A stretch of 62,866 nucleotides of DNA from Singulisphaera sp. GP187. GTDB taxonomy: Bacteria; Planctomycetota; Phycisphaerae; Phycisphaerales; SM1A02. Both the position numbers and the translations under genes were made by a program. The stretch is from contig CAMBMO010000012.1 in NCBI GenBank assembly GCA_945868805.1, positions 1-62,866 on the forward strand. The letters are read 5' to 3'. The notes beneath the pieces were generated by a model. That model did no database searches, was not told the origin of the DNA, and was given only the letters and a program-made list of their open reading frames with translations. This document shows, piece after piece, positions 1 to 62,866 of the stretch (positions within the stretch are counted from its first letter, which is position 1; each line of letters starts with the position of its first letter).

Positions 1-1287
1 GTGCCGCCAGCGACCGTGCCGCCAGCGGAAGTCGTCGCGCCTGACGGTCCGATGGAAGCAGTGCCGCCGACATCAAAGTGTCCACGCGATCGCAAGCTGT
101 CAACAACATTGCGTTATGCAATTCTTCCTCTCATAGGCGAGATTGGTGATGCCACTATTACAGAAGCGCTTGAAGTATTCATTAAAGGTTCGCCAGCATC
201 GCGCCGCGTGAATGCGCTCGTGATTCAATTCGATATCACTGGTGGAACGCAGGCAGATACTGCCGTTCTCGTAGATCAAATCATAAGAATTCGAAAGACA
301 ATGCCTGTCATCGGCGTGTTTGGGTCTGCGCGAGGTCCTGGCGCTGTCTTACCAGTGTTCTGCGATTATTTGATGGTTCTCAACCCTTCAGCAGATGAGA
401 TCGTTATGGACTGGGCACCTGGAACGGATCTGGCAGAAGCGAATATCCCAGAACAGATTCGAACAAATCTTTCCTTGATTACATCTCGCGCATCGGATCG
501 TCCATATTTGAAGTCTGTATTGAAAGGTCTCCTCGATCCAACAGTAGATCTTTTTCTGTGGCAGGGAAGTGATGGCTGTCCAGAAGCCGGCGAAAGTGCG
601 CCTTCAGGTGTCGAGTCAGTTCAATTGAGTAGCGGAAAAGATTCACTCACTGGAATGACAGGAGCGCAACTTGTGACTGCAGGGATCGCTTGCAACGTGA
701 CAGGTGGTCTTGATCAAATCGGAGCAGCACTCGGTGTCAAGAGTTGGCAGGTCCAAGTTGGTGTAGGCGAAAAAATCGTGCAGGAGATTCAGACTTCGAA
801 GCGCAAGGATTTAGACAAGTGGCATTTCACACTCAAAGATGGATTCACTGCAATCAAGACCGCACGCAGTTTGACTGCCGCAATGATCGAAGCAGAAGTA
901 ATTGCTCGTGAAGCCGATCCGCGTCGCCAGCAATTTCAGGGTTCCTATTCGCGCCGTTGGGGCAGAAGTGGTTGGGGATCAAGTTCTGGAGGCACGTTTT
1001 CATGGCGGAAGAATTCTGATACTGCGATCGACGCATGGGCCTTGGTCTTGCAGTTGTATCGGCAGGCGAGTGACGCAACTTCCTATGCGAAGAAGATGGT
1101 GAGTGAACTTCAGGCAAATCCATTGACGATGAGCAATTCAGATCACAAGTCGGATTTCAATGCATTAAAAGCAGAGGTCGATTCGCTGATGTCTCAAAGC
1201 GGAATGTTGACCGTGAAGGGACAGAACGCTGAAAATGCGGTGCAGTGGCTGCGCGCAAATTACAACCAGCCGGTTCGTTCGCAATAA
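1..1287 (+). CDS. ClpP/crotonase-fold (NfeD/SppA-like) protein, 5' partial
   Basis: The window opens inside this gene. The first codons are Pro/Ala/Val-rich, and the 12 bases GTGCCGCCAGCG occur twice (1-12 and 16-27), so GTG at 1 is only the first possible start; the true start probably lies upstream. Residues about 37-128 have the beta-alpha layout of ClpP/SppA/NfeD-type peptidases, with LRYAILPLIGEIGDA, then NALVIQFDITGG, then PVIGVFGSARGPG. Where SppA and NfeD proteins usually carry the nucleophile Ser (S-A-x-S-A-G), I read R-G-P-G, so the domain may be inactive. Residues 310-335 form a Ser/Gly/Trp/Arg-rich patch, and the C-terminus is helical. No transmembrane segment is visible in the part seen. 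The fold assignment is by eye; the substrate is unknown. Confidence 0.55.
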   Translation: MPPATVPPAEVVAPDGPMEAVPPTSKCPRDRKLSTTLRYAILPLIGEIGDATITEALEVFIKGSPASRRVNALVIQFDITGGTQADTAVLVDQIIRIRKTMPVIGVFGSARGPGAVLPVFCDYLMVLNPSADEIVMDWAPGTDLAEANIPEQIRTNLSLITSRASDRPYLKSVLKGLLDPTVDLFLWQGSDGCPEAGESAPSGVESVQLSSGKDSLTGMTGAQLVTAGIACNVTGGLDQIGAALGVKSWQVQVGVGEKIVQEIQTSKRKDLDKWHFTLKDGFTAIKTARSLTAAMIEAEVIAREADPRRQQFQGSYSRRWGRSGWGSSSGGTFSWRKNSDTAIDAWALVLQLYRQASDATSYAKKMVSELQANPLTMSNSDHKSDFNALKAEVDSLMSQSGMLTVKGQNAENAVQWLRANYNQPVRSQ

Positions 1288-1296
1288 CTCGGGTGA

Positions 1297-1707
1297 CAAA
1301 CATACGACTCATCTGTGGTCGGCGCCGCGCAGGGCACAAGTCTGGCATCGCCGTTCGTCGCGGGGACAGCAGCGCTGATTCGATCGCAACATCCTGAGTG
1401 GGATTGCGTCGAGGAGACGAGCAAAGCAGTCACCCAAGCAATCCTCTCCTCGTGCGCAAGCCTCGCTGCCACCGATCCTGTGTACGGACTGCTGATGGGA
1501 GCCGGACGATTAGATGCGTTTGCGGCAACAATGCAGGGACCGCCGATGCCGCGTCTGGGAGATTTCAACTCGGACGGAGTCATCGATGGAATCGATCTCT
1601 CCACACTGCTTTCAGCTTGGGGTGCAGTTCACTCGTCCGCGGACATCGATGGCGACAGCGTCGTTGGCGGATCCGACCTCGCATGGCTCTTTGCCGCGTG
1701 GGGATGA
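1297..1707 (+). pseudogene. C-terminal stump of a secreted subtilase (S8) with dockerin-like tag
   Basis: This frame is open from 1297, just after a TGA, and reads directly into VVGAAQGTSLASPFVAG, the catalytic-serine block of subtilisin-family peptidases (G-T-S-x-A-x-P). The Asp and His blocks, the oxyanion Asn and the signal peptide are absent upstream, where the previous gene ends at 1287. The C-terminus has two dockerin-like calcium loops, GDFNSDGVIDGIDL and ADIDGDSVVGGSDLAWL, each followed by a W-G motif, as in many Phycisphaerae secreted proteins. A GTG at 1315 could start a 130-residue product, but it could not form an active protease. I read this as a 5'-deleted pseudogene. Confidence 0.75.
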
Positions 1708-1753
1708 ATGCGTCGCTGACGAAGTTTCGTCGTGCGGACCGGAGCCTGATGCG

Positions 1754-2620
1754 TCACTTCGCGCCGGATGGCGAGGCGGGTGTCGCTGGCTTCGGGGCGG
1801 GCTTGCCCTCGCCTTGACCCTCGGAATGCTCCTCTTCATGATCTTCCTCGGGCCGGAAACTCTCGTGGCTCGCTTCTTCTTGCTTGTCGAGCGTTTCGAG
1901 AAGTGCCTTCGTGGTCTTTGCATCCCCCGCCAGGATTGCGTTCTCGATCGCAAGAGTGGTCACGATCGAGCCCATCAATTGCTGTCGCATATCGAGTTGA
2001 TACTTCGCGACATCATCGCCGTACTTCGCCTTCGCCTGCGGAGCCATGTTGACCGATGAAATCATCCCCTTCGCGGCGAGCAATCCCGCTTGAATACTCT
2101 GCACTTGCTCGAGATCTCGGGAACGACTCGTTGCATCGAGTGCAGATGCGTTGAGTCCCTTAAAGGATCGATTCACCTGCTTCATCGCTCCGTCGAAATT
2201 CTGTGGCGGACCACCAGCACCACCACGACCACCTCGTGGGGCACCTTGCGTACGTGCAATGCCGACGAGTTCGGTCTCGTCAAGAACGCCATCCTTGTTT
2301 GTGTCCATGACCACGAAAACTTCACGGAACTGCGTTGGTAGCTCTTCTGCACTCAGCTTGCCGTCACCGTTGGTATCGCCCTGCATGAGCCGTTGAACAA
2401 GTTGCTGACCACCCTGACCACCTTGTCCACCTTGTCCACCTTGTCCACCTTGTCCGACCGGACCGCCGGGACCGCCTTCTGGACGACCCTGTTGTCGCCT
2501 TTGCGGTTGGCCTTCCGGCTGACCTTGCGACGGATCCGATGGAGGCGTTGGAGGACTCTGCGCAAATGCGATCGAAGAGAGCAGAATGCTTGCGCATCCA
2601 ATAAATGTGGTGGGTTTCAT
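1754..2620 (-). CDS. exported EF-hand protein with cytochrome b562-like helical bundle
   Basis: The 288-residue product is translated from ATG at 2620, chosen because MKPTTFIGCASILLSSIAFA is a clean signal peptide; an in-frame ATG 33 bases upstream lacks this context. Next come a Pro/Gln/Gly-rich linker with tandem GGQ triplets and two EF-hand loops, DTNGDGKLSAEE (about residues 82-93) and DTNKDGVLDETE (106-117). Residues about 144-256 resemble the four-helix bundle of cytochrome b562: an N-terminal helix with A-M-K-Q-V-N-R-S-F-K and a last helix ending S-H-E-S-F-R. Met146 and His252 sit where b562 has its axial haem ligands. There is no C-x-x-C-H motif. The acidic tail ends in Pro/Ala. The EF-hands are clear; haem binding is inferred. 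It is divergent from uup, 38 bases away. Confidence 0.75.
   Translation of the reverse strand: MKPTTFIGCASILLSSIAFAQSPPTPPSDPSQGQPEGQPQRRQQGRPEGGPGGPVGQGGQGGQGGQGGQGGQQLVQRLMQGDTNGDGKLSAEELPTQFREVFVVMDTNKDGVLDETELVGIARTQGAPRGGRGGAGGPPQNFDGAMKQVNRSFKGLNASALDATSRSRDLEQVQSIQAGLLAAKGMISSVNMAPQAKAKYGDDVAKYQLDMRQQLMGSIVTTLAIENAILAGDAKTTKALLETLDKQEEASHESFRPEEDHEEEHSEGQGEGKPAPKPATPASPSGAK
2410..2454. repeat. 9-bp in-frame tandem repeat (GGQ-coding)
   Basis: Five consecutive copies of a 9-base unit read ACCNTGNCC on the plus strand, four of them identical (ACCTTGTCC). They encode Gly-Gly-Gln triplets in the linker of the EF-hand protein. Because the unit is a multiple of three, changes in copy number would alter linker length without shifting frame. 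Confidence 0.85.
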
Positions 2621-2658
2621 GAGGGTCGGGATCGTAGCGTCCCGTAGAGTCACGCGCC

Positions 2659-4533
2659 ATGCTTCTGTCCTCTTCCAACCTTTCGAAATCCCACGGCATG
2701 CGCGAACTCTTCCGCGGGGTTTCCATCAGCGTCGCCGATGGCGATCGAGTGGGTTTCATCGGACCCAATGGAGCTGGCAAGAGCACGCTCTTGCGAATGA
2801 TGGCTGGGGCGGAGGAGGCAGACGATGGCGAGCTGCGCACGCAACGTGGAGCGGTCATCGTGTATGTCCCACAACGCGACGAATTTGAGGAGGGCGCATC
2901 CCCGCGAACGGCAGCGACAGTCGCCGCGATGCGAGCCGCAAGCGTGCACGGCGACGTGCACGAGGCTGAAGTTCTTGGAGGAGTGATTCTTGGAAAACTG
3001 GGATTCGCCGAATCTCGAATGGATGATCAAGTCGATCGACTCTCAGGTGGATGGAAAAAGCGCCTTTCGATTGCCTGTGGCTTGTGTGAGGCGGGTGGCA
3101 CTCCCGACTTGCTCCTTCTCGACGAGCCAACAAATCATCTCGATGTCGAGGGCATCCGATGGCTCGAACAATTCCTTTCGCGTGGATCGAATGACATTCG
3201 AGCCGGCGCATGTGTCTTCGTCACGCACGATCGAACATTTCTTGAGCGCGTGGCAACACGCGTGATTGAACTCAGTCGCGCCTATCCACAGGGAACACTC
3301 TGCGCCGAGGGCAATTACACCGAATTCCTTCGCCGTCGCGGTGAGTTTCTCGAATCGCAGGCGAAGGCAGAAGCGTCACTCGCCAATGAAGTTCGCGTCG
3401 ACGACAAATGGCTCGCGCGCGGACCGCAAGCGCGTCGAACGAAAGCGAAGAGCCGCATCGAGGAGAGCGCGGATCGACGCGACGAACTTGCTTCGATCTC
3501 GGCAAGAAACGAGGCGGGAAGTGCCGGTGGCGCACGCGTCGACTTCACAGCGAGCGGACGGCGCACACGAAAGTTGGTCTCTGCCCACGGAATCGCGAAG
3601 GGGTTCGATGGCCAAACGCTCTTTCAAGGTCTCGATCTCGAACTCGCGCCAGGAGATCGAATTGGATTGATGGGTCCCAACGGAAGCGGTAAGACCACCC
3701 TCCTTCGAATTCTCTGCGGCGATTTGGCTCCAGATGTTGGAATGGTCCGTTTCGCAGATCCGATGCCGCGAATCGTGGTGCTCCGTCAGCAACGCGCGGA
3801 TATTCCACCGCTGACTCTTCTGCGTGATGCGATCTGTCCACTCGGTGACTTCGTCGACTTCCAGGGTCAGACGATGCACATCACTGGGTGGGCTCGTCGG
3901 TTTCTGTTCACGGATGCACAACTGCTTCAGACCGTCGGCAATCTCTCTGGGGGAGAACGAGCCCGCGCCCACCTCGCGCGGATGATGCTCGAACCCGCTG
4001 ACATCCTTGTGCTCGACGAGCCGACCAACGATCTCGACATCTCGACGCTTGAGGTTCTTGAAGAATCGGTCGAGTCATTCCCCGGAGCCGTCTTGCTGGT
4101 GACACACGACCGAACGATGCTCGAGCGACTCGCGAAATCGATCGTTGTGATTGGTGCGCCGGATGCGTCGGTGTCTGTGGTGACAAGTCTCGACCAAGCT
4201 CTCGTCGTTCTCGAGCGTTCGGAGAAGGCCGCGCAAGAAGCGCTTCGTATGGAGCGCGTCGGCGCAAGCCGCGCGTCGTCGAGTACGAGCGCGTCCGCTC
4301 CCGTCCGACGCAAACTCACGTTCAAGGAGCAGCGCGAGATGGACGGCATGGAGGCTGCGGTTGCCAAGGCCGAGAGCGCGCATCATGTCGCCGAATCGCG
4401 AGTCGCCGATCCCGCGGTCGCGACCAATCATGTGAAGATGGCGGCGGCTTGCAAGGCACTTGAGGTCGCCCACACGGAAATTGCAACGCTTTACGCACGC
4501 TGGCAAGAACTGGAATCCAAGCTCGGGGGCTAA
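2659..4533 (+). CDS. uup: ABC-F family ATPase Uup
   Basis: This 624-residue soluble protein has two ABC ATPase domains and no membrane segment, typical of ABC-F translation and ribosome-associated factors. Domain 1 has Walker A GPNGAGKST (about residue 37), signature LSGGWKKR and Walker B LLLLDEPTNHLD. Domain 2 has MGPNGSGKTT (about 337), LSGGERARA and ILVLDEPTNDLD. Between them lies a basic, helical ABC-F linker rich in Arg and Lys. After a Ser/Ala-rich hinge, the last 80 residues (RRKLTFKEQREMDGME onward) form a coiled-coil domain as in E. coli Uup, which separates it from EttA. Uup is linked to DNA transposition precision and ribosome function. The arrangement is full length with all catalytic motifs intact. 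Confidence 0.9.
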   Translation: MLLSSSNLSKSHGMRELFRGVSISVADGDRVGFIGPNGAGKSTLLRMMAGAEEADDGELRTQRGAVIVYVPQRDEFEEGASPRTAATVAAMRAASVHGDVHEAEVLGGVILGKLGFAESRMDDQVDRLSGGWKKRLSIACGLCEAGGTPDLLLLDEPTNHLDVEGIRWLEQFLSRGSNDIRAGACVFVTHDRTFLERVATRVIELSRAYPQGTLCAEGNYTEFLRRRGEFLESQAKAEASLANEVRVDDKWLARGPQARRTKAKSRIEESADRRDELASISARNEAGSAGGARVDFTASGRRTRKLVSAHGIAKGFDGQTLFQGLDLELAPGDRIGLMGPNGSGKTTLLRILCGDLAPDVGMVRFADPMPRIVVLRQQRADIPPLTLLRDAICPLGDFVDFQGQTMHITGWARRFLFTDAQLLQTVGNLSGGERARAHLARMMLEPADILVLDEPTNDLDISTLEVLEESVESFPGAVLLVTHDRTMLERLAKSIVVIGAPDASVSVVTSLDQALVVLERSEKAAQEALRMERVGASRASSSTSASAPVRRKLTFKEQREMDGMEAAVAKAESAHHVAESRVADPAVATNHVKMAAACKALEVAHTEIATLYARWQELESKLGG

Positions 4534-4592
4534 TCGTCCGTGAGATGGACGCTCCCGCTGTCCCCCGGCAAGCTGGTGAGACAATGCTTGCG

Positions 4593-7478
4593 ATGAAACG
4601 ATTCGCAGTTTCCCTTGTCTCCGTCACGCTCGTTGCACTCGCTTGGGTCGCGACAAGCGCATTCGCGCGACCGCACGATGATCCCGTCCCTGCTCGACCA
4701 CCGCAAGCCACACCATTCGACAGGTTTGCTCCAGCGGTCAAGACGCGCTTCGACGAGACCTGGCTCTATGTTGAGTGCGACGGAATGCCGCACGCGCCGT
4801 TCACCTATCCCTTGATGGTCGGCATCAAGAGCTGGCAGCAACAAGTTCCGATCCCTCAGGCATACACCGGGAGCAATGCGTGGCAGATTCCGCTGAAGCC
4901 GGAACTCGCCGACGATCCGGTTTCTGGAAAGACCCATTTGCGGCGCGGTGCGATCGCGATCGCGGTGAACGGCGTCCCGATCTTCAACGCGCTCAACAAT
5001 CGAGGCGACGATGCATTTCTAGCTGGAGAACTCGACGAACATGGTGGTCACGCCGGGCGCGGCGACGATTACCACTATCACATCGCGCCGCTGGAGCTGC
5101 AGAAGATCGTCGGTCTCGATCAACCAATTGCATACGCGCTCGATGGATTTCCGCTCTACGGACTTTTCGACTCGAAGGCGAAGGCAGGAACGGAAAGGTC
5201 GTGCGCGCTCGGCGGTCGCGATCCGCTCGACGAATTGAATGGACATTTCGGCACGGGCACAAATGGTTCGCGTGGGCTCTATCACTATCACGCGAGTAAG
5301 ACATATCCGTACATCAACGGCGGAATGCGCGGGAAAGTCACCGTGAACCAAGATGAGATCGATCCGCAACCACATGCGCGTCCGCTTCGCCCCGCACTCA
5401 CTCCACTGCGAGGCGCGGCCGTGACCGGGTTCAAAGAGAATGGAGAGAAGTCATGGAGGCTCGAGTACACGATCGCTCGAAAAAAGTTCACTGTCGCGTA
5501 CCGACTCGACGCAAGCGGGAAGTACATCTTTGAATTCACTTCGCCCGACGGCACAAAGACGACGGAGTCCTTCGTCAAAGAGACTGGTCGCGGTCCAGGG
5601 GGCGATCGACCAGAGCGCAGACCTCCCCCGCGAGATCAAGAGAGTGAACGTCCACCCAGACGCCCTCCTCCGCCAGATGAAGGTGCAAGTCCGCCGCCAC
5701 CAGTCGAAAACTTTCTTGCTAGTTTCGTGCTGACCTCCCCTGCCATCGGCGCTGACGGAAAGCTTCCCGCCACATTCACTTGCGACGGCACGAGCGAATC
5801 CCCCCCGCTTAGTTGGACCAATCCGCCCACTGGCACGAAGAGCCTCGCACTCGTGATGGATCATCTCGCTCCTGACAGCATCAAGTCCTATTGGGTGGTC
5901 TACGGAATTCCAGCCCAAAGCAGGACAATCGCTGCGAACGGGGTGACGCTCGGCTCTCTGGGAGTGAACACAGTGAATGGGCGACCCGAGTACGCACCGC
6001 CATGTTCGAACGGACCCGGAGAGAAGAAATACACACTGACGATCTATGCGCTCTCCGTGGCGCCGACACTTGCCGCGCAGAACGTGACTCGCGAAGCACT
6101 GTTGGCCGCGATCACGGACAAGACGCTCGCAACGGCGAGGCTGGACGTGACATACTCGCGGACACAAGCGAAGCAGGCAAACCCCCCGAGAATCGCTGCC
6201 GACCCCCCGACGCCACCTCCCAACTTCCTCTTCATCCTCGTCGATGATCAAGCGTGGAATGGCACATCGGTCGCGATGATTTCTGGGAACGACGCGACAC
6301 GTGCGCCAAACTTTAAGACTCCAAACATTGAAGCACTCGCCGCAAGCGGCATGACGTTCTCGCAGGCATACGCCGCGCATCCCAAGTGTGAATGCTCGCG
6401 TGCGGCGATCTTGACTGGGCGTACGACAACGACGCTCAATGCGATGACGAGAGTTTCAACCGATTGGTCCGCGCCTGCGAGCGATTCCATCGCAAACTCG
6501 CTGAAGAGGTGCAATCCTGCATACCGCGCCGCGCATCTTGGAAAGTGGCAGTGGCCACAGACTCCTGCGTCGATGGGATACGACATCAGCGATGGCATCA
6601 CCCAGAACGACACGGGAAACTCGACCGACCCAAACGACCCAAAACTTCTGTTCAGCATGACGCGCCGAGCACGGGAATTCATGGCGACGCAAGTGAAGGA
6701 AGGACATCCGTTCTATCTGCAAATGTCCTACTACGCGGTTCATACGACTGCACAGTCGCTCGCTGAGACTGCGAAGAAGTATGAATCCCTGGCAGCGGGC
6801 GGTGGCAATCGAGGCGTGCGTGCAGGAGTCGCGGCGATGACCGAGGATTTGGACACATGTGTCGGCGCACTGATGAGCGAGCTTCGAACGCTCGGCATCG
6901 AAAAGAACACCTACATCATCTATATGTCCGACAACGGCGGGCGCACTGGAATTCTCAGCGGCGGCAAGGGAAACCTCGGCGAAGGTGGCATCCGAGTTCC
7001 GCTCATCGTCGCCGGACCGGGCGTTGTTGGCGGGAGTCGCTGCGCGATCCCCGTAATCAGTTACGACATCCTTCCCACGGTGCTCGATTTTGCGGCGCCC
7101 CATCAACTGGACGGCAGATGCGCGCCAGCCAACGGGGTGGAGGGAGGAAGCTGGAAGTCACTGCTGACGCATGAAGGAGCGGGCACCGTGGCAAGATCAA
7201 TCGACCGATTCGTCTGGCACCAACCGGTCGAACTCGATCATCCGCAGTCCGCCATCCGCAAAGGCGATTACAAGCTTGTCTATGAATGGGACACCAAGGT
7301 GGCGCATCTCTTTGATCTCTCAGCGGATCTTTCTGAGAAGCGCGACCTCGCAGCTGAGAAGCCGGAGATCGCCACCGAGTTGCAGTCCGAGCTCATCGCT
7401 CATGTGCGCGCGGGGCTCGGCGATGCGGCGATCGCGGCACTCGAACGTGGCGAGAAGCCAGTGCCTCAAGGCGACTGA
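4593..7478 (+). CDS. exported YHYH - PEBP - sulfatase fusion protein
   Basis: The product is about 961 residues and has three domains. MKRFAVSLVSVTLVALAWV opens a signal peptide, so I prefer ATG 4593; ATG 4584 and 4545 are in frame upstream. Residues about 35-255 form a YHYH domain, with DDYHYHI and a second GLYHYH. A Pro/Arg-rich linker (about 335-370) leads to a phosphatidylethanolamine-binding (YbhB/YbcL-like) domain at 378-525, with TFTCDGTSESPPLSW. Residues 543 to the end are a type I sulfatase: FILVDDQAWN, the formylglycine region C599-E-C-S-R-A-A-I-L-T-G-R, SDNGG and GEGGIRVPLIVAGPG. The motif has Cys where C-x-P/A-x-R expects Pro or Ala, and the GKWH block reads GKWQ. The substrate is unknown and activity is uncertain because of these changes. 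The frame is intact throughout. Confidence 0.85.
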   Translation: MKRFAVSLVSVTLVALAWVATSAFARPHDDPVPARPPQATPFDRFAPAVKTRFDETWLYVECDGMPHAPFTYPLMVGIKSWQQQVPIPQAYTGSNAWQIPLKPELADDPVSGKTHLRRGAIAIAVNGVPIFNALNNRGDDAFLAGELDEHGGHAGRGDDYHYHIAPLELQKIVGLDQPIAYALDGFPLYGLFDSKAKAGTERSCALGGRDPLDELNGHFGTGTNGSRGLYHYHASKTYPYINGGMRGKVTVNQDEIDPQPHARPLRPALTPLRGAAVTGFKENGEKSWRLEYTIARKKFTVAYRLDASGKYIFEFTSPDGTKTTESFVKETGRGPGGDRPERRPPPRDQESERPPRRPPPPDEGASPPPPVENFLASFVLTSPAIGADGKLPATFTCDGTSESPPLSWTNPPTGTKSLALVMDHLAPDSIKSYWVVYGIPAQSRTIAANGVTLGSLGVNTVNGRPEYAPPCSNGPGEKKYTLTIYALSVAPTLAAQNVTREALLAAITDKTLATARLDVTYSRTQAKQANPPRIAADPPTPPPNFLFILVDDQAWNGTSVAMISGNDATRAPNFKTPNIEALAASGMTFSQAYAAHPKCECSRAAILTGRTTTTLNAMTRVSTDWSAPASDSIANSLKRCNPAYRAAHLGKWQWPQTPASMGYDISDGITQNDTGNSTDPNDPKLLFSMTRRAREFMATQVKEGHPFYLQMSYYAVHTTAQSLAETAKKYESLAAGGGNRGVRAGVAAMTEDLDTCVGALMSELRTLGIEKNTYIIYMSDNGGRTGILSGGKGNLGEGGIRVPLIVAGPGVVGGSRCAIPVISYDILPTVLDFAAPHQLDGRCAPANGVEGGSWKSLLTHEGAGTVARSIDRFVWHQPVELDHPQSAIRKGDYKLVYEWDTKVAHLFDLSADLSEKRDLAAEKPEIATELQSELIAHVRAGLGDAAIAALERGEKPVPQGD

Positions 7479-7502
7479 AAGCCCAAGCGACAATCCTGAC
7501 GA

Positions 7503-8390
7503 TCACTTTGGCTTGTTCGTATTGCCGATGGCGATCACCTTCGCGGTATCACCTGTCCCCTGAAAGACGGCAATAAACGGCACGGAATCAGCTGGAAGCG
7601 ACGTGAACCCGACCGTTTGGCCCATCGAGAGATTGCACGAAACGACTGTCAGATCACCGCAGCGCGTCGCTCGCGCATCTGTGATCACTGCGGGTTGGGT
7701 CTTCGCCCTGCTGGCCCCTTTGATCAGGTCGGCACGGACTAATTGACCCTTGAAGTTCACAACTTGCATGCCATCAGCGAGCATCGCATCGAATGGCTTC
7801 ATGTCTTTCGTCTGCTGAAACTTGAGAAACTTCGCGAGCATCGCTTGACCCTCAGCGTTAAGAGTTGCGTCACCCGGGAACTTTGGGGCACTCGTCGCCG
7901 GCCGCGTCGCTGGCATGCTGAGCGACGCCCATGCGGCGATCTTCCAGGACCCGTCCACGAACTGCCAGACACCAATGCGAGCAACGGCGTCCTTCGAGAG
8001 GCTCTCGCCCTCAAACACCTGTCCGGCCGCGACAAGGCAAGTCGTCACGAGTGCATCCCCACAACGGGTTGCGATGACATCGGTGATCTCGGGGGACTTC
8101 GTTGCGATTGCGACGATTCGCGGCATGGACAGCGCGAAGTCAGTCGCACCGTCGAAAGCGACCAATTGCATGCACGGCTGCATGCTTGCTGCGACACCCG
8201 ATGCGTCGTTCGCCACGATCTTCGCAAACCAATCTTTGATGAGCGTGGTGCCGAGCGTCTTGAGCCCCGCATCGTCCTTGGGCCAAGGCGTCACCGGCGG
8301 GGACGCAGGCGCCTGCGCGAATACTTGTGAGGCGAGAATGCACGGCGCGATAAACGTCGCAACGATCGAAGCGCAATGGCTCAGTTTCAT
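7503..8390 (-). CDS. exported tandem NTF2/SnoaL-like (DUF4440-type) protein
   Basis: The 295-residue product begins with a signal peptide (MKLSHCASIVATFIAPCILA, cleavage near AFA/QAP) and then has two similar alpha+beta domains of about 115 residues. Both show the same order: an opening helix with a Trp/Phe-Lys core (LIKDWFAKIVAND and MLAKFLKFQQTKD), a strand block with Cys-Gly-Asp (TRCGDALVTTCLVA and TRCGDLTVVSCNLS), and a closing strand. That internal duplication suggests an NTF2-like fold, used for ligand binding or small-molecule catalysis; no function can be given. It converges with the sulfatase fusion 25 bases away and lies 12 bases downstream of the helicase stop, so it may share its transcript. 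Confidence 0.6.
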   Translation of the reverse strand: MKLSHCASIVATFIAPCILASQVFAQAPASPPVTPWPKDDAGLKTLGTTLIKDWFAKIVANDASGVAASMQPCMQLVAFDGATDFALSMPRIVAIATKSPEITDVIATRCGDALVTTCLVAAGQVFEGESLSKDAVARIGVWQFVDGSWKIAAWASLSMPATRPATSAPKFPGDATLNAEGQAMLAKFLKFQQTKDMKPFDAMLADGMQVVNFKGQLVRADLIKGASRAKTQPAVITDARATRCGDLTVVSCNLSMGQTVGFTSLPADSVPFIAVFQGTGDTAKVIAIGNTNKPK

Positions 8391-8402
8391 AGATCGAAGA
8401 TG

Positions 8403-10157
8403 CTACTTACGGATGCCCTTGTCGAGGTGCACTTTCACTCGACGACCACGAATCGTCGCAACACGGAGCGCCTTGATCACCCGATCGACATCGGCGGATG
8501 GCAACTCGACGATCGAGAATGACTCCGCAACCTCGATGTCGCCGATACCGCGGGGATTCACATCCGCCTCGTTTGCGATCGCACCGACGAGGTCCGCTGG
8601 ACGGATTCCCATACGCGCTCCGCCCGCGATGTAGATGCGCACCATGTCACGTGGATCTGCGCCTCTGGCATCACCACCCCCCGAACGATCTCCGGCTGGA
8701 CGATCTCCCTTTCGCGCAGCGCGCTCTGGCGTCCATGCTCCTGGCGTCCATCCTCCACGCTGTGGTCTGTCGTTCGAGAAATTCTTCGGTCCAGACTTCT
8801 CGTATGTCGGAATGTGCACGTCATCGTCGTTCGATGCCTCGCCCTCGGTCGCTTCATGCGCGATTCGGATCGCCGCAGCTGCGATGTCCATCGGATCGAA
8901 CTCGGCCGAGAGCGTTTCGACGACGACTCGGAATTCATCGAAGCCCCCTGCCTGCAACTGCTCGCGCACGGCGGCCTTGGTCATGTCGAGCCGACGTGCC
9001 TTCACGTCCATCGGCGTCGGCACGGTCTCGACCGCGATCTTCTGCTTGGTCAGTTGCTCAATATTGCGCAGAAGTCGATGCTCGCGCGGCTCCGCGAGTG
9101 TGATCGCGACTCCCTCGCGACCTGCGCGCCCAGTCCGACCGATGCGATGCACATACGACTCGGGCGACATCGGCACGTTGAAGTTCACGACATGGGTCAG
9201 ATGGTCGATGTCGATGCCGCGCGCAGCGACATCCGTCGCGACCACAAGATCGACCATCGCTCCGCGCGCCTTCTTCATGACACGGTCGCGCTCCTGCTGC
9301 GACATACCGCCGTGAAGGGCTTCGACGCGATATCCATGTCCCACGAGGCGATCGGCGAGTTCATCGACTTCCAACCGCGTGCGACAAAAGATCAGCGCGA
9401 GCGTTGGTGATTCCAGATCAAGCACCCGACCGAGGGCCGCGATCTTGTGCGCTCGCGAGACGAGGTACGCGGTCTGACGAACTTTCGGTACCGAACCCTT
9501 CGTCCCCTTGTCGCGGGGAATGAGAATGCGCTCCGGACTCTTGAGATGGCGTTCTGCGATCGATGCAATGCGCGGCGGAAGCGTCGCAGAGAAGAGTGCG
9601 GTCTGACGAGTCTTGGGAGTCGCGTTGAGAATCAGTTCGAGATCCTCTGCAAATCCCATGTCGAGCATTTCGTCGCCTTCGTCGAGGATGACGGTTTTCA
9701 GTGCGCTCAGGTCGAGCGTCTCGCGCCGCAAGTGATCGAGCGCGCGTCCTGGTGTCGCAACGACGATGTGTGCGCCGCGATCAAGACCGATGATCTGCCT
9801 GCGAAATTCCTGCCCCCCGTAGATCGGCACCACCGAGATTCCCGTGCCCTTGCTGTAGGTATGGAACGCCTCCGAAACCTGCACCGCGAGTTCGCGTGTG
9901 GGCACAAGCACAAGCGCGAATGGTTTGTTGGGAACGGCCTTTGTCTTCCCAATGCGATGCAGGATGGGTAATGCGAACGCAGCCGTCTTGCCCGTCCCTG
10001 TTGCGGCTTGACCGAGCAGATCGCGCCCTTCCATAAGAGGCGGGATCGCAGCGATCTGGATCGGTGTTGGCTCTTCGTACCCGAGCGTGGAAAGTCCAGC
10101 GAGCAATTCCTTGCCGAGTCCGAGATCCGCGAATGACTTCTTGACGCTTTCCTTCAT
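8403..10157 (-). CDS. deaD: DEAD-box RNA helicase, DeaD/CsdA type, with DbpA-like RNA-binding domain
   Basis: This is a 584-residue ATP-dependent RNA helicase. Motifs in order: Q motif (FADLGL ... PTPIQIAAIP), motif I AATGTGKT (51-58), PTRELAVQ, TPGR, motif II DEGD (159-162), SAT, then in domain 2 HGGMSQQERDR, ATDVAARGIDI and HRIGRTGR. The C-terminal about 75 residues (RIYIAGGARMGIRPADLVGAI onward) match the DbpA/CsdA RNA-binding domain that targets structured RNA, and a Gly/Arg/Asp-rich linker precedes it. Motif II has Gly in place of the usual Ala. Related proteins act in ribosome assembly and cold adaptation. The start codon lies in an 8-bp hairpin (10156-10177), which may control translation. 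Confidence 0.93.
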   Translation of the reverse strand: MKESVKKSFADLGLGKELLAGLSTLGYEEPTPIQIAAIPPLMEGRDLLGQAATGTGKTAAFALPILHRIGKTKAVPNKPFALVLVPTRELAVQVSEAFHTYSKGTGISVVPIYGGQEFRRQIIGLDRGAHIVVATPGRALDHLRRETLDLSALKTVILDEGDEMLDMGFAEDLELILNATPKTRQTALFSATLPPRIASIAERHLKSPERILIPRDKGTKGSVPKVRQTAYLVSRAHKIAALGRVLDLESPTLALIFCRTRLEVDELADRLVGHGYRVEALHGGMSQQERDRVMKKARGAMVDLVVATDVAARGIDIDHLTHVVNFNVPMSPESYVHRIGRTGRAGREGVAITLAEPREHRLLRNIEQLTKQKIAVETVPTPMDVKARRLDMTKAAVREQLQAGGFDEFRVVVETLSAEFDPMDIAAAAIRIAHEATEGEASNDDDVHIPTYEKSGPKNFSNDRPQRGGWTPGAWTPERAARKGDRPAGDRSGGGDARGADPRDMVRIYIAGGARMGIRPADLVGAIANEADVNPRGIGDIEVAESFSIVELPSADVDRVIKALRVATIRGRRVKVHLDKGIRK

Positions 10158-10177
10158 CGGCGGAGGGTACCGCCGAT
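10156..10177 (-). promoter_or_regulatory. GC-rich hairpin overlapping the helicase start codon
   Basis: A perfect 8-bp inverted repeat, ATCGGCGG and CCGCCGAT with a 6-base loop, spans the end of the leader and the first two bases of the ATG of the DEAD-box helicase (A at 10157, T at 10156). In the mRNA it would pair the start codon. It begins only 7 bases after the stop of the upstream gene and has no T-tract, so a terminator is less likely than a translational control element. The structure is seen in the sequence; its role is inferred. Confidence 0.5.
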
Positions 10178-10184
10178 ACGACGC

Positions 10185-10730
10185 TCACTTCGCCAGCGAT
10201 GGAATCAAATCCGTGTGATGTCCGATCATCTTCCAATTGCCACCTTCAAGTCGAAAGGTGTTCGTCGCGCGAATCGACACGGTCGTTGGCTTGCCATCCG
10301 GACCGATGTTTGAACCCTTTTCATAATTCACGGTGAACGCGAGGTTCCCACCAACTGTCACATGCATGTCCGCTGGCTCGACCTTGCCGCCAAGCTTCAT
10401 CGCGGCTTGTCGGTTCCACTCGTCACCGACCTTTGCCCATCCGATTTGAAGACCGCCGCCTGGTCCCATGTAGGTGACATCCTCGGCGTGCGACCAGACC
10501 TGGTTCATCGGTCCGACGTCGCCCGTGAAGAACACATTGAGGGCAGAATAGAAACTCGCAGCCGCTTGCTCGACTGCCTTGATCTCATCGGCATGTTTCG
10601 CATGCGATGCATGCGGCGCGTGCGGCGCGTGCGGTGTGGTTGCTGGAGTGGCCTGACGCGAGGTCGCTGCAACGAGGCCGGCGGCAAGGAGTGAGATTCC
10701 GGCGAGTACGACGATTGATTTGGTCTTCAT
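10185..10730 (-). CDS. exported SnoaL/NTF2-like (DUF4440-type) protein
   Basis: The 181-residue product starts at ATG 10730, where MKTKSIVVLAGISLLAAGLV gives a signal peptide; the open frame extends 82 codons upstream without signal-peptide or coding character. A His/Ala/Pro repeat (HAPHAPHASHAKHA, about residues 36-49) follows and may bind metal. Residues about 50-181 are one NTF2-like domain: an opening helix EIKAVEQAAASFYSALNVFFTGD, the strand block DVTYMGPGGGLQIGW, then TNTFRLEGGNWKMIGHHTD at the end, as in DUF4440/SnoaL-like proteins. It lies upstream of the helicase on the same strand, 27 bases away, and is divergent from a decayed relative of the same fold at 10798. The ligand is unknown. 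Confidence 0.7.
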   Translation of the reverse strand: MKTKSIVVLAGISLLAAGLVAATSRQATPATTPHAPHAPHASHAKHADEIKAVEQAAASFYSALNVFFTGDVGPMNQVWSHAEDVTYMGPGGGLQIGWAKVGDEWNRQAAMKLGGKVEPADMHVTVGGNLAFTVNYEKGSNIGPDGKPTTVSIRATNTFRLEGGNWKMIGHHTDLIPSLAK

Positions 10731-10797
10731 AGTGGGCGCAGTATACGGATGAGCATGCAATTCAGTAGCGGAGATCAAACGCCCAGAGGACCTTTTC

Positions 10798-11222
10798 TTG
10801 AACGACGACGCCCACATTCGCCACCTCATCGCCAATTTTTCAGCGCGATTTGCGCCAAGGATCTTGATCGAATCATCGCTCTCTACGCGCCTGAGGTCGT
10901 GGTCTTCGACGGGAAACCACCGCTCCAGATTTGTGGAGTGAAAGCATGGCGAGAGATTTGGGGTGCGTGCTTGCAATGCCTACCAGAGGGTTTCGCGCTC
11001 GAACACCGAGAACTCGTCATCACAGTGAGTGGCGACATGGCACTCGCGCATTGGCGTGGGCGATTCACCGGGGTCGATATTCCTCACGGCGCTGCGCAGG
11101 CTTGGCTTCGAAGCACCGCTGGATATCGAAAGCTCGGCGACACATAGAAGATCGTTCATGAGCACGATTCAATGCCCTTCCATCTTGAGACCGGAATGGT
11201 CGCATTCGCCCTCGAACCGTAA
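10798..11222 (+). pseudogene. SnoaL-like (DUF4440-type) gene broken by a frameshift and an in-frame TAG
   Basis: Parts of one NTF2/SnoaL-like protein are found in two frames. Frame 1 starts at TTG 10798, 7 bases after AGAGGA, and gives MNDDAHIRHLIANFS. At the T-tract 10836-10840 the similarity moves to the frame of 10749, giving AICAKDLDRIIALYAPEVV and on to AWLRSTAGYRKLGDT. There a TAG at 11145-11147 interrupts; the same frame continues as KIVHEHDSMPFHLETGMVAF to a TAA at 11220. Relatives of this family, as I recall them, have Trp (TGG) at the position of the TAG. Two independent lesions make a pseudogene most likely; readthrough or sequencing error are alternatives. A 132-residue frame from ATG 10749 exists but has an aberrant N-terminus. 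Confidence 0.75.
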
Positions 11223-11227
11223 AGCGA

Positions 11228-11411
11228 GTGATGCAAGCTTCGCTCTTCATCATTGCGATGGCAATCGGCGGTGCGATCACATTCGTCGATACGCGACCCG
11301 GGTGGGACAACACCGGCGTCACCGCAGGCGCTCGTCGTCGCATTCGCGGGCGCATACTTCGGCGCGTTCTTTCGCATCGGCGTTTGCGGCGCCCCGAAAT
11401 CGCAGAGATAG
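11228..11411 (+). pseudogene. small two-helix membrane protein, frameshifted
   Basis: ATG 11228 encodes MQASLFIIAMAIGGAITFVD, then TRPGWDNTGVTAG, which resembles small bacterial inner-membrane proteins with a conserved TRPxWDDTG loop. After TAG the frame turns into Arg-rich nonsense, while the neighbouring frame carries ALVVAFAGAYFGAFFRIGV, a plausible second membrane helix, up to a TAG at 11409. A two-base contraction in the GCGC stretch near 11333 would explain the switch. The family resemblance is from memory and unnamed; the frameshift is visible directly. Confidence 0.5.
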
Positions 11412-11420
11412 CATCGAGTC

Positions 11421-12596
11421 GTGGATCTCTTCGTCACTCTCGTCCTCGCAGGAAGCCTGTCGTTGTCATCCGCCGACGAGCGCCCAAATCTCGTCGTTAT
11501 CTACTGCGACGACATGGGATGGGGCGATGCACCCGGATTCGCGCTATTGACTGGCTGCTATCCCAATCGAATCGACATCCCGCTCGCCCTCTACGATCTT
11601 GAGAGCAATCCATCCAAGTCAACGGATCTCTCGGCCTCGAATACCGAAGTCGTGAAGCACATGATGATCGCGGTCGAAGGGGCGCGGGCTGACCTCGGCG
11701 ACTTAATCACCAAGCGCGAAGGAGGTGGGCGTCGCAGTGCGGGGCAGAGTCGCGAGCCTGCTGCCAGAGATTCACGGCAACCAGACACGGTGATCCCACC
11801 ACCAGCAGAACTTGTCGCACGCTTGTCCTTGTCGCCGAAGTACACAAAGTGCGTCATGGTGGAGGAGTTTCCCATCGTCGGATCTGCGGCAGTTTCGGAC
11901 ATTGCGCTTCTTGAAGCTGCGTACTTGATCCGAATGGAAATTGGATCGCGCCGAGAAATCCTTGCGGCAATGGCGAAGAATCATGTTCGCTTTGTGGTGA
12001 TGTCTCCAACCGAGATGACGACCGATGTGGTGGAGCACAGCGATCTCGTACCGCGCAACTATTGGAATCGACGGGCTCGGGGACTCGGCGCGACGCCATC
12101 GCGACCGGCCGTCAGCTGCGGCGAGGAAAACTTGCTCTGCCTGCGGGGCGATCCATATTCGACCGAGAACATACTCCTTCACGAATTCGCGCACGCGGTG
12201 CATGAGATGGGACTGAACACGGTCGATCCGAGTTTCGATGGACGATTGCAATCAGCGTACGACGCCGCCAAGGAAGCTGGGCTCTGGAAGGAAACATATG
12301 CGATGGAAAACCGCATGGAGTACTGGGCCGAGGGAGCGCAGTCTTGGTTTGATACGAATCGAACCAACGACAAGGAACATGGATCGATCGACACGCGCGA
12401 GAAGCTGAAGGCTTACGACCCGAGGCTTGCTGCATTGCTGAGTGAAGTCTTTGGCGATCGTGCGTGGCGATATGTGCGACCTGATCGTCGTCGTGATTCA
12501 AATGCTTCAGACGAGTCGCTCGCACACCTCGCTGGATTCGACGCTTCGACACACGCCCCATTCGTCTGGCCGGAGCAGACTCGGGGGGATGAGTAG
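11421..12596 (+). CDS. chimeric ORF: internally deleted sulfatase joined in frame to an HExxH metallopeptidase domain
   Basis: The frame (391 residues, GTG start) begins with a signal peptide (MDLFVTLVLAGSLSLSSA), then RPNLVVIYCDDMGWGD, the metal-binding N-terminus of a type I sulfatase. It jumps at once to ALLTGCYPNRI, which in intact enzymes follows the formylglycine motif, and then to LYDLESNPSKSTDLS, a block from the far C-terminus. The sulfatase core of some 300 or more residues, including the catalytic Cys, is gone. After a Gly/Arg-rich join, residues about 122-360 form a different domain with HEFAH (His254, His258) and a downstream NRMEYWAEGAQSWFD, typical of zinc peptidases; similar stand-alone secreted proteins occur in planctomycetes as I recall. 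It may be a deletion fusion that exports the peptidase using the sulfatase signal peptide. Confidence 0.7.
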   Translation: MDLFVTLVLAGSLSLSSADERPNLVVIYCDDMGWGDAPGFALLTGCYPNRIDIPLALYDLESNPSKSTDLSASNTEVVKHMMIAVEGARADLGDLITKREGGGRRSAGQSREPAARDSRQPDTVIPPPAELVARLSLSPKYTKCVMVEEFPIVGSAAVSDIALLEAAYLIRMEIGSRREILAAMAKNHVRFVVMSPTEMTTDVVEHSDLVPRNYWNRRARGLGATPSRPAVSCGEENLLCLRGDPYSTENILLHEFAHAVHEMGLNTVDPSFDGRLQSAYDAAKEAGLWKETYAMENRMEYWAEGAQSWFDTNRTNDKEHGSIDTREKLKAYDPRLAALLSEVFGDRAWRYVRPDRRRDSNASDESLAHLAGFDASTHAPFVWPEQTRGDE

Positions 12597-12611
12597 GCGA
12601 TCAGGCGAGAT

Positions 12612-14399
12612 TCACTCCCGCCCGTGAAGCAACTTCTTCATCGATGGCGCGAGTGCGATGCACACGACTCCACCGACCACCGAAGTGATGACGAACAGGA
12701 AGTAAAAGTCTGCCTCGCCACCAAGTCGGAACCAGCCATACCAGGGAAGGCTGACGCTCCCATCGCCGATCTTGTCGACGAATGAGCCCACCTGACCACC
12801 GATGACTCCAGCCGCGAAACTCGAAAGAAACCAGACTCCCATCAGGAGCGACACAAATTTCACCGGCGCCACTTTGGTCACGAACGAAAGTCCTGTCGGT
12901 GACATGCACAATTCTCCCAGCGTGTGGAAGAAGTAGGTTCCGATGAGCCACCAGATCGCGACCTGCGCTCCCGTGACTGCGTTCTCTCGTGCACCGAGGA
13001 CGATCACGACATATCCGACGCCGAGAAAGAGCAATCCGAGACCGATTTTCACGGCTTGACTTGGATCGCGACCGCGTGCTCCGAGTCTCGACCATATTCC
13101 CGCAAAGAGCGGGCTCAGCAGAAGGATGAGCAGTGGATTGACCGATTGAAACCACGACGCCGGGAATTCCCAACTGCCGAGCATGCGATCGGTGTTGTTG
13201 TCCGCGAAGAGATTGAGCGTTGATCCAGCCTGCTCGAATGCCATCCAAAAGAATGTATTGAACAAGATGAAGACCAAGATCGCGACGACGGGGCCACGAT
13301 CGACGGGTGCCTGCGCCGAGATCAACCACCATGAGAAGACCGCGACTCCGATCAATGCGATCGCTGGAGGCATCCAACGGAGCCCTCGCAGTTCGAGCCA
13401 CTCGAGGCCGACTCCCAAGGACGAGAAGATTCCGCTGTGCCAAGCAATCCCGATGATTCCCGCGAGCACACATGAGAGTGCAAAGAAAATTGCCGACGAA
13501 TCGCGCTTGCCGGCAGGAGCAAGACCGATGTTGTGCAGATATTTCTCTCGATAGATCATGTAAATCGCAAGCCCCAAGATCATCCCGACCGCCGCCGATC
13601 CGAATCCCCAGTGCCACCCGACCTTTTCGCCAAGCGTTCCACAGACGAACGCACAAATGAACGCGCCGAGATTGATTCCCATATAGAAGATCGTGAACGC
13701 GCCATCGCGTCGCGGGTCATGCTGGCTGTAGAGCTGTCCGACCATCACGCTCACGCACGGTTTGAAGTGACCAGTACCAAAGACGATCAGCGCGAGTCCG
13801 CCGATGAATGCGCTGACGCCCACAGCCGAATCGGGAGGGACCATTCCGGTCAATGCGAGAACGATGTGCCCTGTGGCGATCAGCAATCCGCCGACGATCA
13901 TCGATCGATGCGTCCCGATAAAACGATCCGCGATGAGACCACCGATAATCGGAAAGAGATAGACCAATCCCGTGTACCAACCATAGAGTTGGGTCGCGTG
14001 CCCTCTCGACCATCCTGGTCCTGGATTGGCTGGAGTCGTGACATCGATTCGCGAAGCCCACTTCGAATCGACTCGAAGTGGTGCGCCGTCGATTCCCGAC
14101 TGCGGCTTAATCAGCAGTGCGCCATTGTCCAAACCGACGACAGTTCCCTTGACTGAATCGGACGCGCTCATGGCCGAAACAGCGGTGACCTCATCCCCAG
14201 TCCGAAGAGTCACTGACTGGTCGCTCGAAGTCTGATAGAGGACAGCTGTTGCTGGGAGCGATACCAGATACAGAATGAGCAATGCCCGCATGCCGTAATA
14301 CGAAAAGCGTTCCCACATTTCCACGAGGAAAAGCAAGTAAAGCCCCGGGGGTTGGCGAGTAAGCGCGACGGCGTTTGGACCGGGATGTGTAGGGCTCAT
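12612..14399 (-). CDS. proton-dependent oligopeptide transporter (POT/PTR family)
   Basis: This 595-residue inner-membrane transporter imports di- and tripeptides with protons. The POT signature is present at the N-terminus (EMWERFSYYGMRALLILYL, the ExxER and FSYYG motifs in TM1), followed by about 12-14 hydrophobic segments. Helix-breaking motifs such as GTGHFKPCVSVMVGQLY and IFYMGINLGAFI are typical of the family. An insert of about 85 residues (about 50-135) separates TM1 from TM2; it is hydrophilic and strand-rich (VTLRTGDEVTAV ... TVVGLDNGALLIKP) and should face the periplasm. E. coli DtpA-type proteins of about 500 residues lack it. It is probably a single-gene unit. Confidence 0.88.
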   Translation of the reverse strand: MSPTHPGPNAVALTRQPPGLYLLFLVEMWERFSYYGMRALLILYLVSLPATAVLYQTSSDQSVTLRTGDEVTAVSAMSASDSVKGTVVGLDNGALLIKPQSGIDGAPLRVDSKWASRIDVTTPANPGPGWSRGHATQLYGWYTGLVYLFPIIGGLIADRFIGTHRSMIVGGLLIATGHIVLALTGMVPPDSAVGVSAFIGGLALIVFGTGHFKPCVSVMVGQLYSQHDPRRDGAFTIFYMGINLGAFICAFVCGTLGEKVGWHWGFGSAAVGMILGLAIYMIYREKYLHNIGLAPAGKRDSSAIFFALSCVLAGIIGIAWHSGIFSSLGVGLEWLELRGLRWMPPAIALIGVAVFSWWLISAQAPVDRGPVVAILVFILFNTFFWMAFEQAGSTLNLFADNNTDRMLGSWEFPASWFQSVNPLLILLLSPLFAGIWSRLGARGRDPSQAVKIGLGLLFLGVGYVVIVLGARENAVTGAQVAIWWLIGTYFFHTLGELCMSPTGLSFVTKVAPVKFVSLLMGVWFLSSFAAGVIGGQVGSFVDKIGDGSVSLPWYGWFRLGGEADFYFLFVITSVVGGVVCIALAPSMKKLLHGRE

Positions 14400-14471
14400 C
14401 TCAGGAGCGTATCACCGGAAAAGTTCGCAAGAGACCAGTGCGATTTCTCAAACGATAAGACAGATGAGTCA

Positions 14472-14494
14472 AGTGGTCCAGTCAGCGAACCACT
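14472..14494 (-). terminator. weak intergenic hairpin between nagB-like gene and POT transporter
   Basis: AGTGGT and ACCACT form a 6-bp stem with an 11-base loop, just after the stop of the NagB-like gene on the minus strand. There is no clear T-tract, so termination activity is only a possibility. Confidence 0.25.
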
Positions 14495-14501
14495 CCATGG
14501 A

Positions 14502-16457
14502 CTAGATGTTCAAGCCATTCCACACGACGAACGCCTCGATCGCTTCGTACTCGGCAAGTCCAAGCGCGTCATAGGTTGCGGCGGTCGCTCTGTTGCGCGC
14601 TTCGGCTCGCTGCCAGAACTCGCGGTCGTCCGCCCCCGGGAAGAGCGGGCGGTCTTTCTGCGACTGATGACGGAAGATCGCACGTCGCTTCCGCGAGACT
14701 TCATCCGGCGAGAGCGGCACGGCAATGTCAATCGCTTCGATCCCCCACTCCTGCCACGCGCCACGGTAGAGCAGTGTTTCGATGGGCGACTTTGCGCACC
14801 ATCCATCGCCACGCACACGATCGATCGCCGCAGAGACTGCCGCGAGACAGCATCGGTGCGTCCCATGAGGATCGGACAAGTCGCCTGCTGCGTAGACCTG
14901 ATGCGGCTGAAGTTCGCGAAGCAACTTCACGACGCGGTCAATGTCAACATCGGTGATGGGCTTCTTTCGCACTCGCCCGGTTTCATAAAAGGGAAGGTCG
15001 AGAAAGTGAAGTCGCTCGCCACTCACTCCGCACACACGTGCCGCGGACTTCGCTTCTTCACGGCGAATAATCGATTTCAGCCGCTGGATTTCTGGTGCAT
15101 CTGGGTCACTCGGCTTCGTCGATTGCAAGACTTCGATCATCCGCTTCGCCGATCGGTCGTTCTCCATCGAATCAAACGATGCGGAATAGTCGCGAACGAA
15201 GTCGAGAAACCTTCTTGCCTCTTCGTCAGAAACCGCGATGCTTCCAGATGTCTGGTATGCAATGTGCACTTCATGCCCTTGATCGCTGAGCCGAATCAGC
15301 GTGCCTCCCATCGAGATCACATCATCGTCGGGGTGTGGGCTGAAGATCAGAACTCGTTTGGGAAAGATCGCGTCGCGCGGACGGTCGATATCGCCCGCCT
15401 GCTTCCGATCGCGGGGCTTACCACCTGGCCATCCGGTGATCGTTTCCTGCAGGTCGCGAAAGACGCTCAAGTTGATGTCGTGCGCACTCCCCTCGCGTGC
15501 AACGAGATCCTGCAAGTGATTTTCGTTGTAGTCCTCGATGGTGAGCTTGAGGATCGCCTTCTTTGTATGACCACTGAGCCAAACCACCGCTTGGCGGATC
15601 ATTCCGGGGGTCCACTCGACCGATTGCGAGACCCACGGAGTTCGCTCCCGTTGGAGGTGCGCGGCCGCGGGACGATCGAGATGGACTTCGACGCATGGGT
15701 GATCCTGCAGGAAAGTTGCGGGAATCTGGTCGGAGATTGCGCCTTCCACGACACGTCGAATGATCGGAGCTTTCGCTTCGCCAAGTGCCATCAAAATAAG
15801 CTGTTTCGATTCGAGAATCGTGCCGATTCCCATCGTGAGCGCGCGAATCGGCACTTGCTCTTCGCCGAAGAAATCGCTCGCAGAATCGCTCCGCGTGATT
15901 CGGTCGAGCACGATGAGGCGAGTTCGACTCGCGCGCGGAGAGCCGGGCTCGTTGAATCCGATATGTCCTGTTCGACCGACACCCAAGAGTTGCAGGTCGA
16001 TACCACCGGCCGTGCGGATCTTCGCTTCGTACTGTGCGCACGAAGCCGCCGCGTCGACAGCTAGGACGGTGCCATCTGGAACATGGGTCTGAGCCGAATC
16101 GATATTCACATGGTCGAAGAGTTGCTCCTGCATGAACAGCCGGTAGCTCTGCGGGCCGCTCGGACCCATCGGCCAGTACTCGTCGAGATTGAACGTCGTG
16201 ACATTTGAAAACGAAAGTCCGTTCTCGCGGTGCATTCGGATGAGTTCGGCGTAGATCCCAATCGGCGTGCTTCCCGTTGCGAGCCCGAGGACACAGCGAC
16301 GACCCTCTGATTGCCGCTGCCGAATCAACTCGGCGATTCTTTGTGCGATTGCCAGTGCCAGGTCGCCGGGTTGCGACCAGACGGTGACGGCGAGTCGCTC
16401 AATCGATCCATGATCGGCGCAGCTGGAGTACGGTGTGGGGACTATTGGTTTTGTCAT
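14502..16457 (-). CDS. NagB-like glucosamine-6-phosphate deaminase fused to PIG-L/LmbE-type deacetylase
   Basis: The product is 651 residues from ATG 16457; three more ATGs lie in a 9-bp repeat just upstream (to 16484), so the N-terminus may start MTKPIV or include MTT repeats. Residues about 20-300 are NagB-like: LATGSTPIGIYAELI, FNLDEYWP, and GVGRTGHIGFNEPGS, where E. coli NagB has G-N-D-G-H. The catalytic His is kept, but the Asp two residues before it is Thr. Residues about 370-640 are PIG-L/LmbE-like, with the zinc motif SPHPDDDVISMGGT and the later DPHGTH. Long proteins of this architecture are known in Bacteroidetes and planctomycetes. Deacetylation and deamination of amino sugars in one chain is an inference. 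It is divergent from the oxidoreductase at 16506. Confidence 0.82.
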   Translation of the reverse strand: MTKPIVPTPYSSCADHGSIERLAVTVWSQPGDLALAIAQRIAELIRQRQSEGRRCVLGLATGSTPIGIYAELIRMHRENGLSFSNVTTFNLDEYWPMGPSGPQSYRLFMQEQLFDHVNIDSAQTHVPDGTVLAVDAAASCAQYEAKIRTAGGIDLQLLGVGRTGHIGFNEPGSPRASRTRLIVLDRITRSDSASDFFGEEQVPIRALTMGIGTILESKQLILMALGEAKAPIIRRVVEGAISDQIPATFLQDHPCVEVHLDRPAAAHLQRERTPWVSQSVEWTPGMIRQAVVWLSGHTKKAILKLTIEDYNENHLQDLVAREGSAHDINLSVFRDLQETITGWPGGKPRDRKQAGDIDRPRDAIFPKRVLIFSPHPDDDVISMGGTLIRLSDQGHEVHIAYQTSGSIAVSDEEARRFLDFVRDYSASFDSMENDRSAKRMIEVLQSTKPSDPDAPEIQRLKSIIRREEAKSAARVCGVSGERLHFLDLPFYETGRVRKKPITDVDIDRVVKLLRELQPHQVYAAGDLSDPHGTHRCCLAAVSAAIDRVRGDGWCAKSPIETLLYRGAWQEWGIEAIDIAVPLSPDEVSRKRRAIFRHQSQKDRPLFPGADDREFWQRAEARNRATAATYDALGLAEYEAIEAFVVWNGLNI

Positions 16458-16484
16458 GGTGGTCATGGTGGTCATGGTGGTCAT
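16455..16484. repeat. 9-bp tandem repeat carrying four start codons
   Basis: CATGGTGGT occurs three times and ends in a fourth CAT. On the minus strand each CAT is an in-frame ATG of the NagB-like gene (16457, 16466, 16475, 16484), encoding MTTMTTMTTM. The array lies in the short divergent spacer before the oxidoreductase start at 16506, so copy-number change would alter both the number of start codons and the promoter spacing. Confidence 0.85.
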
Positions 16485-16505
16485 TCGTCTCTATTCTCTC
16501 ATAGA

Positions 16506-17807
16506 TTGACAACGAGCTCGACCCGTCGTGAATTCATCCGAGATGCAGCACTCGCGGCGACAATTGTGGTCGCAGGTGGCAGATCGATGGCTGTGGCGAT
16601 GCCCTGCGCAGACCCGACACCTCGCAGGCGCTCCGCGAATGGTCGAATCAACATTGGCCTCATCGGGTTTGGCGTGCGGGGCCGAGAGCTGTGTGGAGGA
16701 TTCCTAGACGATCCGGATGTCGAGATCGTCTCTGTTGCTGACGTGAATGCGACTCGCGCCAATGAGGGAGTTCGACTCATCAATGATCGTCGCAAGTCAT
16801 CGACCTGTCGCCTCGCCAAAAGTTGGCGAGATGTTGTCGCCGACCCGTCGGTCGACGCCGTCCTCATCGCGACACCTGATCACTGGCATGCTGAACCTGC
16901 AATCGCGGCGTGCTTGTCGGGTCGACATGTGTACTGCGAGAAGCCGATGTCATTGACGATCGCGGAAGGTCGCGCGATGGCCGATGCCGCCCGCACCAGT
17001 GGAGTTCGATTTCAGACTGGTTCGCAGCAACGCTCCGAATTCTCGCACCACTTCACACGCGCAGCCGAAGCGGTACGCAATGAGCGAATCGGAAAGCTCA
17101 AGCGTGTCACAATTGGTGTTGGCGCACCTCCCATCGCGTGCGATTTACCCGAAGAACCATTGCCCGAGGGAATCAACTGGGATGGATGGGTCGGTCAAGC
17201 GCCCATGCGCGGATTCAATTCGACACTCTGTCCGATCGCGATGCATAATCACTACCCGGCGTGGCGCGCATACCGCGAGTACTGCAACGGATACCTCGCG
17301 GACATGGGAGCGCACCACTTCGACATCGCGCAGTGGGCGATGCGCATGGACGAGAGCGGTCCGCGCCGATTGCTTCCACCGGCCGATGGATCGCTGACAG
17401 GCCTGCGATTCTTCTATGAGAGCGGAGTCGAGCTCGTGCATGGTGGCCCGACGGATTGCACCTTTGAAGGAAGCGAAGGAGTCATCGAGTGTTCTCGCGG
17501 TCATATCAAGGCTCTGAAGGATGGCGTCGAGGCCCCGGATTTGCTCTTGCCCCCATCAGGGAACGAAGAGCGACTGCCACGCAATTCTTCGCACATTGCA
17601 GACTTTCTTGATGCCATTCGCAGCGGTCGCGATCCCATTTGCACCGCAGAGACCGGTCACCGTACGGCGAGCATCTGCCAACTTGCAGTCATCGGCTATC
17701 AAGTGGGCAAGCCCCTCGCGTGGGATCCGATCACCGAACGATTCACCGGCGAGAACTCCGCCCACGCAAACGCGCTCCTCGCCCGTCCGATTCGCAAGCA
17801 CGTGTAA
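16506..17807 (+). CDS. Tat-exported Gfo/Idh/MocA family oxidoreductase
   Basis: This 433-residue NAD(P)-dependent oxidoreductase probably acts on sugars or sugar derivatives in the periplasm. I take TTG 16506 as the start because it places a twin-arginine signal (S-T-R-R-E-F-I-R-D followed by AALAATIVVAGG) at the N-terminus; the frame is open further upstream through the repeat. The Rossmann fold begins INIGLIGFGVRGREL, followed by VSVADVN, LIATPDHWHAEPAIAA and the family motif YCEKPMSLTIAEGRAM. The C-terminal domain has DMGAHHFDIAQWAM, with the His pair expected in the active site. Such exported paralogues are abundant in planctomycetes. It converges with prfC. Confidence 0.88.
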   Translation: MTTSSTRREFIRDAALAATIVVAGGRSMAVAMPCADPTPRRRSANGRINIGLIGFGVRGRELCGGFLDDPDVEIVSVADVNATRANEGVRLINDRRKSSTCRLAKSWRDVVADPSVDAVLIATPDHWHAEPAIAACLSGRHVYCEKPMSLTIAEGRAMADAARTSGVRFQTGSQQRSEFSHHFTRAAEAVRNERIGKLKRVTIGVGAPPIACDLPEEPLPEGINWDGWVGQAPMRGFNSTLCPIAMHNHYPAWRAYREYCNGYLADMGAHHFDIAQWAMRMDESGPRRLLPPADGSLTGLRFFYESGVELVHGGPTDCTFEGSEGVIECSRGHIKALKDGVEAPDLLLPPSGNEERLPRNSSHIADFLDAIRSGRDPICTAETGHRTASICQLAVIGYQVGKPLAWDPITERFTGENSAHANALLARPIRKHV

Positions 17808-17855
17808 CTGACCCGAAGCAATCGCGCGCGACCGACGCTTTCAATGGCTCCAGCC

Positions 17856-19439
17856 TCAATCGATCCAGGGAATCACGGAAAGTTCGACTCCCGCATTTCG
17901 CTGGGAGAACTGCTTCAACGCCCACTCGTCAGTGAAGAGCATGACCGACTGGTCGTCGCGGTCAGATCCGATGGTCGTGTCCGAGAGCAAATCTGGCGTC
18001 CAATCGGCGGGAGCATCAGGCTTGCGCCACCAGCGAACGAGCTTCCACCGTGATGGTTCCAACCGAGACTCGGCTCCGTACTCGGACTTCAATCTGAACT
18101 GGACAACTTCGAACTGGAGCGGACCGACGGCTGTCAGAAGTGGTCGCTGAAACTGTCCCGCGCCGACAGTGATCATCTGAACGACGCCCTCCTGCAAGAG
18201 TTGTTCGACGCCGAGTTGAAACTTTTTCGCGTTGCCGGGTTGCGGGTTGTTCAAGTAGGTGAAGCACTCTGGTGCAAAGCGCGGAATCTCGTTGTAGACA
18301 ATCGTTCGGTCCTCGGTCAGCGTGTCGCCGATACGGAGCGCGTCCTGCCCGACGATGCCAACGACATCACCAGCACGACCTTCTTCAACCGTCTCGCGTT
18401 GCTGTCCGAAAAGTTTTTGCGCATTCGAAAGACGAATGCGACGACCACTCTGTGCGTGGATCACTGTCATCTCGCGCGTAAACGAACCTGAGACAATTCG
18501 AACGAAGGCGATGCGGTCGCGGTGTCGAGGGTCCATGTTCGCCTGGATCTTGAAGACGAACCCGCTGAAGACTTCGTCATCTGGTTGCACCAAGCGATCG
18601 CCTGCAGGACGTGGGCCCGGTCCGACCGAATGTGCGAGAAATCCGTCGAGCAACAATTGCACTCCGAAGTTGTTTGATGCGCTTCCGAAGTAGACCGGAG
18701 TCACGGCACCTGCGGCGACTCGCATCTCATCGAAGGCCTCGCCTGCGCCCTGGAGCAACTCGATTTCCTCGCGCGCTCGTGCGTAATCGAGTTCATCCAA
18801 CTTCTCGCGAATTCCCGCGTTGTCAAGGCTCATCACTTGTACAGGCGCGACATAAGCCCCTGCCTTGGTTCGTTCATACATATGAACTCTGTGAGTCAAT
18901 CGGTCATAGACACCACGGAAAGACGGGCCGGATCCAAGTGGCCAATTCACTGGGAATGCGGTGATGCCCAACACCGACTCCAACTCATCGATCAATTCGA
19001 TCGGATTGCGGGTCGGGCGATCGCACTTGTTCATAAAGGTGAAGATCGGCACTCCGCGTTTGCGACAGACTTCGAACAGCTTCCGCGTCTGCGTTTCGAT
19101 TCCCTTCGCCGCATCGATGACCATGATGACGGCATCGACCGCAGTCAACACGCGGTATGTGTCTTCGGAAAAGTCGTTGTGGCCAGGCGTGTCCAACAAA
19201 TTGATCCGAAACCCCGAGTAATCGAACTGCAAGACTGTCGAACTGATCGAAATGCCTCGCTGTTTTTCCAGTTCCATCCAGTCGCTTGCCGTAGCGCGTT
19301 GGGACTTTCGAGCCGTAACCGAGCCCGCAAGATCGAGCGCCCCACCGTAGAGCAGGAGCTTCTCGGTGAGCGTGGTTTTCCCCGCATCGGGATGCGAGAT
19401 GATCGCAAAGGTTCGTCGTGGGAGTGGATCGGAGCTCAT
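17856..19439 (-). CDS. prfC: peptide chain release factor 3 (RF3)
   Basis: This translational GTPase recycles RF1 and RF2 after termination. With ATG 19439 the protein has 527 residues, close to E. coli RF3 (529); an upstream in-frame ATG at 19490 would add 17 residues. G motifs: P-loop SHPDAGKTT (about 15-23), the switch region with GISISSTVLQFDY, DTPGHNDFSEDTY, and NKCDRP. C-terminal domains 2 and 3 follow with FKIQANMDPRHRDRIAFVRI and GPLQFEVVQFRLKSEYG, both characteristic of RF3 rather than EF-G. It is divergent from the HD-GYP regulator. Confidence 0.95.
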   Translation of the reverse strand: MSSDPLPRRTFAIISHPDAGKTTLTEKLLLYGGALDLAGSVTARKSQRATASDWMELEKQRGISISSTVLQFDYSGFRINLLDTPGHNDFSEDTYRVLTAVDAVIMVIDAAKGIETQTRKLFEVCRKRGVPIFTFMNKCDRPTRNPIELIDELESVLGITAFPVNWPLGSGPSFRGVYDRLTHRVHMYERTKAGAYVAPVQVMSLDNAGIREKLDELDYARAREEIELLQGAGEAFDEMRVAAGAVTPVYFGSASNNFGVQLLLDGFLAHSVGPGPRPAGDRLVQPDDEVFSGFVFKIQANMDPRHRDRIAFVRIVSGSFTREMTVIHAQSGRRIRLSNAQKLFGQQRETVEEGRAGDVVGIVGQDALRIGDTLTEDRTIVYNEIPRFAPECFTYLNNPQPGNAKKFQLGVEQLLQEGVVQMITVGAGQFQRPLLTAVGPLQFEVVQFRLKSEYGAESRLEPSRWKLVRWWRKPDAPADWTPDLLSDTTIGSDRDDQSVMLFTDEWALKQFSQRNAGVELSVIPWID

Positions 19440-19506
19440 ATGTCCTCGCGAGAGGGGCACATGATACGCGTCTTCAATCGCGCTCGACATCCGTTAGGCT
19501 TCGTCG

Positions 19507-21135
19507 GTGGAGACTCCTGCAAGCGCCGAGGCGGATCACTACGACGTCCTCGTCGTCGACGATCAACCCATGATCATCGAGGCTGTACGACGGAGTTTGG
19601 TCGTCGACTCCAAGGCCCGAATCCACGGATGCTCCAGTGCTCTCGATGCGCTCGATCGCGCCATCGAGTTGCGACCCGCGGTGATCTTGCAAGACCTGAC
19701 CATGCCAGACGTGAACGGGCTTGATCTCGTTTCTTCGTATCGACTGGAACCATCGCTCGCCGACTCGTCGATCGTCGTCCTCTCGGCAACTCAAGACCCC
19801 CAAGTCAAAGCCGACTCATTCGCACGGGGTGCGGCGGACTACATCGAGAAACTGCCCCCCGTCACCGAATTCGTCGCTCGCGTTCAGCATCATGCGCAAG
19901 CGTCGCGGGCAAGCGCGACGCGAAACGCTTTGATGAGGGCGCTCGATGAGGCGAATCAACGACTTCGCGAGGTGAATGAGAATCTCGTCGTCGAAATCGG
20001 CGCACAGCGACAAAAGGTCGAGATGCTCGCGGCGGTCGGAAGCAATCTTGCCAGCATTCAGGATCTCGAGGTCTTGCTCGGAACCATCTTGGATGGAGCC
20101 GCGAAGTTTTCGGGTGCGACTGCGGGCGCGGTCTTCATCGCCGAGGGCGACGAACTGAAGCCTTCCACCGTCTATTCGGCCGGGGCTTCTCGCGTCTCGA
20201 AATCCAGCGCGAAACGAGTTCGGTTTGGCGAAGGGACGGTCGTCGGAGAGGTCGCCGCTTCAGGATCCGCGCTGCGGGTCGATCACGTCGCCCCATCGAC
20301 TTCGCAGCGACAGCTCGCGATGGATGAGACGCTCCCCGCGCATCCTCAGTCATTCCTCGCGCTTCCGATAGCGCTCGGATCGAAAGTTCTCGGAGTGCTC
20401 GTGCTGTGCGATGCAAACGATGACGATGGATTCTCCACCGAGGACGAACGACTCCTTCGCCACTTCGCGGGACTGGTTGCAGTCGCACTCCAGCGCGCCC
20501 AGGCAGCTCGGTCACTGATGTTTCGCATGGTCGCGATGGCGACACTGCGCGATCCCACCGAGACTTCGGGGCATGTTCTACGCGTTGCCGGAGTCTCCGA
20601 AATTCTCTACTCGGCATGGGCAAAGACACACTCGATCTCGACAACAGCGCGTGTAGGTGATCGCGATCGCCTTCGTTTCGCGGCCATCCTTCATGATGTC
20701 GGGAAAGTCGATACTCCCGACGCGATTCTGAAGAAGCCCGGGAAGCTGGATGACACCGAACGAAGTCGAATGCAACTGCACGCGGAGATCGGCGCGGGAC
20801 TCTTCTCGGGGATCCAGTCCGATCTTGACGAGGCCGCATCGGAAGTCGCGCACTCCCATCATGAAAGGTGGGATGGCAGTGGCTATCCGCGTGGACTCCG
20901 CGGCAAGGAGATTCCGATCTTTGCGCGAATCGTCGCCGTCGCGGATGTCTATGACGCGCTCGGATCGCGGAGGGCATACAAAGAACCCTGGCCTCGAGAT
21001 CGCATCGAGAAGGTCTTCCGCGAAGAAGCAGGCAAGCATTTCGACCCAGAACTTGCGGCGATCCTCCTCGACAACATCGAAGAAGTGGAGAGCGTGCGTG
21101 ACGCGTACAACGAGTCCGACAGCGCCTCAAACTGA
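19507..21135 (+). CDS. REC-GAF-HD-GYP response regulator (predicted cyclic-di-GMP phosphodiesterase)
   Basis: The 542-residue protein starts at GTG 19507. Residues about 12-130 are a receiver domain: VLVVDDQP, phospho-acceptor Asp63 in LQDLTMPDVNG, and the conserved Lys in YIEKLPP. A coiled coil (about 138-175, ALDEANQRLREVNENLVVEI) leads to a GAF domain (about 180-330). The C-terminus is an HD-GYP domain with TSGHVLRVAG, ILHDVGK (His396-Asp397), HSHHERWDGSGYPRGLRG and DVYDALGSRRAYK, the full set expected of an active phosphodiesterase. No partner histidine kinase is adjacent; a PGPGW protein follows after 18 bases. Signals sensed by GAF are unknown. Confidence 0.92.
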   Translation: METPASAEADHYDVLVVDDQPMIIEAVRRSLVVDSKARIHGCSSALDALDRAIELRPAVILQDLTMPDVNGLDLVSSYRLEPSLADSSIVVLSATQDPQVKADSFARGAADYIEKLPPVTEFVARVQHHAQASRASATRNALMRALDEANQRLREVNENLVVEIGAQRQKVEMLAAVGSNLASIQDLEVLLGTILDGAAKFSGATAGAVFIAEGDELKPSTVYSAGASRVSKSSAKRVRFGEGTVVGEVAASGSALRVDHVAPSTSQRQLAMDETLPAHPQSFLALPIALGSKVLGVLVLCDANDDDGFSTEDERLLRHFAGLVAVALQRAQAARSLMFRMVAMATLRDPTETSGHVLRVAGVSEILYSAWAKTHSISTTARVGDRDRLRFAAILHDVGKVDTPDAILKKPGKLDDTERSRMQLHAEIGAGLFSGIQSDLDEAASEVAHSHHERWDGSGYPRGLRGKEIPIFARIVAVADVYDALGSRRAYKEPWPRDRIEKVFREEAGKHFDPELAAILLDNIEEVESVRDAYNESDSASN

Positions 21136-21153
21136 GTCGCCTACCCTTCGCAG

Positions 21154-21417
21154 ATGAGCGATTGGGAAGGCACGCCGATTCAGAAAATGCGCAAAGTCTG
21201 CGTGCTCGTCGTAGGAAGCGTCGTGACGCTTGTCGGCATCGCACTGATCGTGCTTCCAGGACCCGCGTTCATCGTGATTCCCGCTGGACTTGCGATCCTT
21301 GCGCTTGAATTCTCGTGGGCGAAACGTTGGCTCGCAAAGCTGAAGGAGTACATCAAGGTTGCCGCGCAGAAGGCGAAAGAGCGATTGAGTCGATCAAAGA
21401 TCAAGAACGACGGTTGA
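21154..21417 (+). CDS. PGPGW-family small transmembrane protein
   Basis: An 87-residue inner-membrane protein with two close hydrophobic segments (VCVLVVGSVVTLVGIALIVL and FIVIPAGLAILALEF) joined by the family hallmark LPGPAF, followed by SWAKRWLAKLKEY and a strongly basic cytoplasmic tail. PGPGW proteins are widespread and of unknown function. It lies 18 bases downstream of the HD-GYP regulator on the same strand and is probably co-transcribed. Confidence 0.85.
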   Translation: MSDWEGTPIQKMRKVCVLVVGSVVTLVGIALIVLPGPAFIVIPAGLAILALEFSWAKRWLAKLKEYIKVAAQKAKERLSRSKIKNDG

Positions 21418-21519
21418 GGAGTCGAAGTCCACGAACTCCGCAATCCCCATCGGCCTGACTGCTAGGAGCGACACTTTCCGCCACAGCAACTGCCGGAAGT
21501 TCCTCCTGTGCCCGCGGGC

Positions 21520-21655
21520 TTCTGTACCGATCGACATCGCGCTCTGGGTGGAACAAGATCGCCTCCCCGGTTTTCTGGCATCCGATGAGGTATGCGTACT
21601 GAGCGAGATTGGGATCTGCGATTTGTCGAAAGGGCGTGGGTGGAACTCTAGTCGG
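21520..21655 (-). pseudogene. N-terminal remnant of a metallo-beta-lactamase-fold (ETHE1/rhodanese-type) protein
   Basis: On the minus strand, one frame reads PFRQIADPNLAQYAYLIGCQ followed by KTGEAILFHPERDVDRY, which closely matches the opening of ETHE1-like persulfide dioxygenases and MBL-rhodanese proteins, where the equivalent block ends in a conserved ERD-x-D-R-Y. No start codon fits this frame, and the zinc motif H-x-H-x-D-H that should follow is absent; only about 40 recognisable codons survive. The rest of 21418-21767 shows no other gene. The identification is by eye. Confidence 0.55.
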
Positions 21656-21767
21656 ACGCGGACTTCGTTCGTGATCCTCCCCACATCAATCCCAAACAGT
21701 TCCTTTGCACAACGCCAATGTTTTCTTCACGAAACCCTTGCCGTTCGAGCATAGTTTCTTGCCCAAC

Positions 21768-22793
21768 ATGATTCCAGTAGCCGATCGACCGATGCCGCTT
21801 CACCTTGCGCGGACCTCTCCGAACCTCCGTCGGATCGGAGCCGTGATCGTCGTCGCGCTTGTTGCTGCGGGAGCTTCTGGTCCAAGTCCCACTCGCCTTG
21901 CCGAAAGTCAGGTCGAAACTCCGGCCACGCTTGCGACTGTCCAGCCCAAACCAAACCAAGGCACGGTGGCGACAAAGAAGAAAACCGCAACGCCAGTGGC
22001 GCCGAAGTCCAAGTCTGCGGTTACGCCGCCATCGACCGAAAGGCCAAAGCCTCCGACGCCAGCGCCCTCCGCGGTCGCGGACCCTGCACCGCCAGACGTT
22101 CGATCGGTGATCGAGCAAACCCGACTGACGCTCGAGAAGTGGATCGAAACTCAACAGATCATTTCGAAGGAACGAAACGACTGGCAACAAGGCAAGGAGA
22201 TCGTCCAATCGCGCATCGAACTTGTGGGGAAGGAAGTCAGCGTGCTTCAAGCGAAGATCGCCCAAGCAGAAGGGGCGGTTGTCGAAACGAACAAGACTCG
22301 CGACGAACTCATCGCCGAAAACGACCTCCTGAAGGCATCGACGACTCAACTTGCCAGTGCCGCGACGGTGATGGAGGACGAGGTTCGGAAACTCGTCCAG
22401 CTGACTCCCGATCCGACCAAGGCCCGCCTTGATCCACTCCTACAGCGCATCCCCGCCGATCCATCAAACACACGGGTCTCCATGGCGGAGCGCTTCCAGA
22501 ATGTGCTTGGAATCCTGAATGAACTGAACAAGGACAACAGTCTCATCTCGGTCTCCTACGAAATCCGCACGCTCGCAGATGGGTCGTCGAGCGAAGTTCA
22601 AGTGATCTACATCGGACTCGCGCAGGCGTACTACCTGAGCCCACGTGGCGATGCGGGAATCGGGCGTCCATCCCCCGATGGGTGGCGATGGGAGCCCGCT
22701 CCGGCAACCGCGCCCGAGATCTTGACTGCTCTTGAAATACTCCAAGGAAAGCAGACGCCATCGTTCGTGCCACTTCCGATGAAAATCCAATGA
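21768..22793 (+). CDS. exported coiled-coil protein of the TonB operon (DUF3450-like)
   Basis: The 341-residue product starts at ATG 21768. An N-terminal hydrophobic segment (RRIGAVIVVALVAAGASG) serves as signal or anchor, followed by a Lys/Pro/Thr-rich linker of about 80 residues and a long coiled coil (about 105-200, with QTRLTLEKWIETQQIISKER). The C-terminal domain includes SMAERFQNVLGILNELNKDN and YIGLAQAYYLSPRGDAGIG. This architecture and its place directly before a TtpC-like gene (ATGA overlap at 22790-22793) match DUF3450 proteins that open TonB2-type operons in Vibrio and Shewanella. It may couple the proton-driven complex to the envelope; the role is inferred from context. Confidence 0.75.
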   Translation: MIPVADRPMPLHLARTSPNLRRIGAVIVVALVAAGASGPSPTRLAESQVETPATLATVQPKPNQGTVATKKKTATPVAPKSKSAVTPPSTERPKPPTPAPSAVADPAPPDVRSVIEQTRLTLEKWIETQQIISKERNDWQQGKEIVQSRIELVGKEVSVLQAKIAQAEGAVVETNKTRDELIAENDLLKASTTQLASAATVMEDEVRKLVQLTPDPTKARLDPLLQRIPADPSNTRVSMAERFQNVLGILNELNKDNSLISVSYEIRTLADGSSSEVQVIYIGLAQAYYLSPRGDAGIGRPSPDGWRWEPAPATAPEILTALEILQGKQTPSFVPLPMKIQ

Positions 22794-24265
22794 CGACCAT
22801 TTCACGATTCGCTCCATGTGCCATAGCTCTCGTCCTCGCGAGCTACGACGCCAGCCCTCAAACGAGCCCAGGCCCCGCTCCCGTCGTAGACGGTGCGAAA
22901 ACCGTCGAAAAGGCTTCTCGAAGTGCCGAACGCGATTTGACGAAGAGCGTCGCCGAGCTCAACGAGCTGCGTGCGCAAATCTCGACTGAAAAACTTCCGC
23001 TCGCGCAGGAACTCTCTGCGCTCGAGGAGAGTGTCATCGGACTTCGCCGCGATGGCGATAAGTTGCAACGCCTCGTGGATGCGGGCGCGCTCGAAATCGC
23101 GACTCTGAAGGCTCAGATGAAAGCCCGTCAAGACGAGTTGGCGTATGTCGGAAGCCTCCTCGACGAGTATGCGCGAACTTTCGAGACGAAGGTCGGTGTC
23201 GGTGAGCTGCAGGTTTGCGGTGATGCGATTGAATCCGCAAAGCAGGCGACAGAAAACAAGACGCTGACGCCGATGGAAAGATTCGGACGACAGACGCTCT
23301 TCGCAGATCTCACGATCAAACGACTCTTCGATGTCATCGGCGGGCACCGATTCGATGGCATCAGCGTCGACATGCTCGGCACAGTCCTCAACGGACAATT
23401 TGCGATGATCGGGCCAGTCACGCTCTTTCGGGCTGACACGGGAGTCGCAGGAGTCGCTGTCGCTCAAACCGGATCGCCCAATCCAATCGTCCGCCCACTC
23501 GAGGGCGACCTCGCGAACTCGATCGGGACGCTCGTCGCGTCAGGCGAAGGCACGCTCCCGCTTGACCCTTCTCGCGGCGGTGCGCTGAAGGCACTTGTCC
23601 AGAAGACCAACCTCGTGCACATCTTTGTCAAGGGTGGTCCCATCATGTGGCCCCTGCTCGCCGCCTCGATCATCGCGCTCGCGGTTGTCTTCGAGCGAGT
23701 GATCTTTCTCTTGAACGAGCAACGCAAGCGAAGTCCAAAGTCGCTCGGCAAGTTCTTCGCTGCGGTACGAAAGGGCGATCTCGCGGACGCGACGTCGATC
23801 GCCAACAAATCGAAGGATTGCATCGTGACCACGCTGGGCTACGCGCTCGAGCACCGAGACCAGTCGCTCGGACATGCACTCTCGTACGCAGAAACTCGAT
23901 CGGTGAAGCGGTACCGCCGAGGAATCGCGATTCTCGACACCGTGATCACTCTCGCGCCACTCCTCGGTTTGTTGGGAACCGTGACAGGCATGATGGGGTC
24001 GTTCTCCGTGATCGGCGGCGAATTGAGCTCTCCCGGAGCAATCACCGGTGGAATATCCGAAGCACTCATTGCGACGGCGTTTGGACTTGTCATCGCGATT
24101 TGCGCCCTGCTTCCCTTCAACTATCTCAACAACCGAATCGATTCCGTCGAAACCGAAATGCTCGCCGCTGGGGCACAACTCAAGTTGCTCGTCGAGTCGC
24201 GCGACCATTCGCATTCGCCGTCACCCATCGAGCTTGATCTCGCTGTCACCGTAGGAGGCGGCTAG
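22790..24265 (+). CDS. TtpC-like MotA/TolQ/ExbB proton channel protein with periplasmic coiled-coil domain
   Basis: The 491-residue protein has a signal-like N-terminus, a coiled-coil and DUF3450-like periplasmic region (about 35-270), and a C-terminal MotA/TolQ/ExbB domain with three membrane helices: IMWPLLAASIIALAVVFERV, VITLAPLLGLLGTVTGMMGS and ALIATAFGLVIAICALL. The motif LGLLGTVTGM and the SEALIATAFGL block are the ExbB/TolQ proton-channel signatures. TtpC in Vibrio TonB2 systems has the same layout but works beside a separate ExbB2; no other ExbB gene lies here, so this protein probably is the channel. It overlaps the gene before it by 4 bases, and exbD starts 3 bases after its stop. 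Confidence 0.88.
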   Translation: MTTISRFAPCAIALVLASYDASPQTSPGPAPVVDGAKTVEKASRSAERDLTKSVAELNELRAQISTEKLPLAQELSALEESVIGLRRDGDKLQRLVDAGALEIATLKAQMKARQDELAYVGSLLDEYARTFETKVGVGELQVCGDAIESAKQATENKTLTPMERFGRQTLFADLTIKRLFDVIGGHRFDGISVDMLGTVLNGQFAMIGPVTLFRADTGVAGVAVAQTGSPNPIVRPLEGDLANSIGTLVASGEGTLPLDPSRGGALKALVQKTNLVHIFVKGGPIMWPLLAASIIALAVVFERVIFLLNEQRKRSPKSLGKFFAAVRKGDLADATSIANKSKDCIVTTLGYALEHRDQSLGHALSYAETRSVKRYRRGIAILDTVITLAPLLGLLGTVTGMMGSFSVIGGELSSPGAITGGISEALIATAFGLVIAICALLPFNYLNNRIDSVETEMLAAGAQLKLLVESRDHSHSPSPIELDLAVTVGGG

Positions 24266-24267
24266 CC

Positions 24268-24696
24268 GTGGCTGGTGGTGGTGGTCGTTCGCGTAGCGGG
24301 AGGAAGAAAGCACGCATTGAGATCATTCCGCTGATCGACATTATCTTTTTTCTGTTGGCGACTTTCATCATGGTCTCGCTCAGCATGTCGAAGAACCAAG
24401 GAATGAATGTCGCGCTCCCGAGCGCCGCGACTGCGCAGTCCCTCGGCGAGCAGGACGAAATGGAAAAGGCTGTCACGCTGAGTGTCAACGACAAGGGCGA
24501 GGTCTTCTTCAACAAAGACAAGATCACGCTCGCGCAACTCCCAATGAAACTGCAGACATACAAGACGATGGCGAAGGATCCCAAGGTCGTCATCAACAGC
24601 GATGGATCCGCCGATTTCAAGCATGTCGTCGGCGTCCTGGATGAAGTCCGGAAAGTCGGAATTGCCAAGGTCGGCATCAATACGGACAAGAAGTGA
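24268..24696 (+). CDS. exbD: ExbD/TolR-type biopolymer transport protein
   Basis: This 142-residue protein starts at GTG 24268, with AGGAGG at 24253-24258 as a good ribosome binding site. A basic Gly/Arg N-terminus precedes the single membrane helix IIPLIDIIFFLLATFIMVSL, which carries the ExbD proton-pathway Asp in P-L-I-D. The periplasmic domain ends with VVINSDGSADFKHVVGVLDE, a typical ExbD/TolR block. It forms the energising complex with the TtpC-like ExbB and TonB. Its stop overlaps the tonB start (TGATG). Confidence 0.92.
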   Translation: MAGGGGRSRSGRKKARIEIIPLIDIIFFLLATFIMVSLSMSKNQGMNVALPSAATAQSLGEQDEMEKAVTLSVNDKGEVFFNKDKITLAQLPMKLQTYKTMAKDPKVVINSDGSADFKHVVGVLDEVRKVGIAKVGINTDKK

Positions 24697-25418
24697 TGAG
24701 GACCGCTGGCATCGTCTTCGGAGTCCTCGCCGCGCTATTCGTCCATGCAGCCGTCATCGCCTTTGGTGGAATCCTTTTCATGAGCGACGATGCTCATACG
24801 ACGACGCGTGACGTCGAGCTCCTGAGCGAAGACCTTGAGAAGGCCAAGGACGAGGACAAACCGAAGGAAGAACCGATCGCACCCGAAGTACTTCAGTCCG
24901 ACGAAGAGCCACCTCCCAACCCGGATGAAGTGATCAAGAGCGCTGACATAACCGCTCCAACTGATGATGCGCCCGCACTCGATGTCGCAAGTTTGAGCGC
25001 GATCGAGCAAGCGCTCAATGGTCAGGGCGGTGCTGGAGGTGGTGACTTCGGGGGGGCGCTCACTCTCGCGTCGGGAGGTCGCATCGGTGGCACAGGAAAA
25101 GCTGGAAGTGAAGCTGAGGAAGTCGACAGTGCGTTCAGCATGTCCGAGATCGATCAGCGCCCTCGTGCAGTCCATCAGGTCGCTGGCGCGTATCCATCCG
25201 AGATGCGTTCACGTAAGGTCGAAGGAGTCGTCACGATGATCTTCATCGTCGACAACAACGGTCGGGTCGTCAATCCTCGCGTCGAGAAGTCGTCGCATAT
25301 CGAATTCGAAAAGCCCGCCCTCGACGCCGTTCGACAGTGGAAATTTGAACCAGCAATCAAAGGTGGCGAGCGCGTGAGCTGTCGTATGCGCGTTCCAATT
25401 CGTTTTCAATCAAGGTGA
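24696..25418 (+). CDS. tonB: energy transducer TonB
   Basis: The 240-residue protein starts at ATG 24696 (GTG 24693 is also possible). A single N-terminal membrane anchor (IVFGVLAALFVHAAVIAFGG) is followed by an acidic Lys/Glu/Pro periplasmic spacer with EDKPKEEP, a Gly-rich stretch, and a C-terminal TonB domain from about 155 (YPSEMRSRKVEGVVTMIFIV, then DAVRQWKFEPAIKGG and VRMRVPIRF-like ending). The C-terminal domain contacts the TonB box of outer-membrane receptors, such as the one at 30177. It is part of the operon 21768-26843. Confidence 0.92.
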   Translation: MRTAGIVFGVLAALFVHAAVIAFGGILFMSDDAHTTTRDVELLSEDLEKAKDEDKPKEEPIAPEVLQSDEEPPPNPDEVIKSADITAPTDDAPALDVASLSAIEQALNGQGGAGGGDFGGALTLASGGRIGGTGKAGSEAEEVDSAFSMSEIDQRPRAVHQVAGAYPSEMRSRKVEGVVTMIFIVDNNGRVVNPRVEKSSHIEFEKPALDAVRQWKFEPAIKGGERVSCRMRVPIRFQSR

Positions 25419-25421
25419 CCC

Positions 25422-26843
25422 ATGCAAGTGAGCTTCAAACCAACTGTGATCATGATCGCGCTTGCCATCGGGCTCTTCGAAAGCGCGTCTGCGCGTTGCC
25501 CTGGCGACACCAGCGCTCCCGCGCCCCGACCATCGATGCAAGTCTCCCAGCCAGACCTTGCAATCTTGTGGAATGACCCAGGGTTTCAGCGGTCATTCAT
25601 CGCTGGATATGGCATCAACCCGGAAGTCGAGCCTCGCCTTTCCCCCGAGGACATCGCAGTGCTCGAACTTGTGCGCCAATTGATGGCGGACGACCTTCCT
25701 GCAGCAGAGACGCTCCTCAAAAAGTGCGCGTCACCCGAGTCATCCGCTACGCTCGATTTGACTCTGGGCGGCACTCAGTTTCAACAGGATCGGCTCGTCG
25801 ATGCGCTGGCCAACTACCGAGCTGCGGTCGCAAAGTTTCCGAACTTTCGGCGAGCCTATCGAAACATTGGACTCATCTGCACGCGCAATGGTGACCATTC
25901 GGGAGCGATCACCGCGTTCAATCGAATGATCGAACTCGGCGGTGCCGATGCGTATTCGTACGGGCTCCTCGGCTACTGCCACTCGGCTCGACAGGACTAC
26001 CAACCTGCAGAGGCTGCGTACCGAAACGCGCTGCTCTTGCAACCGGAAAATGTCGAGTGGCGACTCGGGCTCACGCGAAGTGTCTTCAAGCAAGCCAAGT
26101 ACGAAGACGCCGCGAGTCTGCTCGAAGTTCTCATCGCGACCTTTCCTGACAAGGCGGACTTCTGGCTCTTGCAAGCGCATACATACCTCGGCCTGAAACA
26201 ACCCCTTCAAGCGGCGATTAACCTTGAGGCACTCGACTCGATCGGCAAATCCACGACCGACACGCTGCAGACACTCGGTGACATTTACATGTCCGAGGGA
26301 TTGCCCGCGCTGGCGCTTCGGGCCTATGACCGCGCCATCACGCTGAATCCAACGCAAAGTGTCACGAAGTCCATTCGTGCGGCGGAAGTTCTCGCCGCCC
26401 GCGGGGGATTACCCGAGGCAAAGATCCTGCTTGAACGAATCAAGACGAATTGGAGCCAATCGCTGTCAGAAACGGAACTTCGAAACGTGCTGAAACTCCA
26501 AGCGCGACTCTCAATGAAGGATGGACCCGGCGACCAATCGACCGTGCAAGCGCTCGAAGAAGCTGTGCGGATCGATCCACTCGACGGCGAGGCGATCATG
26601 ATGCTCGGGCAGTACTTCAATCGAGCAAAGCAACCAGACCAGGCGATTCTCTGGTACGAGCGTGCGGCATCAATCGAGTCGTTCGCTGCGAGTGCGAAGG
26701 TCAAGATCGCGCAGATCCTGGTCGGGCAGGCCCGCTTTGACGATGCCCTTCAATTGCTCCGCGATGCGCAGTCGCAGAAACCTCGCGACGACGTTGCGCG
26801 ATACATCGAGCAAGTCGAACGTGCATCGAAGAGCAAGCGCTAA
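25422..26843 (+). CDS. TPR-repeat protein of the TonB operon
   Basis: The 473-residue protein has a signal-like N-terminus (VIMIALAIGLFESASARC) and then at least eight tetratricopeptide-like helical pairs from about residue 110 to the end, for example LVDALANYRAAVAKFPNFRR, YSYGLLGYCHSARQDYQPAE and ALRAYDRAITLNPTQS. A TPR protein closes the TonB2-type operons of marine gammaproteobacteria in the same position, so it is probably a periplasmic partner of the TonB complex. It begins 3 bases after the tonB stop. Confidence 0.8.
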   Translation: MQVSFKPTVIMIALAIGLFESASARCPGDTSAPAPRPSMQVSQPDLAILWNDPGFQRSFIAGYGINPEVEPRLSPEDIAVLELVRQLMADDLPAAETLLKKCASPESSATLDLTLGGTQFQQDRLVDALANYRAAVAKFPNFRRAYRNIGLICTRNGDHSGAITAFNRMIELGGADAYSYGLLGYCHSARQDYQPAEAAYRNALLLQPENVEWRLGLTRSVFKQAKYEDAASLLEVLIATFPDKADFWLLQAHTYLGLKQPLQAAINLEALDSIGKSTTDTLQTLGDIYMSEGLPALALRAYDRAITLNPTQSVTKSIRAAEVLAARGGLPEAKILLERIKTNWSQSLSETELRNVLKLQARLSMKDGPGDQSTVQALEEAVRIDPLDGEAIMMLGQYFNRAKQPDQAILWYERAASIESFAASAKVKIAQILVGQARFDDALQLLRDAQSQKPRDDVARYIEQVERASKSKR

Positions 26844-27132
26844 CTGATGCGAGTACTCGATCATGAAATCTGAACGCAATCCAAACTGTGTTCAGACTCG
26901 TGTTTTCTGAACGCTTTCTTTGCACGATCCAAACCAGCGCGCGCCGATCCCATCGCACAATGCTCGCGAATCGATCGGCTTCAACTTCATTCACTTTGAA
27001 CGAAAGGCTCATGTGAATCAGCGCTTCTTCGCAGTAGTTTTTGAGATGTCGAGTTTGAAACTTGACCGAATGACTTGTCGTTCGATTTCTCTCTCACGCG
27101 TCTCCAATCCTCCATTCAGAAAGGTCTCTCTC
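26844..27132. promoter_or_regulatory. intergenic region between TonB operon and secreted beta-helix gene
   Basis: This 289-base stretch holds no convincing gene. At 26869-26896, TCTGAAC and GTTCAGA form a 7-bp inverted repeat around a 14-base loop, and TCTGAAC recurs at 26906-26912 before a pyrimidine-rich run. It could be a weak terminator for the TonB operon or an operator. The promoter of the beta-helix gene should lie here, but I cannot place -35 and -10 boxes with confidence. Confidence 0.35.
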
Positions 27133-28854
27133 ATGAATTCTCAATCCATTCGCCATCTCCTCATACCAATCGTCGGTGCGACATTGATCTCGGGATCCGC
27201 ACATGCTGTCGAAGTGCTCGTCACTGCCGACATCGCCACATCCACCACGTGGGTCAAGACGAATAGATACAACCTGCAGGGACAGATCTACGTCTCGCCA
27301 GGCGCGACGCTGACCATTCAACCTGGCACGATCATCGCCAGCGACGTCGGTGGTTCATTGGCGATCACTCGCGATGCGCGATTGATCTGCAACGGAACGA
27401 AGGAAGAGCCTGTCATCTTCACCTCGAAGCAGGATGTCGCGACTTGGACTGGTGGCAATCCAAAGACCGGCACCTGGCGCGCCGTCGCCAATGAGTGGGG
27501 CAATCTCACGATCATGGGTCGCGGATACATCGGCAAGTACGGACAGGGCGCGATCTCCACGAACACGGCCGCTCCGAGCGCTGGCAACTACGCGAACATG
27601 GAAGGTCTCGTCGCTGGCGGGGTCGGAGACACGCGGACCTACTACGGTGGCGGGAACGACCTCGACGACAGTGGCGACTTGACATTCGTCTCGCTGCGCT
27701 ACGGCGGCAAAGTCGTCGGACTCGGAAACGAACTCAACGGGCTCTCACTTGGCGGCTGCGGGCGCGAGACACTGATCAACCACATCGAGATCATGAACAA
27801 TGTCGATGATGGAATTGAAATCTGGGGTGGAACGGTCAACCTCAAGCACTTCAGCATCTGGAACATCGGCGACGATTCATTCGATGTCGATCAAGGGTGG
27901 CGCGGTCAAGCTCAGTTCGGATTGATCGTTCAGGGATACTCGATCCCTGGATCGGTTTCGGGATCTGGATTTTGCGATTCGATGGTCGAGATGGACGGCG
28001 CGGAGAAATCCGATGCGCAGCCTGTCACGACAGCTGCGATGTACAACCTCACCCTCATCGGCCAACCACTCAGTGGAAAGGCCGCGACGAAGTGGCGAGA
28101 CAACGCACGCGCTCAGTTCAATAACTGCATTTTCATGGATGTCGGCAAGGAAGTCGTCAAGAACGACAACACGGATGCAGAGGCGAACGGTGGTCAGACT
28201 GGCTACGCGCACAACGGGACTCTGACCTTCGCGAATACCTGGACCACTGATTTCAACGTCTATTCGACGGTGAATCCATTCTCGAATCCCGCGCAGGCCT
28301 ATGCGGCGCAGTCTTCGGGCAAGCTGATCCAGTACACCGACAGCGTCTTCTTCAACAACACCAACGCAGCGGCATACACCGAAGCGAACGCACGCGGAGT
28401 CTTCGCGACATCGAACAACAATGTTCAAGCCGCCTCCGGACAGTCGCCGATCGCCAGCATCACTCGTGGCGCGAATGTCATCTCTGGAACTGTCGTCGTC
28501 CAACCGGTGATTCTCTTGGATCCGCGCGCAAGCAATGCGGCGGTCACGAGTGTGTCGACCGCTCCGCAGAACGACTTCTTCACCCAAGCGAACTATCGCG
28601 GCGCCTTCGGCCCGAACGAAAACTGGCTCTGTGGATGGACTGCCGCGGATGCCTTTGGAATGAATATTGCTCCTCCAGGCGGATGTACGACGTGCCCTGC
28701 CGATCTCGACGGCAACGCAAGCGTTGGCGCAGGAGACCTTGCGGTCGTCCTGAGCAACTGGGGAGGAACCGGTACTTCGGACATCAATCAGGACGGAACA
28801 ACCGACGCGCTCGACCTTGCGGTCATCTTGAGCGGTTGGGGATCCTGTCCGTAA
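27133..28854 (+). CDS. secreted right-handed beta-helix-like protein with C-terminal dockerin-like tag
   Basis: The 573-residue product starts at ATG 27133, giving the signal peptide MNSQSIRHLLIPIVGATLIS with cleavage near SAHA/VEV. The body is rich in short strands, Asn and Gly, with parallel beta-helix turns: GATLTIQPGTIIASD, LICNGTKEEPVIFTS, WGNLTIMGRGYIGK, HIEIMNNVDDGIEIWGG, VNLKHFSIWNIGDDSFDVD. The C-terminus has Cys-bounded paired dockerin-like loops, ADLDGNASVGAGDLAVVLSN and SDINQDGTTDALDLAVILSG, each followed by W-G. It sits between a TonB operon and a TonB-dependent receptor, so a surface nutrient-binding or polymer-binding role is possible. No catalytic residues are recognised. Confidence 0.8.
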   Translation: MNSQSIRHLLIPIVGATLISGSAHAVEVLVTADIATSTTWVKTNRYNLQGQIYVSPGATLTIQPGTIIASDVGGSLAITRDARLICNGTKEEPVIFTSKQDVATWTGGNPKTGTWRAVANEWGNLTIMGRGYIGKYGQGAISTNTAAPSAGNYANMEGLVAGGVGDTRTYYGGGNDLDDSGDLTFVSLRYGGKVVGLGNELNGLSLGGCGRETLINHIEIMNNVDDGIEIWGGTVNLKHFSIWNIGDDSFDVDQGWRGQAQFGLIVQGYSIPGSVSGSGFCDSMVEMDGAEKSDAQPVTTAAMYNLTLIGQPLSGKAATKWRDNARAQFNNCIFMDVGKEVVKNDNTDAEANGGQTGYAHNGTLTFANTWTTDFNVYSTVNPFSNPAQAYAAQSSGKLIQYTDSVFFNNTNAAAYTEANARGVFATSNNNVQAASGQSPIASITRGANVISGTVVVQPVILLDPRASNAAVTSVSTAPQNDFFTQANYRGAFGPNENWLCGWTAADAFGMNIAPPGGCTTCPADLDGNASVGAGDLAVVLSNWGGTGTSDINQDGTTDALDLAVILSGWGSCP

Positions 28855-28902
28855 GAGGACTTCGGGAACGGTTCCCGATGGATTGATGAAGGCTCGTTCG
28901 GA

Positions 28903-28937
28903 GCGTCTGGTGGCGGCGGTGTTTCGCCACCAGGCGC
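28903..28937 (+). terminator. 13-bp GC-rich hairpin downstream of the beta-helix gene
   Basis: GCGTCTGGTGGCG (28903-28915) and CGCCACCAGGCGC (28925-28937) pair over 13 bp with one G-T/U wobble around a 9-base loop, followed by TCTGTGTTT. It lies between the beta-helix gene and the lipoprotein gene whose start is 23 bases on. A partial terminator or mRNA stabiliser that raises the first gene's expression over the rest is plausible. A second, smaller palindrome (GGGAAC-G-GTTCCC) is at 28864-28876. Confidence 0.6.
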
Positions 28938-28959
28938 TCTGTGTTTGAAAGGATCACAG

Positions 28960-30171
28960 TTGCGCTCAACCATCGTCACATCATCGTTTCTTGGATGTAT
29001 CGTCGCCCTCGGCGGTTGCGCCGAGTCCCAAAGAACTCGAGTGCCTCGCGAGGTGCCCATTGCTGAGCGAGCGTGCGAGTCCGAGCCGATGTTCGGACTC
29101 GCGTTCTCAATCGCGTCGAGCATCCCGTCGGTTCCGCACGCACGTGATCGGAGTCGCATCCAGGAATCCGTCGTCGATGCATACATCGAGGTGGGATTGC
29201 TCGTCGATGCCGCCCACTGTGCGCAGCAGATCGACGGATGGCGTCGTGGAGAGTCGCTCGCGCACATTGGGCAGCGCTATCTCGACCTCGGTGACCGCGA
29301 AAAAGCGCGTGAGTTCGCAACTCGGGCTCTTGATGTCGCTCGCGCCGAAGATGAATGGCGTCGGGAGCGAGTCACGATGGAAGCCGCCCGAATTTATATG
29401 TTGCTCGGAGACCACGCGAGAGTCGAGCAACTGACAAAGGATGGCTCGCAGGCGGAGCTCGCAGCAATCGCGACGGACCGCACAACGCTTTTGCCCTCGG
29501 ATCAGCTCGATCTCCAGGCCGACACTTTCGACAGGGCGATCGCGACCAAGAACTTTGATATCGCACGATCCGCAATCGACGGATATGTCGTCTGGCTCGG
29601 CCGAGTCGTCGACGACGAGACACGTCGCGAGAGGGCCCTCGTCGCCCTCGATCAGGCCCTCCCAGGACTTCCGGCCGATCTGCAAGTGACCAACCGACTT
29701 CGGATTGCAGAAGTGCTATCGACGAGCGATCGACCAGATCTCGCAGGAGCACAGATCGCACGCGCCGACGAGATTGTCGCGCAGACAAAGTTTCTTCCCG
29801 AGGATGTCGCCTCGGTCAATGCGAAGGTCGCACTGGCACACGCCGGCATGGGCGAAACCGATTCCGCGCGCGCCACCCTGCACCTGCTCTTGTCCCAGCA
29901 CGCACAGCGACGCATCGAAATCGTGGACCTTCGTCGCGCGGCATCGTTGCGATCCCTCGCGGAAGCGTTCGCCGAAATCGGCGATACCGCTGCCATGCTC
30001 GACTGCTACGCGCTCGCGCTTGACGAGGGAGCGCTCAATCCCAATGCACGCCCTCGCGCAGAAGATCTCTGCGCCACCTGCGTTTCGATCGGGCGTGTCG
30101 GAATCACGCCTCCTCCAGCGCTCCTCGAACGAATTCGATCCATCCAATCGTCGCTCACAGATCCCTGGTAA
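28960..30171 (+). CDS. TPR-like helical lipoprotein
   Basis: I take TTG 28960 as the start: AAAGGA lies 6 bases upstream and the product then opens MRSTIVTSSFLGCIVALGGC, a lipoprotein signal with lipobox L-G-G-C. A TTG at 28945 is the alternative. The 403-residue protein is almost entirely helical, with degenerate TPR-like pairs (ESLAHIGQRYLDLGDREKAR, ARIYMLLGDHARVEQL, NAKVALAHAGMGETDSARAT, LRSLAEAFAEIGDTAAMLDC). It ends 5 bases before the TonB-dependent receptor, so they are surely co-transcribed. A role in assembling or assisting the receptor or the beta-helix protein is likely but unproven. Confidence 0.7.
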   Translation: MRSTIVTSSFLGCIVALGGCAESQRTRVPREVPIAERACESEPMFGLAFSIASSIPSVPHARDRSRIQESVVDAYIEVGLLVDAAHCAQQIDGWRRGESLAHIGQRYLDLGDREKAREFATRALDVARAEDEWRRERVTMEAARIYMLLGDHARVEQLTKDGSQAELAAIATDRTTLLPSDQLDLQADTFDRAIATKNFDIARSAIDGYVVWLGRVVDDETRRERALVALDQALPGLPADLQVTNRLRIAEVLSTSDRPDLAGAQIARADEIVAQTKFLPEDVASVNAKVALAHAGMGETDSARATLHLLLSQHAQRRIEIVDLRRAASLRSLAEAFAEIGDTAAMLDCYALALDEGALNPNARPRAEDLCATCVSIGRVGITPPPALLERIRSIQSSLTDPW

Positions 30172-30176
30172 TCACG

Positions 30177-33100
30177 ATGGCAGGATCAACTCGTCAGAGT
30201 CGAATGATTGGAGGGATTGTCTCGTGCGGCATCCTTGGATCAGCATTTCTGCCCACTGTCGCATTGACGCTCTGCGCAAGCGTGGCTCGCGCGCAGTCCC
30301 CGTCGATTGGATCGATTCGAGGCGTCGTCTTTGACGAGGAGTTCGACCTTCCGATTCGAAATGCAACGATCAATGTGCTCGGAACCAAGACGCGAGTGCT
30401 CGCGAAAGAGGACGGCTCGTACGTCATCGCCAACCTTCCATCGGGCGCATACACGCTGGTGATCACGAAGGACGGTTACCTGCGCGAAGTGAAATCGAAT
30501 GTGCTCGTGCTCGCGGGACAGCTCTCGGATGTCGACGTGTTCATGAAGAACGAATTCGAAGACATGGACGAATTCGTCGTTCAGGACATGGCGATTACCG
30601 AGGCCGAGGTTGAAGTTCCAGAGGCGATCGAACTCAAGCCACTGGAGCTGAATGTCGGAATTCAACTTCGCATCGACAGCCCACAGTTGCTCGACACGCT
30701 CGGAATCGAGATGATCAATCGATCGGGCGCCGCTGACGCCGCAGCCGCGCTCCTGCTCGTCCCAGGGGCGACATTGCAGGATGGTAAGTACGCAGTCATT
30801 CGCGGGTTGCCCGACCGGTACGTCAGCACCCTGCTCGACGGGGTTCGCCTTCCGAGTGCCGATCCTGACAAGCGGGCGGTGAAGCTCGACCAGTTTCCCG
30901 CAGCTGTCATCGAGAGTTTGCAGATCAGCAAGACATTCACGCCTGATCAGCAGGGAGACTCATCCGGAGGTGCAGTCAACATCGATCTCAAGGATCTGCC
31001 CGACGAAGGATTTCTCATCTTCAAGAGTCAAGTGGGTTACAACTCGCAAGTGAAGGACGGGAATTTCCTGACGTATCCGGGCGGACGTCTTGGACTCTTC
31101 GGTGGCAACGACACACTTTCGACGCACCCGAACCAGAATGGCGAGTCTTGGACGAACAACCCCACTGGCACTGAAATGGGCGACGCGCCGCTCATCTACA
31201 AGTGGTCTCTCGCTGGCGGTGAGACATGGGAAGCTGATCCAGGAGTGAAGTTCGGCGCGTTTGGAAACTTCTTCTACGAGCAGGATGCGTCATTCTTCGA
31301 CAACGGCATTTCCAACTCGATGATCCAGAATGGACCTGGAACAGATCTTGTTCCCGAGCAGTATGGCGCGCCAGATGCGTTCAAGACGCAGCTCTTCGAT
31401 GTCACTCAGGGAACGCAATCGGTGCAGTGGGGTGGCATGGGAATACTCGGACTCGAAACCGAAAATCACAAGCTTGGAGCGAAGTTCCTCTACACCAACA
31501 TGACGGAGAATCAAGCGGTGCTCGCCATTGACACCCGTGGCAAGGAATACTTTTTCCCCGGTTACGACCCCAATGACATCCATGGCACCGGCCACGACCT
31601 TCCCGAAGAGGCGCCCTACAACCGACTCGAAACTCTCGATTACTCCGAGCTGACGACTCAGTCGATCATCCTGAGCGGCGAGCACAAACTGGATTTTCTC
31701 GATCCGGAGTCAAGCCCTGAGGAACGAGCGATGGATCTCATCGGCGTCCCGATCCTCGACTGGCGCTTCTCCTATTGCACTGCGACAGAAAATCAACCAG
31801 ATCAAACTCAATTCGGTTCATACTGGTTGCCCGACTATGAACTCTTCCCAGGATTCGTCATTCCGGAGCAATGGGTTCAGTATCCACCGAGCGAGAACAT
31901 CAATCTCGGTTGGGTGCAGCACATCAACTACTTCAACACCGAATCGAGCACGCAAGGCGCGCTCAATGCAAAGATCCCCTTCTCGCAGTGGGAGGATCGG
32001 GAGGGGTATCTCAAGGCAGGGATCTTTGTTGATGCCGTCTCTCGGTCGTACACCCAAGACACCTTCAGCAACTCGGGGGGCGCAGCGACTGGACAGACGA
32101 CCTCGTATGAGGCTCCATTCGACGACCCGTGGAGCGCAGTTTTCCCGAATCAATTCCACCCAATCTTTCAATCCACCTTCGACATCTCTTATGACGGGAC
32201 GCAAGACATCGGTGCCGCTTATGTGATGACCGACGTGCCATTTGCAGAGACGCTGAATTTGGTGACTGGCGTTCGGTTCGAGCGGACTCAGATGTCAACC
32301 ACTGTCATCCCGGATGCTGATGCAACTTGGATCGACATCGCCAACAATGGACAGACTCCGATCGCGTTCAACCCCGCCGATTCGGACTTGTACGACGCAA
32401 ATTTTACGGTCAACAGTCTTTTGCCTATGGTGGGATTGAATTGGAGCATCCAGGAACATCTCATCCTTCGATCGGCATTCGCCCAGACGATCGCGCGTCC
32501 CAATTTCTACGAACTCGTCCCGGTGCTTCAGTACGACTTTCTTGGAGGGCCGATCTTCATCGGCAATCCAGGATTGCAGATGAGCTCGCTGAACAACTAC
32601 GACGTGCGACTCGACTGGACGCCTTTTGAGGATTGGCTGATCTCGGGGTCGGTTTTCTATAAGCAGATCTTCGACCCGATTCAGTATGTCCAACGATTCG
32701 CGGGCTTCGAATACACCACCGCGGTCAACTATCCAGAAGGATCGCTCATGGGGGTAGAGATCGAAGCTCGGATGACGCTTGAGCCGTTCCTCGGCGAGGA
32801 GTACAAGGGATTCGCGTTCGGAGCCAACGCGACTTTCATGGACTCGAGCGTCACGCTTTCGAGTTATGACAAAGAGCAGTTCCAGATCTACGGAGTCGAT
32901 CAGTCAACCCAACCGATGACGGCGACCCCGAACTACCTACTCAATCTCAACGCCACCTACGATTACAAGCCTTGGGGAACGCAGATCGGAATCTTCTACA
33001 ACCTTCAGGGAGAGTCGTTGATCAGTGGTGCGAGTGCATATACAACCGAAATGGTCCCTGCGATCTATCAGTTGTCCTATGGCACGCTCAACTTCACCTA

Positions 33101-33269
33101 CACCCAAGAGATCATCCAAGGGCTCAAGTTCTACTTCGCCGCGAAGAATCTGCTGAACCCCGTGATTCAAACCCAGTATCGCACCGGAGATTCCCCAGAC
33201 GAGATTCAGTCCTCCTATACGGCGGGAATCGACCTGTCGGTTGGACTGGGTTACCGGGTCGAGTTCTAA
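30177..33269 (+). CDS. TonB-dependent outer-membrane receptor with N-terminal carboxypeptidase-regulatory-like domain
   Basis: The 1030-residue protein has a signal peptide ending near ASVARA/QSP, then a CarboxypepD_reg-like beta-sandwich (about 42-125, GSIRGVVFDEEFDLPIRNAT). A candidate TonB box lies in the acidic stretch MDEFVVQDM. The plug domain (about 170-280) has AAALLLVPGATLQDGKYAVI, RGLPDRYVSTLLDGVRLPS and QGDSSGGAVNIDLKDLP. The rest is a 22-strand-type barrel rich in aromatics and Asn, with LRSAFAQTIARPNFYELVP, and the chain ends in Phe (GLGYRVEF), as outer-membrane proteins do for BAM recognition. With the TonB, ExbD and TtpC-like genes it makes a self-contained uptake island; the ligand is unknown, and no SusD is present. 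Confidence 0.92.
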   Translation: MAGSTRQSRMIGGIVSCGILGSAFLPTVALTLCASVARAQSPSIGSIRGVVFDEEFDLPIRNATINVLGTKTRVLAKEDGSYVIANLPSGAYTLVITKDGYLREVKSNVLVLAGQLSDVDVFMKNEFEDMDEFVVQDMAITEAEVEVPEAIELKPLELNVGIQLRIDSPQLLDTLGIEMINRSGAADAAAALLLVPGATLQDGKYAVIRGLPDRYVSTLLDGVRLPSADPDKRAVKLDQFPAAVIESLQISKTFTPDQQGDSSGGAVNIDLKDLPDEGFLIFKSQVGYNSQVKDGNFLTYPGGRLGLFGGNDTLSTHPNQNGESWTNNPTGTEMGDAPLIYKWSLAGGETWEADPGVKFGAFGNFFYEQDASFFDNGISNSMIQNGPGTDLVPEQYGAPDAFKTQLFDVTQGTQSVQWGGMGILGLETENHKLGAKFLYTNMTENQAVLAIDTRGKEYFFPGYDPNDIHGTGHDLPEEAPYNRLETLDYSELTTQSIILSGEHKLDFLDPESSPEERAMDLIGVPILDWRFSYCTATENQPDQTQFGSYWLPDYELFPGFVIPEQWVQYPPSENINLGWVQHINYFNTESSTQGALNAKIPFSQWEDREGYLKAGIFVDAVSRSYTQDTFSNSGGAATGQTTSYEAPFDDPWSAVFPNQFHPIFQSTFDISYDGTQDIGAAYVMTDVPFAETLNLVTGVRFERTQMSTTVIPDADATWIDIANNGQTPIAFNPADSDLYDANFTVNSLLPMVGLNWSIQEHLILRSAFAQTIARPNFYELVPVLQYDFLGGPIFIGNPGLQMSSLNNYDVRLDWTPFEDWLISGSVFYKQIFDPIQYVQRFAGFEYTTAVNYPEGSLMGVEIEARMTLEPFLGEEYKGFAFGANATFMDSSVTLSSYDKEQFQIYGVDQSTQPMTATPNYLLNLNATYDYKPWGTQIGIFYNLQGESLISGASAYTTEMVPAIYQLSYGTLNFTYTQEIIQGLKFYFAAKNLLNPVIQTQYRTGDSPDEIQSSYTAGIDLSVGLGYRVEF

Positions 33270-33303
33270 ATTTCTTGCCCGCGAGCACGCGAACGAATCG
33301 GCG

Positions 33304-34002
33304 TCACGAAGCAGGAATCGGGGGAGTCGCAGCGACTTTCCGCACGGCCTGAGCCTTCGCTTCTTCCTCTGCGATTTTGGCCAGCTTCGCCCTCAAATCA
33401 TCGTCCATCTGATCCGCAAGCTTCGAATGGAGCGTGATCATCGGAAGTGTCTGAGCCGCGAATGATTTCAATTCGGGATCGCCACAATCCTCGTACGCCC
33501 ATCGATACATCGCCAATGTTCGCTTGTGGTTCAGCGCCATGACCGTGATGTAACTGCTATCAAACGCCTCGCCATCGAGCGGGGCGAGACTCCGCTCGAC
33601 CGCCTGCCCGGCGGCATCGATCCTTGTTGGAAGGGTGATCTTCTCTTTCGCGGCGATTTTCGTGATAATGACTTGGATCGCTTCGTAGTGTGGGCCCATT
33701 CGACGGGCGAACTGCTCGACATCGGGAGACGACGACTTCGTCAATGCGACCTGTGCGAGTTTGATGTCGAGAAGGTTGGAGGCTGCGACACTCTGCGCAA
33801 ATGATGCGGCAGTCATCGACTGAAAGTCGAACTTTGGTTCCTCAGGCATTTGATTCGTCGCGACGACTGCGGTCGGTGTCGGCGCAGCAGCAGCCGCCTT
33901 TCTCGCTGCAGCAGCGGCCTTCGCAGTGCGAATTCCAGCGCACCCCGAGGCGGCGAGGGAGGAGACAGCGAGAGTCAGCGCGATGATTCGGATCTGCTTC
34001 AT
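33304..34002 (-). CDS. DUF4142 family lipoprotein
   Basis: The 232-residue protein starts MKQIRIIALTLAVSSLAASG followed by Cys, a lipoprotein signal, then an Ala/Lys-rich stretch (AKAAAAARKAAAAAPTP). The body matches DUF4142, a ferritin-like four-helix bundle: FAQSVAASNLLDIKLAQVAL, SPDVEQFARRMGPHYEAIQV, DSSYITVMALNHKRTLAMYR, and ELKSFAAQTLPMITLHSKLA. In typical members the His and Glu positions could bind metal, but no function is established. It converges with the TonB-dependent receptor 35 bases away. Confidence 0.8.
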   Translation of the reverse strand: MKQIRIIALTLAVSSLAASGCAGIRTAKAAAAARKAAAAAPTPTAVVATNQMPEEPKFDFQSMTAASFAQSVAASNLLDIKLAQVALTKSSSPDVEQFARRMGPHYEAIQVIITKIAAKEKITLPTRIDAAGQAVERSLAPLDGEAFDSSYITVMALNHKRTLAMYRWAYEDCGDPELKSFAAQTLPMITLHSKLADQMDDDLRAKLAKIAEEEAKAQAVRKVAATPPIPAS

Positions 34003-34146
34003 TGGCGTATCTCAATGTAGGTTCCAATTGTGAATAACTCGTTCAGATCCTGTGGCGTCCACAACCGAACGATCGTCGGCGCAACCCACAATCGCGCGAA
34101 AGTGCATGGGTGGAACTTAAGGTGGCAGGAGAGTTACACCTCTCCA

Positions 34147-34745
34147 ATGCAACAATCCACGAGTTTCGGCAACGATTCGGCCCCAAAGTGCCCATTGCTC
34201 ACAACCGCCAATGGCGCACCGATCGGCATTCAGCATGCCCTCACCGCTGGACCCCGTGGACCAGTTCTGATGCAGGATGTCGCCCTCTGGGAACAGATGC
34301 AACATTTCAATCGAGAACGAATCCCCAAGCGTGTCGTCCATGCGAAGAGATCCTGCGCGTTCGCAACATTCACCGTCACGGGCGACATCGCCGAGTGGAC
34401 ACGCGCAAAGATCTTCGAGAAGGTGGGAAAGAAAACCGAACTCTTTATGCGCTTCAGTACCGTCGCTGGCGAACGAGTCGCAGGCAGGTTCGTTCCGCTG
34501 GAATCCATTCGACCTCAAGGTGTTGCTGGCAAGGTTGATGTCGTATGCGGACACGCAATTGCATCGCATCGGAGTGAACAGCCATCAGATCCCTGTGAAC
34601 CGACCGCGTTGCCTAGTGATAACTACATCCGTGACGGCGCCCCCCGCCGATGCGACAAATTATGGATCTGCCCCGAACTACTGGCCGAACACGATCGCCT
34701 CTGCGCCGAAGCCTGATGCATCGTTGGCGGATCCCGCGTGGGAAA
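34147..34745 (+). pseudogene. haem catalase (KatA-type) gene, shattered
   Basis: The N-terminus is recognisable from ATG 34147: [47 protein letters not shown] with the distal His, then [11 protein letters not shown]. At about 34485 the similarity leaps to another frame and a later part of the protein: WNPFDLKV, then at once [19 protein letters not shown] with the haem-ligand Tyr, and [10 protein letters not shown]. Fragments then alternate between frames (NYIRDGAP, then [17 protein letters not shown]). From memory of catalase sequences, roughly 160 residues are missing before NPFDL and about 55 after it. Several deletions and frameshifts leave no functional product, although an uninterrupted frame of 228 codons (34030-34716) spans the front. 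Confidence 0.9.
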
Positions 34746-35014
34746 TAGGCCAGGCCGCCACAAACCGCAGTGAATGCAGTTGAGTATGAACCATCGCCAG
34801 GGTTCGTGAAACTCAAATTCGCCTGAACACTCCCGCCGACACGAAGCTCCGCCGCACCCGACGGCAAGACCATGATTGCGCAACCGCTCACGGATTCGGG
34901 AATGATGAACGACGAAACAGAGTCGCTGCATGCCCTGCACGATGCTCCTGCGATCAATTGCCGAAGTGGATGGACTTGCTTCATCACAGAAGACCAGACT
35001 GATACGGCTCTCCG
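34746..35014. other. no recognisable gene; possible remnants
   Basis: Between the catalase pseudogene and the alpha-mannosidase stop codon no gene can be supported. A minus-strand frame (34987 down to about 34760) reads SGAAELRVGGSVQANLSFTN and GSYSTAFTAVCGGLAYFPR, which looks protein-like (strand-rich), but it has no signal peptide or family match I can name and runs into the pseudogene. I regard the stretch as decayed DNA. Confidence 0.4.
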
Positions 35015-38000
35015 TCAAGTCAACTTCACGCGAAGCGAAACAATCTGGAATGGCGTCATTTCCAGCACGGTCTTGCCGTTCTTGACAGACATTGGGGGGT
35101 GTTGCCCGCCACGACCGAGTGCGCGCTCGAAGAAATCGCAGTGCGAGAGCCGTTTGACACGAGAGTCCCAGTTGAGCGCGCAGGTCTGTGGCGATCCAGT
35201 GCGATCGACGAGGCGGACAATGACATCTCCGCTTCCGTCATCGGCTGGCTTGAGCGCCGCGATCTCGGTTCCAACTACCCCGCTCACACTCTGAATCGAA
35301 AGGAACTGCCGACTCTGACCGCCACGACTCTCCTTCGACGCTGAAACCTCGGTAAGCGGATTGTTCAGACGATTCGCCGCACTCCAGTCAGCTGTGCCCC
35401 ACGCCTGACTGCATCGAATTCCATAAATGAATTCGTGCGCTCCTCGGTCGGCGGTCGGATCGGGAAAGTTTGGGCTCTTGATGAGCGTCAGCCCGAGTGT
35501 TCCATCATGTGCACTCTTGCCGAAGATGCCATCGTCGATCACGGCGAAAGTGCTCCCGCCGTCGCTCACGCTCATCCAGTCGTGACCAGGAACCTCGAAC
35601 TGCGCGCACTGCCAACTTGTGTTGCGATGGGAGTCGCGATCGATGTGCCCGAATTGCGTACCGAATCGCGCGGTACGCGTGCGAAGGCGTGTGGGAAAGA
35701 GCGCGCGGAGAAGCGTCCGCTCTTCCCGCCAGACAAGGCGCGTGTGGACGAGAACGACGTCACTCCATGGTCGGAGCTCGTATCTCTGACGAATCGTGCT
35801 CGCTGCGCCGAGTTTGCGCTCGATCGTCAAGCACGCACTCCCTGCGCGAATCGACGCCTTCGACTCGCACGCAGTGACGATCGGTGTCGGTTTCTCGAAA
35901 TACTCCTTGTCCGTATCCCACGCCTCCCATCGCCTAGGACGGTCTTCATATGTCACAAGTTCATTGAAGGCGCGCCCTCGATCCGGCTGGACTCGACCGT
36001 CGACCGTCATGATTTCCTTGATCCGCCCGAGCGAATCAAATCGAATCTTGAGAAGCGAATTGGAAATCTCTCTCGTCGATGCGCGCAGTGCTTCATCGGG
36101 CAGTGGCGAACTCACCGCCGCAATACTGCACGGCGGAGCGGTCTCCGCCGCGACGCTGGCAGGGTTAAAGACGACGCGGTCACTCGCTCCAGCGCGAACA
36201 AGCTTCGCAGCACGTGCCAGTCCATCTCCACGCAAGACCGAAAGCCGAGCGATCGCACTTCCCATCGCCACGCGCGCATCGTCATAGACCGCGCCGATGC
36301 TCGAACCTGGCAGAATGTCGTGGAACTGATGGAGCAAGACGACCTTCCAGATTGCGTCAAGCTCTGCCAGAAGTGCTCGTTCCATCTTGCGACTCGTCGG
36401 CGCGAGTACCGCAAGCATTTCGACCTCCCGCAACAACTTCTCCGCCGTTCGATTTGCCTGCTTGATCCATCGCTGCGTCGTATACGTCCCTCGGTGCGCC
36501 TCGAGATAGAGCTCGCCATCCCACACGGGCAACTCGACACCGCGCTGAACCGCGTCACGCGCTTCGTCGTGGAGTAGGCCACAGAAATCTCCAGCTCTCC
36601 CGTGATCCGTCGATGGCACGCCCTCGCATGAATGCGCGCTCCGCGTGCGTTCGATCTGCATTGGATCTGGACCACCACCGCCATCGCCCCATCCGTACGG
36701 CTGCAAATATGTACGCGTGCGCCCACGGTCCTGCCGTTGGACGTTCGTATATGCGAGTTGCAAATCTGCGGGCAAGAAGTCGCTGTTGTAATTGTGCCCG
36801 GGAGTGAGGTGCGTCAGGACTTCGGTTCCGTCAAGACCTCGCCAGTTGAAAGTGACATGCGGAAAGCGGTTCGTATCGCTCCAGATGATCTTGTTGGTAA
36901 TGAAAGTGTCGAGCCCCGCCTTTGCGATGATCTGCGGCAAGCATGCGGGGAAGCCGAATGTGTCGGGCAGGAAGAGGAATCGTTGTGGCGCGGACGATCC
37001 GAAGTTTTCGTTCCACCAACGCGTCCCGTGAACGATTTGGCGAATGAAGCTCTCGCCACTCGGCGCGGTGCAATCAGGCTCGATCCACATTGCACCATTG
37101 GGTTCCCAACGCCCAGACTTCACTGCTGAACGGATTCCCTCGAAGAGCTTTGGAGACTCCTCCTTTACATACTGATACTGTTGCGCCTGACTGCAGAGAA
37201 ATCGAAAGTGCGGGAATCGTTCGATGTTGCGGAGTGCGGTCGCGAAGGATCGCACGCACTTGCGACGAGTCTCGTCGATGCGCCAAAGCCACGCCGTGTC
37301 GATGTGCGCGTGCCCGATCGCGATGCATGTCGTCGCGAGTTGCGACCCTGAACGACCCTTAATCAGTCGGTCGAGCACGGCACGTTGCGCGAGAATGTCC
37401 TTGCCAGTCGCGGACCCTGCCGGTATCGCACGCACGATTGTGCGGAGGCCTTCATTGATGTCGTTGGTGCGACTGTCGTCTGCGCTCCCACCCCACAGCA
37501 TCCGTCTCAACCAATCGAATCTCTGGCAGAATTTCCAGACGTCCTCGTCGATGGCAACAATTTCTGCGCACTCAAGCCGACCGGGCTTGGCTTCGTTCCA
37601 GCGCGCGCGTTGCTCTGGTTGATCCCACCAAAATGTCGTCGCTCCGAGTGGAAGATTGCAAGCCGCCTCGATCCACAGATCGATCGTCTCGCCCCCTCGC
37701 GCACGTTGAGAACTTCGCCAGTCCGTGGGCAGGATCGGTGCGGTGTCGTGGTAAGGATCCAATCCAGCGTGAGGGACGCCGTCCACCCAGAGGCAGGCTT
37801 CAGTCCCGCTCGAAAATCGAAGCATCAGGCGGTGCCCACGAAAATCTTTGATCATTCTTCCGCGAATTCGAAACCACGCTGTGCTCCAAATCGGTCCCCA
37901 TCGGTAGCCAGTTTCGACCGGTTTGGTGCGGCCGCGGATCGCTTCGCCAAACGAAACTCGGACGGGAAAGTGCACCACCTCGACACTCACTGCTTGTTTT

Positions 38001-38062
38001 ATGGGCCACGCGAGTGGTTCGATGACCTGTTTGCAGAACTCCTCATAGCGAATCGCATCCAT
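35015..38062 (-). CDS. GH38 alpha-mannosidase
   Basis: A glycoside hydrolase family 38 alpha-mannosidase of about 1015 residues. The zinc motif GHAHIDTAWLW, the nucleophile region FLFLPDTFGFP (Asp at 38119-based residue 386), WNENFG, LPVWDGELYLEAHRGTYTTQ and LHQFHDILPGSSIGAVYDD are all present, followed by the long beta-sandwich C-terminal domains ending at LRVKLT. No signal peptide is visible, so it is probably cytoplasmic and trims imported mannosides. The start is uncertain: ATG 38062 is used here; a TTG at 38119 would place the first codon inside the inverted repeat 38106-38119. It is divergent from the Cys-rich small gene at 38145. Confidence 0.92.
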   Translation of the reverse strand: MDAIRYEEFCKQVIEPLAWPIKQAVSVEVVHFPVRVSFGEAIRGRTKPVETGYRWGPIWSTAWFRIRGRMIKDFRGHRLMLRFSSGTEACLWVDGVPHAGLDPYHDTAPILPTDWRSSQRARGGETIDLWIEAACNLPLGATTFWWDQPEQRARWNEAKPGRLECAEIVAIDEDVWKFCQRFDWLRRMLWGGSADDSRTNDINEGLRTIVRAIPAGSATGKDILAQRAVLDRLIKGRSGSQLATTCIAIGHAHIDTAWLWRIDETRRKCVRSFATALRNIERFPHFRFLCSQAQQYQYVKEESPKLFEGIRSAVKSGRWEPNGAMWIEPDCTAPSGESFIRQIVHGTRWWNENFGSSAPQRFLFLPDTFGFPACLPQIIAKAGLDTFITNKIIWSDTNRFPHVTFNWRGLDGTEVLTHLTPGHNYNSDFLPADLQLAYTNVQRQDRGRTRTYLQPYGWGDGGGGPDPMQIERTRSAHSCEGVPSTDHGRAGDFCGLLHDEARDAVQRGVELPVWDGELYLEAHRGTYTTQRWIKQANRTAEKLLREVEMLAVLAPTSRKMERALLAELDAIWKVVLLHQFHDILPGSSIGAVYDDARVAMGSAIARLSVLRGDGLARAAKLVRAGASDRVVFNPASVAAETAPPCSIAAVSSPLPDEALRASTREISNSLLKIRFDSLGRIKEIMTVDGRVQPDRGRAFNELVTYEDRPRRWEAWDTDKEYFEKPTPIVTACESKASIRAGSACLTIERKLGAASTIRQRYELRPWSDVVLVHTRLVWREERTLLRALFPTRLRTRTARFGTQFGHIDRDSHRNTSWQCAQFEVPGHDWMSVSDGGSTFAVIDDGIFGKSAHDGTLGLTLIKSPNFPDPTADRGAHEFIYGIRCSQAWGTADWSAANRLNNPLTEVSASKESRGGQSRQFLSIQSVSGVVGTEIAALKPADDGSGDVIVRLVDRTGSPQTCALNWDSRVKRLSHCDFFERALGRGGQHPPMSVKNGKTVLEMTPFQIVSLRVKLT

Positions 38063-38105
38063 TTGAAAATGAGGAAGCACGGCAGGAGTGTATGAGCGAC
38101 TCTGC

Positions 38106-38135
38106 TTGACAATCGTCAATTGGAAGGTCTATTGT
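38106..38135 (+). promoter_or_regulatory. sigma70-like promoter with overlapping inverted repeat
   Basis: TTGACA (38106-38111) and TATTGT (38130-38135) are separated by 18 bases, a good fit to a sigma70 promoter reading towards the exporter operon. The -35 box is part of a perfect inverted repeat, TTGAC-AATC-GTCAA (38106-38119), suited to a dimeric repressor or activator. The predicted transcript start would lie only a few bases before ATG 38145, so the first gene could be nearly leaderless. The elements are seen in the sequence; regulator identity is unknown. Confidence 0.55.
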
Positions 38136-38144
38136 GCTTTGAAG

Positions 38145-38576
38145 ATGATTCGACTTCAGCGCAATCTCATCATTGCTGTTATCGCGGTGTGGCTACCGCT
38201 GTGTTGTTGCCAGGTGATGGCATTTATTTCACCGAGTGATTTATGTTGTTCCGCAACATCAACCGCGTCTGACGCCAGCTGTTCGACAGAAAGTTGCTGC
38301 CGCAACGAGATGCCTGCAAACCAGGGTCACTCGAATACGACCTGTGACTGCTGCGTCGAGAAGGGACCCCCACCGACTGCTCCGTCGCTCGATTCGTTTT
38401 TCGTTGCAGTCGAGATTCCATTTTCAGTCGTGGCCTCGCCATGCTTTATTGATCCGTCCCAACTTCACGCGACCGAAGTCGCCGGGCGTTGGGATGTGCC
38501 GCCGCCGACCGATTTGCCTGCGCGACCGCGTGGAGCGATCGAGCGTTGCTCCATCTTCGAACTCTGGTTGATTTGA
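38145..38576 (+). CDS. small Cys-rich exported protein heading the ABC exporter operon
   Basis: The 143-residue product starts at ATG 38145, just after a strong promoter; a longer frame to 38088 would include the promoter. An N-terminal hydrophobic helix (LIIAVIAVWLPLCCCQVMAF) with three consecutive Cys is followed by a Cys cluster region (DLCCSAT, ASCSTESCCR, TCDCCVEKG) and then a Pro-rich tail. At least thirteen Cys in about 60 residues suggest metal binding or disulfide exchange outside the cytoplasm. I know no named family. It is separated from the TolC-type gene by a hairpin (38595-38617). The position suggests a sensor, metallochaperone or substrate of the exporter. Confidence 0.65.
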   Translation: MIRLQRNLIIAVIAVWLPLCCCQVMAFISPSDLCCSATSTASDASCSTESCCRNEMPANQGHSNTTCDCCVEKGPPPTAPSLDSFFVAVEIPFSVVASPCFIDPSQLHATEVAGRWDVPPPTDLPARPRGAIERCSIFELWLI

Positions 38577-38594
38577 ACTCCTGACACGCTTGAT

Positions 38595-38617
38595 CCGCGC
38601 GAATCGTTTTCGCGCGG
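38595..38617 (+). terminator. perfect 9-bp GC hairpin between Cys-rich gene and TolC-type gene
   Basis: CCGCGCGAA (38595-38603) and TTCGCGCGG (38609-38617) form a perfect 9-bp stem with loop TCGTT, 19 bases after the Cys-rich gene stop, followed by GTGGTTCTGTGTC. It resembles an intrinsic terminator with a poor T-tract, so partial termination or mRNA protection that makes the first gene more abundant is plausible. Confidence 0.6.
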
Positions 38618-38647
38618 TGGTTCTGTGTCAACTTTGGAGTTTTCTCA

Positions 38648-40042
38648 ATGCACAATTCAACTTGGTGGACGGTGCTCGCAACCACGCTTTCAACGCTCGC
38701 GCTTCCATCGTGCGTCACACCGCAGATGAAGCCACCCGCTTCAATTGGGGCGGATGTCGCACAAGCAACTGGAGTCACGCCGAATTGGTCCGATCCTGAC
38801 GCGGGAGTCACGATCGACGGAGCGTCACTCCGCTCCGCTTCGGCGACTCCTCTGCCAAACCCTCTTTCCGAACGCGTCGCAATCGGAATTGCCCTTGACG
38901 CGAGTCCCGAAATCGCGCGCATGCTCGCCGAGACAGATTCGCTGCAAGCCCAAGCAATGGAGGTTTCCACGCCGATGAACCCCGTCGTCAACTTCGCGTC
39001 TGGCGCTCCGCTCGACTCGATGAGTGTGGTGCCGATCTTCGCCATGCTGATGGTGCAGATCGACGAATTGTGGAAGCAACCAATTCGAAGCGAAGCAGCC
39101 CACGCGAACTACGAAGCCGCGCTTCTCTCGCTCGGGGCTGGCGCGGTTGCGCTGGCATCGGATGCTCGAGCGCTCTGGCACGAAGTGGCGGTGCGCGAGG
39201 AGGAGTGCGCGCTTGCGAAGCACGACCTAGCCCTGACCGAACGACTACGAACGATTGCGCAAGAGCGATTCGCCGTCGGCGAAGGAGATGGCGACTCAAT
39301 CGCCACCGCAAATCTCGAATTCGCAGATGCCCACCACCGTGTCGAGAGTGCAAACGAGATGCGCGACACGGCGCGTTTGGCGTTGATGACGATCCTCGGG
39401 CGCGCCGAGGCTCCGATCAACTGGAATGTGGGTGATGCGGACACAGCGAGCCAACACACCATTCACGGCGTTCTCTCGGACGAACCCGCCATGCTCGACC
39501 GCCTTGCACAATCGAGGCTCGATGTGCGCGCCGCGCAGTCGCGAGTGATCGCGGCAATGGCGAGCGTCACTCTCGCGCAGCGTGGACGGGTCGGTCGCCT
39601 TGAACTTGGTGCGGGCTGGGAGCGATCAATGGAGAACGACAGCGCTGTCGGCGTTGCTGCGAACATCGAGCTACCGATTTTCAACGACGGATCGTTTCGA
39701 ATCGCCAAAGCCATTGCCGACCTCCGCGCAGCAGAGATCGCCGCCGAGCGCGTGAGGCAAACTGCGATCGGCGAGCTGAGAACCGCTCTCGTCAAAGCCC
39801 GTTCCGTCGAAGGTCGTTACAAGATCAGCGAGTCTTCCTCGGTCAGTCCGATGACGGAAAGTGTCAAGCGCACCGCGGATGCACTCGCCGCAGGCGAAGC
39901 GGCCGAGCAGGACGCGATCATTGCGGAGCACGTGCTGAATCATGCGAAACTCGAACTGACGGATCTAGAACGTGCCCGACGGGGTGCGCGAATCGCACTC
40001 TCGAAAGCTGCGGGCTTCCTGCCCGTGGAGGAGATGCCATGA
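38648..40042 (+). CDS. TolC-family outer-membrane efflux lipoprotein
   Basis: The 464-residue protein has a lipoprotein signal (MHNSTWWTVLATTLSTLALP-S-C22) and the long alternating helices of TolC/CusC outer-membrane factors: AEVSTPMNPVVNF-like opening, IDELWKQPIRSEAAHANYEA, ARALWHEVAVREEECALAKH, ERLRTIAQERFAVGEGDGDS, the strand LELGAGWERSMENDSAVGVA, and a second repeat with AKAIADLRAAEIAAERVRQT. It forms the outer-membrane duct of a tripartite exporter. Its stop overlaps the adaptor start (ATGA), showing tight coupling. Confidence 0.88.
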   Translation: MHNSTWWTVLATTLSTLALPSCVTPQMKPPASIGADVAQATGVTPNWSDPDAGVTIDGASLRSASATPLPNPLSERVAIGIALDASPEIARMLAETDSLQAQAMEVSTPMNPVVNFASGAPLDSMSVVPIFAMLMVQIDELWKQPIRSEAAHANYEAALLSLGAGAVALASDARALWHEVAVREEECALAKHDLALTERLRTIAQERFAVGEGDGDSIATANLEFADAHHRVESANEMRDTARLALMTILGRAEAPINWNVGDADTASQHTIHGVLSDEPAMLDRLAQSRLDVRAAQSRVIAAMASVTLAQRGRVGRLELGAGWERSMENDSAVGVAANIELPIFNDGSFRIAKAIADLRAAEIAAERVRQTAIGELRTALVKARSVEGRYKISESSSVSPMTESVKRTADALAAGEAAEQDAIIAEHVLNHAKLELTDLERARRGARIALSKAAGFLPVEEMP

Positions 40043-40083
40043 CCAGCATGACCAGCATGACCAGCATGACCAGCATGACCAGC
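40039..40083. repeat. 9-bp tandem repeat at the adaptor start codon (five ATGACCAGC units)
   Basis: Five identical copies of ATGACCAGC encode MTSMTSMTSMTSMTS at the N-terminus of the HlyD-type adaptor. Every unit carries an in-frame ATG, so translation could begin at 40039, 40048, 40057, 40066 or 40075. The first ATG overlaps the stop codon of the TolC-type gene. A related array is at 16455-16484. Confidence 0.9.
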
Positions 40084-41367
40084 ATTCCAATTCCAAAGTC
40101 ACGCATTGCGACACGCATCATTTTGCCCCTCGCCATCGTCGGTGGCGCGCTCGCGATTCTCGCATGGTCGAGTTGGCGCGCATGGGCGCCACTCACTGTC
40201 GTGCATGCGGTCCCGGTCGTCGTTCGTCCAGTTGAATTGGCAGCGGGTGCACCGTCACCTTCCTCCGATTCGCCCGCAAAAGTGCGAGCGGTTGGACCGA
40301 TCGTGCAAGCACCGGGATGGATTGAGCCATCGCCATTTCCGATCAGTGTCGCGGCATTGACGGCGGGAGTGGTTCGTGAAGTCTTTGTTCTGGAGGGTGA
40401 TCATGTGACGAAGGATCAGGTTGTCGCCCAGCTCGTCAACGAAGAACAGTTGCTCGCGCTACGAAAAGCGTCTGCGGAGGTCGACATCAAAGCTTCCGAA
40501 CGGGATGGACTGCGCGATGAACTGACGCGCAAGTCGAAGTTGGTTGCGAGCGGCGGATTCAGCGAAGGCGAAGTCACACGACTCGGGCATCGTGTTCGAG
40601 GAGCGGAAGCAGCGTTCGAATTCGCGAGTGCTGTGCGCGACGAAGCCACACTCGCGCTCACCCGTACGGAAATTCGGTCGCCAATCGCGGGTGTCGTTAT
40701 GACACGGCTCGTGGCGCCTGGAACGTTGGTTGGGATGGACGCATCAACATCAACGATCTTGCAGCTCTTCGATCCAACTCAGCTGCAAGTGCGAACCGAT
40801 GTCCCGCTCTCTGATGCTGGAAGGCTCGTGATCGGACAGTCAGCGGTGATTCAGGTCGATGCACTCCCCGGAACGATCATCCGTGGACGCATCATTCGCG
40901 TCGTTCAACAAGCCGACATCGCCAAGAACACCTTGCAGGTCAAGGTGCTTCTTGAAAATCCTCCAGCGGGACTCGTTCCCGACATGCTCGCACGCGTGAA
41001 AATCGAGACAGGCGCAAAGAGCGTGGGCGCCGCATCCGCGGGCGCAAACGCCAACTCGGACCGCACCGAAGTCGCCGCACTCGAAACAGCGCTTCGTTCG
41101 ACTGTGCCGACGGCGGACGGTTCGCGCGCGGGCGAGGTACGAGTCGTCGTCGATGTGCGCGATGGCGTCGGCCGAATCGAAGTGCGCGAAGTGCTCTGTG
41201 CAGCAGGACCGGACCCCGATGGATGGACGGCCGTCTACCAGGGTCTGCGTCCCGGCGATCTCGTGGTGCTTGACGATTCTCCACCGACCAAAAATGGGCA
41301 AAGTGTGCGAATCAGCGAGCGCGCTGTCGGCATCACAAAGAGCGGAGGTCACGATGGGCACAACTGA
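40039..41367 (+). CDS. HlyD/MacA-type periplasmic adaptor of an ABC exporter
   Basis: The product has up to 442 residues; its start lies in a repeat of five possible ATGs. After the cytoplasmic tail comes one membrane anchor (IILPLAIVGGALAILAWSSW), then the typical adaptor: lipoyl half 1 (VQAPGWIEPSPFPISVAALT, VVREVFVLEGDHVTKDQVVA), a helical hairpin (ALRKASAEVDIKASERDGLR), lipoyl half 2 (LTRTEIRSPIAGVVMTRLVA) and a beta-barrel domain (QLQVRTDVPLSDAGRLVIGQ). It links the ABC permeases to the TolC-type duct. It overlaps the ATPase gene by 14 bases (41354-41367). Confidence 0.9.
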   Translation: MTSMTSMTSMTSMTSIPIPKSRIATRIILPLAIVGGALAILAWSSWRAWAPLTVVHAVPVVVRPVELAAGAPSPSSDSPAKVRAVGPIVQAPGWIEPSPFPISVAALTAGVVREVFVLEGDHVTKDQVVAQLVNEEQLLALRKASAEVDIKASERDGLRDELTRKSKLVASGGFSEGEVTRLGHRVRGAEAAFEFASAVRDEATLALTRTEIRSPIAGVVMTRLVAPGTLVGMDASTSTILQLFDPTQLQVRTDVPLSDAGRLVIGQSAVIQVDALPGTIIRGRIIRVVQQADIAKNTLQVKVLLENPPAGLVPDMLARVKIETGAKSVGAASAGANANSDRTEVAALETALRSTVPTADGSRAGEVRVVVDVRDGVGRIEVREVLCAAGPDPDGWTAVYQGLRPGDLVVLDDSPPTKNGQSVRISERAVGITKSGGHDGHN

Positions 41368-42064
41368 ACCGATCATCGTTTGCTCAGCCCTCGAGAAGCA
41401 CTATTCGCGTGGCGGAGAGACTGTCCGCGTGCTCGAGTCGATCGACCTGACGCTTAACCGCGGTGCGTTCATCGCGTTGATGGGTCCGTCAGGATCGGGA
41501 AAGACGACACTCCTGAATTTGTTCGCTGGCATCGATCGCCCCACGGCGGGATCGCTCATCGTCGACGGACACGACATCGCGATGCTCTCGCGCGCGGCGC
41601 TTGCCGAGTGGCGAGCGCGAAGCGTGGGCTACATCTTCCAGCTCTATCACCTCGTGCCTGTCCTGACCGCGTATGAAAATGTCGAGCTGCCGCTTTACTT
41701 GCATGCGTTGACTCGACGCGAGCGACATCAGCGAGTCTCCGAGGCACTCGACGCTGTCGGGATCGCGGATCGTCACGCGCACTACCCGCGCCAACTCTCA
41801 GGAGGACAGGAGCAACGGGTCGCGATCGCGCGCGCGATTGTCACACGGCCTGCGTTGTTGCTCGCCGACGAACCAACGGGAGACCTCGATCGGGTCGCCG
41901 CGGCGGGAATCATGGAATTGCTCTCGCGCTTGCACCGTGAACGCGGCGAGACCATCGTCATGGTCACGCATGATCCTGGGACGGCCGCGCACGCCGATGG
42001 GATCGTCCGGCTCGATAAGGGCCGGCTCGTTACGGACGCAAAGTTGTCAGGAACGCACTCATGA
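41354..42064 (+). CDS. MacB/LolD-type ABC transporter ATP-binding protein
   Basis: The 236-residue ATPase starts at ATG 41354, with GGAGG at 41344-41348 as ribosome binding site inside the adaptor gene. Motifs: Walker [19 protein letters not shown], the Q-loop in [20 protein letters not shown], signature [15 protein letters not shown], Walker [13 protein letters not shown] and the H-loop VMVTHD. The sequence is of the LolD/MacB/FtsE class that powers mechanotransmission-type transporters. It overlaps the first permease gene by 4 bases. Confidence 0.93.
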
Positions 42065-43215
42065 CACGGTCTCTGAACGGAATCTTCGTACTCGCGTGGC
42101 GCGGACTCTGGCGTCGGCCGACTCGAAGCGCGCTCGTCATCGCTGGAGTCGCGGTTGCCGTCTTCCTCTACTGCACCGTCGATGCCACTCGCACTGGCGT
42201 TGAACGTGCGACGAAGCGTGCGGCGCAGGAGACTGCGCTCGTCGTTTACCGCCAGAATCGTTTCTGCCCCTTCACCAGCCAGTTGCCACAGTACTACGAG
42301 AACGAGATCAAGAAGATCCCAGGCGTTCTGACCGTCACTCCCGTGAAGATTGTCGTCTCGAATTGCCGCGCATCGCTCGACGTCGTGACATTTCGTGGCG
42401 TGCCACCTGAATCCTTTGCGCACGATCAGGCGAGTCGAGTCGACCCGGACGTGATGAAGGTCTGGGCAAGTCGTGGCGACGCCGCGCTCATCGGCGCCGA
42501 ACTCGCAGAGCGTCGCAGACTGCGCGCTGGCGATCGCTTCACGGCTGCTGGCATCGATGCGTTTGTGGCAGGTGTTATCGAGAGCGATGCGCCGCAGGAC
42601 CAGAGCAGCGCGTTCGTGCACCTGCCCTTCCTTCAAGAGCAGGCGAAGCGAGGTGGAACTGGAACGGTTGTCACGCAGTTCGATGTGCGCGTGCGAGACT
42701 CAGCCCAGCTCGACACTGTTGCGCTCGCCATCGACGAGCGATTCGCACACGACCAAACTCCAACGACGACTCGCGCCGAGACGGCGCATGTCGCACGCGC
42801 CGCAACCGATGTCATCGCGCTCGTCGGTTTCGCTGAACTGCTCGGGTGGGCAGGGCTTGCCGCCATCTTCGCGCTTGTCGCGAATGCGATCGTGCTCTCG
42901 ATGCGAAGTCGCCAGCGCGAAGTGAGCATCTTGCAGACGCTCGGATTCCGGGGCGAACACCTCGCCGCGCTCGTCATTGCAGAGGCCGTCATCCTTGGTG
43001 GCGTTGGCGGCGCCATTGGTGCGGTGGCGTCGTATGCAATCGTCTCGCTCGCACGAACCGCACTCACGATGGAGGGAGTCTCGATCGCCATCGCCCCATC
43101 ACTTGTGATTGCGCTCGTCGGAGTCGCCTTCGCGATTGGGCTAAGTCTCTTGGCTGGAGTTGTTCCAGCGATCATCGCCTCTCGTCAATCCGTCGTGGCG
43201 GGATTCAGGTCATGA
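42061..43215 (+). CDS. FtsX/MacB-type ABC permease 1
   Basis: The 384-residue inner-membrane permease has one N-terminal helix ([20 protein letters not shown]), a periplasmic domain of about 230 residues (MacB core-like), then three C-terminal helices: [40 protein letters not shown] and [20 protein letters not shown]. The cytoplasmic coupling segment [20 protein letters not shown] is diagnostic for FtsX-type permeases. It overlaps both neighbours by ATGA and is paired with a second, different permease. Confidence 0.9.
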
Positions 43216-44408
43216 CTTTCCTTCCACTGCACTACGCCGCCCGCAACATCGGTCGAAGCCCGCTCCGCCTTCTGCTCACGGCTGGTGGCGGCGCGCTCGT
43301 TGTCTTCCTGGTCGTGAGCGCGATGGCGAGTGTGCGTGCGCTTGACCGCGGCGTTCGAGCGAGCGGTACGCCTGGCAATGTCATGATCGTCGGAGCTGGA
43401 AGCGAGGAGAGCGTGGAGCGGAGCGAGATTCCCGCGTCCGCGCCAGGCGTGCTCGCTGCGAGCATCCAGGGCATTCGTTCGCTCGGTGGCGGTCGATTCA
43501 TTTCTCCCGAGTTGCATGTGCCACTGCCACTTCGACGTGCCGATGATCCGCCACTCGTCGGAAACTCACGGGATCTCGCGCTCGTTCGAGGATTCGAGCC
43601 GAGCGCGTTTCTCGTACACCCTCAAGCGCGACTCGCCGTCGGAAATCTCCCCCGCGCCGGCCAGGACGAGATCATCGTCGGCCGTGCGCTCGCATCAAGG
43701 CTTCGCGTCGCCAACGCTGACATCGAAGGTGAAGCCGATCAACTTCCACTCGTCCTCATCGACGATCGACCACACCGTGTGACCGGCATCATCGATGCTC
43801 CCGGGGTCGCTATCGATGGCGAGGCGTGGATGCCGCTGACGGATTTGCTCGTGCTCACGAAGCGACAGACAATTTCGATGGCAGTCGTCTCGCTCGATGG
43901 TGCCGACCTCGGCGATATCGAAGCCTTCGCTGCACGGCGATCAGACTTGGAACTCGCGGTGATCGATGAGCCGGCCTATTACGTTCAGCTTGCGCAATTC
44001 TTTCGACCGGTCCAAATCTTGATTGGCGTGAGCGCTCTCGTCATCGCATTTGGGGCGATGCTCGGCGGACTCAACGCTCTGGACGCCGCATTCGCGTCGC
44101 GGTCGCGGGAGATCGCGATGCTTCAGGTCCTCGGATTTTCGCGCACCGCCGTCATCGCGAGCCTCGTGCAGGAGTCCATCCTGGCGGTTGCGACCGGCGC
44201 GCTCCCCGCGGTAGTCCTCGCGGGCTTCTTGCTTGACGACATCGGAGTTCGATTTTCGATGGGAGTCTTCTCACTCTCGGTCGATGCGGTCTGCGTCGCA
44301 AGCGGTCTGGGCGCTGGGCTACTCCTCGGTATTGTCGGAAGCCTTCCCCCCGCCCTCCGTTGCATGCGCGCCTCCATTCCTGGCGCGCTCAAGTCTGATC
44401 TCGTGTAA
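43212..44408 (+). CDS. FtsX/MacB-type ABC permease 2
   Basis: The 398-residue permease starts at ATG 43212, overlapping the previous stop. It has the same layout as its neighbour: LRLLLTAGGGALVVFLVVSA as first helix, a large periplasmic domain, the coupling segment ASRSREIAMLQVLGFSRTAV and three helices near the C-terminus (ILIGVSALVIAFGAMLGGLN, SILAVATGALPAVVLAGFLL, CVASGLGAGLLLGIVGSLPP). The two permeases presumably form a heterodimer with two copies of the ATPase. Confidence 0.9.
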   Translation: MTFLPLHYAARNIGRSPLRLLLTAGGGALVVFLVVSAMASVRALDRGVRASGTPGNVMIVGAGSEESVERSEIPASAPGVLAASIQGIRSLGGGRFISPELHVPLPLRRADDPPLVGNSRDLALVRGFEPSAFLVHPQARLAVGNLPRAGQDEIIVGRALASRLRVANADIEGEADQLPLVLIDDRPHRVTGIIDAPGVAIDGEAWMPLTDLLVLTKRQTISMAVVSLDGADLGDIEAFAARRSDLELAVIDEPAYYVQLAQFFRPVQILIGVSALVIAFGAMLGGLNALDAAFASRSREIAMLQVLGFSRTAVIASLVQESILAVATGALPAVVLAGFLLDDIGVRFSMGVFSLSVDAVCVASGLGAGLLLGIVGSLPPALRCMRASIPGALKSDLV

Positions 44409-44459
44409 TTCATCCACCTACTGTTTGATCACTCGCTACTCACCAAAGGAACCTCTTCC

Positions 44460-45065
44460 ATGTCACTCCGATCGATCATCAACATTCTTCCAATGATTTC
44501 GAATCTCGCCCTCGCCTGCACGCTCGCCTGCACGCTCGCATGCGCGGTCGGATGTGGAGATTCGTCCGCACCGAAAGCGGACTCCAAGGCATCGACTGTC
44601 GCCGACGCGACAGTTCCTGCTGGGACCTTCACCAACGAACAGCCAGCTGGAGCTATCGGAGTGATCGAGGCGCGCAAGTCGGCGAAACTTGGAGAACGGG
44701 TCGTGCTACTCGGGCGAATCGGCGGAACTCGCGCGCCATTCGTCAGCGATCTTGCGATCTTTTCGATCATTGACTCGTCACTGAAATCCTGCGTTGAGGG
44801 AGGCGACGACGATCATTGCCCTCGACCGTGGGATTATTGCTGCGAAGAAAAATCAGCTCGGTCCGCCGCCATGGCGTCGATCGAAATCGACGGCGCTGAC
44901 GGCAAGCCGCTCGCCATCGCACTCGAATCCGAAGGAACCCTAAAACCGCTGATGTTGGTCGCAGTTGAAGGGACGCTTCAATCGACCGATGGAGGATCGT
45001 TCGTCGTGCGAGCGCAACACATTTACAAGATTCCCAACGACCCGCTCGCGAAGCACATCAAGTGA
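44460..45065 (+). CDS. Cys-rich lipoprotein with OB-like domain, end of the exporter operon
   Basis: The 201-residue protein starts at ATG 44460, 51 bases after the second permease, with AAAGGAAC upstream. The signal contains a 12-bp repeat (LACTLACTLAC) and a probable lipobox A-V-G-C. The mature domain (about 60-195) looks like a small OB-type barrel (GERVVLLGRIGGTRAPFVSD, LKPLMLVAVEGTLQS) interrupted by a striking Cys/acidic loop, SCVEGGDDDHCPRPWDYCCE. I recall similar P-W-D-Y-C-C proteins in planctomycetes and relatives but no assigned function. The loop suggests metal or thiol chemistry, in line with the Cys-rich protein at the operon head. Confidence 0.75.
   Translation: MSLRSIINILPMISNLALACTLACTLACAVGCGDSSAPKADSKASTVADATVPAGTFTNEQPAGAIGVIEARKSAKLGERVVLLGRIGGTRAPFVSDLAIFSIIDSSLKSCVEGGDDDHCPRPWDYCCEEKSARSAAMASIEIDGADGKPLAIALESEGTLKPLMLVAVEGTLQSTDGGSFVVRAQHIYKIPNDPLAKHIK
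44511..44546. repeat. 12-bp tandem repeat in a lipoprotein signal peptide
   Basis: CTCGCCTGCACG occurs twice, followed by the variant CTCGCATGCGCG. The units encode Leu-Ala-Cys-Thr, Leu-Ala-Cys-Thr and Leu-Ala-Cys-Ala, so the signal peptide contains several alternative lipobox-like L-A-C sites before the A-V-G-C site. Confidence 0.85.
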
Positions 45066-45093
45066 CCTTCGCGACGAGCGGGAGCGAACCGCG

Positions 45094-45561
45094 TCACTTC
45101 ACGCCAATGTCGATCGTTGCTTGAGCGGGACCGCTTTCTGACGCACTCAACCCCATCGACATCGTTCCCGATGAGAATCCGAAGAGTTTGCGTTGCCCTG
45201 AAAGATCCTCGATGTTTGCCCAGCGTTGACCATCCGGACTGATCCGCAATCCAGCGTGGGAGATCAGGAGATAGGTGTCACTGGTGAAGACCAAAATGTT
45301 CTGCCCCGCACCAACCGTCGCCATCGGCAATTGAACAGTCAATACGAGCGGGAGCGACTCGCCCTTGCGAATCAGGAAGAGCGACTCGCCACCAGCGTCG
45401 ATCACGACCCCGGCCTCCTTCAACTGCTCCGGCGTTGCCTTCGTGGAGGCGATCTCGACCGCCTTCATCTTCGAGCTGTCAAAGTGCGTGATGGACTGGC
45501 AACCACTCGCCACAAGAACCACCGCTACGACATTCGCGATAGAGAAAGAAATCAGCTTCAT
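45094..45561 (-). CDS. lipoprotein of unknown function
   Basis: The 155-residue product starts MKLISFSIANVVAVVLVASG followed by Cys, a lipoprotein signal. The rest is strand-rich (ESLFLIRKGESLPLVLTVQL, NILVFTSDTYLLISHAGLRI, SPDGQRWANIEDLSGQRKLF) with a Ser/Gly-rich end; I recognise no family. Its ATG overlaps the stop of the acetyltransferase gene upstream (45558-45561), so the two are translationally coupled. It converges with the exporter operon 28 bases away. Confidence 0.65.
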   Translation of the reverse strand: MKLISFSIANVVAVVLVASGCQSITHFDSSKMKAVEIASTKATPEQLKEAGVVIDAGGESLFLIRKGESLPLVLTVQLPMATVGAGQNILVFTSDTYLLISHAGLRISPDGQRWANIEDLSGQRKLFGFSSGTMSMGLSASESGPAQATIDIGVK

Positions 45562-46046
45562 TGTTGTATGTGATCGCTCGCAACCCGCTTTGTCAACAAG
45601 CGCCGACGGTGGTCGACATACCCTCGTCGCAAGTAAAGAGCCTCCGCGCGCTCATTCGTGAAATCCGCTTCGAGCCTCAGGCATGCCACCTGCTCCTTCG
45701 CGCACTGTGCCTCGAGTTCCGAGAGGACCCACGATCCGATGCCTGTGCCGCGTGCCGATGGTTCGATCCACAACTCGTCTATGAAGGCGACTCGTCCATT
45801 GAATTCGAGTCCAAACGAGTACGCCACCAACGCATAGCCAGATGTCGCTCCGGCTTGTTCGATCAGCCAGAGTCGACCGAGTGCCGCATCCTCGAAAAAC
45901 CCCGCAAGCGCTCGTCGCTTGGCGGACGCCTCGAACGGGTACCCGAAGTGCTCATAGAACCGTTGGATCAACGGCATGACGATGTCGAGGTTCGAAGAGT
46001 TTGCGAGGACGAGTCGCGGTGAAAATGTCGGCTGAGAGTCAACCAT
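45558..46046 (-). CDS. GNAT family N-acetyltransferase
   Basis: A 162-residue single-domain acetyltransferase using acetyl-CoA. Landmarks: the acceptor-side start IVMPLIQRFYEHFGYPFEAS, strand beta4 GRVAFIDELWIEPSARG, the pyrophosphate-binding loop R-G-T-G-I-G-S-W, and the C-terminal block CLRLEADFTNERAEALYLRR followed by GYVDHRRRLLTKR. The substrate is not predictable. It is divergent from thrA (59 bases between starts, AT-rich TTTATATTG at 46092) and coupled to the lipoprotein downstream. Confidence 0.85.
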   Translation of the reverse strand: MVDSQPTFSPRLVLANSSNLDIVMPLIQRFYEHFGYPFEASAKRRALAGFFEDAALGRLWLIEQAGATSGYALVAYSFGLEFNGRVAFIDELWIEPSARGTGIGSWVLSELEAQCAKEQVACLRLEADFTNERAEALYLRRGYVDHRRRLLTKRVASDHIQQ

Positions 46047-46105
46047 CTCGCTGATCCGAAATTGCCAAGCCGATCATAGATGCCCGATGAGTTTATATTG
46101 CTCGC

Positions 46106-48622
46106 ATGAAGGCTCTCAAACGGACACGTGCTGGAACAACTTCCGTGCACAAGTTCGGTGGTGCCGCTCTCGCAAATGCGCAGTCGATTCGATTGGTCGT
46201 CGACCTCCTTTCGCGGATGACCGAGCCACGAGTTGTCGTCACATCGGCACTCGCTGGCGTGACCGACTCTCTCCTGGGAATCGCGCGCATGGCTGCGGCT
46301 GGCAATCCGAGTCGCGCACACTTCGACGCGCGAGCGCTTCACGATCGACACCTGCGGGTTATTGACGAGATCGACAATTCCGATTCGCAGACTCGTCGCC
46401 GCATCGACGCTTCCTTCGCCGAGTTGGGCGAATTGCTCGATGCCATCGGCAGGTCGCACGCTCTCACCGCCGAGATGAGCGATGCTGTCGTTTCTCGCGG
46501 GGAACGAATCTCCGCGCAGATTGTCGCGTCGGCACTCCGTGCTTCGAAAATCGCCGCCACGGTCGTCGACGCTATCGATTTCTTGCAGACCGACGGTCGA
46601 TTCGGCGACGCCGCTCCCGATCTCGCGCGAACAGAAGCCTTGGCGACCCGCTCAATCGGTCCCATTCTGCAACGGGGAGAAGTTGCCATCGTTCCTGGCT
46701 TCATTGGCGCAGGAGTTGACGGTGCGGTCGTGACACTTGGAAGAGGAGGATCGGATCTCACGGCGACCGTGATCGCGCGCGCGATCGGCGCGACGGAAGT
46801 GACGCTCTGGAAGGATGTCAGCGGATTCCTCACCGCAGACCCACGCATTGTTCCAGAAGCGCGGATCGTTCCAAAGCTCGATCCTCGCGAGGCATCGGAA
46901 CTCGCGTACTACGGCGCCAAGGTTCTGCACCCTCGCGCTCTCATTCCGCTCACTTCGACCACAACACTGCGCATTCGCCCCTTTGCCGATCCGAGCGCGC
47001 TTGGAACAGAGATCGCCCATGGCCGTTCGATTGCAGGTTCTCCAGTGCGTGCGATTTCAGCGATGAGCTCGCTGGCACTCGTGACGGTCGCCGGAAATGG
47101 AATGCTCGGTGTTCCGGGCATCGCCGCGCGAACTTTCGGCGCGCTGGCGAACGCGAACATATCCGTTTCGCTCATCACGCAGGCGTCCTCGGAGCACTCG
47201 ATCTGCTTCACCGTCCCAGAGCATGCTGCTGCTGCTGCGGAGATCGAACTTCGCACGGCATTTGCCCGTGAACTTGAGCGCGCCGAGATCGATTCGGTCG
47301 AAGTGCAGATGGGAGTTGCGACTGTCGCAGTTGTCGGCGTCGGAATGGCACGGACGCCAGGGACTGCAGCGCGAGTCCTTGGAGCGATCGCGGACGCGCG
47401 CGTGAATGTCATCGCAATTGCGCAGGGATCGTCGGAACGGAACATCTCGTTCGTGGTGACTGCTGAGAGCGTCCCAGCGGCGGTGCGAACGATCCACTCG
47501 ACCTTTCGGCTGGACAAGGTCGGCGGCGGACGCACAGTGCGTCGATACGGCGCCGATGTCATTCTTCTCGGATGTGGTCGAATCGCTCGCGAACTCATCG
47601 AACAGATTTCAGCCCTTCCAGCAAGCGAACGATCGTCGATGCGAATCGTGGGGATCATCGACAGAAGCGGTTCAATCTTTCAAGCGAGAGGGATGACGCC
47701 AAGCAAGCTGACTTCGATCGGCTCGGCGAAGAAACGCGGGGGCAATCTCTGCGCCCTACCGGGGGCACGCACGGGGGTCCCAATAGACGCGGTGCGATCG
47801 ATGGCCAATCACGCCCTGACTCGACCAGTCCTCGTTGATGTCTCGAGCGGCGATACACGAGATGCGTTATTGACCGCAGTTTCGCTCGGAATGGATCTCG
47901 TCATCGCCAACAAGATTCCGCTCGCATTGGACGCCCAATCGGCCCGCGCACTCTTAAGGGACGCACGAGGCAGTGGTCGGCAAGTTCTCCACGAGGCGAC
48001 GGTGGGCGCTGGTCTTCCGATCATCGACACGGTCGAAAAACTCATTTCGTCGGGCGATCGAATCTTGACCATCCTCGCGTGCCCTTCCGGAACGATGGGA
48101 TACCTCTTCAGCGAACTCGGGCGTGGGCGCAAATTCTCGGATGCCCTTCGGAGCGCGATGAAGCTTGGATATACCGAACCCGATCCGCGCGAAGATCTCT
48201 CGGGGTGCGATGTCGCGCGCAAAGCAATTATTCTTGGGCGACTGCTCGGGTATGAGGGCGAACTGAGCGATGTCGCAACCGAGTCGTTGGTCCCGATTCC
48301 CGCGCGCAACCTTTCACTCAAGGACTTCCTCGCACAGACTCATTCGTTCGATGAACAATGGCGCGATCGCGTCGACAAGGCGGCGAGCAAGCGCGAAGTC
48401 CTGCGCTACTGCGCGACTGTCACGCGCGCATCGGTGCGAGTCGGACTCGTGAATGTGCCACAGTCAAGCTCGCTCGGATCGCTCAGCGGCACCGACAATC
48501 AGTTCGTTTTCACGACCGCGCGCTACCGAGAGAACGCGCTCGTCATATCGGGTCCGGGCGCCGGTCCAGCCGTCACCGCCGCGGGCGTACTGAACGACCT
48601 GCTCAGAGTCGTCGCGTCATGA
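46106..48622 (+). CDS. thrA: bifunctional aspartokinase / homoserine dehydrogenase I
   Basis: The 838-residue fusion catalyses the first and third steps from aspartate to threonine. The aspartokinase domain opens VHKFGGAALANAQSI (the K-F-G-G motif), with VTLGRGGSDLTATVIARAIG and VTLWKDVSGFLTADPR. Two ACT domains follow (ALVTVAGNGMLGVPGIAART and VAVVGVGMARTPGTAARVLG), the probable site of threonine feedback control. The homoserine dehydrogenase domain begins VILLGCGRIARELIEQI and includes LHEATVGAGLPIIDTVEKLI and GYTEPDPREDLSGCDVARKA. Length and order match E. coli ThrA (820). It overlaps thrB by 4 bases. Confidence 0.95.
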   Translation: MKALKRTRAGTTSVHKFGGAALANAQSIRLVVDLLSRMTEPRVVVTSALAGVTDSLLGIARMAAAGNPSRAHFDARALHDRHLRVIDEIDNSDSQTRRRIDASFAELGELLDAIGRSHALTAEMSDAVVSRGERISAQIVASALRASKIAATVVDAIDFLQTDGRFGDAAPDLARTEALATRSIGPILQRGEVAIVPGFIGAGVDGAVVTLGRGGSDLTATVIARAIGATEVTLWKDVSGFLTADPRIVPEARIVPKLDPREASELAYYGAKVLHPRALIPLTSTTTLRIRPFADPSALGTEIAHGRSIAGSPVRAISAMSSLALVTVAGNGMLGVPGIAARTFGALANANISVSLITQASSEHSICFTVPEHAAAAAEIELRTAFARELERAEIDSVEVQMGVATVAVVGVGMARTPGTAARVLGAIADARVNVIAIAQGSSERNISFVVTAESVPAAVRTIHSTFRLDKVGGGRTVRRYGADVILLGCGRIARELIEQISALPASERSSMRIVGIIDRSGSIFQARGMTPSKLTSIGSAKKRGGNLCALPGARTGVPIDAVRSMANHALTRPVLVDVSSGDTRDALLTAVSLGMDLVIANKIPLALDAQSARALLRDARGSGRQVLHEATVGAGLPIIDTVEKLISSGDRILTILACPSGTMGYLFSELGRGRKFSDALRSAMKLGYTEPDPREDLSGCDVARKAIILGRLLGYEGELSDVATESLVPIPARNLSLKDFLAQTHSFDEQWRDRVDKAASKREVLRYCATVTRASVRVGLVNVPQSSSLGSLSGTDNQFVFTTARYRENALVISGPGAGPAVTAAGVLNDLLRVVAS

Positions 48623-49608
48623 GCACGAACGACGCATCCATGACTGCGGCCGCGCCTGGAGGAATCGGCAACTTCGGCCCTGGGCTCGATGTGCTCGGAT
48701 GCGCCGTGACCGGTGCGCGCGACGAAGTCACTGTTCGGTGGGCAAGCGACGAAGGAGTCGTGATTCTCGACGCGGGACACCCGCGACTACCAACAGATCC
48801 GATGAAGAACACGGCAGCGATCGCAGCGTCCGCGGTCATGCACATGGCACTCGCAAAGGGGTGCCGAGTCGCTGATCGTGGCATCGCAATCTCCATCCGC
48901 AAGGGACTTCCGCTCTCAGGTGGATTGGGAGGGAGCGCAGCCTCGGCTGTCGCAGGCGCATTCGCAACCGACGCGTTGATCGGCGCGAGCAATCTCCACA
49001 GCAGGAGTGCCGGACGGATTGGTGTGCTGAGCGTGAACGAATTGCTCGAATGCGCCCTCGCAGGAGAGTCCGCCGTCGCGGGCCGCCACCTCGACAACAT
49101 CGCGCCCTCACTGCTGGGCGGAATCATCCTCGTCCGTTCTCTCGACCCGATCGACGTCGTTCGAATTCCAGTGCCGAAGGGACTTCGCATCGTCCTCGCG
49201 ACTCCATCACATGAACTCACAACGACCGTCGCTCGCGGCGTATTGCCGACCGTCGTGCCGAGAGAGATCGTCATCCATCAGATGGCGCAAGTCGCATCGA
49301 TTATCGCGGCGTGCCACTCGGGCGACCTCGCGCTTCTCGGTCGTGCGATCGACGACCGCATCGCTGAACCTGCGCGCCTTCCGCTCTTGCCAGGATTTCA
49401 GCAGGCGAAGTCCGCCGCGCTTGATGCTGGTGCGCTCGGGGCTTCGATTTCGGGCGCAGGACCGACCGCGTTTGCACTCTGCGATTCAGCCGCGATAGCA
49501 ACGAGAGTCGCCCAGTCAATGCAGAGTGCATACTTGCGTTGCGGTCTCGAATCCGCCGTGCGAGAGTGCGAGGTCGATGTGTGCGGTGCTAGAGTGATGC
49601 GCGCATGA
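48619..49608 (+). CDS. thrB: homoserine kinase (GHMP family)
   Basis: The 329-residue enzyme phosphorylates homoserine. The N-terminus APGGIGNFGPGLDVLGCAVT is typical of ThrB, and the GHMP ATP-binding loop LPLSGGLGGSAASAVAGAFA is intact (about residue 94). Further blocks: LLECALAGESAVAGRHLDNI and GASISGAGPTAFAL near the C-terminus. ATG 48619 overlaps the thrA stop and its own stop overlaps the thrC start; the frame is open upstream inside thrA but in the wrong context. Confidence 0.93.
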   Translation: MSTNDASMTAAAPGGIGNFGPGLDVLGCAVTGARDEVTVRWASDEGVVILDAGHPRLPTDPMKNTAAIAASAVMHMALAKGCRVADRGIAISIRKGLPLSGGLGGSAASAVAGAFATDALIGASNLHSRSAGRIGVLSVNELLECALAGESAVAGRHLDNIAPSLLGGIILVRSLDPIDVVRIPVPKGLRIVLATPSHELTTTVARGVLPTVVPREIVIHQMAQVASIIAACHSGDLALLGRAIDDRIAEPARLPLLPGFQQAKSAALDAGALGASISGAGPTAFALCDSAAIATRVAQSMQSAYLRCGLESAVRECEVDVCGARVMRA

Positions 49609-50903
49609 CCGCATCGAGCGCGACCATCATTTCCTGCGCTTCCTGTGGAAAGGTTCTCGACGATCGCACACCTCATTCGACTTGCCCAGATTGCGACGGG
49701 ATGCTCGACATTACTCCTGCGACCCCGCTCGTGCGCGGGACTGCCCTTGCCCAATTGTTCGATGGCCGACTCGGTATTCACGGAGCGCGCGGGTCGGCTG
49801 CCTCGCAGTCGGGCGTCTGGCGGTTTCGCGAACTCGTCTTGCAGACCGACGATGACTCGATCGTCAGTCATCCAGAAGGAAACACTCCAGTGATTCACCG
49901 TCGTTCGGTCTCGCAGTATGCCGGAGTCGATTCACTTCGGATGAAACACGAGGGCCACAACCCGACTGGATCGTTCAAGGATCGCGGAATGACCGTCGCG
50001 ATCACCCAAGCGCGGCGCTGCGGAGCCACTGCGATCGCATGCGCCTCGACTGGGAACACGAGCAGTTCGCTCGCGTCGTACGCCGCTCACGCAGGCATTC
50101 CCGCTCTCGTGTTGGTTCCGTCGGGGCGCATCTCGATGGGCAAGCTCGCACAGACCGTCGCGTACGGAGCGCGCACATTGCTTGTGCGAGGCGACTTCGA
50201 TGACTGTCTTCGGCTCGTGCGAGAATCGGCGCGTTCGCTCGGCGTCTACCTCGGCAATTCTCTGAATCCATTTCGAATCGAAGGGCAGAAGACGATCATC
50301 TTTGAATTGCTCCAGCAATGCGGCTGGATCGCACCCGACTGGATCGCTCTTCCCGCAGGTAATTTGGGAAACACATCCGCGTTCGGCAAGGCACTGAGCG
50401 AGGCGCATCAACTTGGGTTGATCGATCGGATCCCACGATTACTCTGCGTCCAGGCGAATGGAGCGGCGCCATTCGCCCTCGGATTCGCAGAACGCTTCGC
50501 GACTCGTCACCAAGTCCGTGCAGAGACGATTGCGACCGCGATCCGAATCGGCGATCCGGCATCTTGGGATCGCGGCGTCGCGGCGATTCGCGTGACGAAT
50601 GGCATCGTCATCGCTGTCAGCGACGATGAGATCACCGCTGCAAAGTCGGCGATCGACGCAAGTGGCGTCGGCTGCGAACCCGCGAGCGCTGCAAGTGTCG
50701 CGGGAGTACGCGCCCTCGTTTCGCAGGGAGTGATCAAGCCACATGAAAACGTGGTTGCGATTCTCACCGGTCATGTCCTGAAAGACCCTGAAGGATCAAT
50801 CGGGTCTGGCACCTCGTCGCGCCCCCGACCGAACGCTCCGATTGAAATAGACGCGGACCTTGCGTCCGTCGAACGCGTGCTCCGAAACTCGGGAAAATCG
50901 TAG
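49605..50903 (+). CDS. thrC: threonine synthase with N-terminal zinc ribbon
   Basis: The 432-residue PLP enzyme converts phosphohomoserine to threonine. Residues about 8-32 form a C4 zinc ribbon (CASCGKVL ... CPDCDGML), common in archaeal-type ThrC. The PLP lysine is Lys125 in HNPTGSFKDRG, followed by IACASTGNTSSSLASYAAHA, ALVLVPSGRISMGKLAQTVA and LPAGNLGNTSAFGKALSEA, the phosphate-binding Gly-rich loop. It completes the thrABC order seen in E. coli. Confidence 0.94.
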   Translation: MTASSATIISCASCGKVLDDRTPHSTCPDCDGMLDITPATPLVRGTALAQLFDGRLGIHGARGSAASQSGVWRFRELVLQTDDDSIVSHPEGNTPVIHRRSVSQYAGVDSLRMKHEGHNPTGSFKDRGMTVAITQARRCGATAIACASTGNTSSSLASYAAHAGIPALVLVPSGRISMGKLAQTVAYGARTLLVRGDFDDCLRLVRESARSLGVYLGNSLNPFRIEGQKTIIFELLQQCGWIAPDWIALPAGNLGNTSAFGKALSEAHQLGLIDRIPRLLCVQANGAAPFALGFAERFATRHQVRAETIATAIRIGDPASWDRGVAAIRVTNGIVIAVSDDEITAAKSAIDASGVGCEPASAASVAGVRALVSQGVIKPHENVVAILTGHVLKDPEGSIGSGTSSRPRPNAPIEIDADLASVERVLRNSGKS

Positions 50904-50967
50904 CGGTGACGAAACGCGGAGTGCGCCTCCAGCATTCCTGACTCTCATCGATCCACTCGAGCCGTTC

Positions 50968-51657
50968 TCAGCCAATCAAGCCGATCGCCCTCGCGGCGAT
51001 CATGATCAGCACCGCCATCGCGATTCCGACCTGCGCCATCATCCCGATCTGCATGGACGCACGAAGCGGAATTGGGAGCGTCGGCCCAAAGGTGCTCGCT
51101 GTGTTGAACGAGAGAAAGAGATAGTCCATGAACTGCGGTCGCCATCCGCGCATCGAATCCATCGGAAGAGTGTTCTGCGGAAACATGACCGCCGGATGGA
51201 CTTTCTCTCCCGCGACGATTCGATCCTGAAACTTGTGGTCAAAACGCCAATAATACGCCACAAAAACCGTGATGTTTTCCAGGTAGACGAGGCTCGCGGA
51301 GAGCAGTAAAAACCCCGCACTCGCCTTGGGATCGAAGATCGACACGATGAGCCCTGCAAGATTGTTGACCAGCGCGACGATCGAAAGCGCCAATGTGACA
51401 TCGAACCAGGCGAAGAATCCTCGCCACCCGAACAGCCAGATGACTGTCGCGATCCCACAGCTCAGAAATGCGCAGGGGCTGGAGTATCGATCCATCGCCC
51501 GAAGCAGGTGGATGAGCGCTGGCGGAACATGATTTGTCATGCTGAGCGACTCGGCGGTCAGAATGTCCAGGAGAGCCGCGACCGCAAGCGTAACGATCGA
51601 TGAGAATCCGATCCGCTCGCATTGCCGTGCCGAGGTTCGATGTTCGGGCGTCGTCAT
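50968..51657 (-). CDS. DUF1345-like membrane protein
   Basis: The 229-residue product starts at ATG 51657 (MTTPEHRTSARQ); the open frame continues upstream without support. Five or six hydrophobic segments are seen: SSIVTLAVAALLDILTAESL, FLSCGIATVIWLFGWRGFFA, VTLALSIVALVNNLAGLIVS, FLLLSASLVYLENITVFVAY and GMMAQVGIAMAVLIMIAARA. Before the last helix lies FMDYLFLSFNTASTFGPT, similar to the pore-loop-like D-Y-x-F-x-S-F segment of DUF1345 and ion-channel proteins. Function unknown. It is divergent from the flippase gene. Confidence 0.65.
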   Translation of the reverse strand: MTTPEHRTSARQCERIGFSSIVTLAVAALLDILTAESLSMTNHVPPALIHLLRAMDRYSSPCAFLSCGIATVIWLFGWRGFFAWFDVTLALSIVALVNNLAGLIVSIFDPKASAGFLLLSASLVYLENITVFVAYYWRFDHKFQDRIVAGEKVHPAVMFPQNTLPMDSMRGWRPQFMDYLFLSFNTASTFGPTLPIPLRASMQIGMMAQVGIAMAVLIMIAARAIGLIG

Positions 51658-51777
51658 CAAGATTGCTATCCTAGACAGCCAGAGTCGTGCCGTACGCAGG
51701 CAACGGTCTGGCGATGCCCGCGCAGTAGGCGGATCGCTTTCGAAGCTTTTCGGGTTGTGTGCAGGAACTCGGATCGC

Positions 51778-53349
51778 ATGCCACATAGAAAGCCGATCGG
51801 ACTCGTTCTCTCTTTCCTCTCAAGCGTCTTCGCACGGTTGAGTGGATTCGCCACTCAAGTCATTACCGCCTGGTATCTCACCCCGAGCGAATTCGGTCTT
51901 TACGCGATCGCAGTCGGTATCACCACATTCACCATGATCATGCGTGGAGGTGGTACGGGCATCGTCTACCAAACACTGCGCCCCGAGGAGTACTCGACCC
52001 ATGGTGGCGCCCTCCTCAGGATCGGAATCTTTTTCGGGATTATCGGGGCGGTCTTCACTGCCGGCGCTGCGATGCCTGCGTTGGAGTACTACGGCCAGGC
52101 ATCGCTCGGTTGGCTCCTGTTGTGGATGGCGGCGCTCTTCCTCGTGACTCATCTATCGCTTTATCCACGAGCAAAGATGGCATCTCACCTTCGATTCAAG
52201 GAAATTGCGACCATTGACCTCATTGCGGCGATCCTGAAGCTCGGGACAGCGTTCTTCTGCGCCCAAGCCGGATGGGGCGCTTTCACATTCGTCTTCGCGC
52301 AACTCGCGGCGGTGATCTTGCAACTCGTCGCGACATCGTGCTACGCCCATTTTTCACGGACTGATTTTTCCATCGCGACCGACTGGTTCGCGCCAACGGT
52401 CCGAATGCTTCAGTATCCATTGCTCCTCAGCGTCATGATCTCTCTTATGGATCAGATCGACGCCTTTACTGCAAGTTTCTTCGTTCCCATCACATCGCTC
52501 GGCTTGTACTTCTTTGCGGTGCAGCTCGTCATACAACCAACTCGCCTCATTACGAATTCCATCGGGAGCGTGCTTGCTCCGTTTGCGGCGCGAGCACGCG
52601 GAGATCTCAAGGCGGAAAATGCGCAGATCGCGGTCGCTTTCAAAACGGGAGTCGTGTTCGCGCCACTCCTCGTTCTTTCGATCCCTGCGGTTTACCCGGG
52701 GCTCCAGCGAGTGCTCTGGGGTGATCGTTGGGAGACTAGCGTGCTTCCGGTCATGATTGCGGCGTGTCTGCTGATCTACCCGACGATTCAGTGGGTGCTC
52801 GAGGGACCAGTGATCGGACTTCGACGCTGGAAGACATACTTCAGGTTGCTCTCCTGGCGTGCAGGGAGCAAGGTCGTCGGAGTTCTGCTGGCCATCGCGG
52901 CAATCAAGGTCTTCGCACTGCCTGAGCATTCGATCGCACTCTCGCTTGTTGTCGGGGTTGGAGTGGTCACATCAGTTACCTCCTACTTCCAAGTTCGACG
53001 GGTGCTCAACGAGATCAAGTTCGACCGGAGTAGCATGAATGCGGAACTTCATCTCGCACCGGTGTATTCGATCCTCGCGGTTCTTGGCACGAATGGACTC
53101 GTCACGAGCATCCTTCAGTATCTCGTTCTCGCCAACGACCCGTCGCGTGAGACAGCACTTCTCAACCTCACGCTCTCAGCGGTGATTTACGGAACGATCA
53201 GCATCGCGCTCCTTCGATTCGCCTATCTCGACAAGCTTCAGCTCGTGATCGCGTTGCTACCTCTGAGGGTCCGAACTGTCGTATACAAGGCGCTCGTGCT
53301 CCCGGATTGGAAACTCGACCGCGCCACCAGTTCAGACACCATGCGTTGA
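51778..53349 (+). CDS. polysaccharide flippase (Wzx/MATE-like, MVF superfamily)
   Basis: This 523-residue inner-membrane protein starts at ATG 51778 (MPHRKPIGLVLSFLSSVFAR). It has about 12-14 membrane helices and the Wzx-type opening LSGFATQVITAWYLTPSEFG, with LYAIAVGITTFTMIMRGGGT and a duplicated helical layout including QIDAFTASFFVPITSLGLYF. Such proteins flip lipid-linked oligosaccharides across the membrane. No glycosyltransferases or polymerase are adjacent, which is unusual for an O-unit flippase. Confidence 0.85.
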   Translation: MPHRKPIGLVLSFLSSVFARLSGFATQVITAWYLTPSEFGLYAIAVGITTFTMIMRGGGTGIVYQTLRPEEYSTHGGALLRIGIFFGIIGAVFTAGAAMPALEYYGQASLGWLLLWMAALFLVTHLSLYPRAKMASHLRFKEIATIDLIAAILKLGTAFFCAQAGWGAFTFVFAQLAAVILQLVATSCYAHFSRTDFSIATDWFAPTVRMLQYPLLLSVMISLMDQIDAFTASFFVPITSLGLYFFAVQLVIQPTRLITNSIGSVLAPFAARARGDLKAENAQIAVAFKTGVVFAPLLVLSIPAVYPGLQRVLWGDRWETSVLPVMIAACLLIYPTIQWVLEGPVIGLRRWKTYFRLLSWRAGSKVVGVLLAIAAIKVFALPEHSIALSLVVGVGVVTSVTSYFQVRRVLNEIKFDRSSMNAELHLAPVYSILAVLGTNGLVTSILQYLVLANDPSRETALLNLTLSAVIYGTISIALLRFAYLDKLQLVIALLPLRVRTVVYKALVLPDWKLDRATSSDTMR

Positions 53350-53364
53350 TCGCGAAGGGTCGAA

Positions 53365-54198
53365 TCACTGTTGCTGCGATTCATCGCGCGACGGATGGCA
53401 AAATGGACATGTTGCACCCACCGAATAGTGTGGATGACGCTGTTCCTGTTCGGTCAGAGGCATCTGGCAGGCGAAGCAGATTGCCGCGTCCGTCTCGCGT
53501 AACTGCGGATCGACGCAGACCCTTCGGTCGAAGACAAAGCAGTCGCCCTTGTAGTGAGATCCACCACATTCCTCGAAGTACTTGAGTATGCCCCCGTCGA
53601 GTTGATAGACGTGCTGAAATCCGGCGCGCTCCATGAAAGGTCCTGCCTTTTCGCAGCGGATACCACCGGTGCAGAACATCACGACCGTTCGCTCCTTCAG
53701 TTCGGGTGGCAGTTTCTCGACGGCGGCGGGAAAGTCGCGAAAGTGTTCGACATCGACTGTCACCGCGTTCTCGAAAGTGCCCATGCGCACTTCGTAATTG
53801 TTGCGCGTATCGAGGAGCGTGATCGGTCTTCCCTCGTCGATCCACTCTTTCAGTAGCTGAGCAGAAATCTTCGCTGTTGACTTTGATGCGGGATCGATCC
53901 CTTCAACCCCGAAGGCGATGATCTCCTTCTTCAATCGAACCAGCATTCGGCGAAATGGCTGCGTCTCGCTCAAACTCTCTTTCGGGTTGAGCGCTTCGAG
54001 ACCATTCACGGATCGCAATTCCTCGAGAAGGGTCCGAATGTTCGCCTGCGTTCCCGCAACAAACACATTGATACCTTCGCGACTCAGCAGGATCGTCCCC
54101 TTCAGCTCGCACGATGCGCAGACCGATTGCAGTCGGGCACGCAATTCTGGCAACCCATCGAGTTTCGCGAACTTGTATACGGCGATGTTCGTGAACAT
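53365..54198 (-). CDS. trhO: tRNA uridine(34) hydroxylase TrhO (rhodanese-domain, YceA family)
   Basis: The 277-residue protein has the TrhO layout: an N-terminal acylphosphatase-like domain ([40 protein letters not shown]) and a rhodanese domain ([40 protein letters not shown]) with catalytic Cys176. A C-terminal Cys-rich segment (CFACQMPLT ... [10 protein letters not shown]) is probably a zinc site. TrhO makes 5-hydroxyuridine at the tRNA wobble position using oxygen. It lies 15 bases downstream of the desaturase on the same strand. Confidence 0.93.
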
Positions 54199-54212
54199 CT
54201 GTCGAACTCACA

Positions 54213-55271
54213 TCAAGGTGCGATGCGCCGTCGCGCCGCCATGCGCTCCTGCGTCGGAAGACGGACTTTCGAGGCGAGTCCGATGGACTGCAGTGATCGA
54301 ATGACGATCCAACTGATGTCTAACTGCCACCACTTCAGACCGTGCCTTGCGCTCGTTGGAAAGGCGTGATGGTTATTGTGCCATCCTTCTCCGAACGAGA
54401 GCACTCCCATCACAGGATTGTTGCGGCTGTGGTCGTCGGATCGATAGTCGCGCCATCCCCAAACATGGCAGACCGAATTGATGCTCCATGTTGCATGATG
54501 AAGAAGAAACATGCGTGCGAGTCCGCCCCAGAGCACACCGAGCACAACGCCCATCCAACTCATCGTGATGATCCCGCAGACAATTCCCGGGATGGCGAGT
54601 CCGAGCGCGACCCAGAGAGGAAAAAGTCGATTGATGCGCATGACCGTCGGATTTGCAAGCAGGTCTGGCACATACTCGTAATTGTTGTCGGCGGTGCTTG
54701 TGAAAAGCCATCCGATGTGGGCGTGAAGAAATCCGACCGTCCGCATGATGATTCCGTTCGAAAAACCAGCGTGCGGCGAGTGAGGATCCATCTCATGATC
54801 GGAAAAATGGTGATGACGCCGATGCGTCGCGACCCACCAGACCAGTGGCCCCTGTGCCGACATGCCACCGAGGATCATGAAGAAGACGCCGATCGGAGTC
54901 GGTGTCGCGAACGCCTTGTGCGCGAAGAGACGGTGATATCCGATCGTGACGCCGAGCCCGGTCAAGATGTACATCACGACCATCGCGATCAGACTCGACC
55001 ACCCGAACCAACCGCCCCAAAGCAACACCATCGCAACGGCAATGCCGATCGGAGGCAACGCAACCGCTGCGAGCATCGCGAGATGCATCTCTTTCCTCGA
55101 AAGCACCGACTCTCCTGTGCGAGAATCGTTCGATTCGCTGGATTCACCAGAGTCACTACTGTCAATGGATGGCTCGTCGTCAAGGACCGCTACGCTGTCG
55201 TCTGTCAAGTCTCGCAATATTTTCTCCGTGATTTCGCAGAACGCGAATCGATTGGGGGCTAACTCTAGCAC
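54213..55271 (-). CDS. acyl-CoA/fatty acid delta-9-type desaturase
   Basis: The 352-residue membrane enzyme has the three His boxes of the desaturase family: GYHRLFAHKAF, WVATHRRHHHFSD and GEGWHNNHHAFP. Hydrophobic pairs lie around AMLAAVALPPIGIAVAMVLL, SSLIAMVVMYILTGLGVTIG, ALGLAIPGIVCGIITMSWMG and VVLGVLWGGLARMFLLHHAT. The N-terminal about 60 residues form an acidic Ser/Glu/Asp extension (SSDSGESSESNDSRT). The start is GTG 55271; an internal ATG just before the first helix would remove the extension. It introduces a double bond into membrane acyl chains using oxygen. Confidence 0.9.
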   Translation of the reverse strand: MLELAPNRFAFCEITEKILRDLTDDSVAVLDDEPSIDSSDSGESSESNDSRTGESVLSRKEMHLAMLAAVALPPIGIAVAMVLLWGGWFGWSSLIAMVVMYILTGLGVTIGYHRLFAHKAFATPTPIGVFFMILGGMSAQGPLVWWVATHRRHHHFSDHEMDPHSPHAGFSNGIIMRTVGFLHAHIGWLFTSTADNNYEYVPDLLANPTVMRINRLFPLWVALGLAIPGIVCGIITMSWMGVVLGVLWGGLARMFLLHHATWSINSVCHVWGWRDYRSDDHSRNNPVMGVLSFGEGWHNNHHAFPTSARHGLKWWQLDISWIVIRSLQSIGLASKVRLPTQERMAARRRIAP

Positions 55272-55339
55272 GCATCAACGGTCCGCACTCGCGGAATCTG
55301 CTGATTTCTCCCGAGTGAAAGGAGGTGTCTTTGACCGTT

Positions 55340-56755
55340 CTACGGCAGGCGATGAGGATCGACCATCTGATCTGGTCGAACGACACGATCAAAGGTCGAT
55401 TCATCGACATGCCCGAGCTCAAGTGCCGCCTGTTTCAGAGTCGTGCGCTTGTGATGCGCGTGCTTCGCGATTGCGCTCGATTTGTCGTATCCGATGTGCG
55501 GAGCGAGCGCGGTCACCATCATGAGGCTCAGCGACAGAAGTTCGTTGATCCGGACCTCATTGGCTTCGATTCCCTCAGCGCAAAACTCGCTGAATGCGCG
55601 GCATGTTCCTGCCAGCAGATCGCAAGACTGTAAAAGGTTGCTCGCGATGACCGGCTTGAAGACATTGAGTTCGAAGTTACCCTGACTCGCGGCAAATTGG
55701 ACAGCCGAATTATTGCCAAAGACCTGCACGCACACCATCGTCATGCTCTCGCTCTGCGTCGGATTGATTTTGCCGGGCATGATGCTCGAGCCTGGTTCGT
55801 TCTCCGGAATTACGATCTCGCCGATTCCACACCGAGGCCCGCTCGCAAGCCAGCGCACATCATTTGCGATCTTCATCAGCGATCCTGCAAGCACGGCGAG
55901 CGCGCCATGCGCGTGTGCGGTTGCCTCGTGCCCAGCAAGCGCGGCGAACTTGTTGCGCGCGCTCGTAAACGGAATCTTGATCTCAACCGCGAGCTTTGCG
56001 GCAACGAGTTCGCCAAATCCCCTCGGAGCATTGAGTCCCGTTCCGACCGCGGTGCCGCCAATGGCGAGATCACGCAGTCCGGGCAGGCTCTCCTCCACCG
56101 CGCGCATCGCAAAGTCGAGCTGCGCGACATATCCAGAAAACTCCTGCCCAAGCGTCAACGGCACCGCGTCCTGAAGATGCGTACGACCGGTCTTGACGAT
56201 GCCCGCGAATTCGCGCGCCTTGACATCAAGCGCCTGTCGCAGTCGCTTCACTGCCGGAAGCAGTGTCCGTTCAAATTCGATCGCCGCCGCGATGTGCAGA
56301 GCCGTCGGAAACGTGTCGTTGCTCGACTGCGACATATTGACGTGATCGTTGGGATGAACCGGCCGCTTTGATCCCTTGACGCCACCCGCGATCTCGATCG
56401 CGCGGTTGGAGACCACCTCGTTCACATTCATGTTTGACTGTGTGCCCGACCCAGTCTGCCAAATCTTGAGTGGAAATTCATCGTCGAGCTTTCCCGAAGA
56501 GACTTCGCTCGCGGCGACCACGATCAGGTCTCGCACTTCCTCCGACATTCCTCCGAGGTCGAAATTCGCTTCGGCGCACGCTGATTTCAACAGGCCGAAT
56601 GCGTGGATGATTGAAAGTGGCATCCGATCGCCGAATGGAAAGTGGTGGATCGACCGCTCGGTCTGCGCTCCCCAATAGTGATTCGCGGGGACCTCGATTG
56701 CTCCCATGGCGTCGGTCTCGGTGCGTGTCATGGATGTCGATGGTGCGTGGGGCAT
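55340..56755 (-). CDS. fumC: class II fumarate hydratase
   Basis: The 471-residue TCA-cycle enzyme interconverts fumarate and malate. ATG 56755 ([18 protein letters not shown]) gives the family's usual length; the open frame runs 29 codons further. Signatures: [20 protein letters not shown], the catalytic His region [38 protein letters not shown], and the flexible-loop motif [15 protein letters not shown]. It is divergent from the sugar isomerase, 70 bases away. Confidence 0.95.
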
Positions 56756-56825
56756 GATTCGGAGGATCCCTTCGAGCGTGCTGAGTGTAACGCCGCGAAA
56801 AGTGCAAGCGGTAAAGTAATCGATC

Positions 56826-58457
56826 ATGCCTGCGAAGCCCACGATCTACCTTGTCGCCAACGGCGACCTGCGCACATCCGCGAATCAGAAGTGCGAGGCC
56901 GCCCAGCTTGAGATGGAGGCGGCGCTGACGAACGCGATCAACGCGCAGGGATGGTCCGTCAAGCGCGCACATGGTTTTCGAAAGGACTCTGGTCACGGAT
57001 TTATCGATTCGCAGAAGTACGGAATGGAAGTCTTTCGCAAGATCCCTTGCGATGCCCCACTCATCGTCGCCGAGGCTGTCTGGCAGTACTCACACCATGT
57101 TCTCCATGGGCTCCTCACCCATCGCGGGCCGATACTCACCGTTGCGAATTGGTCAGGCACATGGCCGGGGCTCGTCGGAATGTTGAATCTCAATGGATCG
57201 CTCACCAAGGCGCGCGTGAAGTACTCAACACTTTGGAGCGAAGATTTTCAAGACAAGTTTTTCCGCTCTGGATTGCGCCAGTGGCTGACGCGGGGCAAGG
57301 TGACTCATTCGACCAAGCATGTCCGTTCCATTGCGGATGCGAAACTTCCCGTGGCGTGCCTGCGAACCGGCGAAAAGTTTGCGACCGATTTCAAGTCGCG
57401 CAAGGCGATCATGGGAGTCTTCGACGAGGGCTGCATGGGGATGTACAACGCGATTATTCCCGACGAATTGCTTCATCCCATAGGCGTATTCAAAGAGAGG
57501 CTGAGTCAGTCGTCGCTTTACGCCGAGATGTTGCGCGTCAAGGACGCCGAGGCGAATGTGGCGTTGAATTGGTTGATTCAGCGCGGAATGAAATTCAAGT
57601 GGGGCACAAATGCCAAGACGCAATTGACGAGACGCCAAACGCTCGATCAATTGAAGATGTACATCGCGGCCGTGCGGATTGCAGATCAGTTTGGGTGCGC
57701 GACCATCGGCATCCAGTATCAGCAAGGCCTGAAAGATCTCGCGCCCGCGTCCGATCTGGTCGAGGGATTGCTCAACAATCGATCGCGTCCTCCAGTTTTT
57801 CATGCGACGCACCGCAAAGAACTCTTCCCAGGCGAGGCACTCCCTCACTTCAACGAAGTCGATGAGTGCGCTGGACTGGATGGATTGGTGACATACGAGT
57901 TATGGAAGCAATTGGGCTTCGAGCCCGAGAACACGCTCCATGATCTGCGTTGGGGGCGACAGTACTGTGGACCAGCTGGCGGCGGGGCGAGCGCTCGACT
58001 GCTCGACGCGTATGTCTGGGTCTTTCTCATTTCTGGCGCGGTTCCCCCTGCTCACTTCGCCGGCGGATACCGAGGAGCATCGAGCGAGCGTCAGCCAGCG
58101 ATGTACTTTCGTCTTGGCGGCGGGACGGTCAAGGGAATTTCGAAGCCGGGCTGGATCGTTTGGTCGCGCGTCTATCTCGAAGACGGTCGGCTCAAATTCG
58201 ACACAGGGATCGGCGAGGTGGTAGAGCTCCCGTCGTCCGAGACGCAAGAACGCTGGAACCTCACGACTTCGCAGTGGCCGATCATGCATGTCGTGCTCGA
58301 GGGAATCAACAGAGATCAAATGATGGCTCGTCACAAGGCAAATCACATTCAAGTGGTCTATGCACCAAACAAGTCCGCCGCCCGAAAGGGTCTCGCCGTG
58401 AAAGCTGCAGCGATGCGCGGGCTCGGGCTTGAAGTCTTCATTTGTGGGAGGATCTGA
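56826..58457 (+). CDS. L-fucose/L-rhamnose isomerase-like sugar isomerase
   Basis: This 543-residue enzyme opens a deoxysugar operon. It resembles the L-fucose isomerase family rather than the shorter Rha[61 protein letters not shown] with the metal-ligand candidate Glu, and a C-terminal block [20 protein letters not shown] that matches the FucI/AraA C-terminal beta domain. With a rhamnulokinase-like gene downstream, the substrate is probably L-rhamnose or L-fucose. Its TGA overlaps the next start by 1 base. Specificity cannot be set from sequence. Confidence 0.78.
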
Positions 58458-59209
58458 TGATGAACTCTCTGACGGACCTGCTCGACCTCGCGCACCGTGT
58501 GGGTCGTGACGATCTTCGGATGTCAATCCTCGGTGAAGGCAATGTCTCGATCCGACTGACGGATGCGACTTTCGCGGTCAAGACTTCCGGGTCGAATCTC
58601 GGCACCCTGACTGAATCAGGACTCGCGGAGTGCCGCTTCGACAAATTGCTTCCGATGCTCGAGGCCGAGGGACTGTCCGACGAGCAGATCGATCAGACCC
58701 TCTTTGATGCTCGCGTGAAAACCGATGCGAAGAAGCCCTCGGTCGAGGCGCTCTTTCATGCGTGGCTCCTCGGGCTCCCAGGAGTTCAATGCGTCGGCCA
58801 TGTCCATGCAATCGCGGTGAATCAGATTCTCTGCTCGCCTCGGGCAAGATCGTTCGCGCGCAGGAGAATCTTCCCCGATGAAGTCGTCTGCTGCGGAACA
58901 GAGTCGGTCTTTGTGCGATACACCGATCCGGGACTCGCGCTCGCGAAGGCGATCCGCGCAAGGACTTTGAAGTTCGTCAAGCGCACCAAGCGTGAGCCAC
59001 GCATCATCCTCCTTCAGAATCACGGAGTGATCGCGGTCGGATCCTCGCCGCAGGGGGTCCTCGCGTCGCTTCTGATGGTCGAAAAGGCCGCGCAAATTTT
59101 CGTCGGCGCGGCTGGGCTCGGTGGACCTGTCTTTCTCGATCAAGAGCAAGTCCAGCGCATCGCAGGACGTCCAGACGAGCACTACCGCCAGAGCGTCCTG
59201 AAGCTTTGA
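58457..59209 (+). CDS. class II aldolase/adducin-family protein
   Basis: The 250-residue protein starts at ATG 58457 with GGGAGG just upstream. It shows the class II aldolase pattern: MSILGEGNVSIRL, AVKTSGSNLGTL, KPSVEALFHAWLL, the metal-ligand segment GHVHAIAVNQ and IILLQNHGVIAVGSSPQGV. RhaD and FucA of this family cleave rhamnulose- or fuculose-1-phosphate to dihydroxyacetone phosphate and lactaldehyde. A second class II aldolase domain lies in the gene at 60702, so the two may have split roles. Confidence 0.82.
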   Translation: MMNSLTDLLDLAHRVGRDDLRMSILGEGNVSIRLTDATFAVKTSGSNLGTLTESGLAECRFDKLLPMLEAEGLSDEQIDQTLFDARVKTDAKKPSVEALFHAWLLGLPGVQCVGHVHAIAVNQILCSPRARSFARRRIFPDEVVCCGTESVFVRYTDPGLALAKAIRARTLKFVKRTKREPRIILLQNHGVIAVGSSPQGVLASLLMVEKAAQIFVGAAGLGGPVFLDQEQVQRIAGRPDEHYRQSVLKL

Positions 59210-60705
59210 GCAACTATCTCGCGATTGACCTCGGTGCCGAATCGGGGCGCGTGATGATCGGGACACTGAAGGCCGGGCGCCTGCGGATGAAAGAACTCCA
59301 TCGGTTCTCCAACGGCCCACTCAAAGTGAAGGGCACACTGCGATGGGATGTCATTCGACTCTGGAGTGAAATCCAGATCGGCCTTTACGAGGGATCCCGC
59401 CATGCGCCGATTCGTTCGATTGCGTGCGACTCTTGGGGCGTTGATTATGTCTTGCTCAAGGGAAACGATCCCCTGCTCGCGTTGCCGTACACATACCGAG
59501 ACGAACGAACTCTCCCGGCAGTGGCGGCGGTCTTCAAGCGTATGACCCGAGCGCAGCTGTATGCGGCGACGGGCATCGGGTCGTACTCGATCAATACCAG
59601 TTTTCAACTCTTCGACGATGCGAAGAACCACGCTCGACTTCTCAGAAGTGCCGATCGCTTTCTCCTCATCGCGGACTACTTCAATTGGATGATGACGGGT
59701 GTGTCAAAGGTCGAGGTCACGCTCGCGTCGACCACGCAGTGCTGGGACACGCGTAAGCGAACTTGGGCTTGGCCGCTTATAAAGAAGCTTGGTATTCCCA
59801 AGCACATTTTTCCAAAGACGATCGAGCCTGGTGGCTTTCTCGGTGGGCTCATCCCAGAAGTCGCCGCAAACACTGGGTTCGACACTCCCACAACGAGTGC
59901 GACGCGCGTCGTCGCCACATGCTCGCACGACACGGCATCGGCTGTTGTTGCGATCCCCGCAACCGGACGAAACTGGGCGTATCTCTCTTCGGGGACGTGG
60001 TCGCTGATCGGCGTCGAACTTCCGAAGCCACTCGTCAATGAACGAGCCCGCATCGCCAACTTCACGAACGAGGCGGGCTTCGCAGGCACGACTCGATTTC
60101 TCAAATGCCTCGTCGGTCTGTGGATCTTGCAGGAGTGCCGACGCGAGTGGTCGGCGACTCCGTTAGCCTATTCGCGCATTATGACTCTCGCGCGATCTGC
60201 GAAGCCACTTCGATCGCTCATCCGTCCCGACGATCCTCGGTTCACGAGTACTGGTGGCATGATGCGCAAGGTGCAGGCGTATTGCCGAGAGACGAAGCAA
60301 GCGATTCCGATCACGCGCGGCGCGGTCGCGCGCTGCATCTTCGAATCCCTCGCGTTGCTCTACCGCGTCGAGATTGACGCGCTTGAGAGTCTGATTGGAC
60401 GAAAGATCTCCACACTTCACATCGTCGGTGGCGGATCGCTCAACACCTTGCTGAATCAGTGCACTGCGGACGCACTTGGTCGGCGCGTCATCGCCGGTCC
60501 AGTTGAAGCAACGGCAGCCGGAAACATCCTCGTTCAAGCGATTGCGATGGGCGATCTCCGTGGACTCAGCGCCGCCCGCGCAGTCATGCGAAAGTCGTTT
60601 CCCATCAAGACATACAAACCCACTGCCAAGGCTCGATCCCTCACCGCGTGGAAATCCTCACTTGCGAAATTCGCCGCCCTCCCAAATGGTAGAACCGCAC
60701 CATGA
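59206..60705 (+). CDS. rhaB: rhamnulokinase (FGGY family)
   Basis: The 499-residue kinase starts at TTG 59206 inside the previous stop. Motifs: LAIDLGAESGRVMIGTL at the N-terminus, ACDSWGVDYVLL, LPYTYRDERT (the sugar-binding T-Y-R-D block), GSYSINTSFQLFDDAKNH, CSHDTASAVVAIPATG and the ATP-binding LHIVGGGSLNTLLNQCTADA with GPVEATAAGNILVQAIAMG. These fit RhaB more closely than FucK or xylulokinase. It phosphorylates rhamnulose for the aldolase step. Confidence 0.9.
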   Translation: MSNYLAIDLGAESGRVMIGTLKAGRLRMKELHRFSNGPLKVKGTLRWDVIRLWSEIQIGLYEGSRHAPIRSIACDSWGVDYVLLKGNDPLLALPYTYRDERTLPAVAAVFKRMTRAQLYAATGIGSYSINTSFQLFDDAKNHARLLRSADRFLLIADYFNWMMTGVSKVEVTLASTTQCWDTRKRTWAWPLIKKLGIPKHIFPKTIEPGGFLGGLIPEVAANTGFDTPTTSATRVVATCSHDTASAVVAIPATGRNWAYLSSGTWSLIGVELPKPLVNERARIANFTNEAGFAGTTRFLKCLVGLWILQECRREWSATPLAYSRIMTLARSAKPLRSLIRPDDPRFTSTGGMMRKVQAYCRETKQAIPITRGAVARCIFESLALLYRVEIDALESLIGRKISTLHIVGGGSLNTLLNQCTADALGRRVIAGPVEATAAGNILVQAIAMGDLRGLSAARAVMRKSFPIKTYKPTAKARSLTAWKSSLAKFAALPNGRTAP

Positions 60706-62866
60706 CAACGATGAAGCATGTACTCAACCTCTGGAAAGATTCTGAAGTCGCATCGCTCGACCCAGTTGCACGACTTGTCTATCGATCAAACAAGCTCGGC
60801 GCGGACCAGCGGATCACCAACACTGGTGGTGGCAACACTTCGTCGAAGATCTCACAGAAGGATCCACTCACGGGAGAACCCGTCGCGGTTCTCTGGGTCA
60901 AGGGTTCTGGAGGCGATCTGCGGACAAGCACACGGGAAAATTTCGCATCGCTCTATCAGGACAAGGTTGTTGGACTGCAGCGCACATATGCCAGTCGGGC
61001 GGAGAAGGGACTCAAATCTCCGGCCGAGGACGAGATGGTCGGCATGTACAACCACGCGACCTTTAACCTCAACCCCCGCGCTTCGTCGATCGACACGCCA
61101 CTTCATAGTTTTCTGCCCGCGAAGCATGTCGATCACATGCATCCAAACTCGGTCATCGCGATCGCCGCGTCGAAGAACTGCGAGCGACTGACTCGCGATA
61201 TCTACCGCGGGGCGATGGCATATCTCCCGTGGATGCGACCCGGATTCGAACTCGGACTTGCGATGGAGGAGATTGCGAAGCACCACCCAACCGTGAAGGC
61301 CATCATGATGGGCCAGCATGGTTTCATCTCGTGGGACGACGACGACAAAGTCTGTTACCAACGCACGCTCGACTTCATCGAAACCGCGAGCACATTCATC
61401 GAGACGAAGTACCTCGCCAAGGGTGGTGACGTCAAGGCATTCGGCGGAGCGAAGCACGCGACGCTTGATGAAACGAAGCGTCACGCCATGCTTGCCGCGA
61501 TTCTGCCGTGGCTTCGAGGGCAGATTTCCAAGAACAGGCGATTCGTCGGCACGATTCAGGATGACGCCGCGATCATGCGCTTCGTCAATTCCAACGACGC
61601 ACCGCGACTGGCGGAACTCGGCACTTCCTGTCCCGATCACTTTCTGCGCACCAAGATCAAGCCGATGTATGTCGCATGGAATCCGCAGGTCGAAGACGAA
61701 ACAGTGCTTCGCGCGAAAGTATCTGCGGGACTCGACGCCTACCGAGCCGACTACGCGACCTACTACAACGCATGCAAGCGTTCGAATTCTCCCGCGATGC
61801 GCGACGCGAATCCGACTGTCGTACTGATTCCCGGCCTCGGCATGATTGCCTGGGGCAAGGACAAGTCGGAATCGCGGGTCACTGCCGAGTTTTACAACTG
61901 TGCGGTCGAAGTCATGCGCGGAGCCGAGGCGATCGACGAGTATGTGTCGCTTCCTCAGCAGGAAGCGTTCGACATCGAATACTGGCTTCTTGAAGAGGCG
62001 AAGCTTCAGCGCATGCCGGCGGAGAATGAACTCGCGCGGCAAGTCATTATTGTGATCGGCGCGGGATCTGGCATCGGCAAGGCAACCGCGCACCGACTCG
62101 TGAAGGAAGGTGCACACATCGTTTGCGTCGACGTGAACGAAGCGAGGGCGCACGCGACCTCGAAGGAAATCACAGACAGGCACGGGGTCGGTATCGGCGT
62201 TGCAGGCTCCGGCATTTCGGGATGCGGTCCCGCGATTGGCATCGCATGCGATATCACCGATCGTGCATCGGTACGGCGCATGCTCGACCAGGTCGCGATC
62301 GCTTACGGTGGCTTCGATTCGATTTGCGTCACTGCCGGAGTCTTCGTACCTCCGGACACGACAGGCCACATTCCCGACGAGAAGTGGGCGTATACGTTCT
62401 CGCTGAATGTCACGGGCAGTTACATCGTTGGCGACGAAGCGGCACATACATGGAAGGATCAAGGCCTTCCCGGAAATCTCGTGCTGACAACCAGTGCCAA
62501 CGCACTCGTCGCGAAGAGGGGATCGCTTGCGTACGACGCATCGAAGGCAGCCGCAAATCATCTCGTGCGAGAGCTTGCGATGGAACTCGCGCCACTCGTT
62601 CGTGTCAATGCGGTCGCCCCTGCGACAGTGGTGGATGGATCGTCGATGTTTCCGCGCGACCGTGTGATCGCATCGCTGGCGAAGTATTCCATCGCATTCG
62701 ACTCGGGTGAGTCTGACGATTCCCTGACGCGAAAGCTGTCTCACTTCTATGCGGCGCGCACGCTGACCAAATCTCCAATCACTCCCGCAGACCAAGCTGA
62801 GGCGTACTTCTTGTTGGTCTCAAAAAGACTTAGCAAGACGACTGGGCAAGTCCTCGCCGTCGATGG
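60702..62866 (+). CDS. bifunctional class II aldolase / short-chain dehydrogenase (RhaD-SDR type), 3' partial
   Basis: The gene starts at ATG 60702, overlapping the rhaB stop, and is still open at the window end (721 codons). The first part (to about residue 430) is a class II aldolase: ITNTGGGNTSSKI, VLWVKGSGGDLRT, DTPLHSFLPAKHVDHMHPN with metal-ligand His, and AIMMGQHGFISW. The second part is a short-chain dehydrogenase: VIIVIGAGSGIGKATAHRLV, catalytic Ser in NLVLTTSANALVA and the Y-x-x-x-K motif YDASKAAANH. Such fusions (RhaE/YuxG type) cleave rhamnulose-1-phosphate and oxidise lactaldehyde. Little can be missing, as the final VLAVDG block is typical of SDR C-termini. Confidence 0.92.
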   Translation, partial: MTTMKHVLNLWKDSEVASLDPVARLVYRSNKLGADQRITNTGGGNTSSKISQKDPLTGEPVAVLWVKGSGGDLRTSTRENFASLYQDKVVGLQRTYASRAEKGLKSPAEDEMVGMYNHATFNLNPRASSIDTPLHSFLPAKHVDHMHPNSVIAIAASKNCERLTRDIYRGAMAYLPWMRPGFELGLAMEEIAKHHPTVKAIMMGQHGFISWDDDDKVCYQRTLDFIETASTFIETKYLAKGGDVKAFGGAKHATLDETKRHAMLAAILPWLRGQISKNRRFVGTIQDDAAIMRFVNSNDAPRLAELGTSCPDHFLRTKIKPMYVAWNPQVEDETVLRAKVSAGLDAYRADYATYYNACKRSNSPAMRDANPTVVLIPGLGMIAWGKDKSESRVTAEFYNCAVEVMRGAEAIDEYVSLPQQEAFDIEYWLLEEAKLQRMPAENELARQVIIVIGAGSGIGKATAHRLVKEGAHIVCVDVNEARAHATSKEITDRHGVGIGVAGSGISGCGPAIGIACDITDRASVRRMLDQVAIAYGGFDSICVTAGVFVPPDTTGHIPDEKWAYTFSLNVTGSYIVGDEAAHTWKDQGLPGNLVLTTSANALVAKRGSLAYDASKAAANHLVRELAMELAPLVRVNAVAPATVVDGSSMFPRDRVIASLAKYSIAFDSGESDDSLTRKLSHFYAARTLTKSPITPADQAEAYFLLVSKRLSKTTGQVLAVD

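Follow-up and report, generated by a model that had tools for sequence, protein, structure and literature searches.

The window, the whole stretch of 62,866 nucleotides that was analysed, carries on its plus strand an operon for a tripartite ABC transporter, and every gene of the set named in the initial annotation was found between positions 38145 and 45065. The first gene, cys1 (38145-38576), codes for a protein of 143 aa, Cys1 (P0001), with 13 cysteines by count, as had been claimed for the Cys-rich exported protein at this place; we propose it as a candidate metal-sensing nascent leader. It is followed by a TolC/OEP-type outer membrane channel (38648-40042; PF02321, E 2.3e-24) with a lipobox-like LPSC recognised by eye, a periplasmic adaptor of the MFP type (40039-41367) that exceeded with 124.4 bits the cut-off of 94.9 for RND_mfp TIGR01730, an ABC ATPase of the MacB/LolD group (41354-42064; PF00005, E 2.7e-36), and two FtsX/MacB permeases, PermA (42061-43215) and PermB (43212-44408), both over the cut-offs of PF02687 and PF12704. 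The last gene (44460-45065) codes for Cys2 (P0007), a lipoprotein with a modelled OB-fold, which carries the expected Cys loop, CVEGGDDDHCPRPWDYCC, with C111, C120, C127 and C128 in the motif C(8)CxxPWDYCC. The overlapping codons described earlier hold for the genes from TolC to PermB, by 4 to 14 bases, but a gap of 71 nt after Cys1 and one of 51 nt before Cys2 set these two genes apart. The promoter described earlier corresponds to a promoter-like site (38106-38135, plus strand; TTGACA, 18 nt spacer, TATTGT), whose first hexamer begins at 38106, where the initial annotation began. This pattern was found once versus 0.3 times expected in shuffles; in 12 aligned sequences (11 close relatives) both hexamers were little changed while the flanks diverged. 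The Cys1 ATG lies 9 nt past the site, thus the message may be nearly leaderless. An inverted repeat had also been reported; the strongest one, however, is the gap between Cys1 and tolC itself. No Rfam match was obtained up to E 1 across 37900-45300.

The domain content is that of a Type VII (MacB-like) ABC transporter, with FtsX and MacB_PCD domains in PermA and PermB and PF00005 in the ATPase. MacAB-TolC shares the MacB_PCD/FtsX permease domains, the MacB-like ATPase, the adaptor and the TolC channel, but here the ATPase is separate, the two permeases differ, PermA has an invariant Cys pair, and the Cys2 lipoprotein and a Cys-rich leader are added. With the genes separate, the model for fused MacB (NF007826, cut-off 966) gave 210.5 bits for the ATPase and 21 bits for PermA. 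Scores for DevBCA were also below the cut-offs (TIGR02971, 42.2 under 129; TIGR02982, 204 under 295.8). The periplasmic domain of PermA contains Cys69 and Cys102, both invariant in 54 of 54 aligned sequences, all from reading frames of 330-460 aa. The adaptor ends in GHDGHN, and an H[DN]xH tail was present in the 10 close relatives listed. MacB-type pumps are discussed as machines for drugs, peptides or virulence factors (PMC5985334); by term counts in that review, 'zinc' and 'copper' are absent and 'heavy metal' occurs in the reference list only.

Cys2 has no family in Pfam or NCBIfam. In an alignment of 49 sequences C120, P123, D125, C127 and C128 were invariant and C111 was kept in at least 90 %. 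The model of Cys2 matched OB-folds (top rows with Z about 9, 94-100 of 201 residues aligned, rmsd 2.9-3.7), a predicted assignment to a common superfold that is uninformative on function, and no PDB sequence scored better than E 0.23 against the Cys2 profile. Homologues of the Cys-rich genes located mostly away from such exporters would have spoken against the initial annotation; the check gave the opposite for Cys2. In 78 of 80 listed loci the exporter gene nearest upstream of Cys2 was PermB, the remaining two loci lying at contig ends; this also applied to 55 of 57 loci of another set. Among 392 genomes of the phylum, 107 had both PermA and Cys2, 7 PermA only, 7 Cys2 only and 271 neither (P 5e-78, a statistic that ignores kinship). 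Two clear breaks of the linkage were observed, an exporter without Cys2 in G380 and both genes on separate contigs in G040. Cys2 belongs to the exporter machine. A contig scan confirmed 488 relatives of Cys2 out of 537 pattern matches; the best 80 of these 488 comprised 74 planctomycete-named sequences, four from an 'uncultured bacterium', one from a 'bacterium' and one from a 'Pseudomonadales bacterium'. None was found in 72,556 plasmid records.

The initial annotation had proposed metal or thiol stress as the field of action. In favour of metal are the heavy-metal pumps nearby, the invariant cysteines in PermA and Cys2 and the H[DN]xH tail on the adaptor of close relatives. Counted over 80 genomes, CzcA-type genes were present within 10 kb of Cys2 in 8 genomes versus 1.54 expected by chance (P 2e-4) and P1B genes in 5 versus 1.21 (P 0.008), with the observations read off by eye from the matches listed, the expectations derived from all matches counted, and G270 and G325, similar in context, not independent. 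Most Cys2 genomes had no pump nearby among the matches listed (72 of 80 no CzcA-type, 75 of 80 no P1B). NCBIfam assignments placed a CzcA inside the operon of L066, a ZntA-like P1B directly 5' of Cys1 in L093, a CDF neighbour in L123, and CopA-like and RicR-like genes in L122, which points to copper. An AztC/ZnuA-like binding protein (importer) and a PerR/Fur-type gene downstream were present in L082. The neighbour genes point to different metals, locus by locus (L122 versus L082). The pumps CusCBA and CzcCBA have the TolC-type channel, the adaptor and the position of the Cys-rich leader in common with our operon (PMC9973294), and such pumps occur as its genomic neighbours; they are powered by an RND permease, whereas here an ATPase acts with MacB-type permeases.

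The L082 neighbourhood would also suit metal acquisition in starvation, by chelator export or metal loading of envelope proteins, as in the Zur-controlled systems ZrgABCDE and PA4063-PA4066. These unite a MacB-like ATPase, a permease, an OB-fold-like DUF3299 protein and a metal-binding periplasmic protein; PA4064 shares 35.5 % identity with the ATPase domain of MacB, and PA4066 has an OB-like fold (PMC8561739, PMC9817125). As far as described there, they are uptake systems with no named TolC or adaptor, and their periplasmic proteins are DUF3299 and His-rich, in contrast to the Cys-rich Cys2 (PMC8561739, PMC9817125). The order of strands and CC pair is alike by eye in Cys2 and DUF3299, but membership was rejected: hhalign against 21 planctomycete DUF3299 sequences gave a probability of 1 % and E 0.055. 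PF11736 (DUF3299) did not match P0007, its sole match in G000 being on contig C1 and not at Cys2; the DUF3299 profile does match PA4066 (4hsp) with E 8e-15, and 4hsp did not appear in the 50 listed rows of matches to the Cys2 model. With a TolC channel and an adaptor in the operon and efflux pumps as the enriched neighbours, a role in acquisition is unlikely.

Cys1 had no match in Pfam or NCBIfam. By eye, its N-terminus is hydrophobic and export-signal-like, ending in LPLCCCQ, and a CxxC motif is kept in 12 aligned sequences. Co-location with the exporter applied to Cys1 as well: homologues precede TolC in close relatives, and some of the distant loci have other small Cys-rich ORFs as the first gene of the operon. 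A Cys-rich leader was present in 28 of 60 loci, some of which are cut by contig ends, thus the pump can do without a leader. Cys1 has the architecture of a regulatory nascent leader, so the view that it acts as a functional partner is probably mistaken. It is probably no structural component of the exporter; from its sequence it looks like a sensor working during its own translation. The pump might instead export a small Cys-rich peptide or a thiol natural product, with Cys1 as the precursor and not the sensor. Small disulfide-bonded peptides are described as a common cargo of MacB relatives (PMC5985334), and Cys1 is small, Cys-rich and export-like in appearance, but many pumps lack the leader, its middle varies freely in 12 close sequences in which LPLCCCQ, CxxC and the hydrophobic C-terminus remain, no peptidase domain was among the 25 Pfam matches listed for the ATPase, and a cargo gene does not need a stop codon within a hairpin that sequesters a Shine-Dalgarno (SD) sequence. 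Peptide export is even less likely than acquisition.

This hairpin (38575-38642, plus strand) is formed by the gap between Cys1 and tolC: the Cys1 stop codon (38574-38576) and the following bases pair with the SD sequence of tolC, GGAG at 38636-38639. In an alignment of 12 sequences 92 % of the cells were paired and 9 pairs had changes on both sides; for the inner stem these were 7 of 9 pairs. The covariation of 0.278 versus 0.141 (sd 0.016) in shuffles was reached by none of 500 shuffles, for a structure derived from the fold of L066, itself in the alignment. L076 and L078 are of the same genus, yet too divergent for the hairpin model R1. At 15 of 19 junctions from outside the genus, three or more of the 4 SD bases pair close to the stop codon of the leader, versus 11 of 154 gap-matched controls (P 1.5e-11). 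Looser controls (gaps of 25-150 nt) yielded 47 of 288, a rise of the rate from 7 % to 16 %, and scoring nine leaders without a recognisable SD as failures left 15 of 28 (P 4e-8 and 3e-5 with the two control sets). Each control was the first SD-plus-start past the end of a plus-strand gene, and not all of them are genuine gene starts. The set of 19 junctions had a Cys threshold of 7 throughout and omitted the L157 ORF, L076 and L078. An earlier set of 22 junctions, with at least 3 paired SD bases in 15 of them (12 of 159 in the controls), included the L157 ORF, which resembles an ArsR gene, and the same-genus L076 and L078, excluded L077, which nearly duplicates L076, as well as the close clade L064-L075 and L079, and had a Cys threshold of 7 in its first part and of 6 in its second. 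The first runs gave 16 of 21 versus 29 of 153 with close relatives among the sequences, and 7 of 10 versus 29 of 167; L087 was outside all sets. The hairpin also fits a plain translational coupling without sensing.

Judged from the sequence, the operon probably codes for a translationally controlled, thiol-based exporter of periplasmic metal that belongs to the Type VII ABC pumps. The tripartite MacB-like pump would remove a soft metal ion or a metal-thiol complex from the periplasm. Cys2 with its four conserved cysteines on an OB-fold may bind the metal and hand it to Cys69/Cys102 of PermA, ATP hydrolysis would move the periplasmic domains of PermA and PermB, and the load would exit via the adaptor and TolC. 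The invariant Cys pairs could also be structural disulfides. Cys1 would be the control element, exported during translation: metal on its Cys motif may slow export or termination at the C-terminus, and a ribosome on the last codons would keep the stop-codon arm single-stranded and free the SD of tolC. Pump translation would thereby track the metal load, the proposed direction of control.

A copper-sensing nascent exported protein is known in Rhodobacter capsulatus, CutF of cutFOG, and the next neighbour of CutF-like proteins is most often an OEP (TolC-type) gene (PMC9973294). CutF is likewise a short exported Cys-motif protein that heads a metal operon with a short gap, in which a stem-loop masks the SD of the next gene (PMC9973294); such a stem-loop is present here. 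In contrast to CutF, P0001 has neither a match to DUF2946 (PF11162, up to E 10) nor a PP among its last 15 residues, the motif that defines CutF-like proteins, the next gene heads an ABC pump rather than coding for a multicopper oxidase or an RND pump, and the stop codon itself is part of the stem. The main text of PMC9973294 contains neither 'Planctomycet' nor 'ABC transporter'. CruR of Bordetella pertussis, a DUF2946 protein with a few homologues in Planctomycetes according to the authors, is also an operon-heading upstream ORF with a Cys motif and senses copper via CxxC, but it acts with a RAPP near its end, Rho termination and a gap of 162 nt (PMC9426467), whereas the Cys1 system has an SD hairpin in a gap of 71 nt.

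Envelope maintenance, i.e., traffic of lipoproteins, lipids or disulfides with structural cysteines and a general clustering of efflux genes, is the least likely reading: LolD is the top-scoring named family of the ATPase (219.4 bits), PermA and PermB match lolCE weakly (34.6 and 20.7), Cys2 is widely distributed (114 of 392 phylum genomes) and the metal-neighbour counts were compared with chance expectation rather than with other ABC exporters, but the curated cut-offs of LolD (307.75) and lolCE (362.45) were missed, Cys2 of L116 follows TolC, CzcB-like and CzcA-type genes at 0.7 kb from the CzcA match, and many operons are headed by a leader type known from metal operons.

Beyond the single operon, we tentatively suggest that ATP-driven exporters of heavy metals form a class found across the phylum, with a four-Cys OB-fold lipoprotein that would load a MacB-type permease bearing a Cys pair. 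In many members a metal sensor, acting as a nascent exported chain, may switch the operon, and its own stop codon would provide one half of the switch, as anti-Shine-Dalgarno; this would be a CutF-type control outside the DUF2946 model. If true, a conserved metal branch in planctomycetes would place ABC pumps in a role that RND pumps hold, a large set of genes now lacking annotation would gain a name, and the leader would extend nascent-chain metal sensing past the DUF2946 model with a compact switch. The invariant cysteines are direct mutational handles.

Upstream ORFs with C-terminal arrest motifs are known: LPPP arrest-peptide uORFs occur in Phycisphaerales (PMC10987492), and RAPP/RGPP uORFs precede copper-related genes in several lineages (PMC12992588). 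P0001 ends in AIERCSIFELWLI, with neither motif. A scan of seven other leaders with PF11162 gave one match, L095 with E 0.46, under the cut-off. A PP lies inside the last 15 residues in the leaders of L087, L090, L095 and L097, and the C-terminal ends of some distant leaders read LLRPPRG, LLRPPRS or LRPPIA.

The seven genes at 38145-45065 of the window, all on the plus strand, are ordered Cys1-TolC-adaptor-ATPase-PermA-PermB-Cys2 in a genome of 2.5 Mb and 95.8 % completeness, the named relatives of which are planctomycetes. This arrangement confirms the observation of the initial annotation that exporter genes lie between two cysteine-rich proteins. The five middle genes, TolC (38648-40042), adaptor (40039-41367), ATPase (41354-42064) and the MacB/FtsX permeases PermA (42061-43215) and PermB (43212-44408), were matched by Pfam and NCBIfam. 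Judged on curated cut-offs, the predicted pump is a Type VII ABC system, a term used in the abstract of PMC12654888, and not MacB, LolCDE or DevBCA. Neither Cys1 (38145-38576) nor the lipoprotein Cys2 (44460-45065) had a family match in Pfam or NCBIfam; across 49 Cys2 members Pfam hinted most often at the OB-fold tRNA_anti-codon model (7 members, best E 0.0016). Judged by title or abstract start, none of the papers listed in searches of a largely open-access library describes the planctomycete operon or PWDYCC proteins.

Cys2 is almost certainly a component of the pump. Its relatives were detected in 114 of 392 phylum genomes and 14 of 19 genus genomes. The protein was present in 57 of 60 fetched stretches, and the next exporter gene upstream was PermB in 55 of these, the exceptions being L106 and L116. 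A second scan used an alignment of the first set; among the best 80 of its 488 relatives, 18 of which were already in that set, PermB occupied this position in 78 loci, and the remaining two (L136, L193) start at contig ends. The usual gene order in both locus sets was adaptor-ATPase-PermA-PermB-Cys2, while PermB-Cys2 preceded adaptor-ATPase-PermA in seven loci (L103, L108, L113, L120, L122, L183, L196). PermA orthologues (threshold at least 155 bits, next match 142) and Cys2 were both present in 107 of the 392 genomes and both absent from 271, with seven genomes carrying PermA only and seven Cys2 only (P 5e-78, relatedness ignored). Among the PermA-only genomes the locus runs out at a contig end in G035, G282 and G262, G288 has a weak Cys2 match, G225 and G272 had no Cys2 within the available contig sequence, and G380 truly lacks it. 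Two Cys2-only genomes, G052 and G377, had marginal matches (E 7e-4 and 8e-4). In G040 both genes are present on separate contigs. Tandem pairs of Cys2 domains were seen in called ORFs of 324-330 aa (G270:C6:40173-41120, G325:C74:696-1646, G337:C1:32156-33004).

Five Cys2 residues were invariant in 49 sequences (C120, P123, D125, C127, C128), and the lipobox C32, C111 and W124 were conserved in at least 90 %. The structure predicted from the 49-sequence alignment (mean pLDDT 85.5) shows an OB-fold that starts near residue 60, with the cysteine cluster between strands 100-105 and 138-142. In the periplasmic domain of PermA, C69 and C102 were present in 54 of 54 sequences, each inside an 11-residue motif or alike; the first motif was not seen in the outlying PermA of G282, G262, G288 and G272. 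The adaptor encoded in the window carries a C-terminal H[DN]xH, as do those of the ten close relatives compared. A soft-metal path would need ligands of the kind that these cysteines and the adaptor end appear to offer; the cysteines may, however, form disulfides instead.

The initial annotation had proposed a metal or thiol system; as substrate, metal is retained as the best guess and is moderately probable, on the basis of the conserved cysteines and of CzcA-type and P1B neighbours. Among the matches listed, CzcA-type RND genes (TIGR00914) lay within 10 kb of Cys2 in 8 of 80 Cys2 genomes (G024, G025, G165, G270, G325, G359, G361, G387; expected 1.54, P 2e-4). For P1B ATPases (TIGR01525) the count among the listed matches was 5 of 80 (G025, G105, G270, G325, G361; expected 1.21, P 0.008); both counts were compared with the expected number alone. 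NCBIfam placed a CzcA above cut-off within the L066 operon and P1B ATPases immediately upstream of Cys1 in L093 and, in L104, downstream of Cys2. It also identified CopA-like and RicR-like genes in L122, CDF in L123 and, in L082, an AztC/ZnuA-like protein together with a Fur-family gene. The Cys2 of L116 comes after TolC, CzcB-like and CzcA-type genes, and an ABC pump of the window's type lies about 12 kb from this Cys2 (L272). Most Cys2 loci have no metal-gene neighbour, and the neighbours present point to different metals. Between the RicR-like and CopA-like genes of L122, a protein of 107 aa with 17 cysteines (16563-16883, minus strand) had no NCBIfam match at 1e-10; we take it to resemble four-helix copper storage proteins.

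The nearest functional likeness of the pump is to the Zur-controlled zinc operons PA4063-PA4066 and ZrgABCDE, as described in PMC8561739 and PMC9817125. Homology of Cys2 to DUF3299, the OB-fold protein of these operons, was tested and none was shown. A PermA-like permease match was observed at 8 of 30 planctomycete DUF3299 loci in stretches of about 1.5 kb on each side (L205, L206, L211, L216, L217, L221, L224, L233), perhaps a sister system. In L212 (G132:C212) a DUF3299 gene adjoins a Cys2 gene in opposite orientation.

Cys1 is probably a regulatory leader. The initial annotation had regarded both cysteine-rich proteins as parts of the system, which stands for Cys2; for Cys1, the leader position and a hairpin at the stop codon make a switch more likely than a pump part. 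A whole-genome search found Cys1 in 12 of 19 genus genomes, always ahead of TolC, and a local search added three more divergent copies (G394, G400, G402). Read by eye, 28 of 60 stretches have an operon headed by a small Cys-rich ORF, Cys1 copies included. In the close sequences TTGACA- and TATTGT-like hexamers upstream of Cys1 are conserved while their surroundings diverge, and the ATG lies 9 nt past the TATTGT-like hexamer. Conserved in the close clade are LPLCCCQ, CxxC and a C-terminus that is hydrophobic (such as FSIWII or LSLWLI). CCC after the signal also occurs in many distant leaders (L076, L081, L084, L086, L093, L138, L150, L159, L186, L203) and is absent from others (L085, L097, L117, L174); the C-termini of distant leaders vary by group (LLRPPRG, LLRPPRS, LRPPIA, IIIQR, ILQV). 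At L157:447-851 we take there to be an ArsR-like gene, followed by the start of an arsenate-reductase-like gene and located upstream of a Cys-rich leader.

The gap of 71 nt downstream of Cys1 folds into a single hairpin. Its outer arm, UGAACUCC, has the Cys1 stop codon at its start and pairs with the tolC Shine-Dalgarno sequence (SD), GGAGUU(CA). In twelve close sequences 24 pairs were found, with 92 % of cells paired and nine pairs changed on both sides; the covariation was 0.278, compared with 0.141 for shuffles (sd 0.016; 0 of 500), and slid versions did not exceed 0.071. The inner stem had both-side changes in 7 of 9 pairs, while the outer helix, being nearly invariant, adds little to the covariation signal by itself. 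A covariance model identified one site per genome, at the Cys1-tolC junction, in the 12 genomes (of 19) with Cys1, which supplied its training sequences, plus a weak opposite-strand match in one of them. In leaders from beyond the genus the gap has other sequences, but the hairpin design recurs: of 19 leader junctions, 15 have three or more of the four SD bases paired with the region of the stop codon, as do 11 of 154 controls matched for gap (P 1.5e-11) and 47 of 288 controls chosen more loosely. When nine leaders lacking a recognisable SD were scored as failures, the frequency was 15 of 28 (P 4e-8 and 3e-5, respectively).

Cys1 shares the layout of CutF, but lacks a DUF2946 match and a C-terminal PP. 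According to PMC9973294, CutF of Rhodobacter is exported during translation; when its Cys motif binds copper, export is delayed through the C-terminus, and a stem-loop covering the cutO Shine-Dalgarno sequence is thereby able to unfold. CutF-like proteins are frequently encoded at the head of metal operons, with OEP genes as the commonest next neighbours. Prior hints for a leader also exist in other reports: a few planctomycete DUF2946 homologues (PMC9426467), LPPP arrest-type uORFs in Phycisphaerales (PMC10987492) and RAPP/RGPP uORFs ahead of copper-related genes in several lineages (PMC12992588). The CutF sense is the one proposed here: metal would hold the ribosome at the end of Cys1, the stop-codon arm would stay open, and tolC and the pump would be synthesised. 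The reverse sense fits the sequence as well; CruR is described as acting in the opposite sense, via RAPP and Rho (PMC9426467). Simple translational coupling with no sensing fits equally. Once synthesised, the pump would take its load from the periplasm, as proposed for MacB (PMC5985334), with Cys2 delivering it to the cysteine pair of PermA.

The start of the adaptor gene carries a tandem repeat at 40038-40085 (9 bp unit, 5.3 copies, MTSMTSMTSMTSMTS) that keeps the frame; it appears to be local, since the adaptors of the close relatives compared start differently. Divergent from the operon and nearly reaching its promoter is a large ORF on the minus strand (35015-38119), presumably alpha-mannosidase-like. 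An ORF at 34030-34716, which we take to resemble the N-terminal part of a catalase, is followed by a stop and is possibly a decayed gene.
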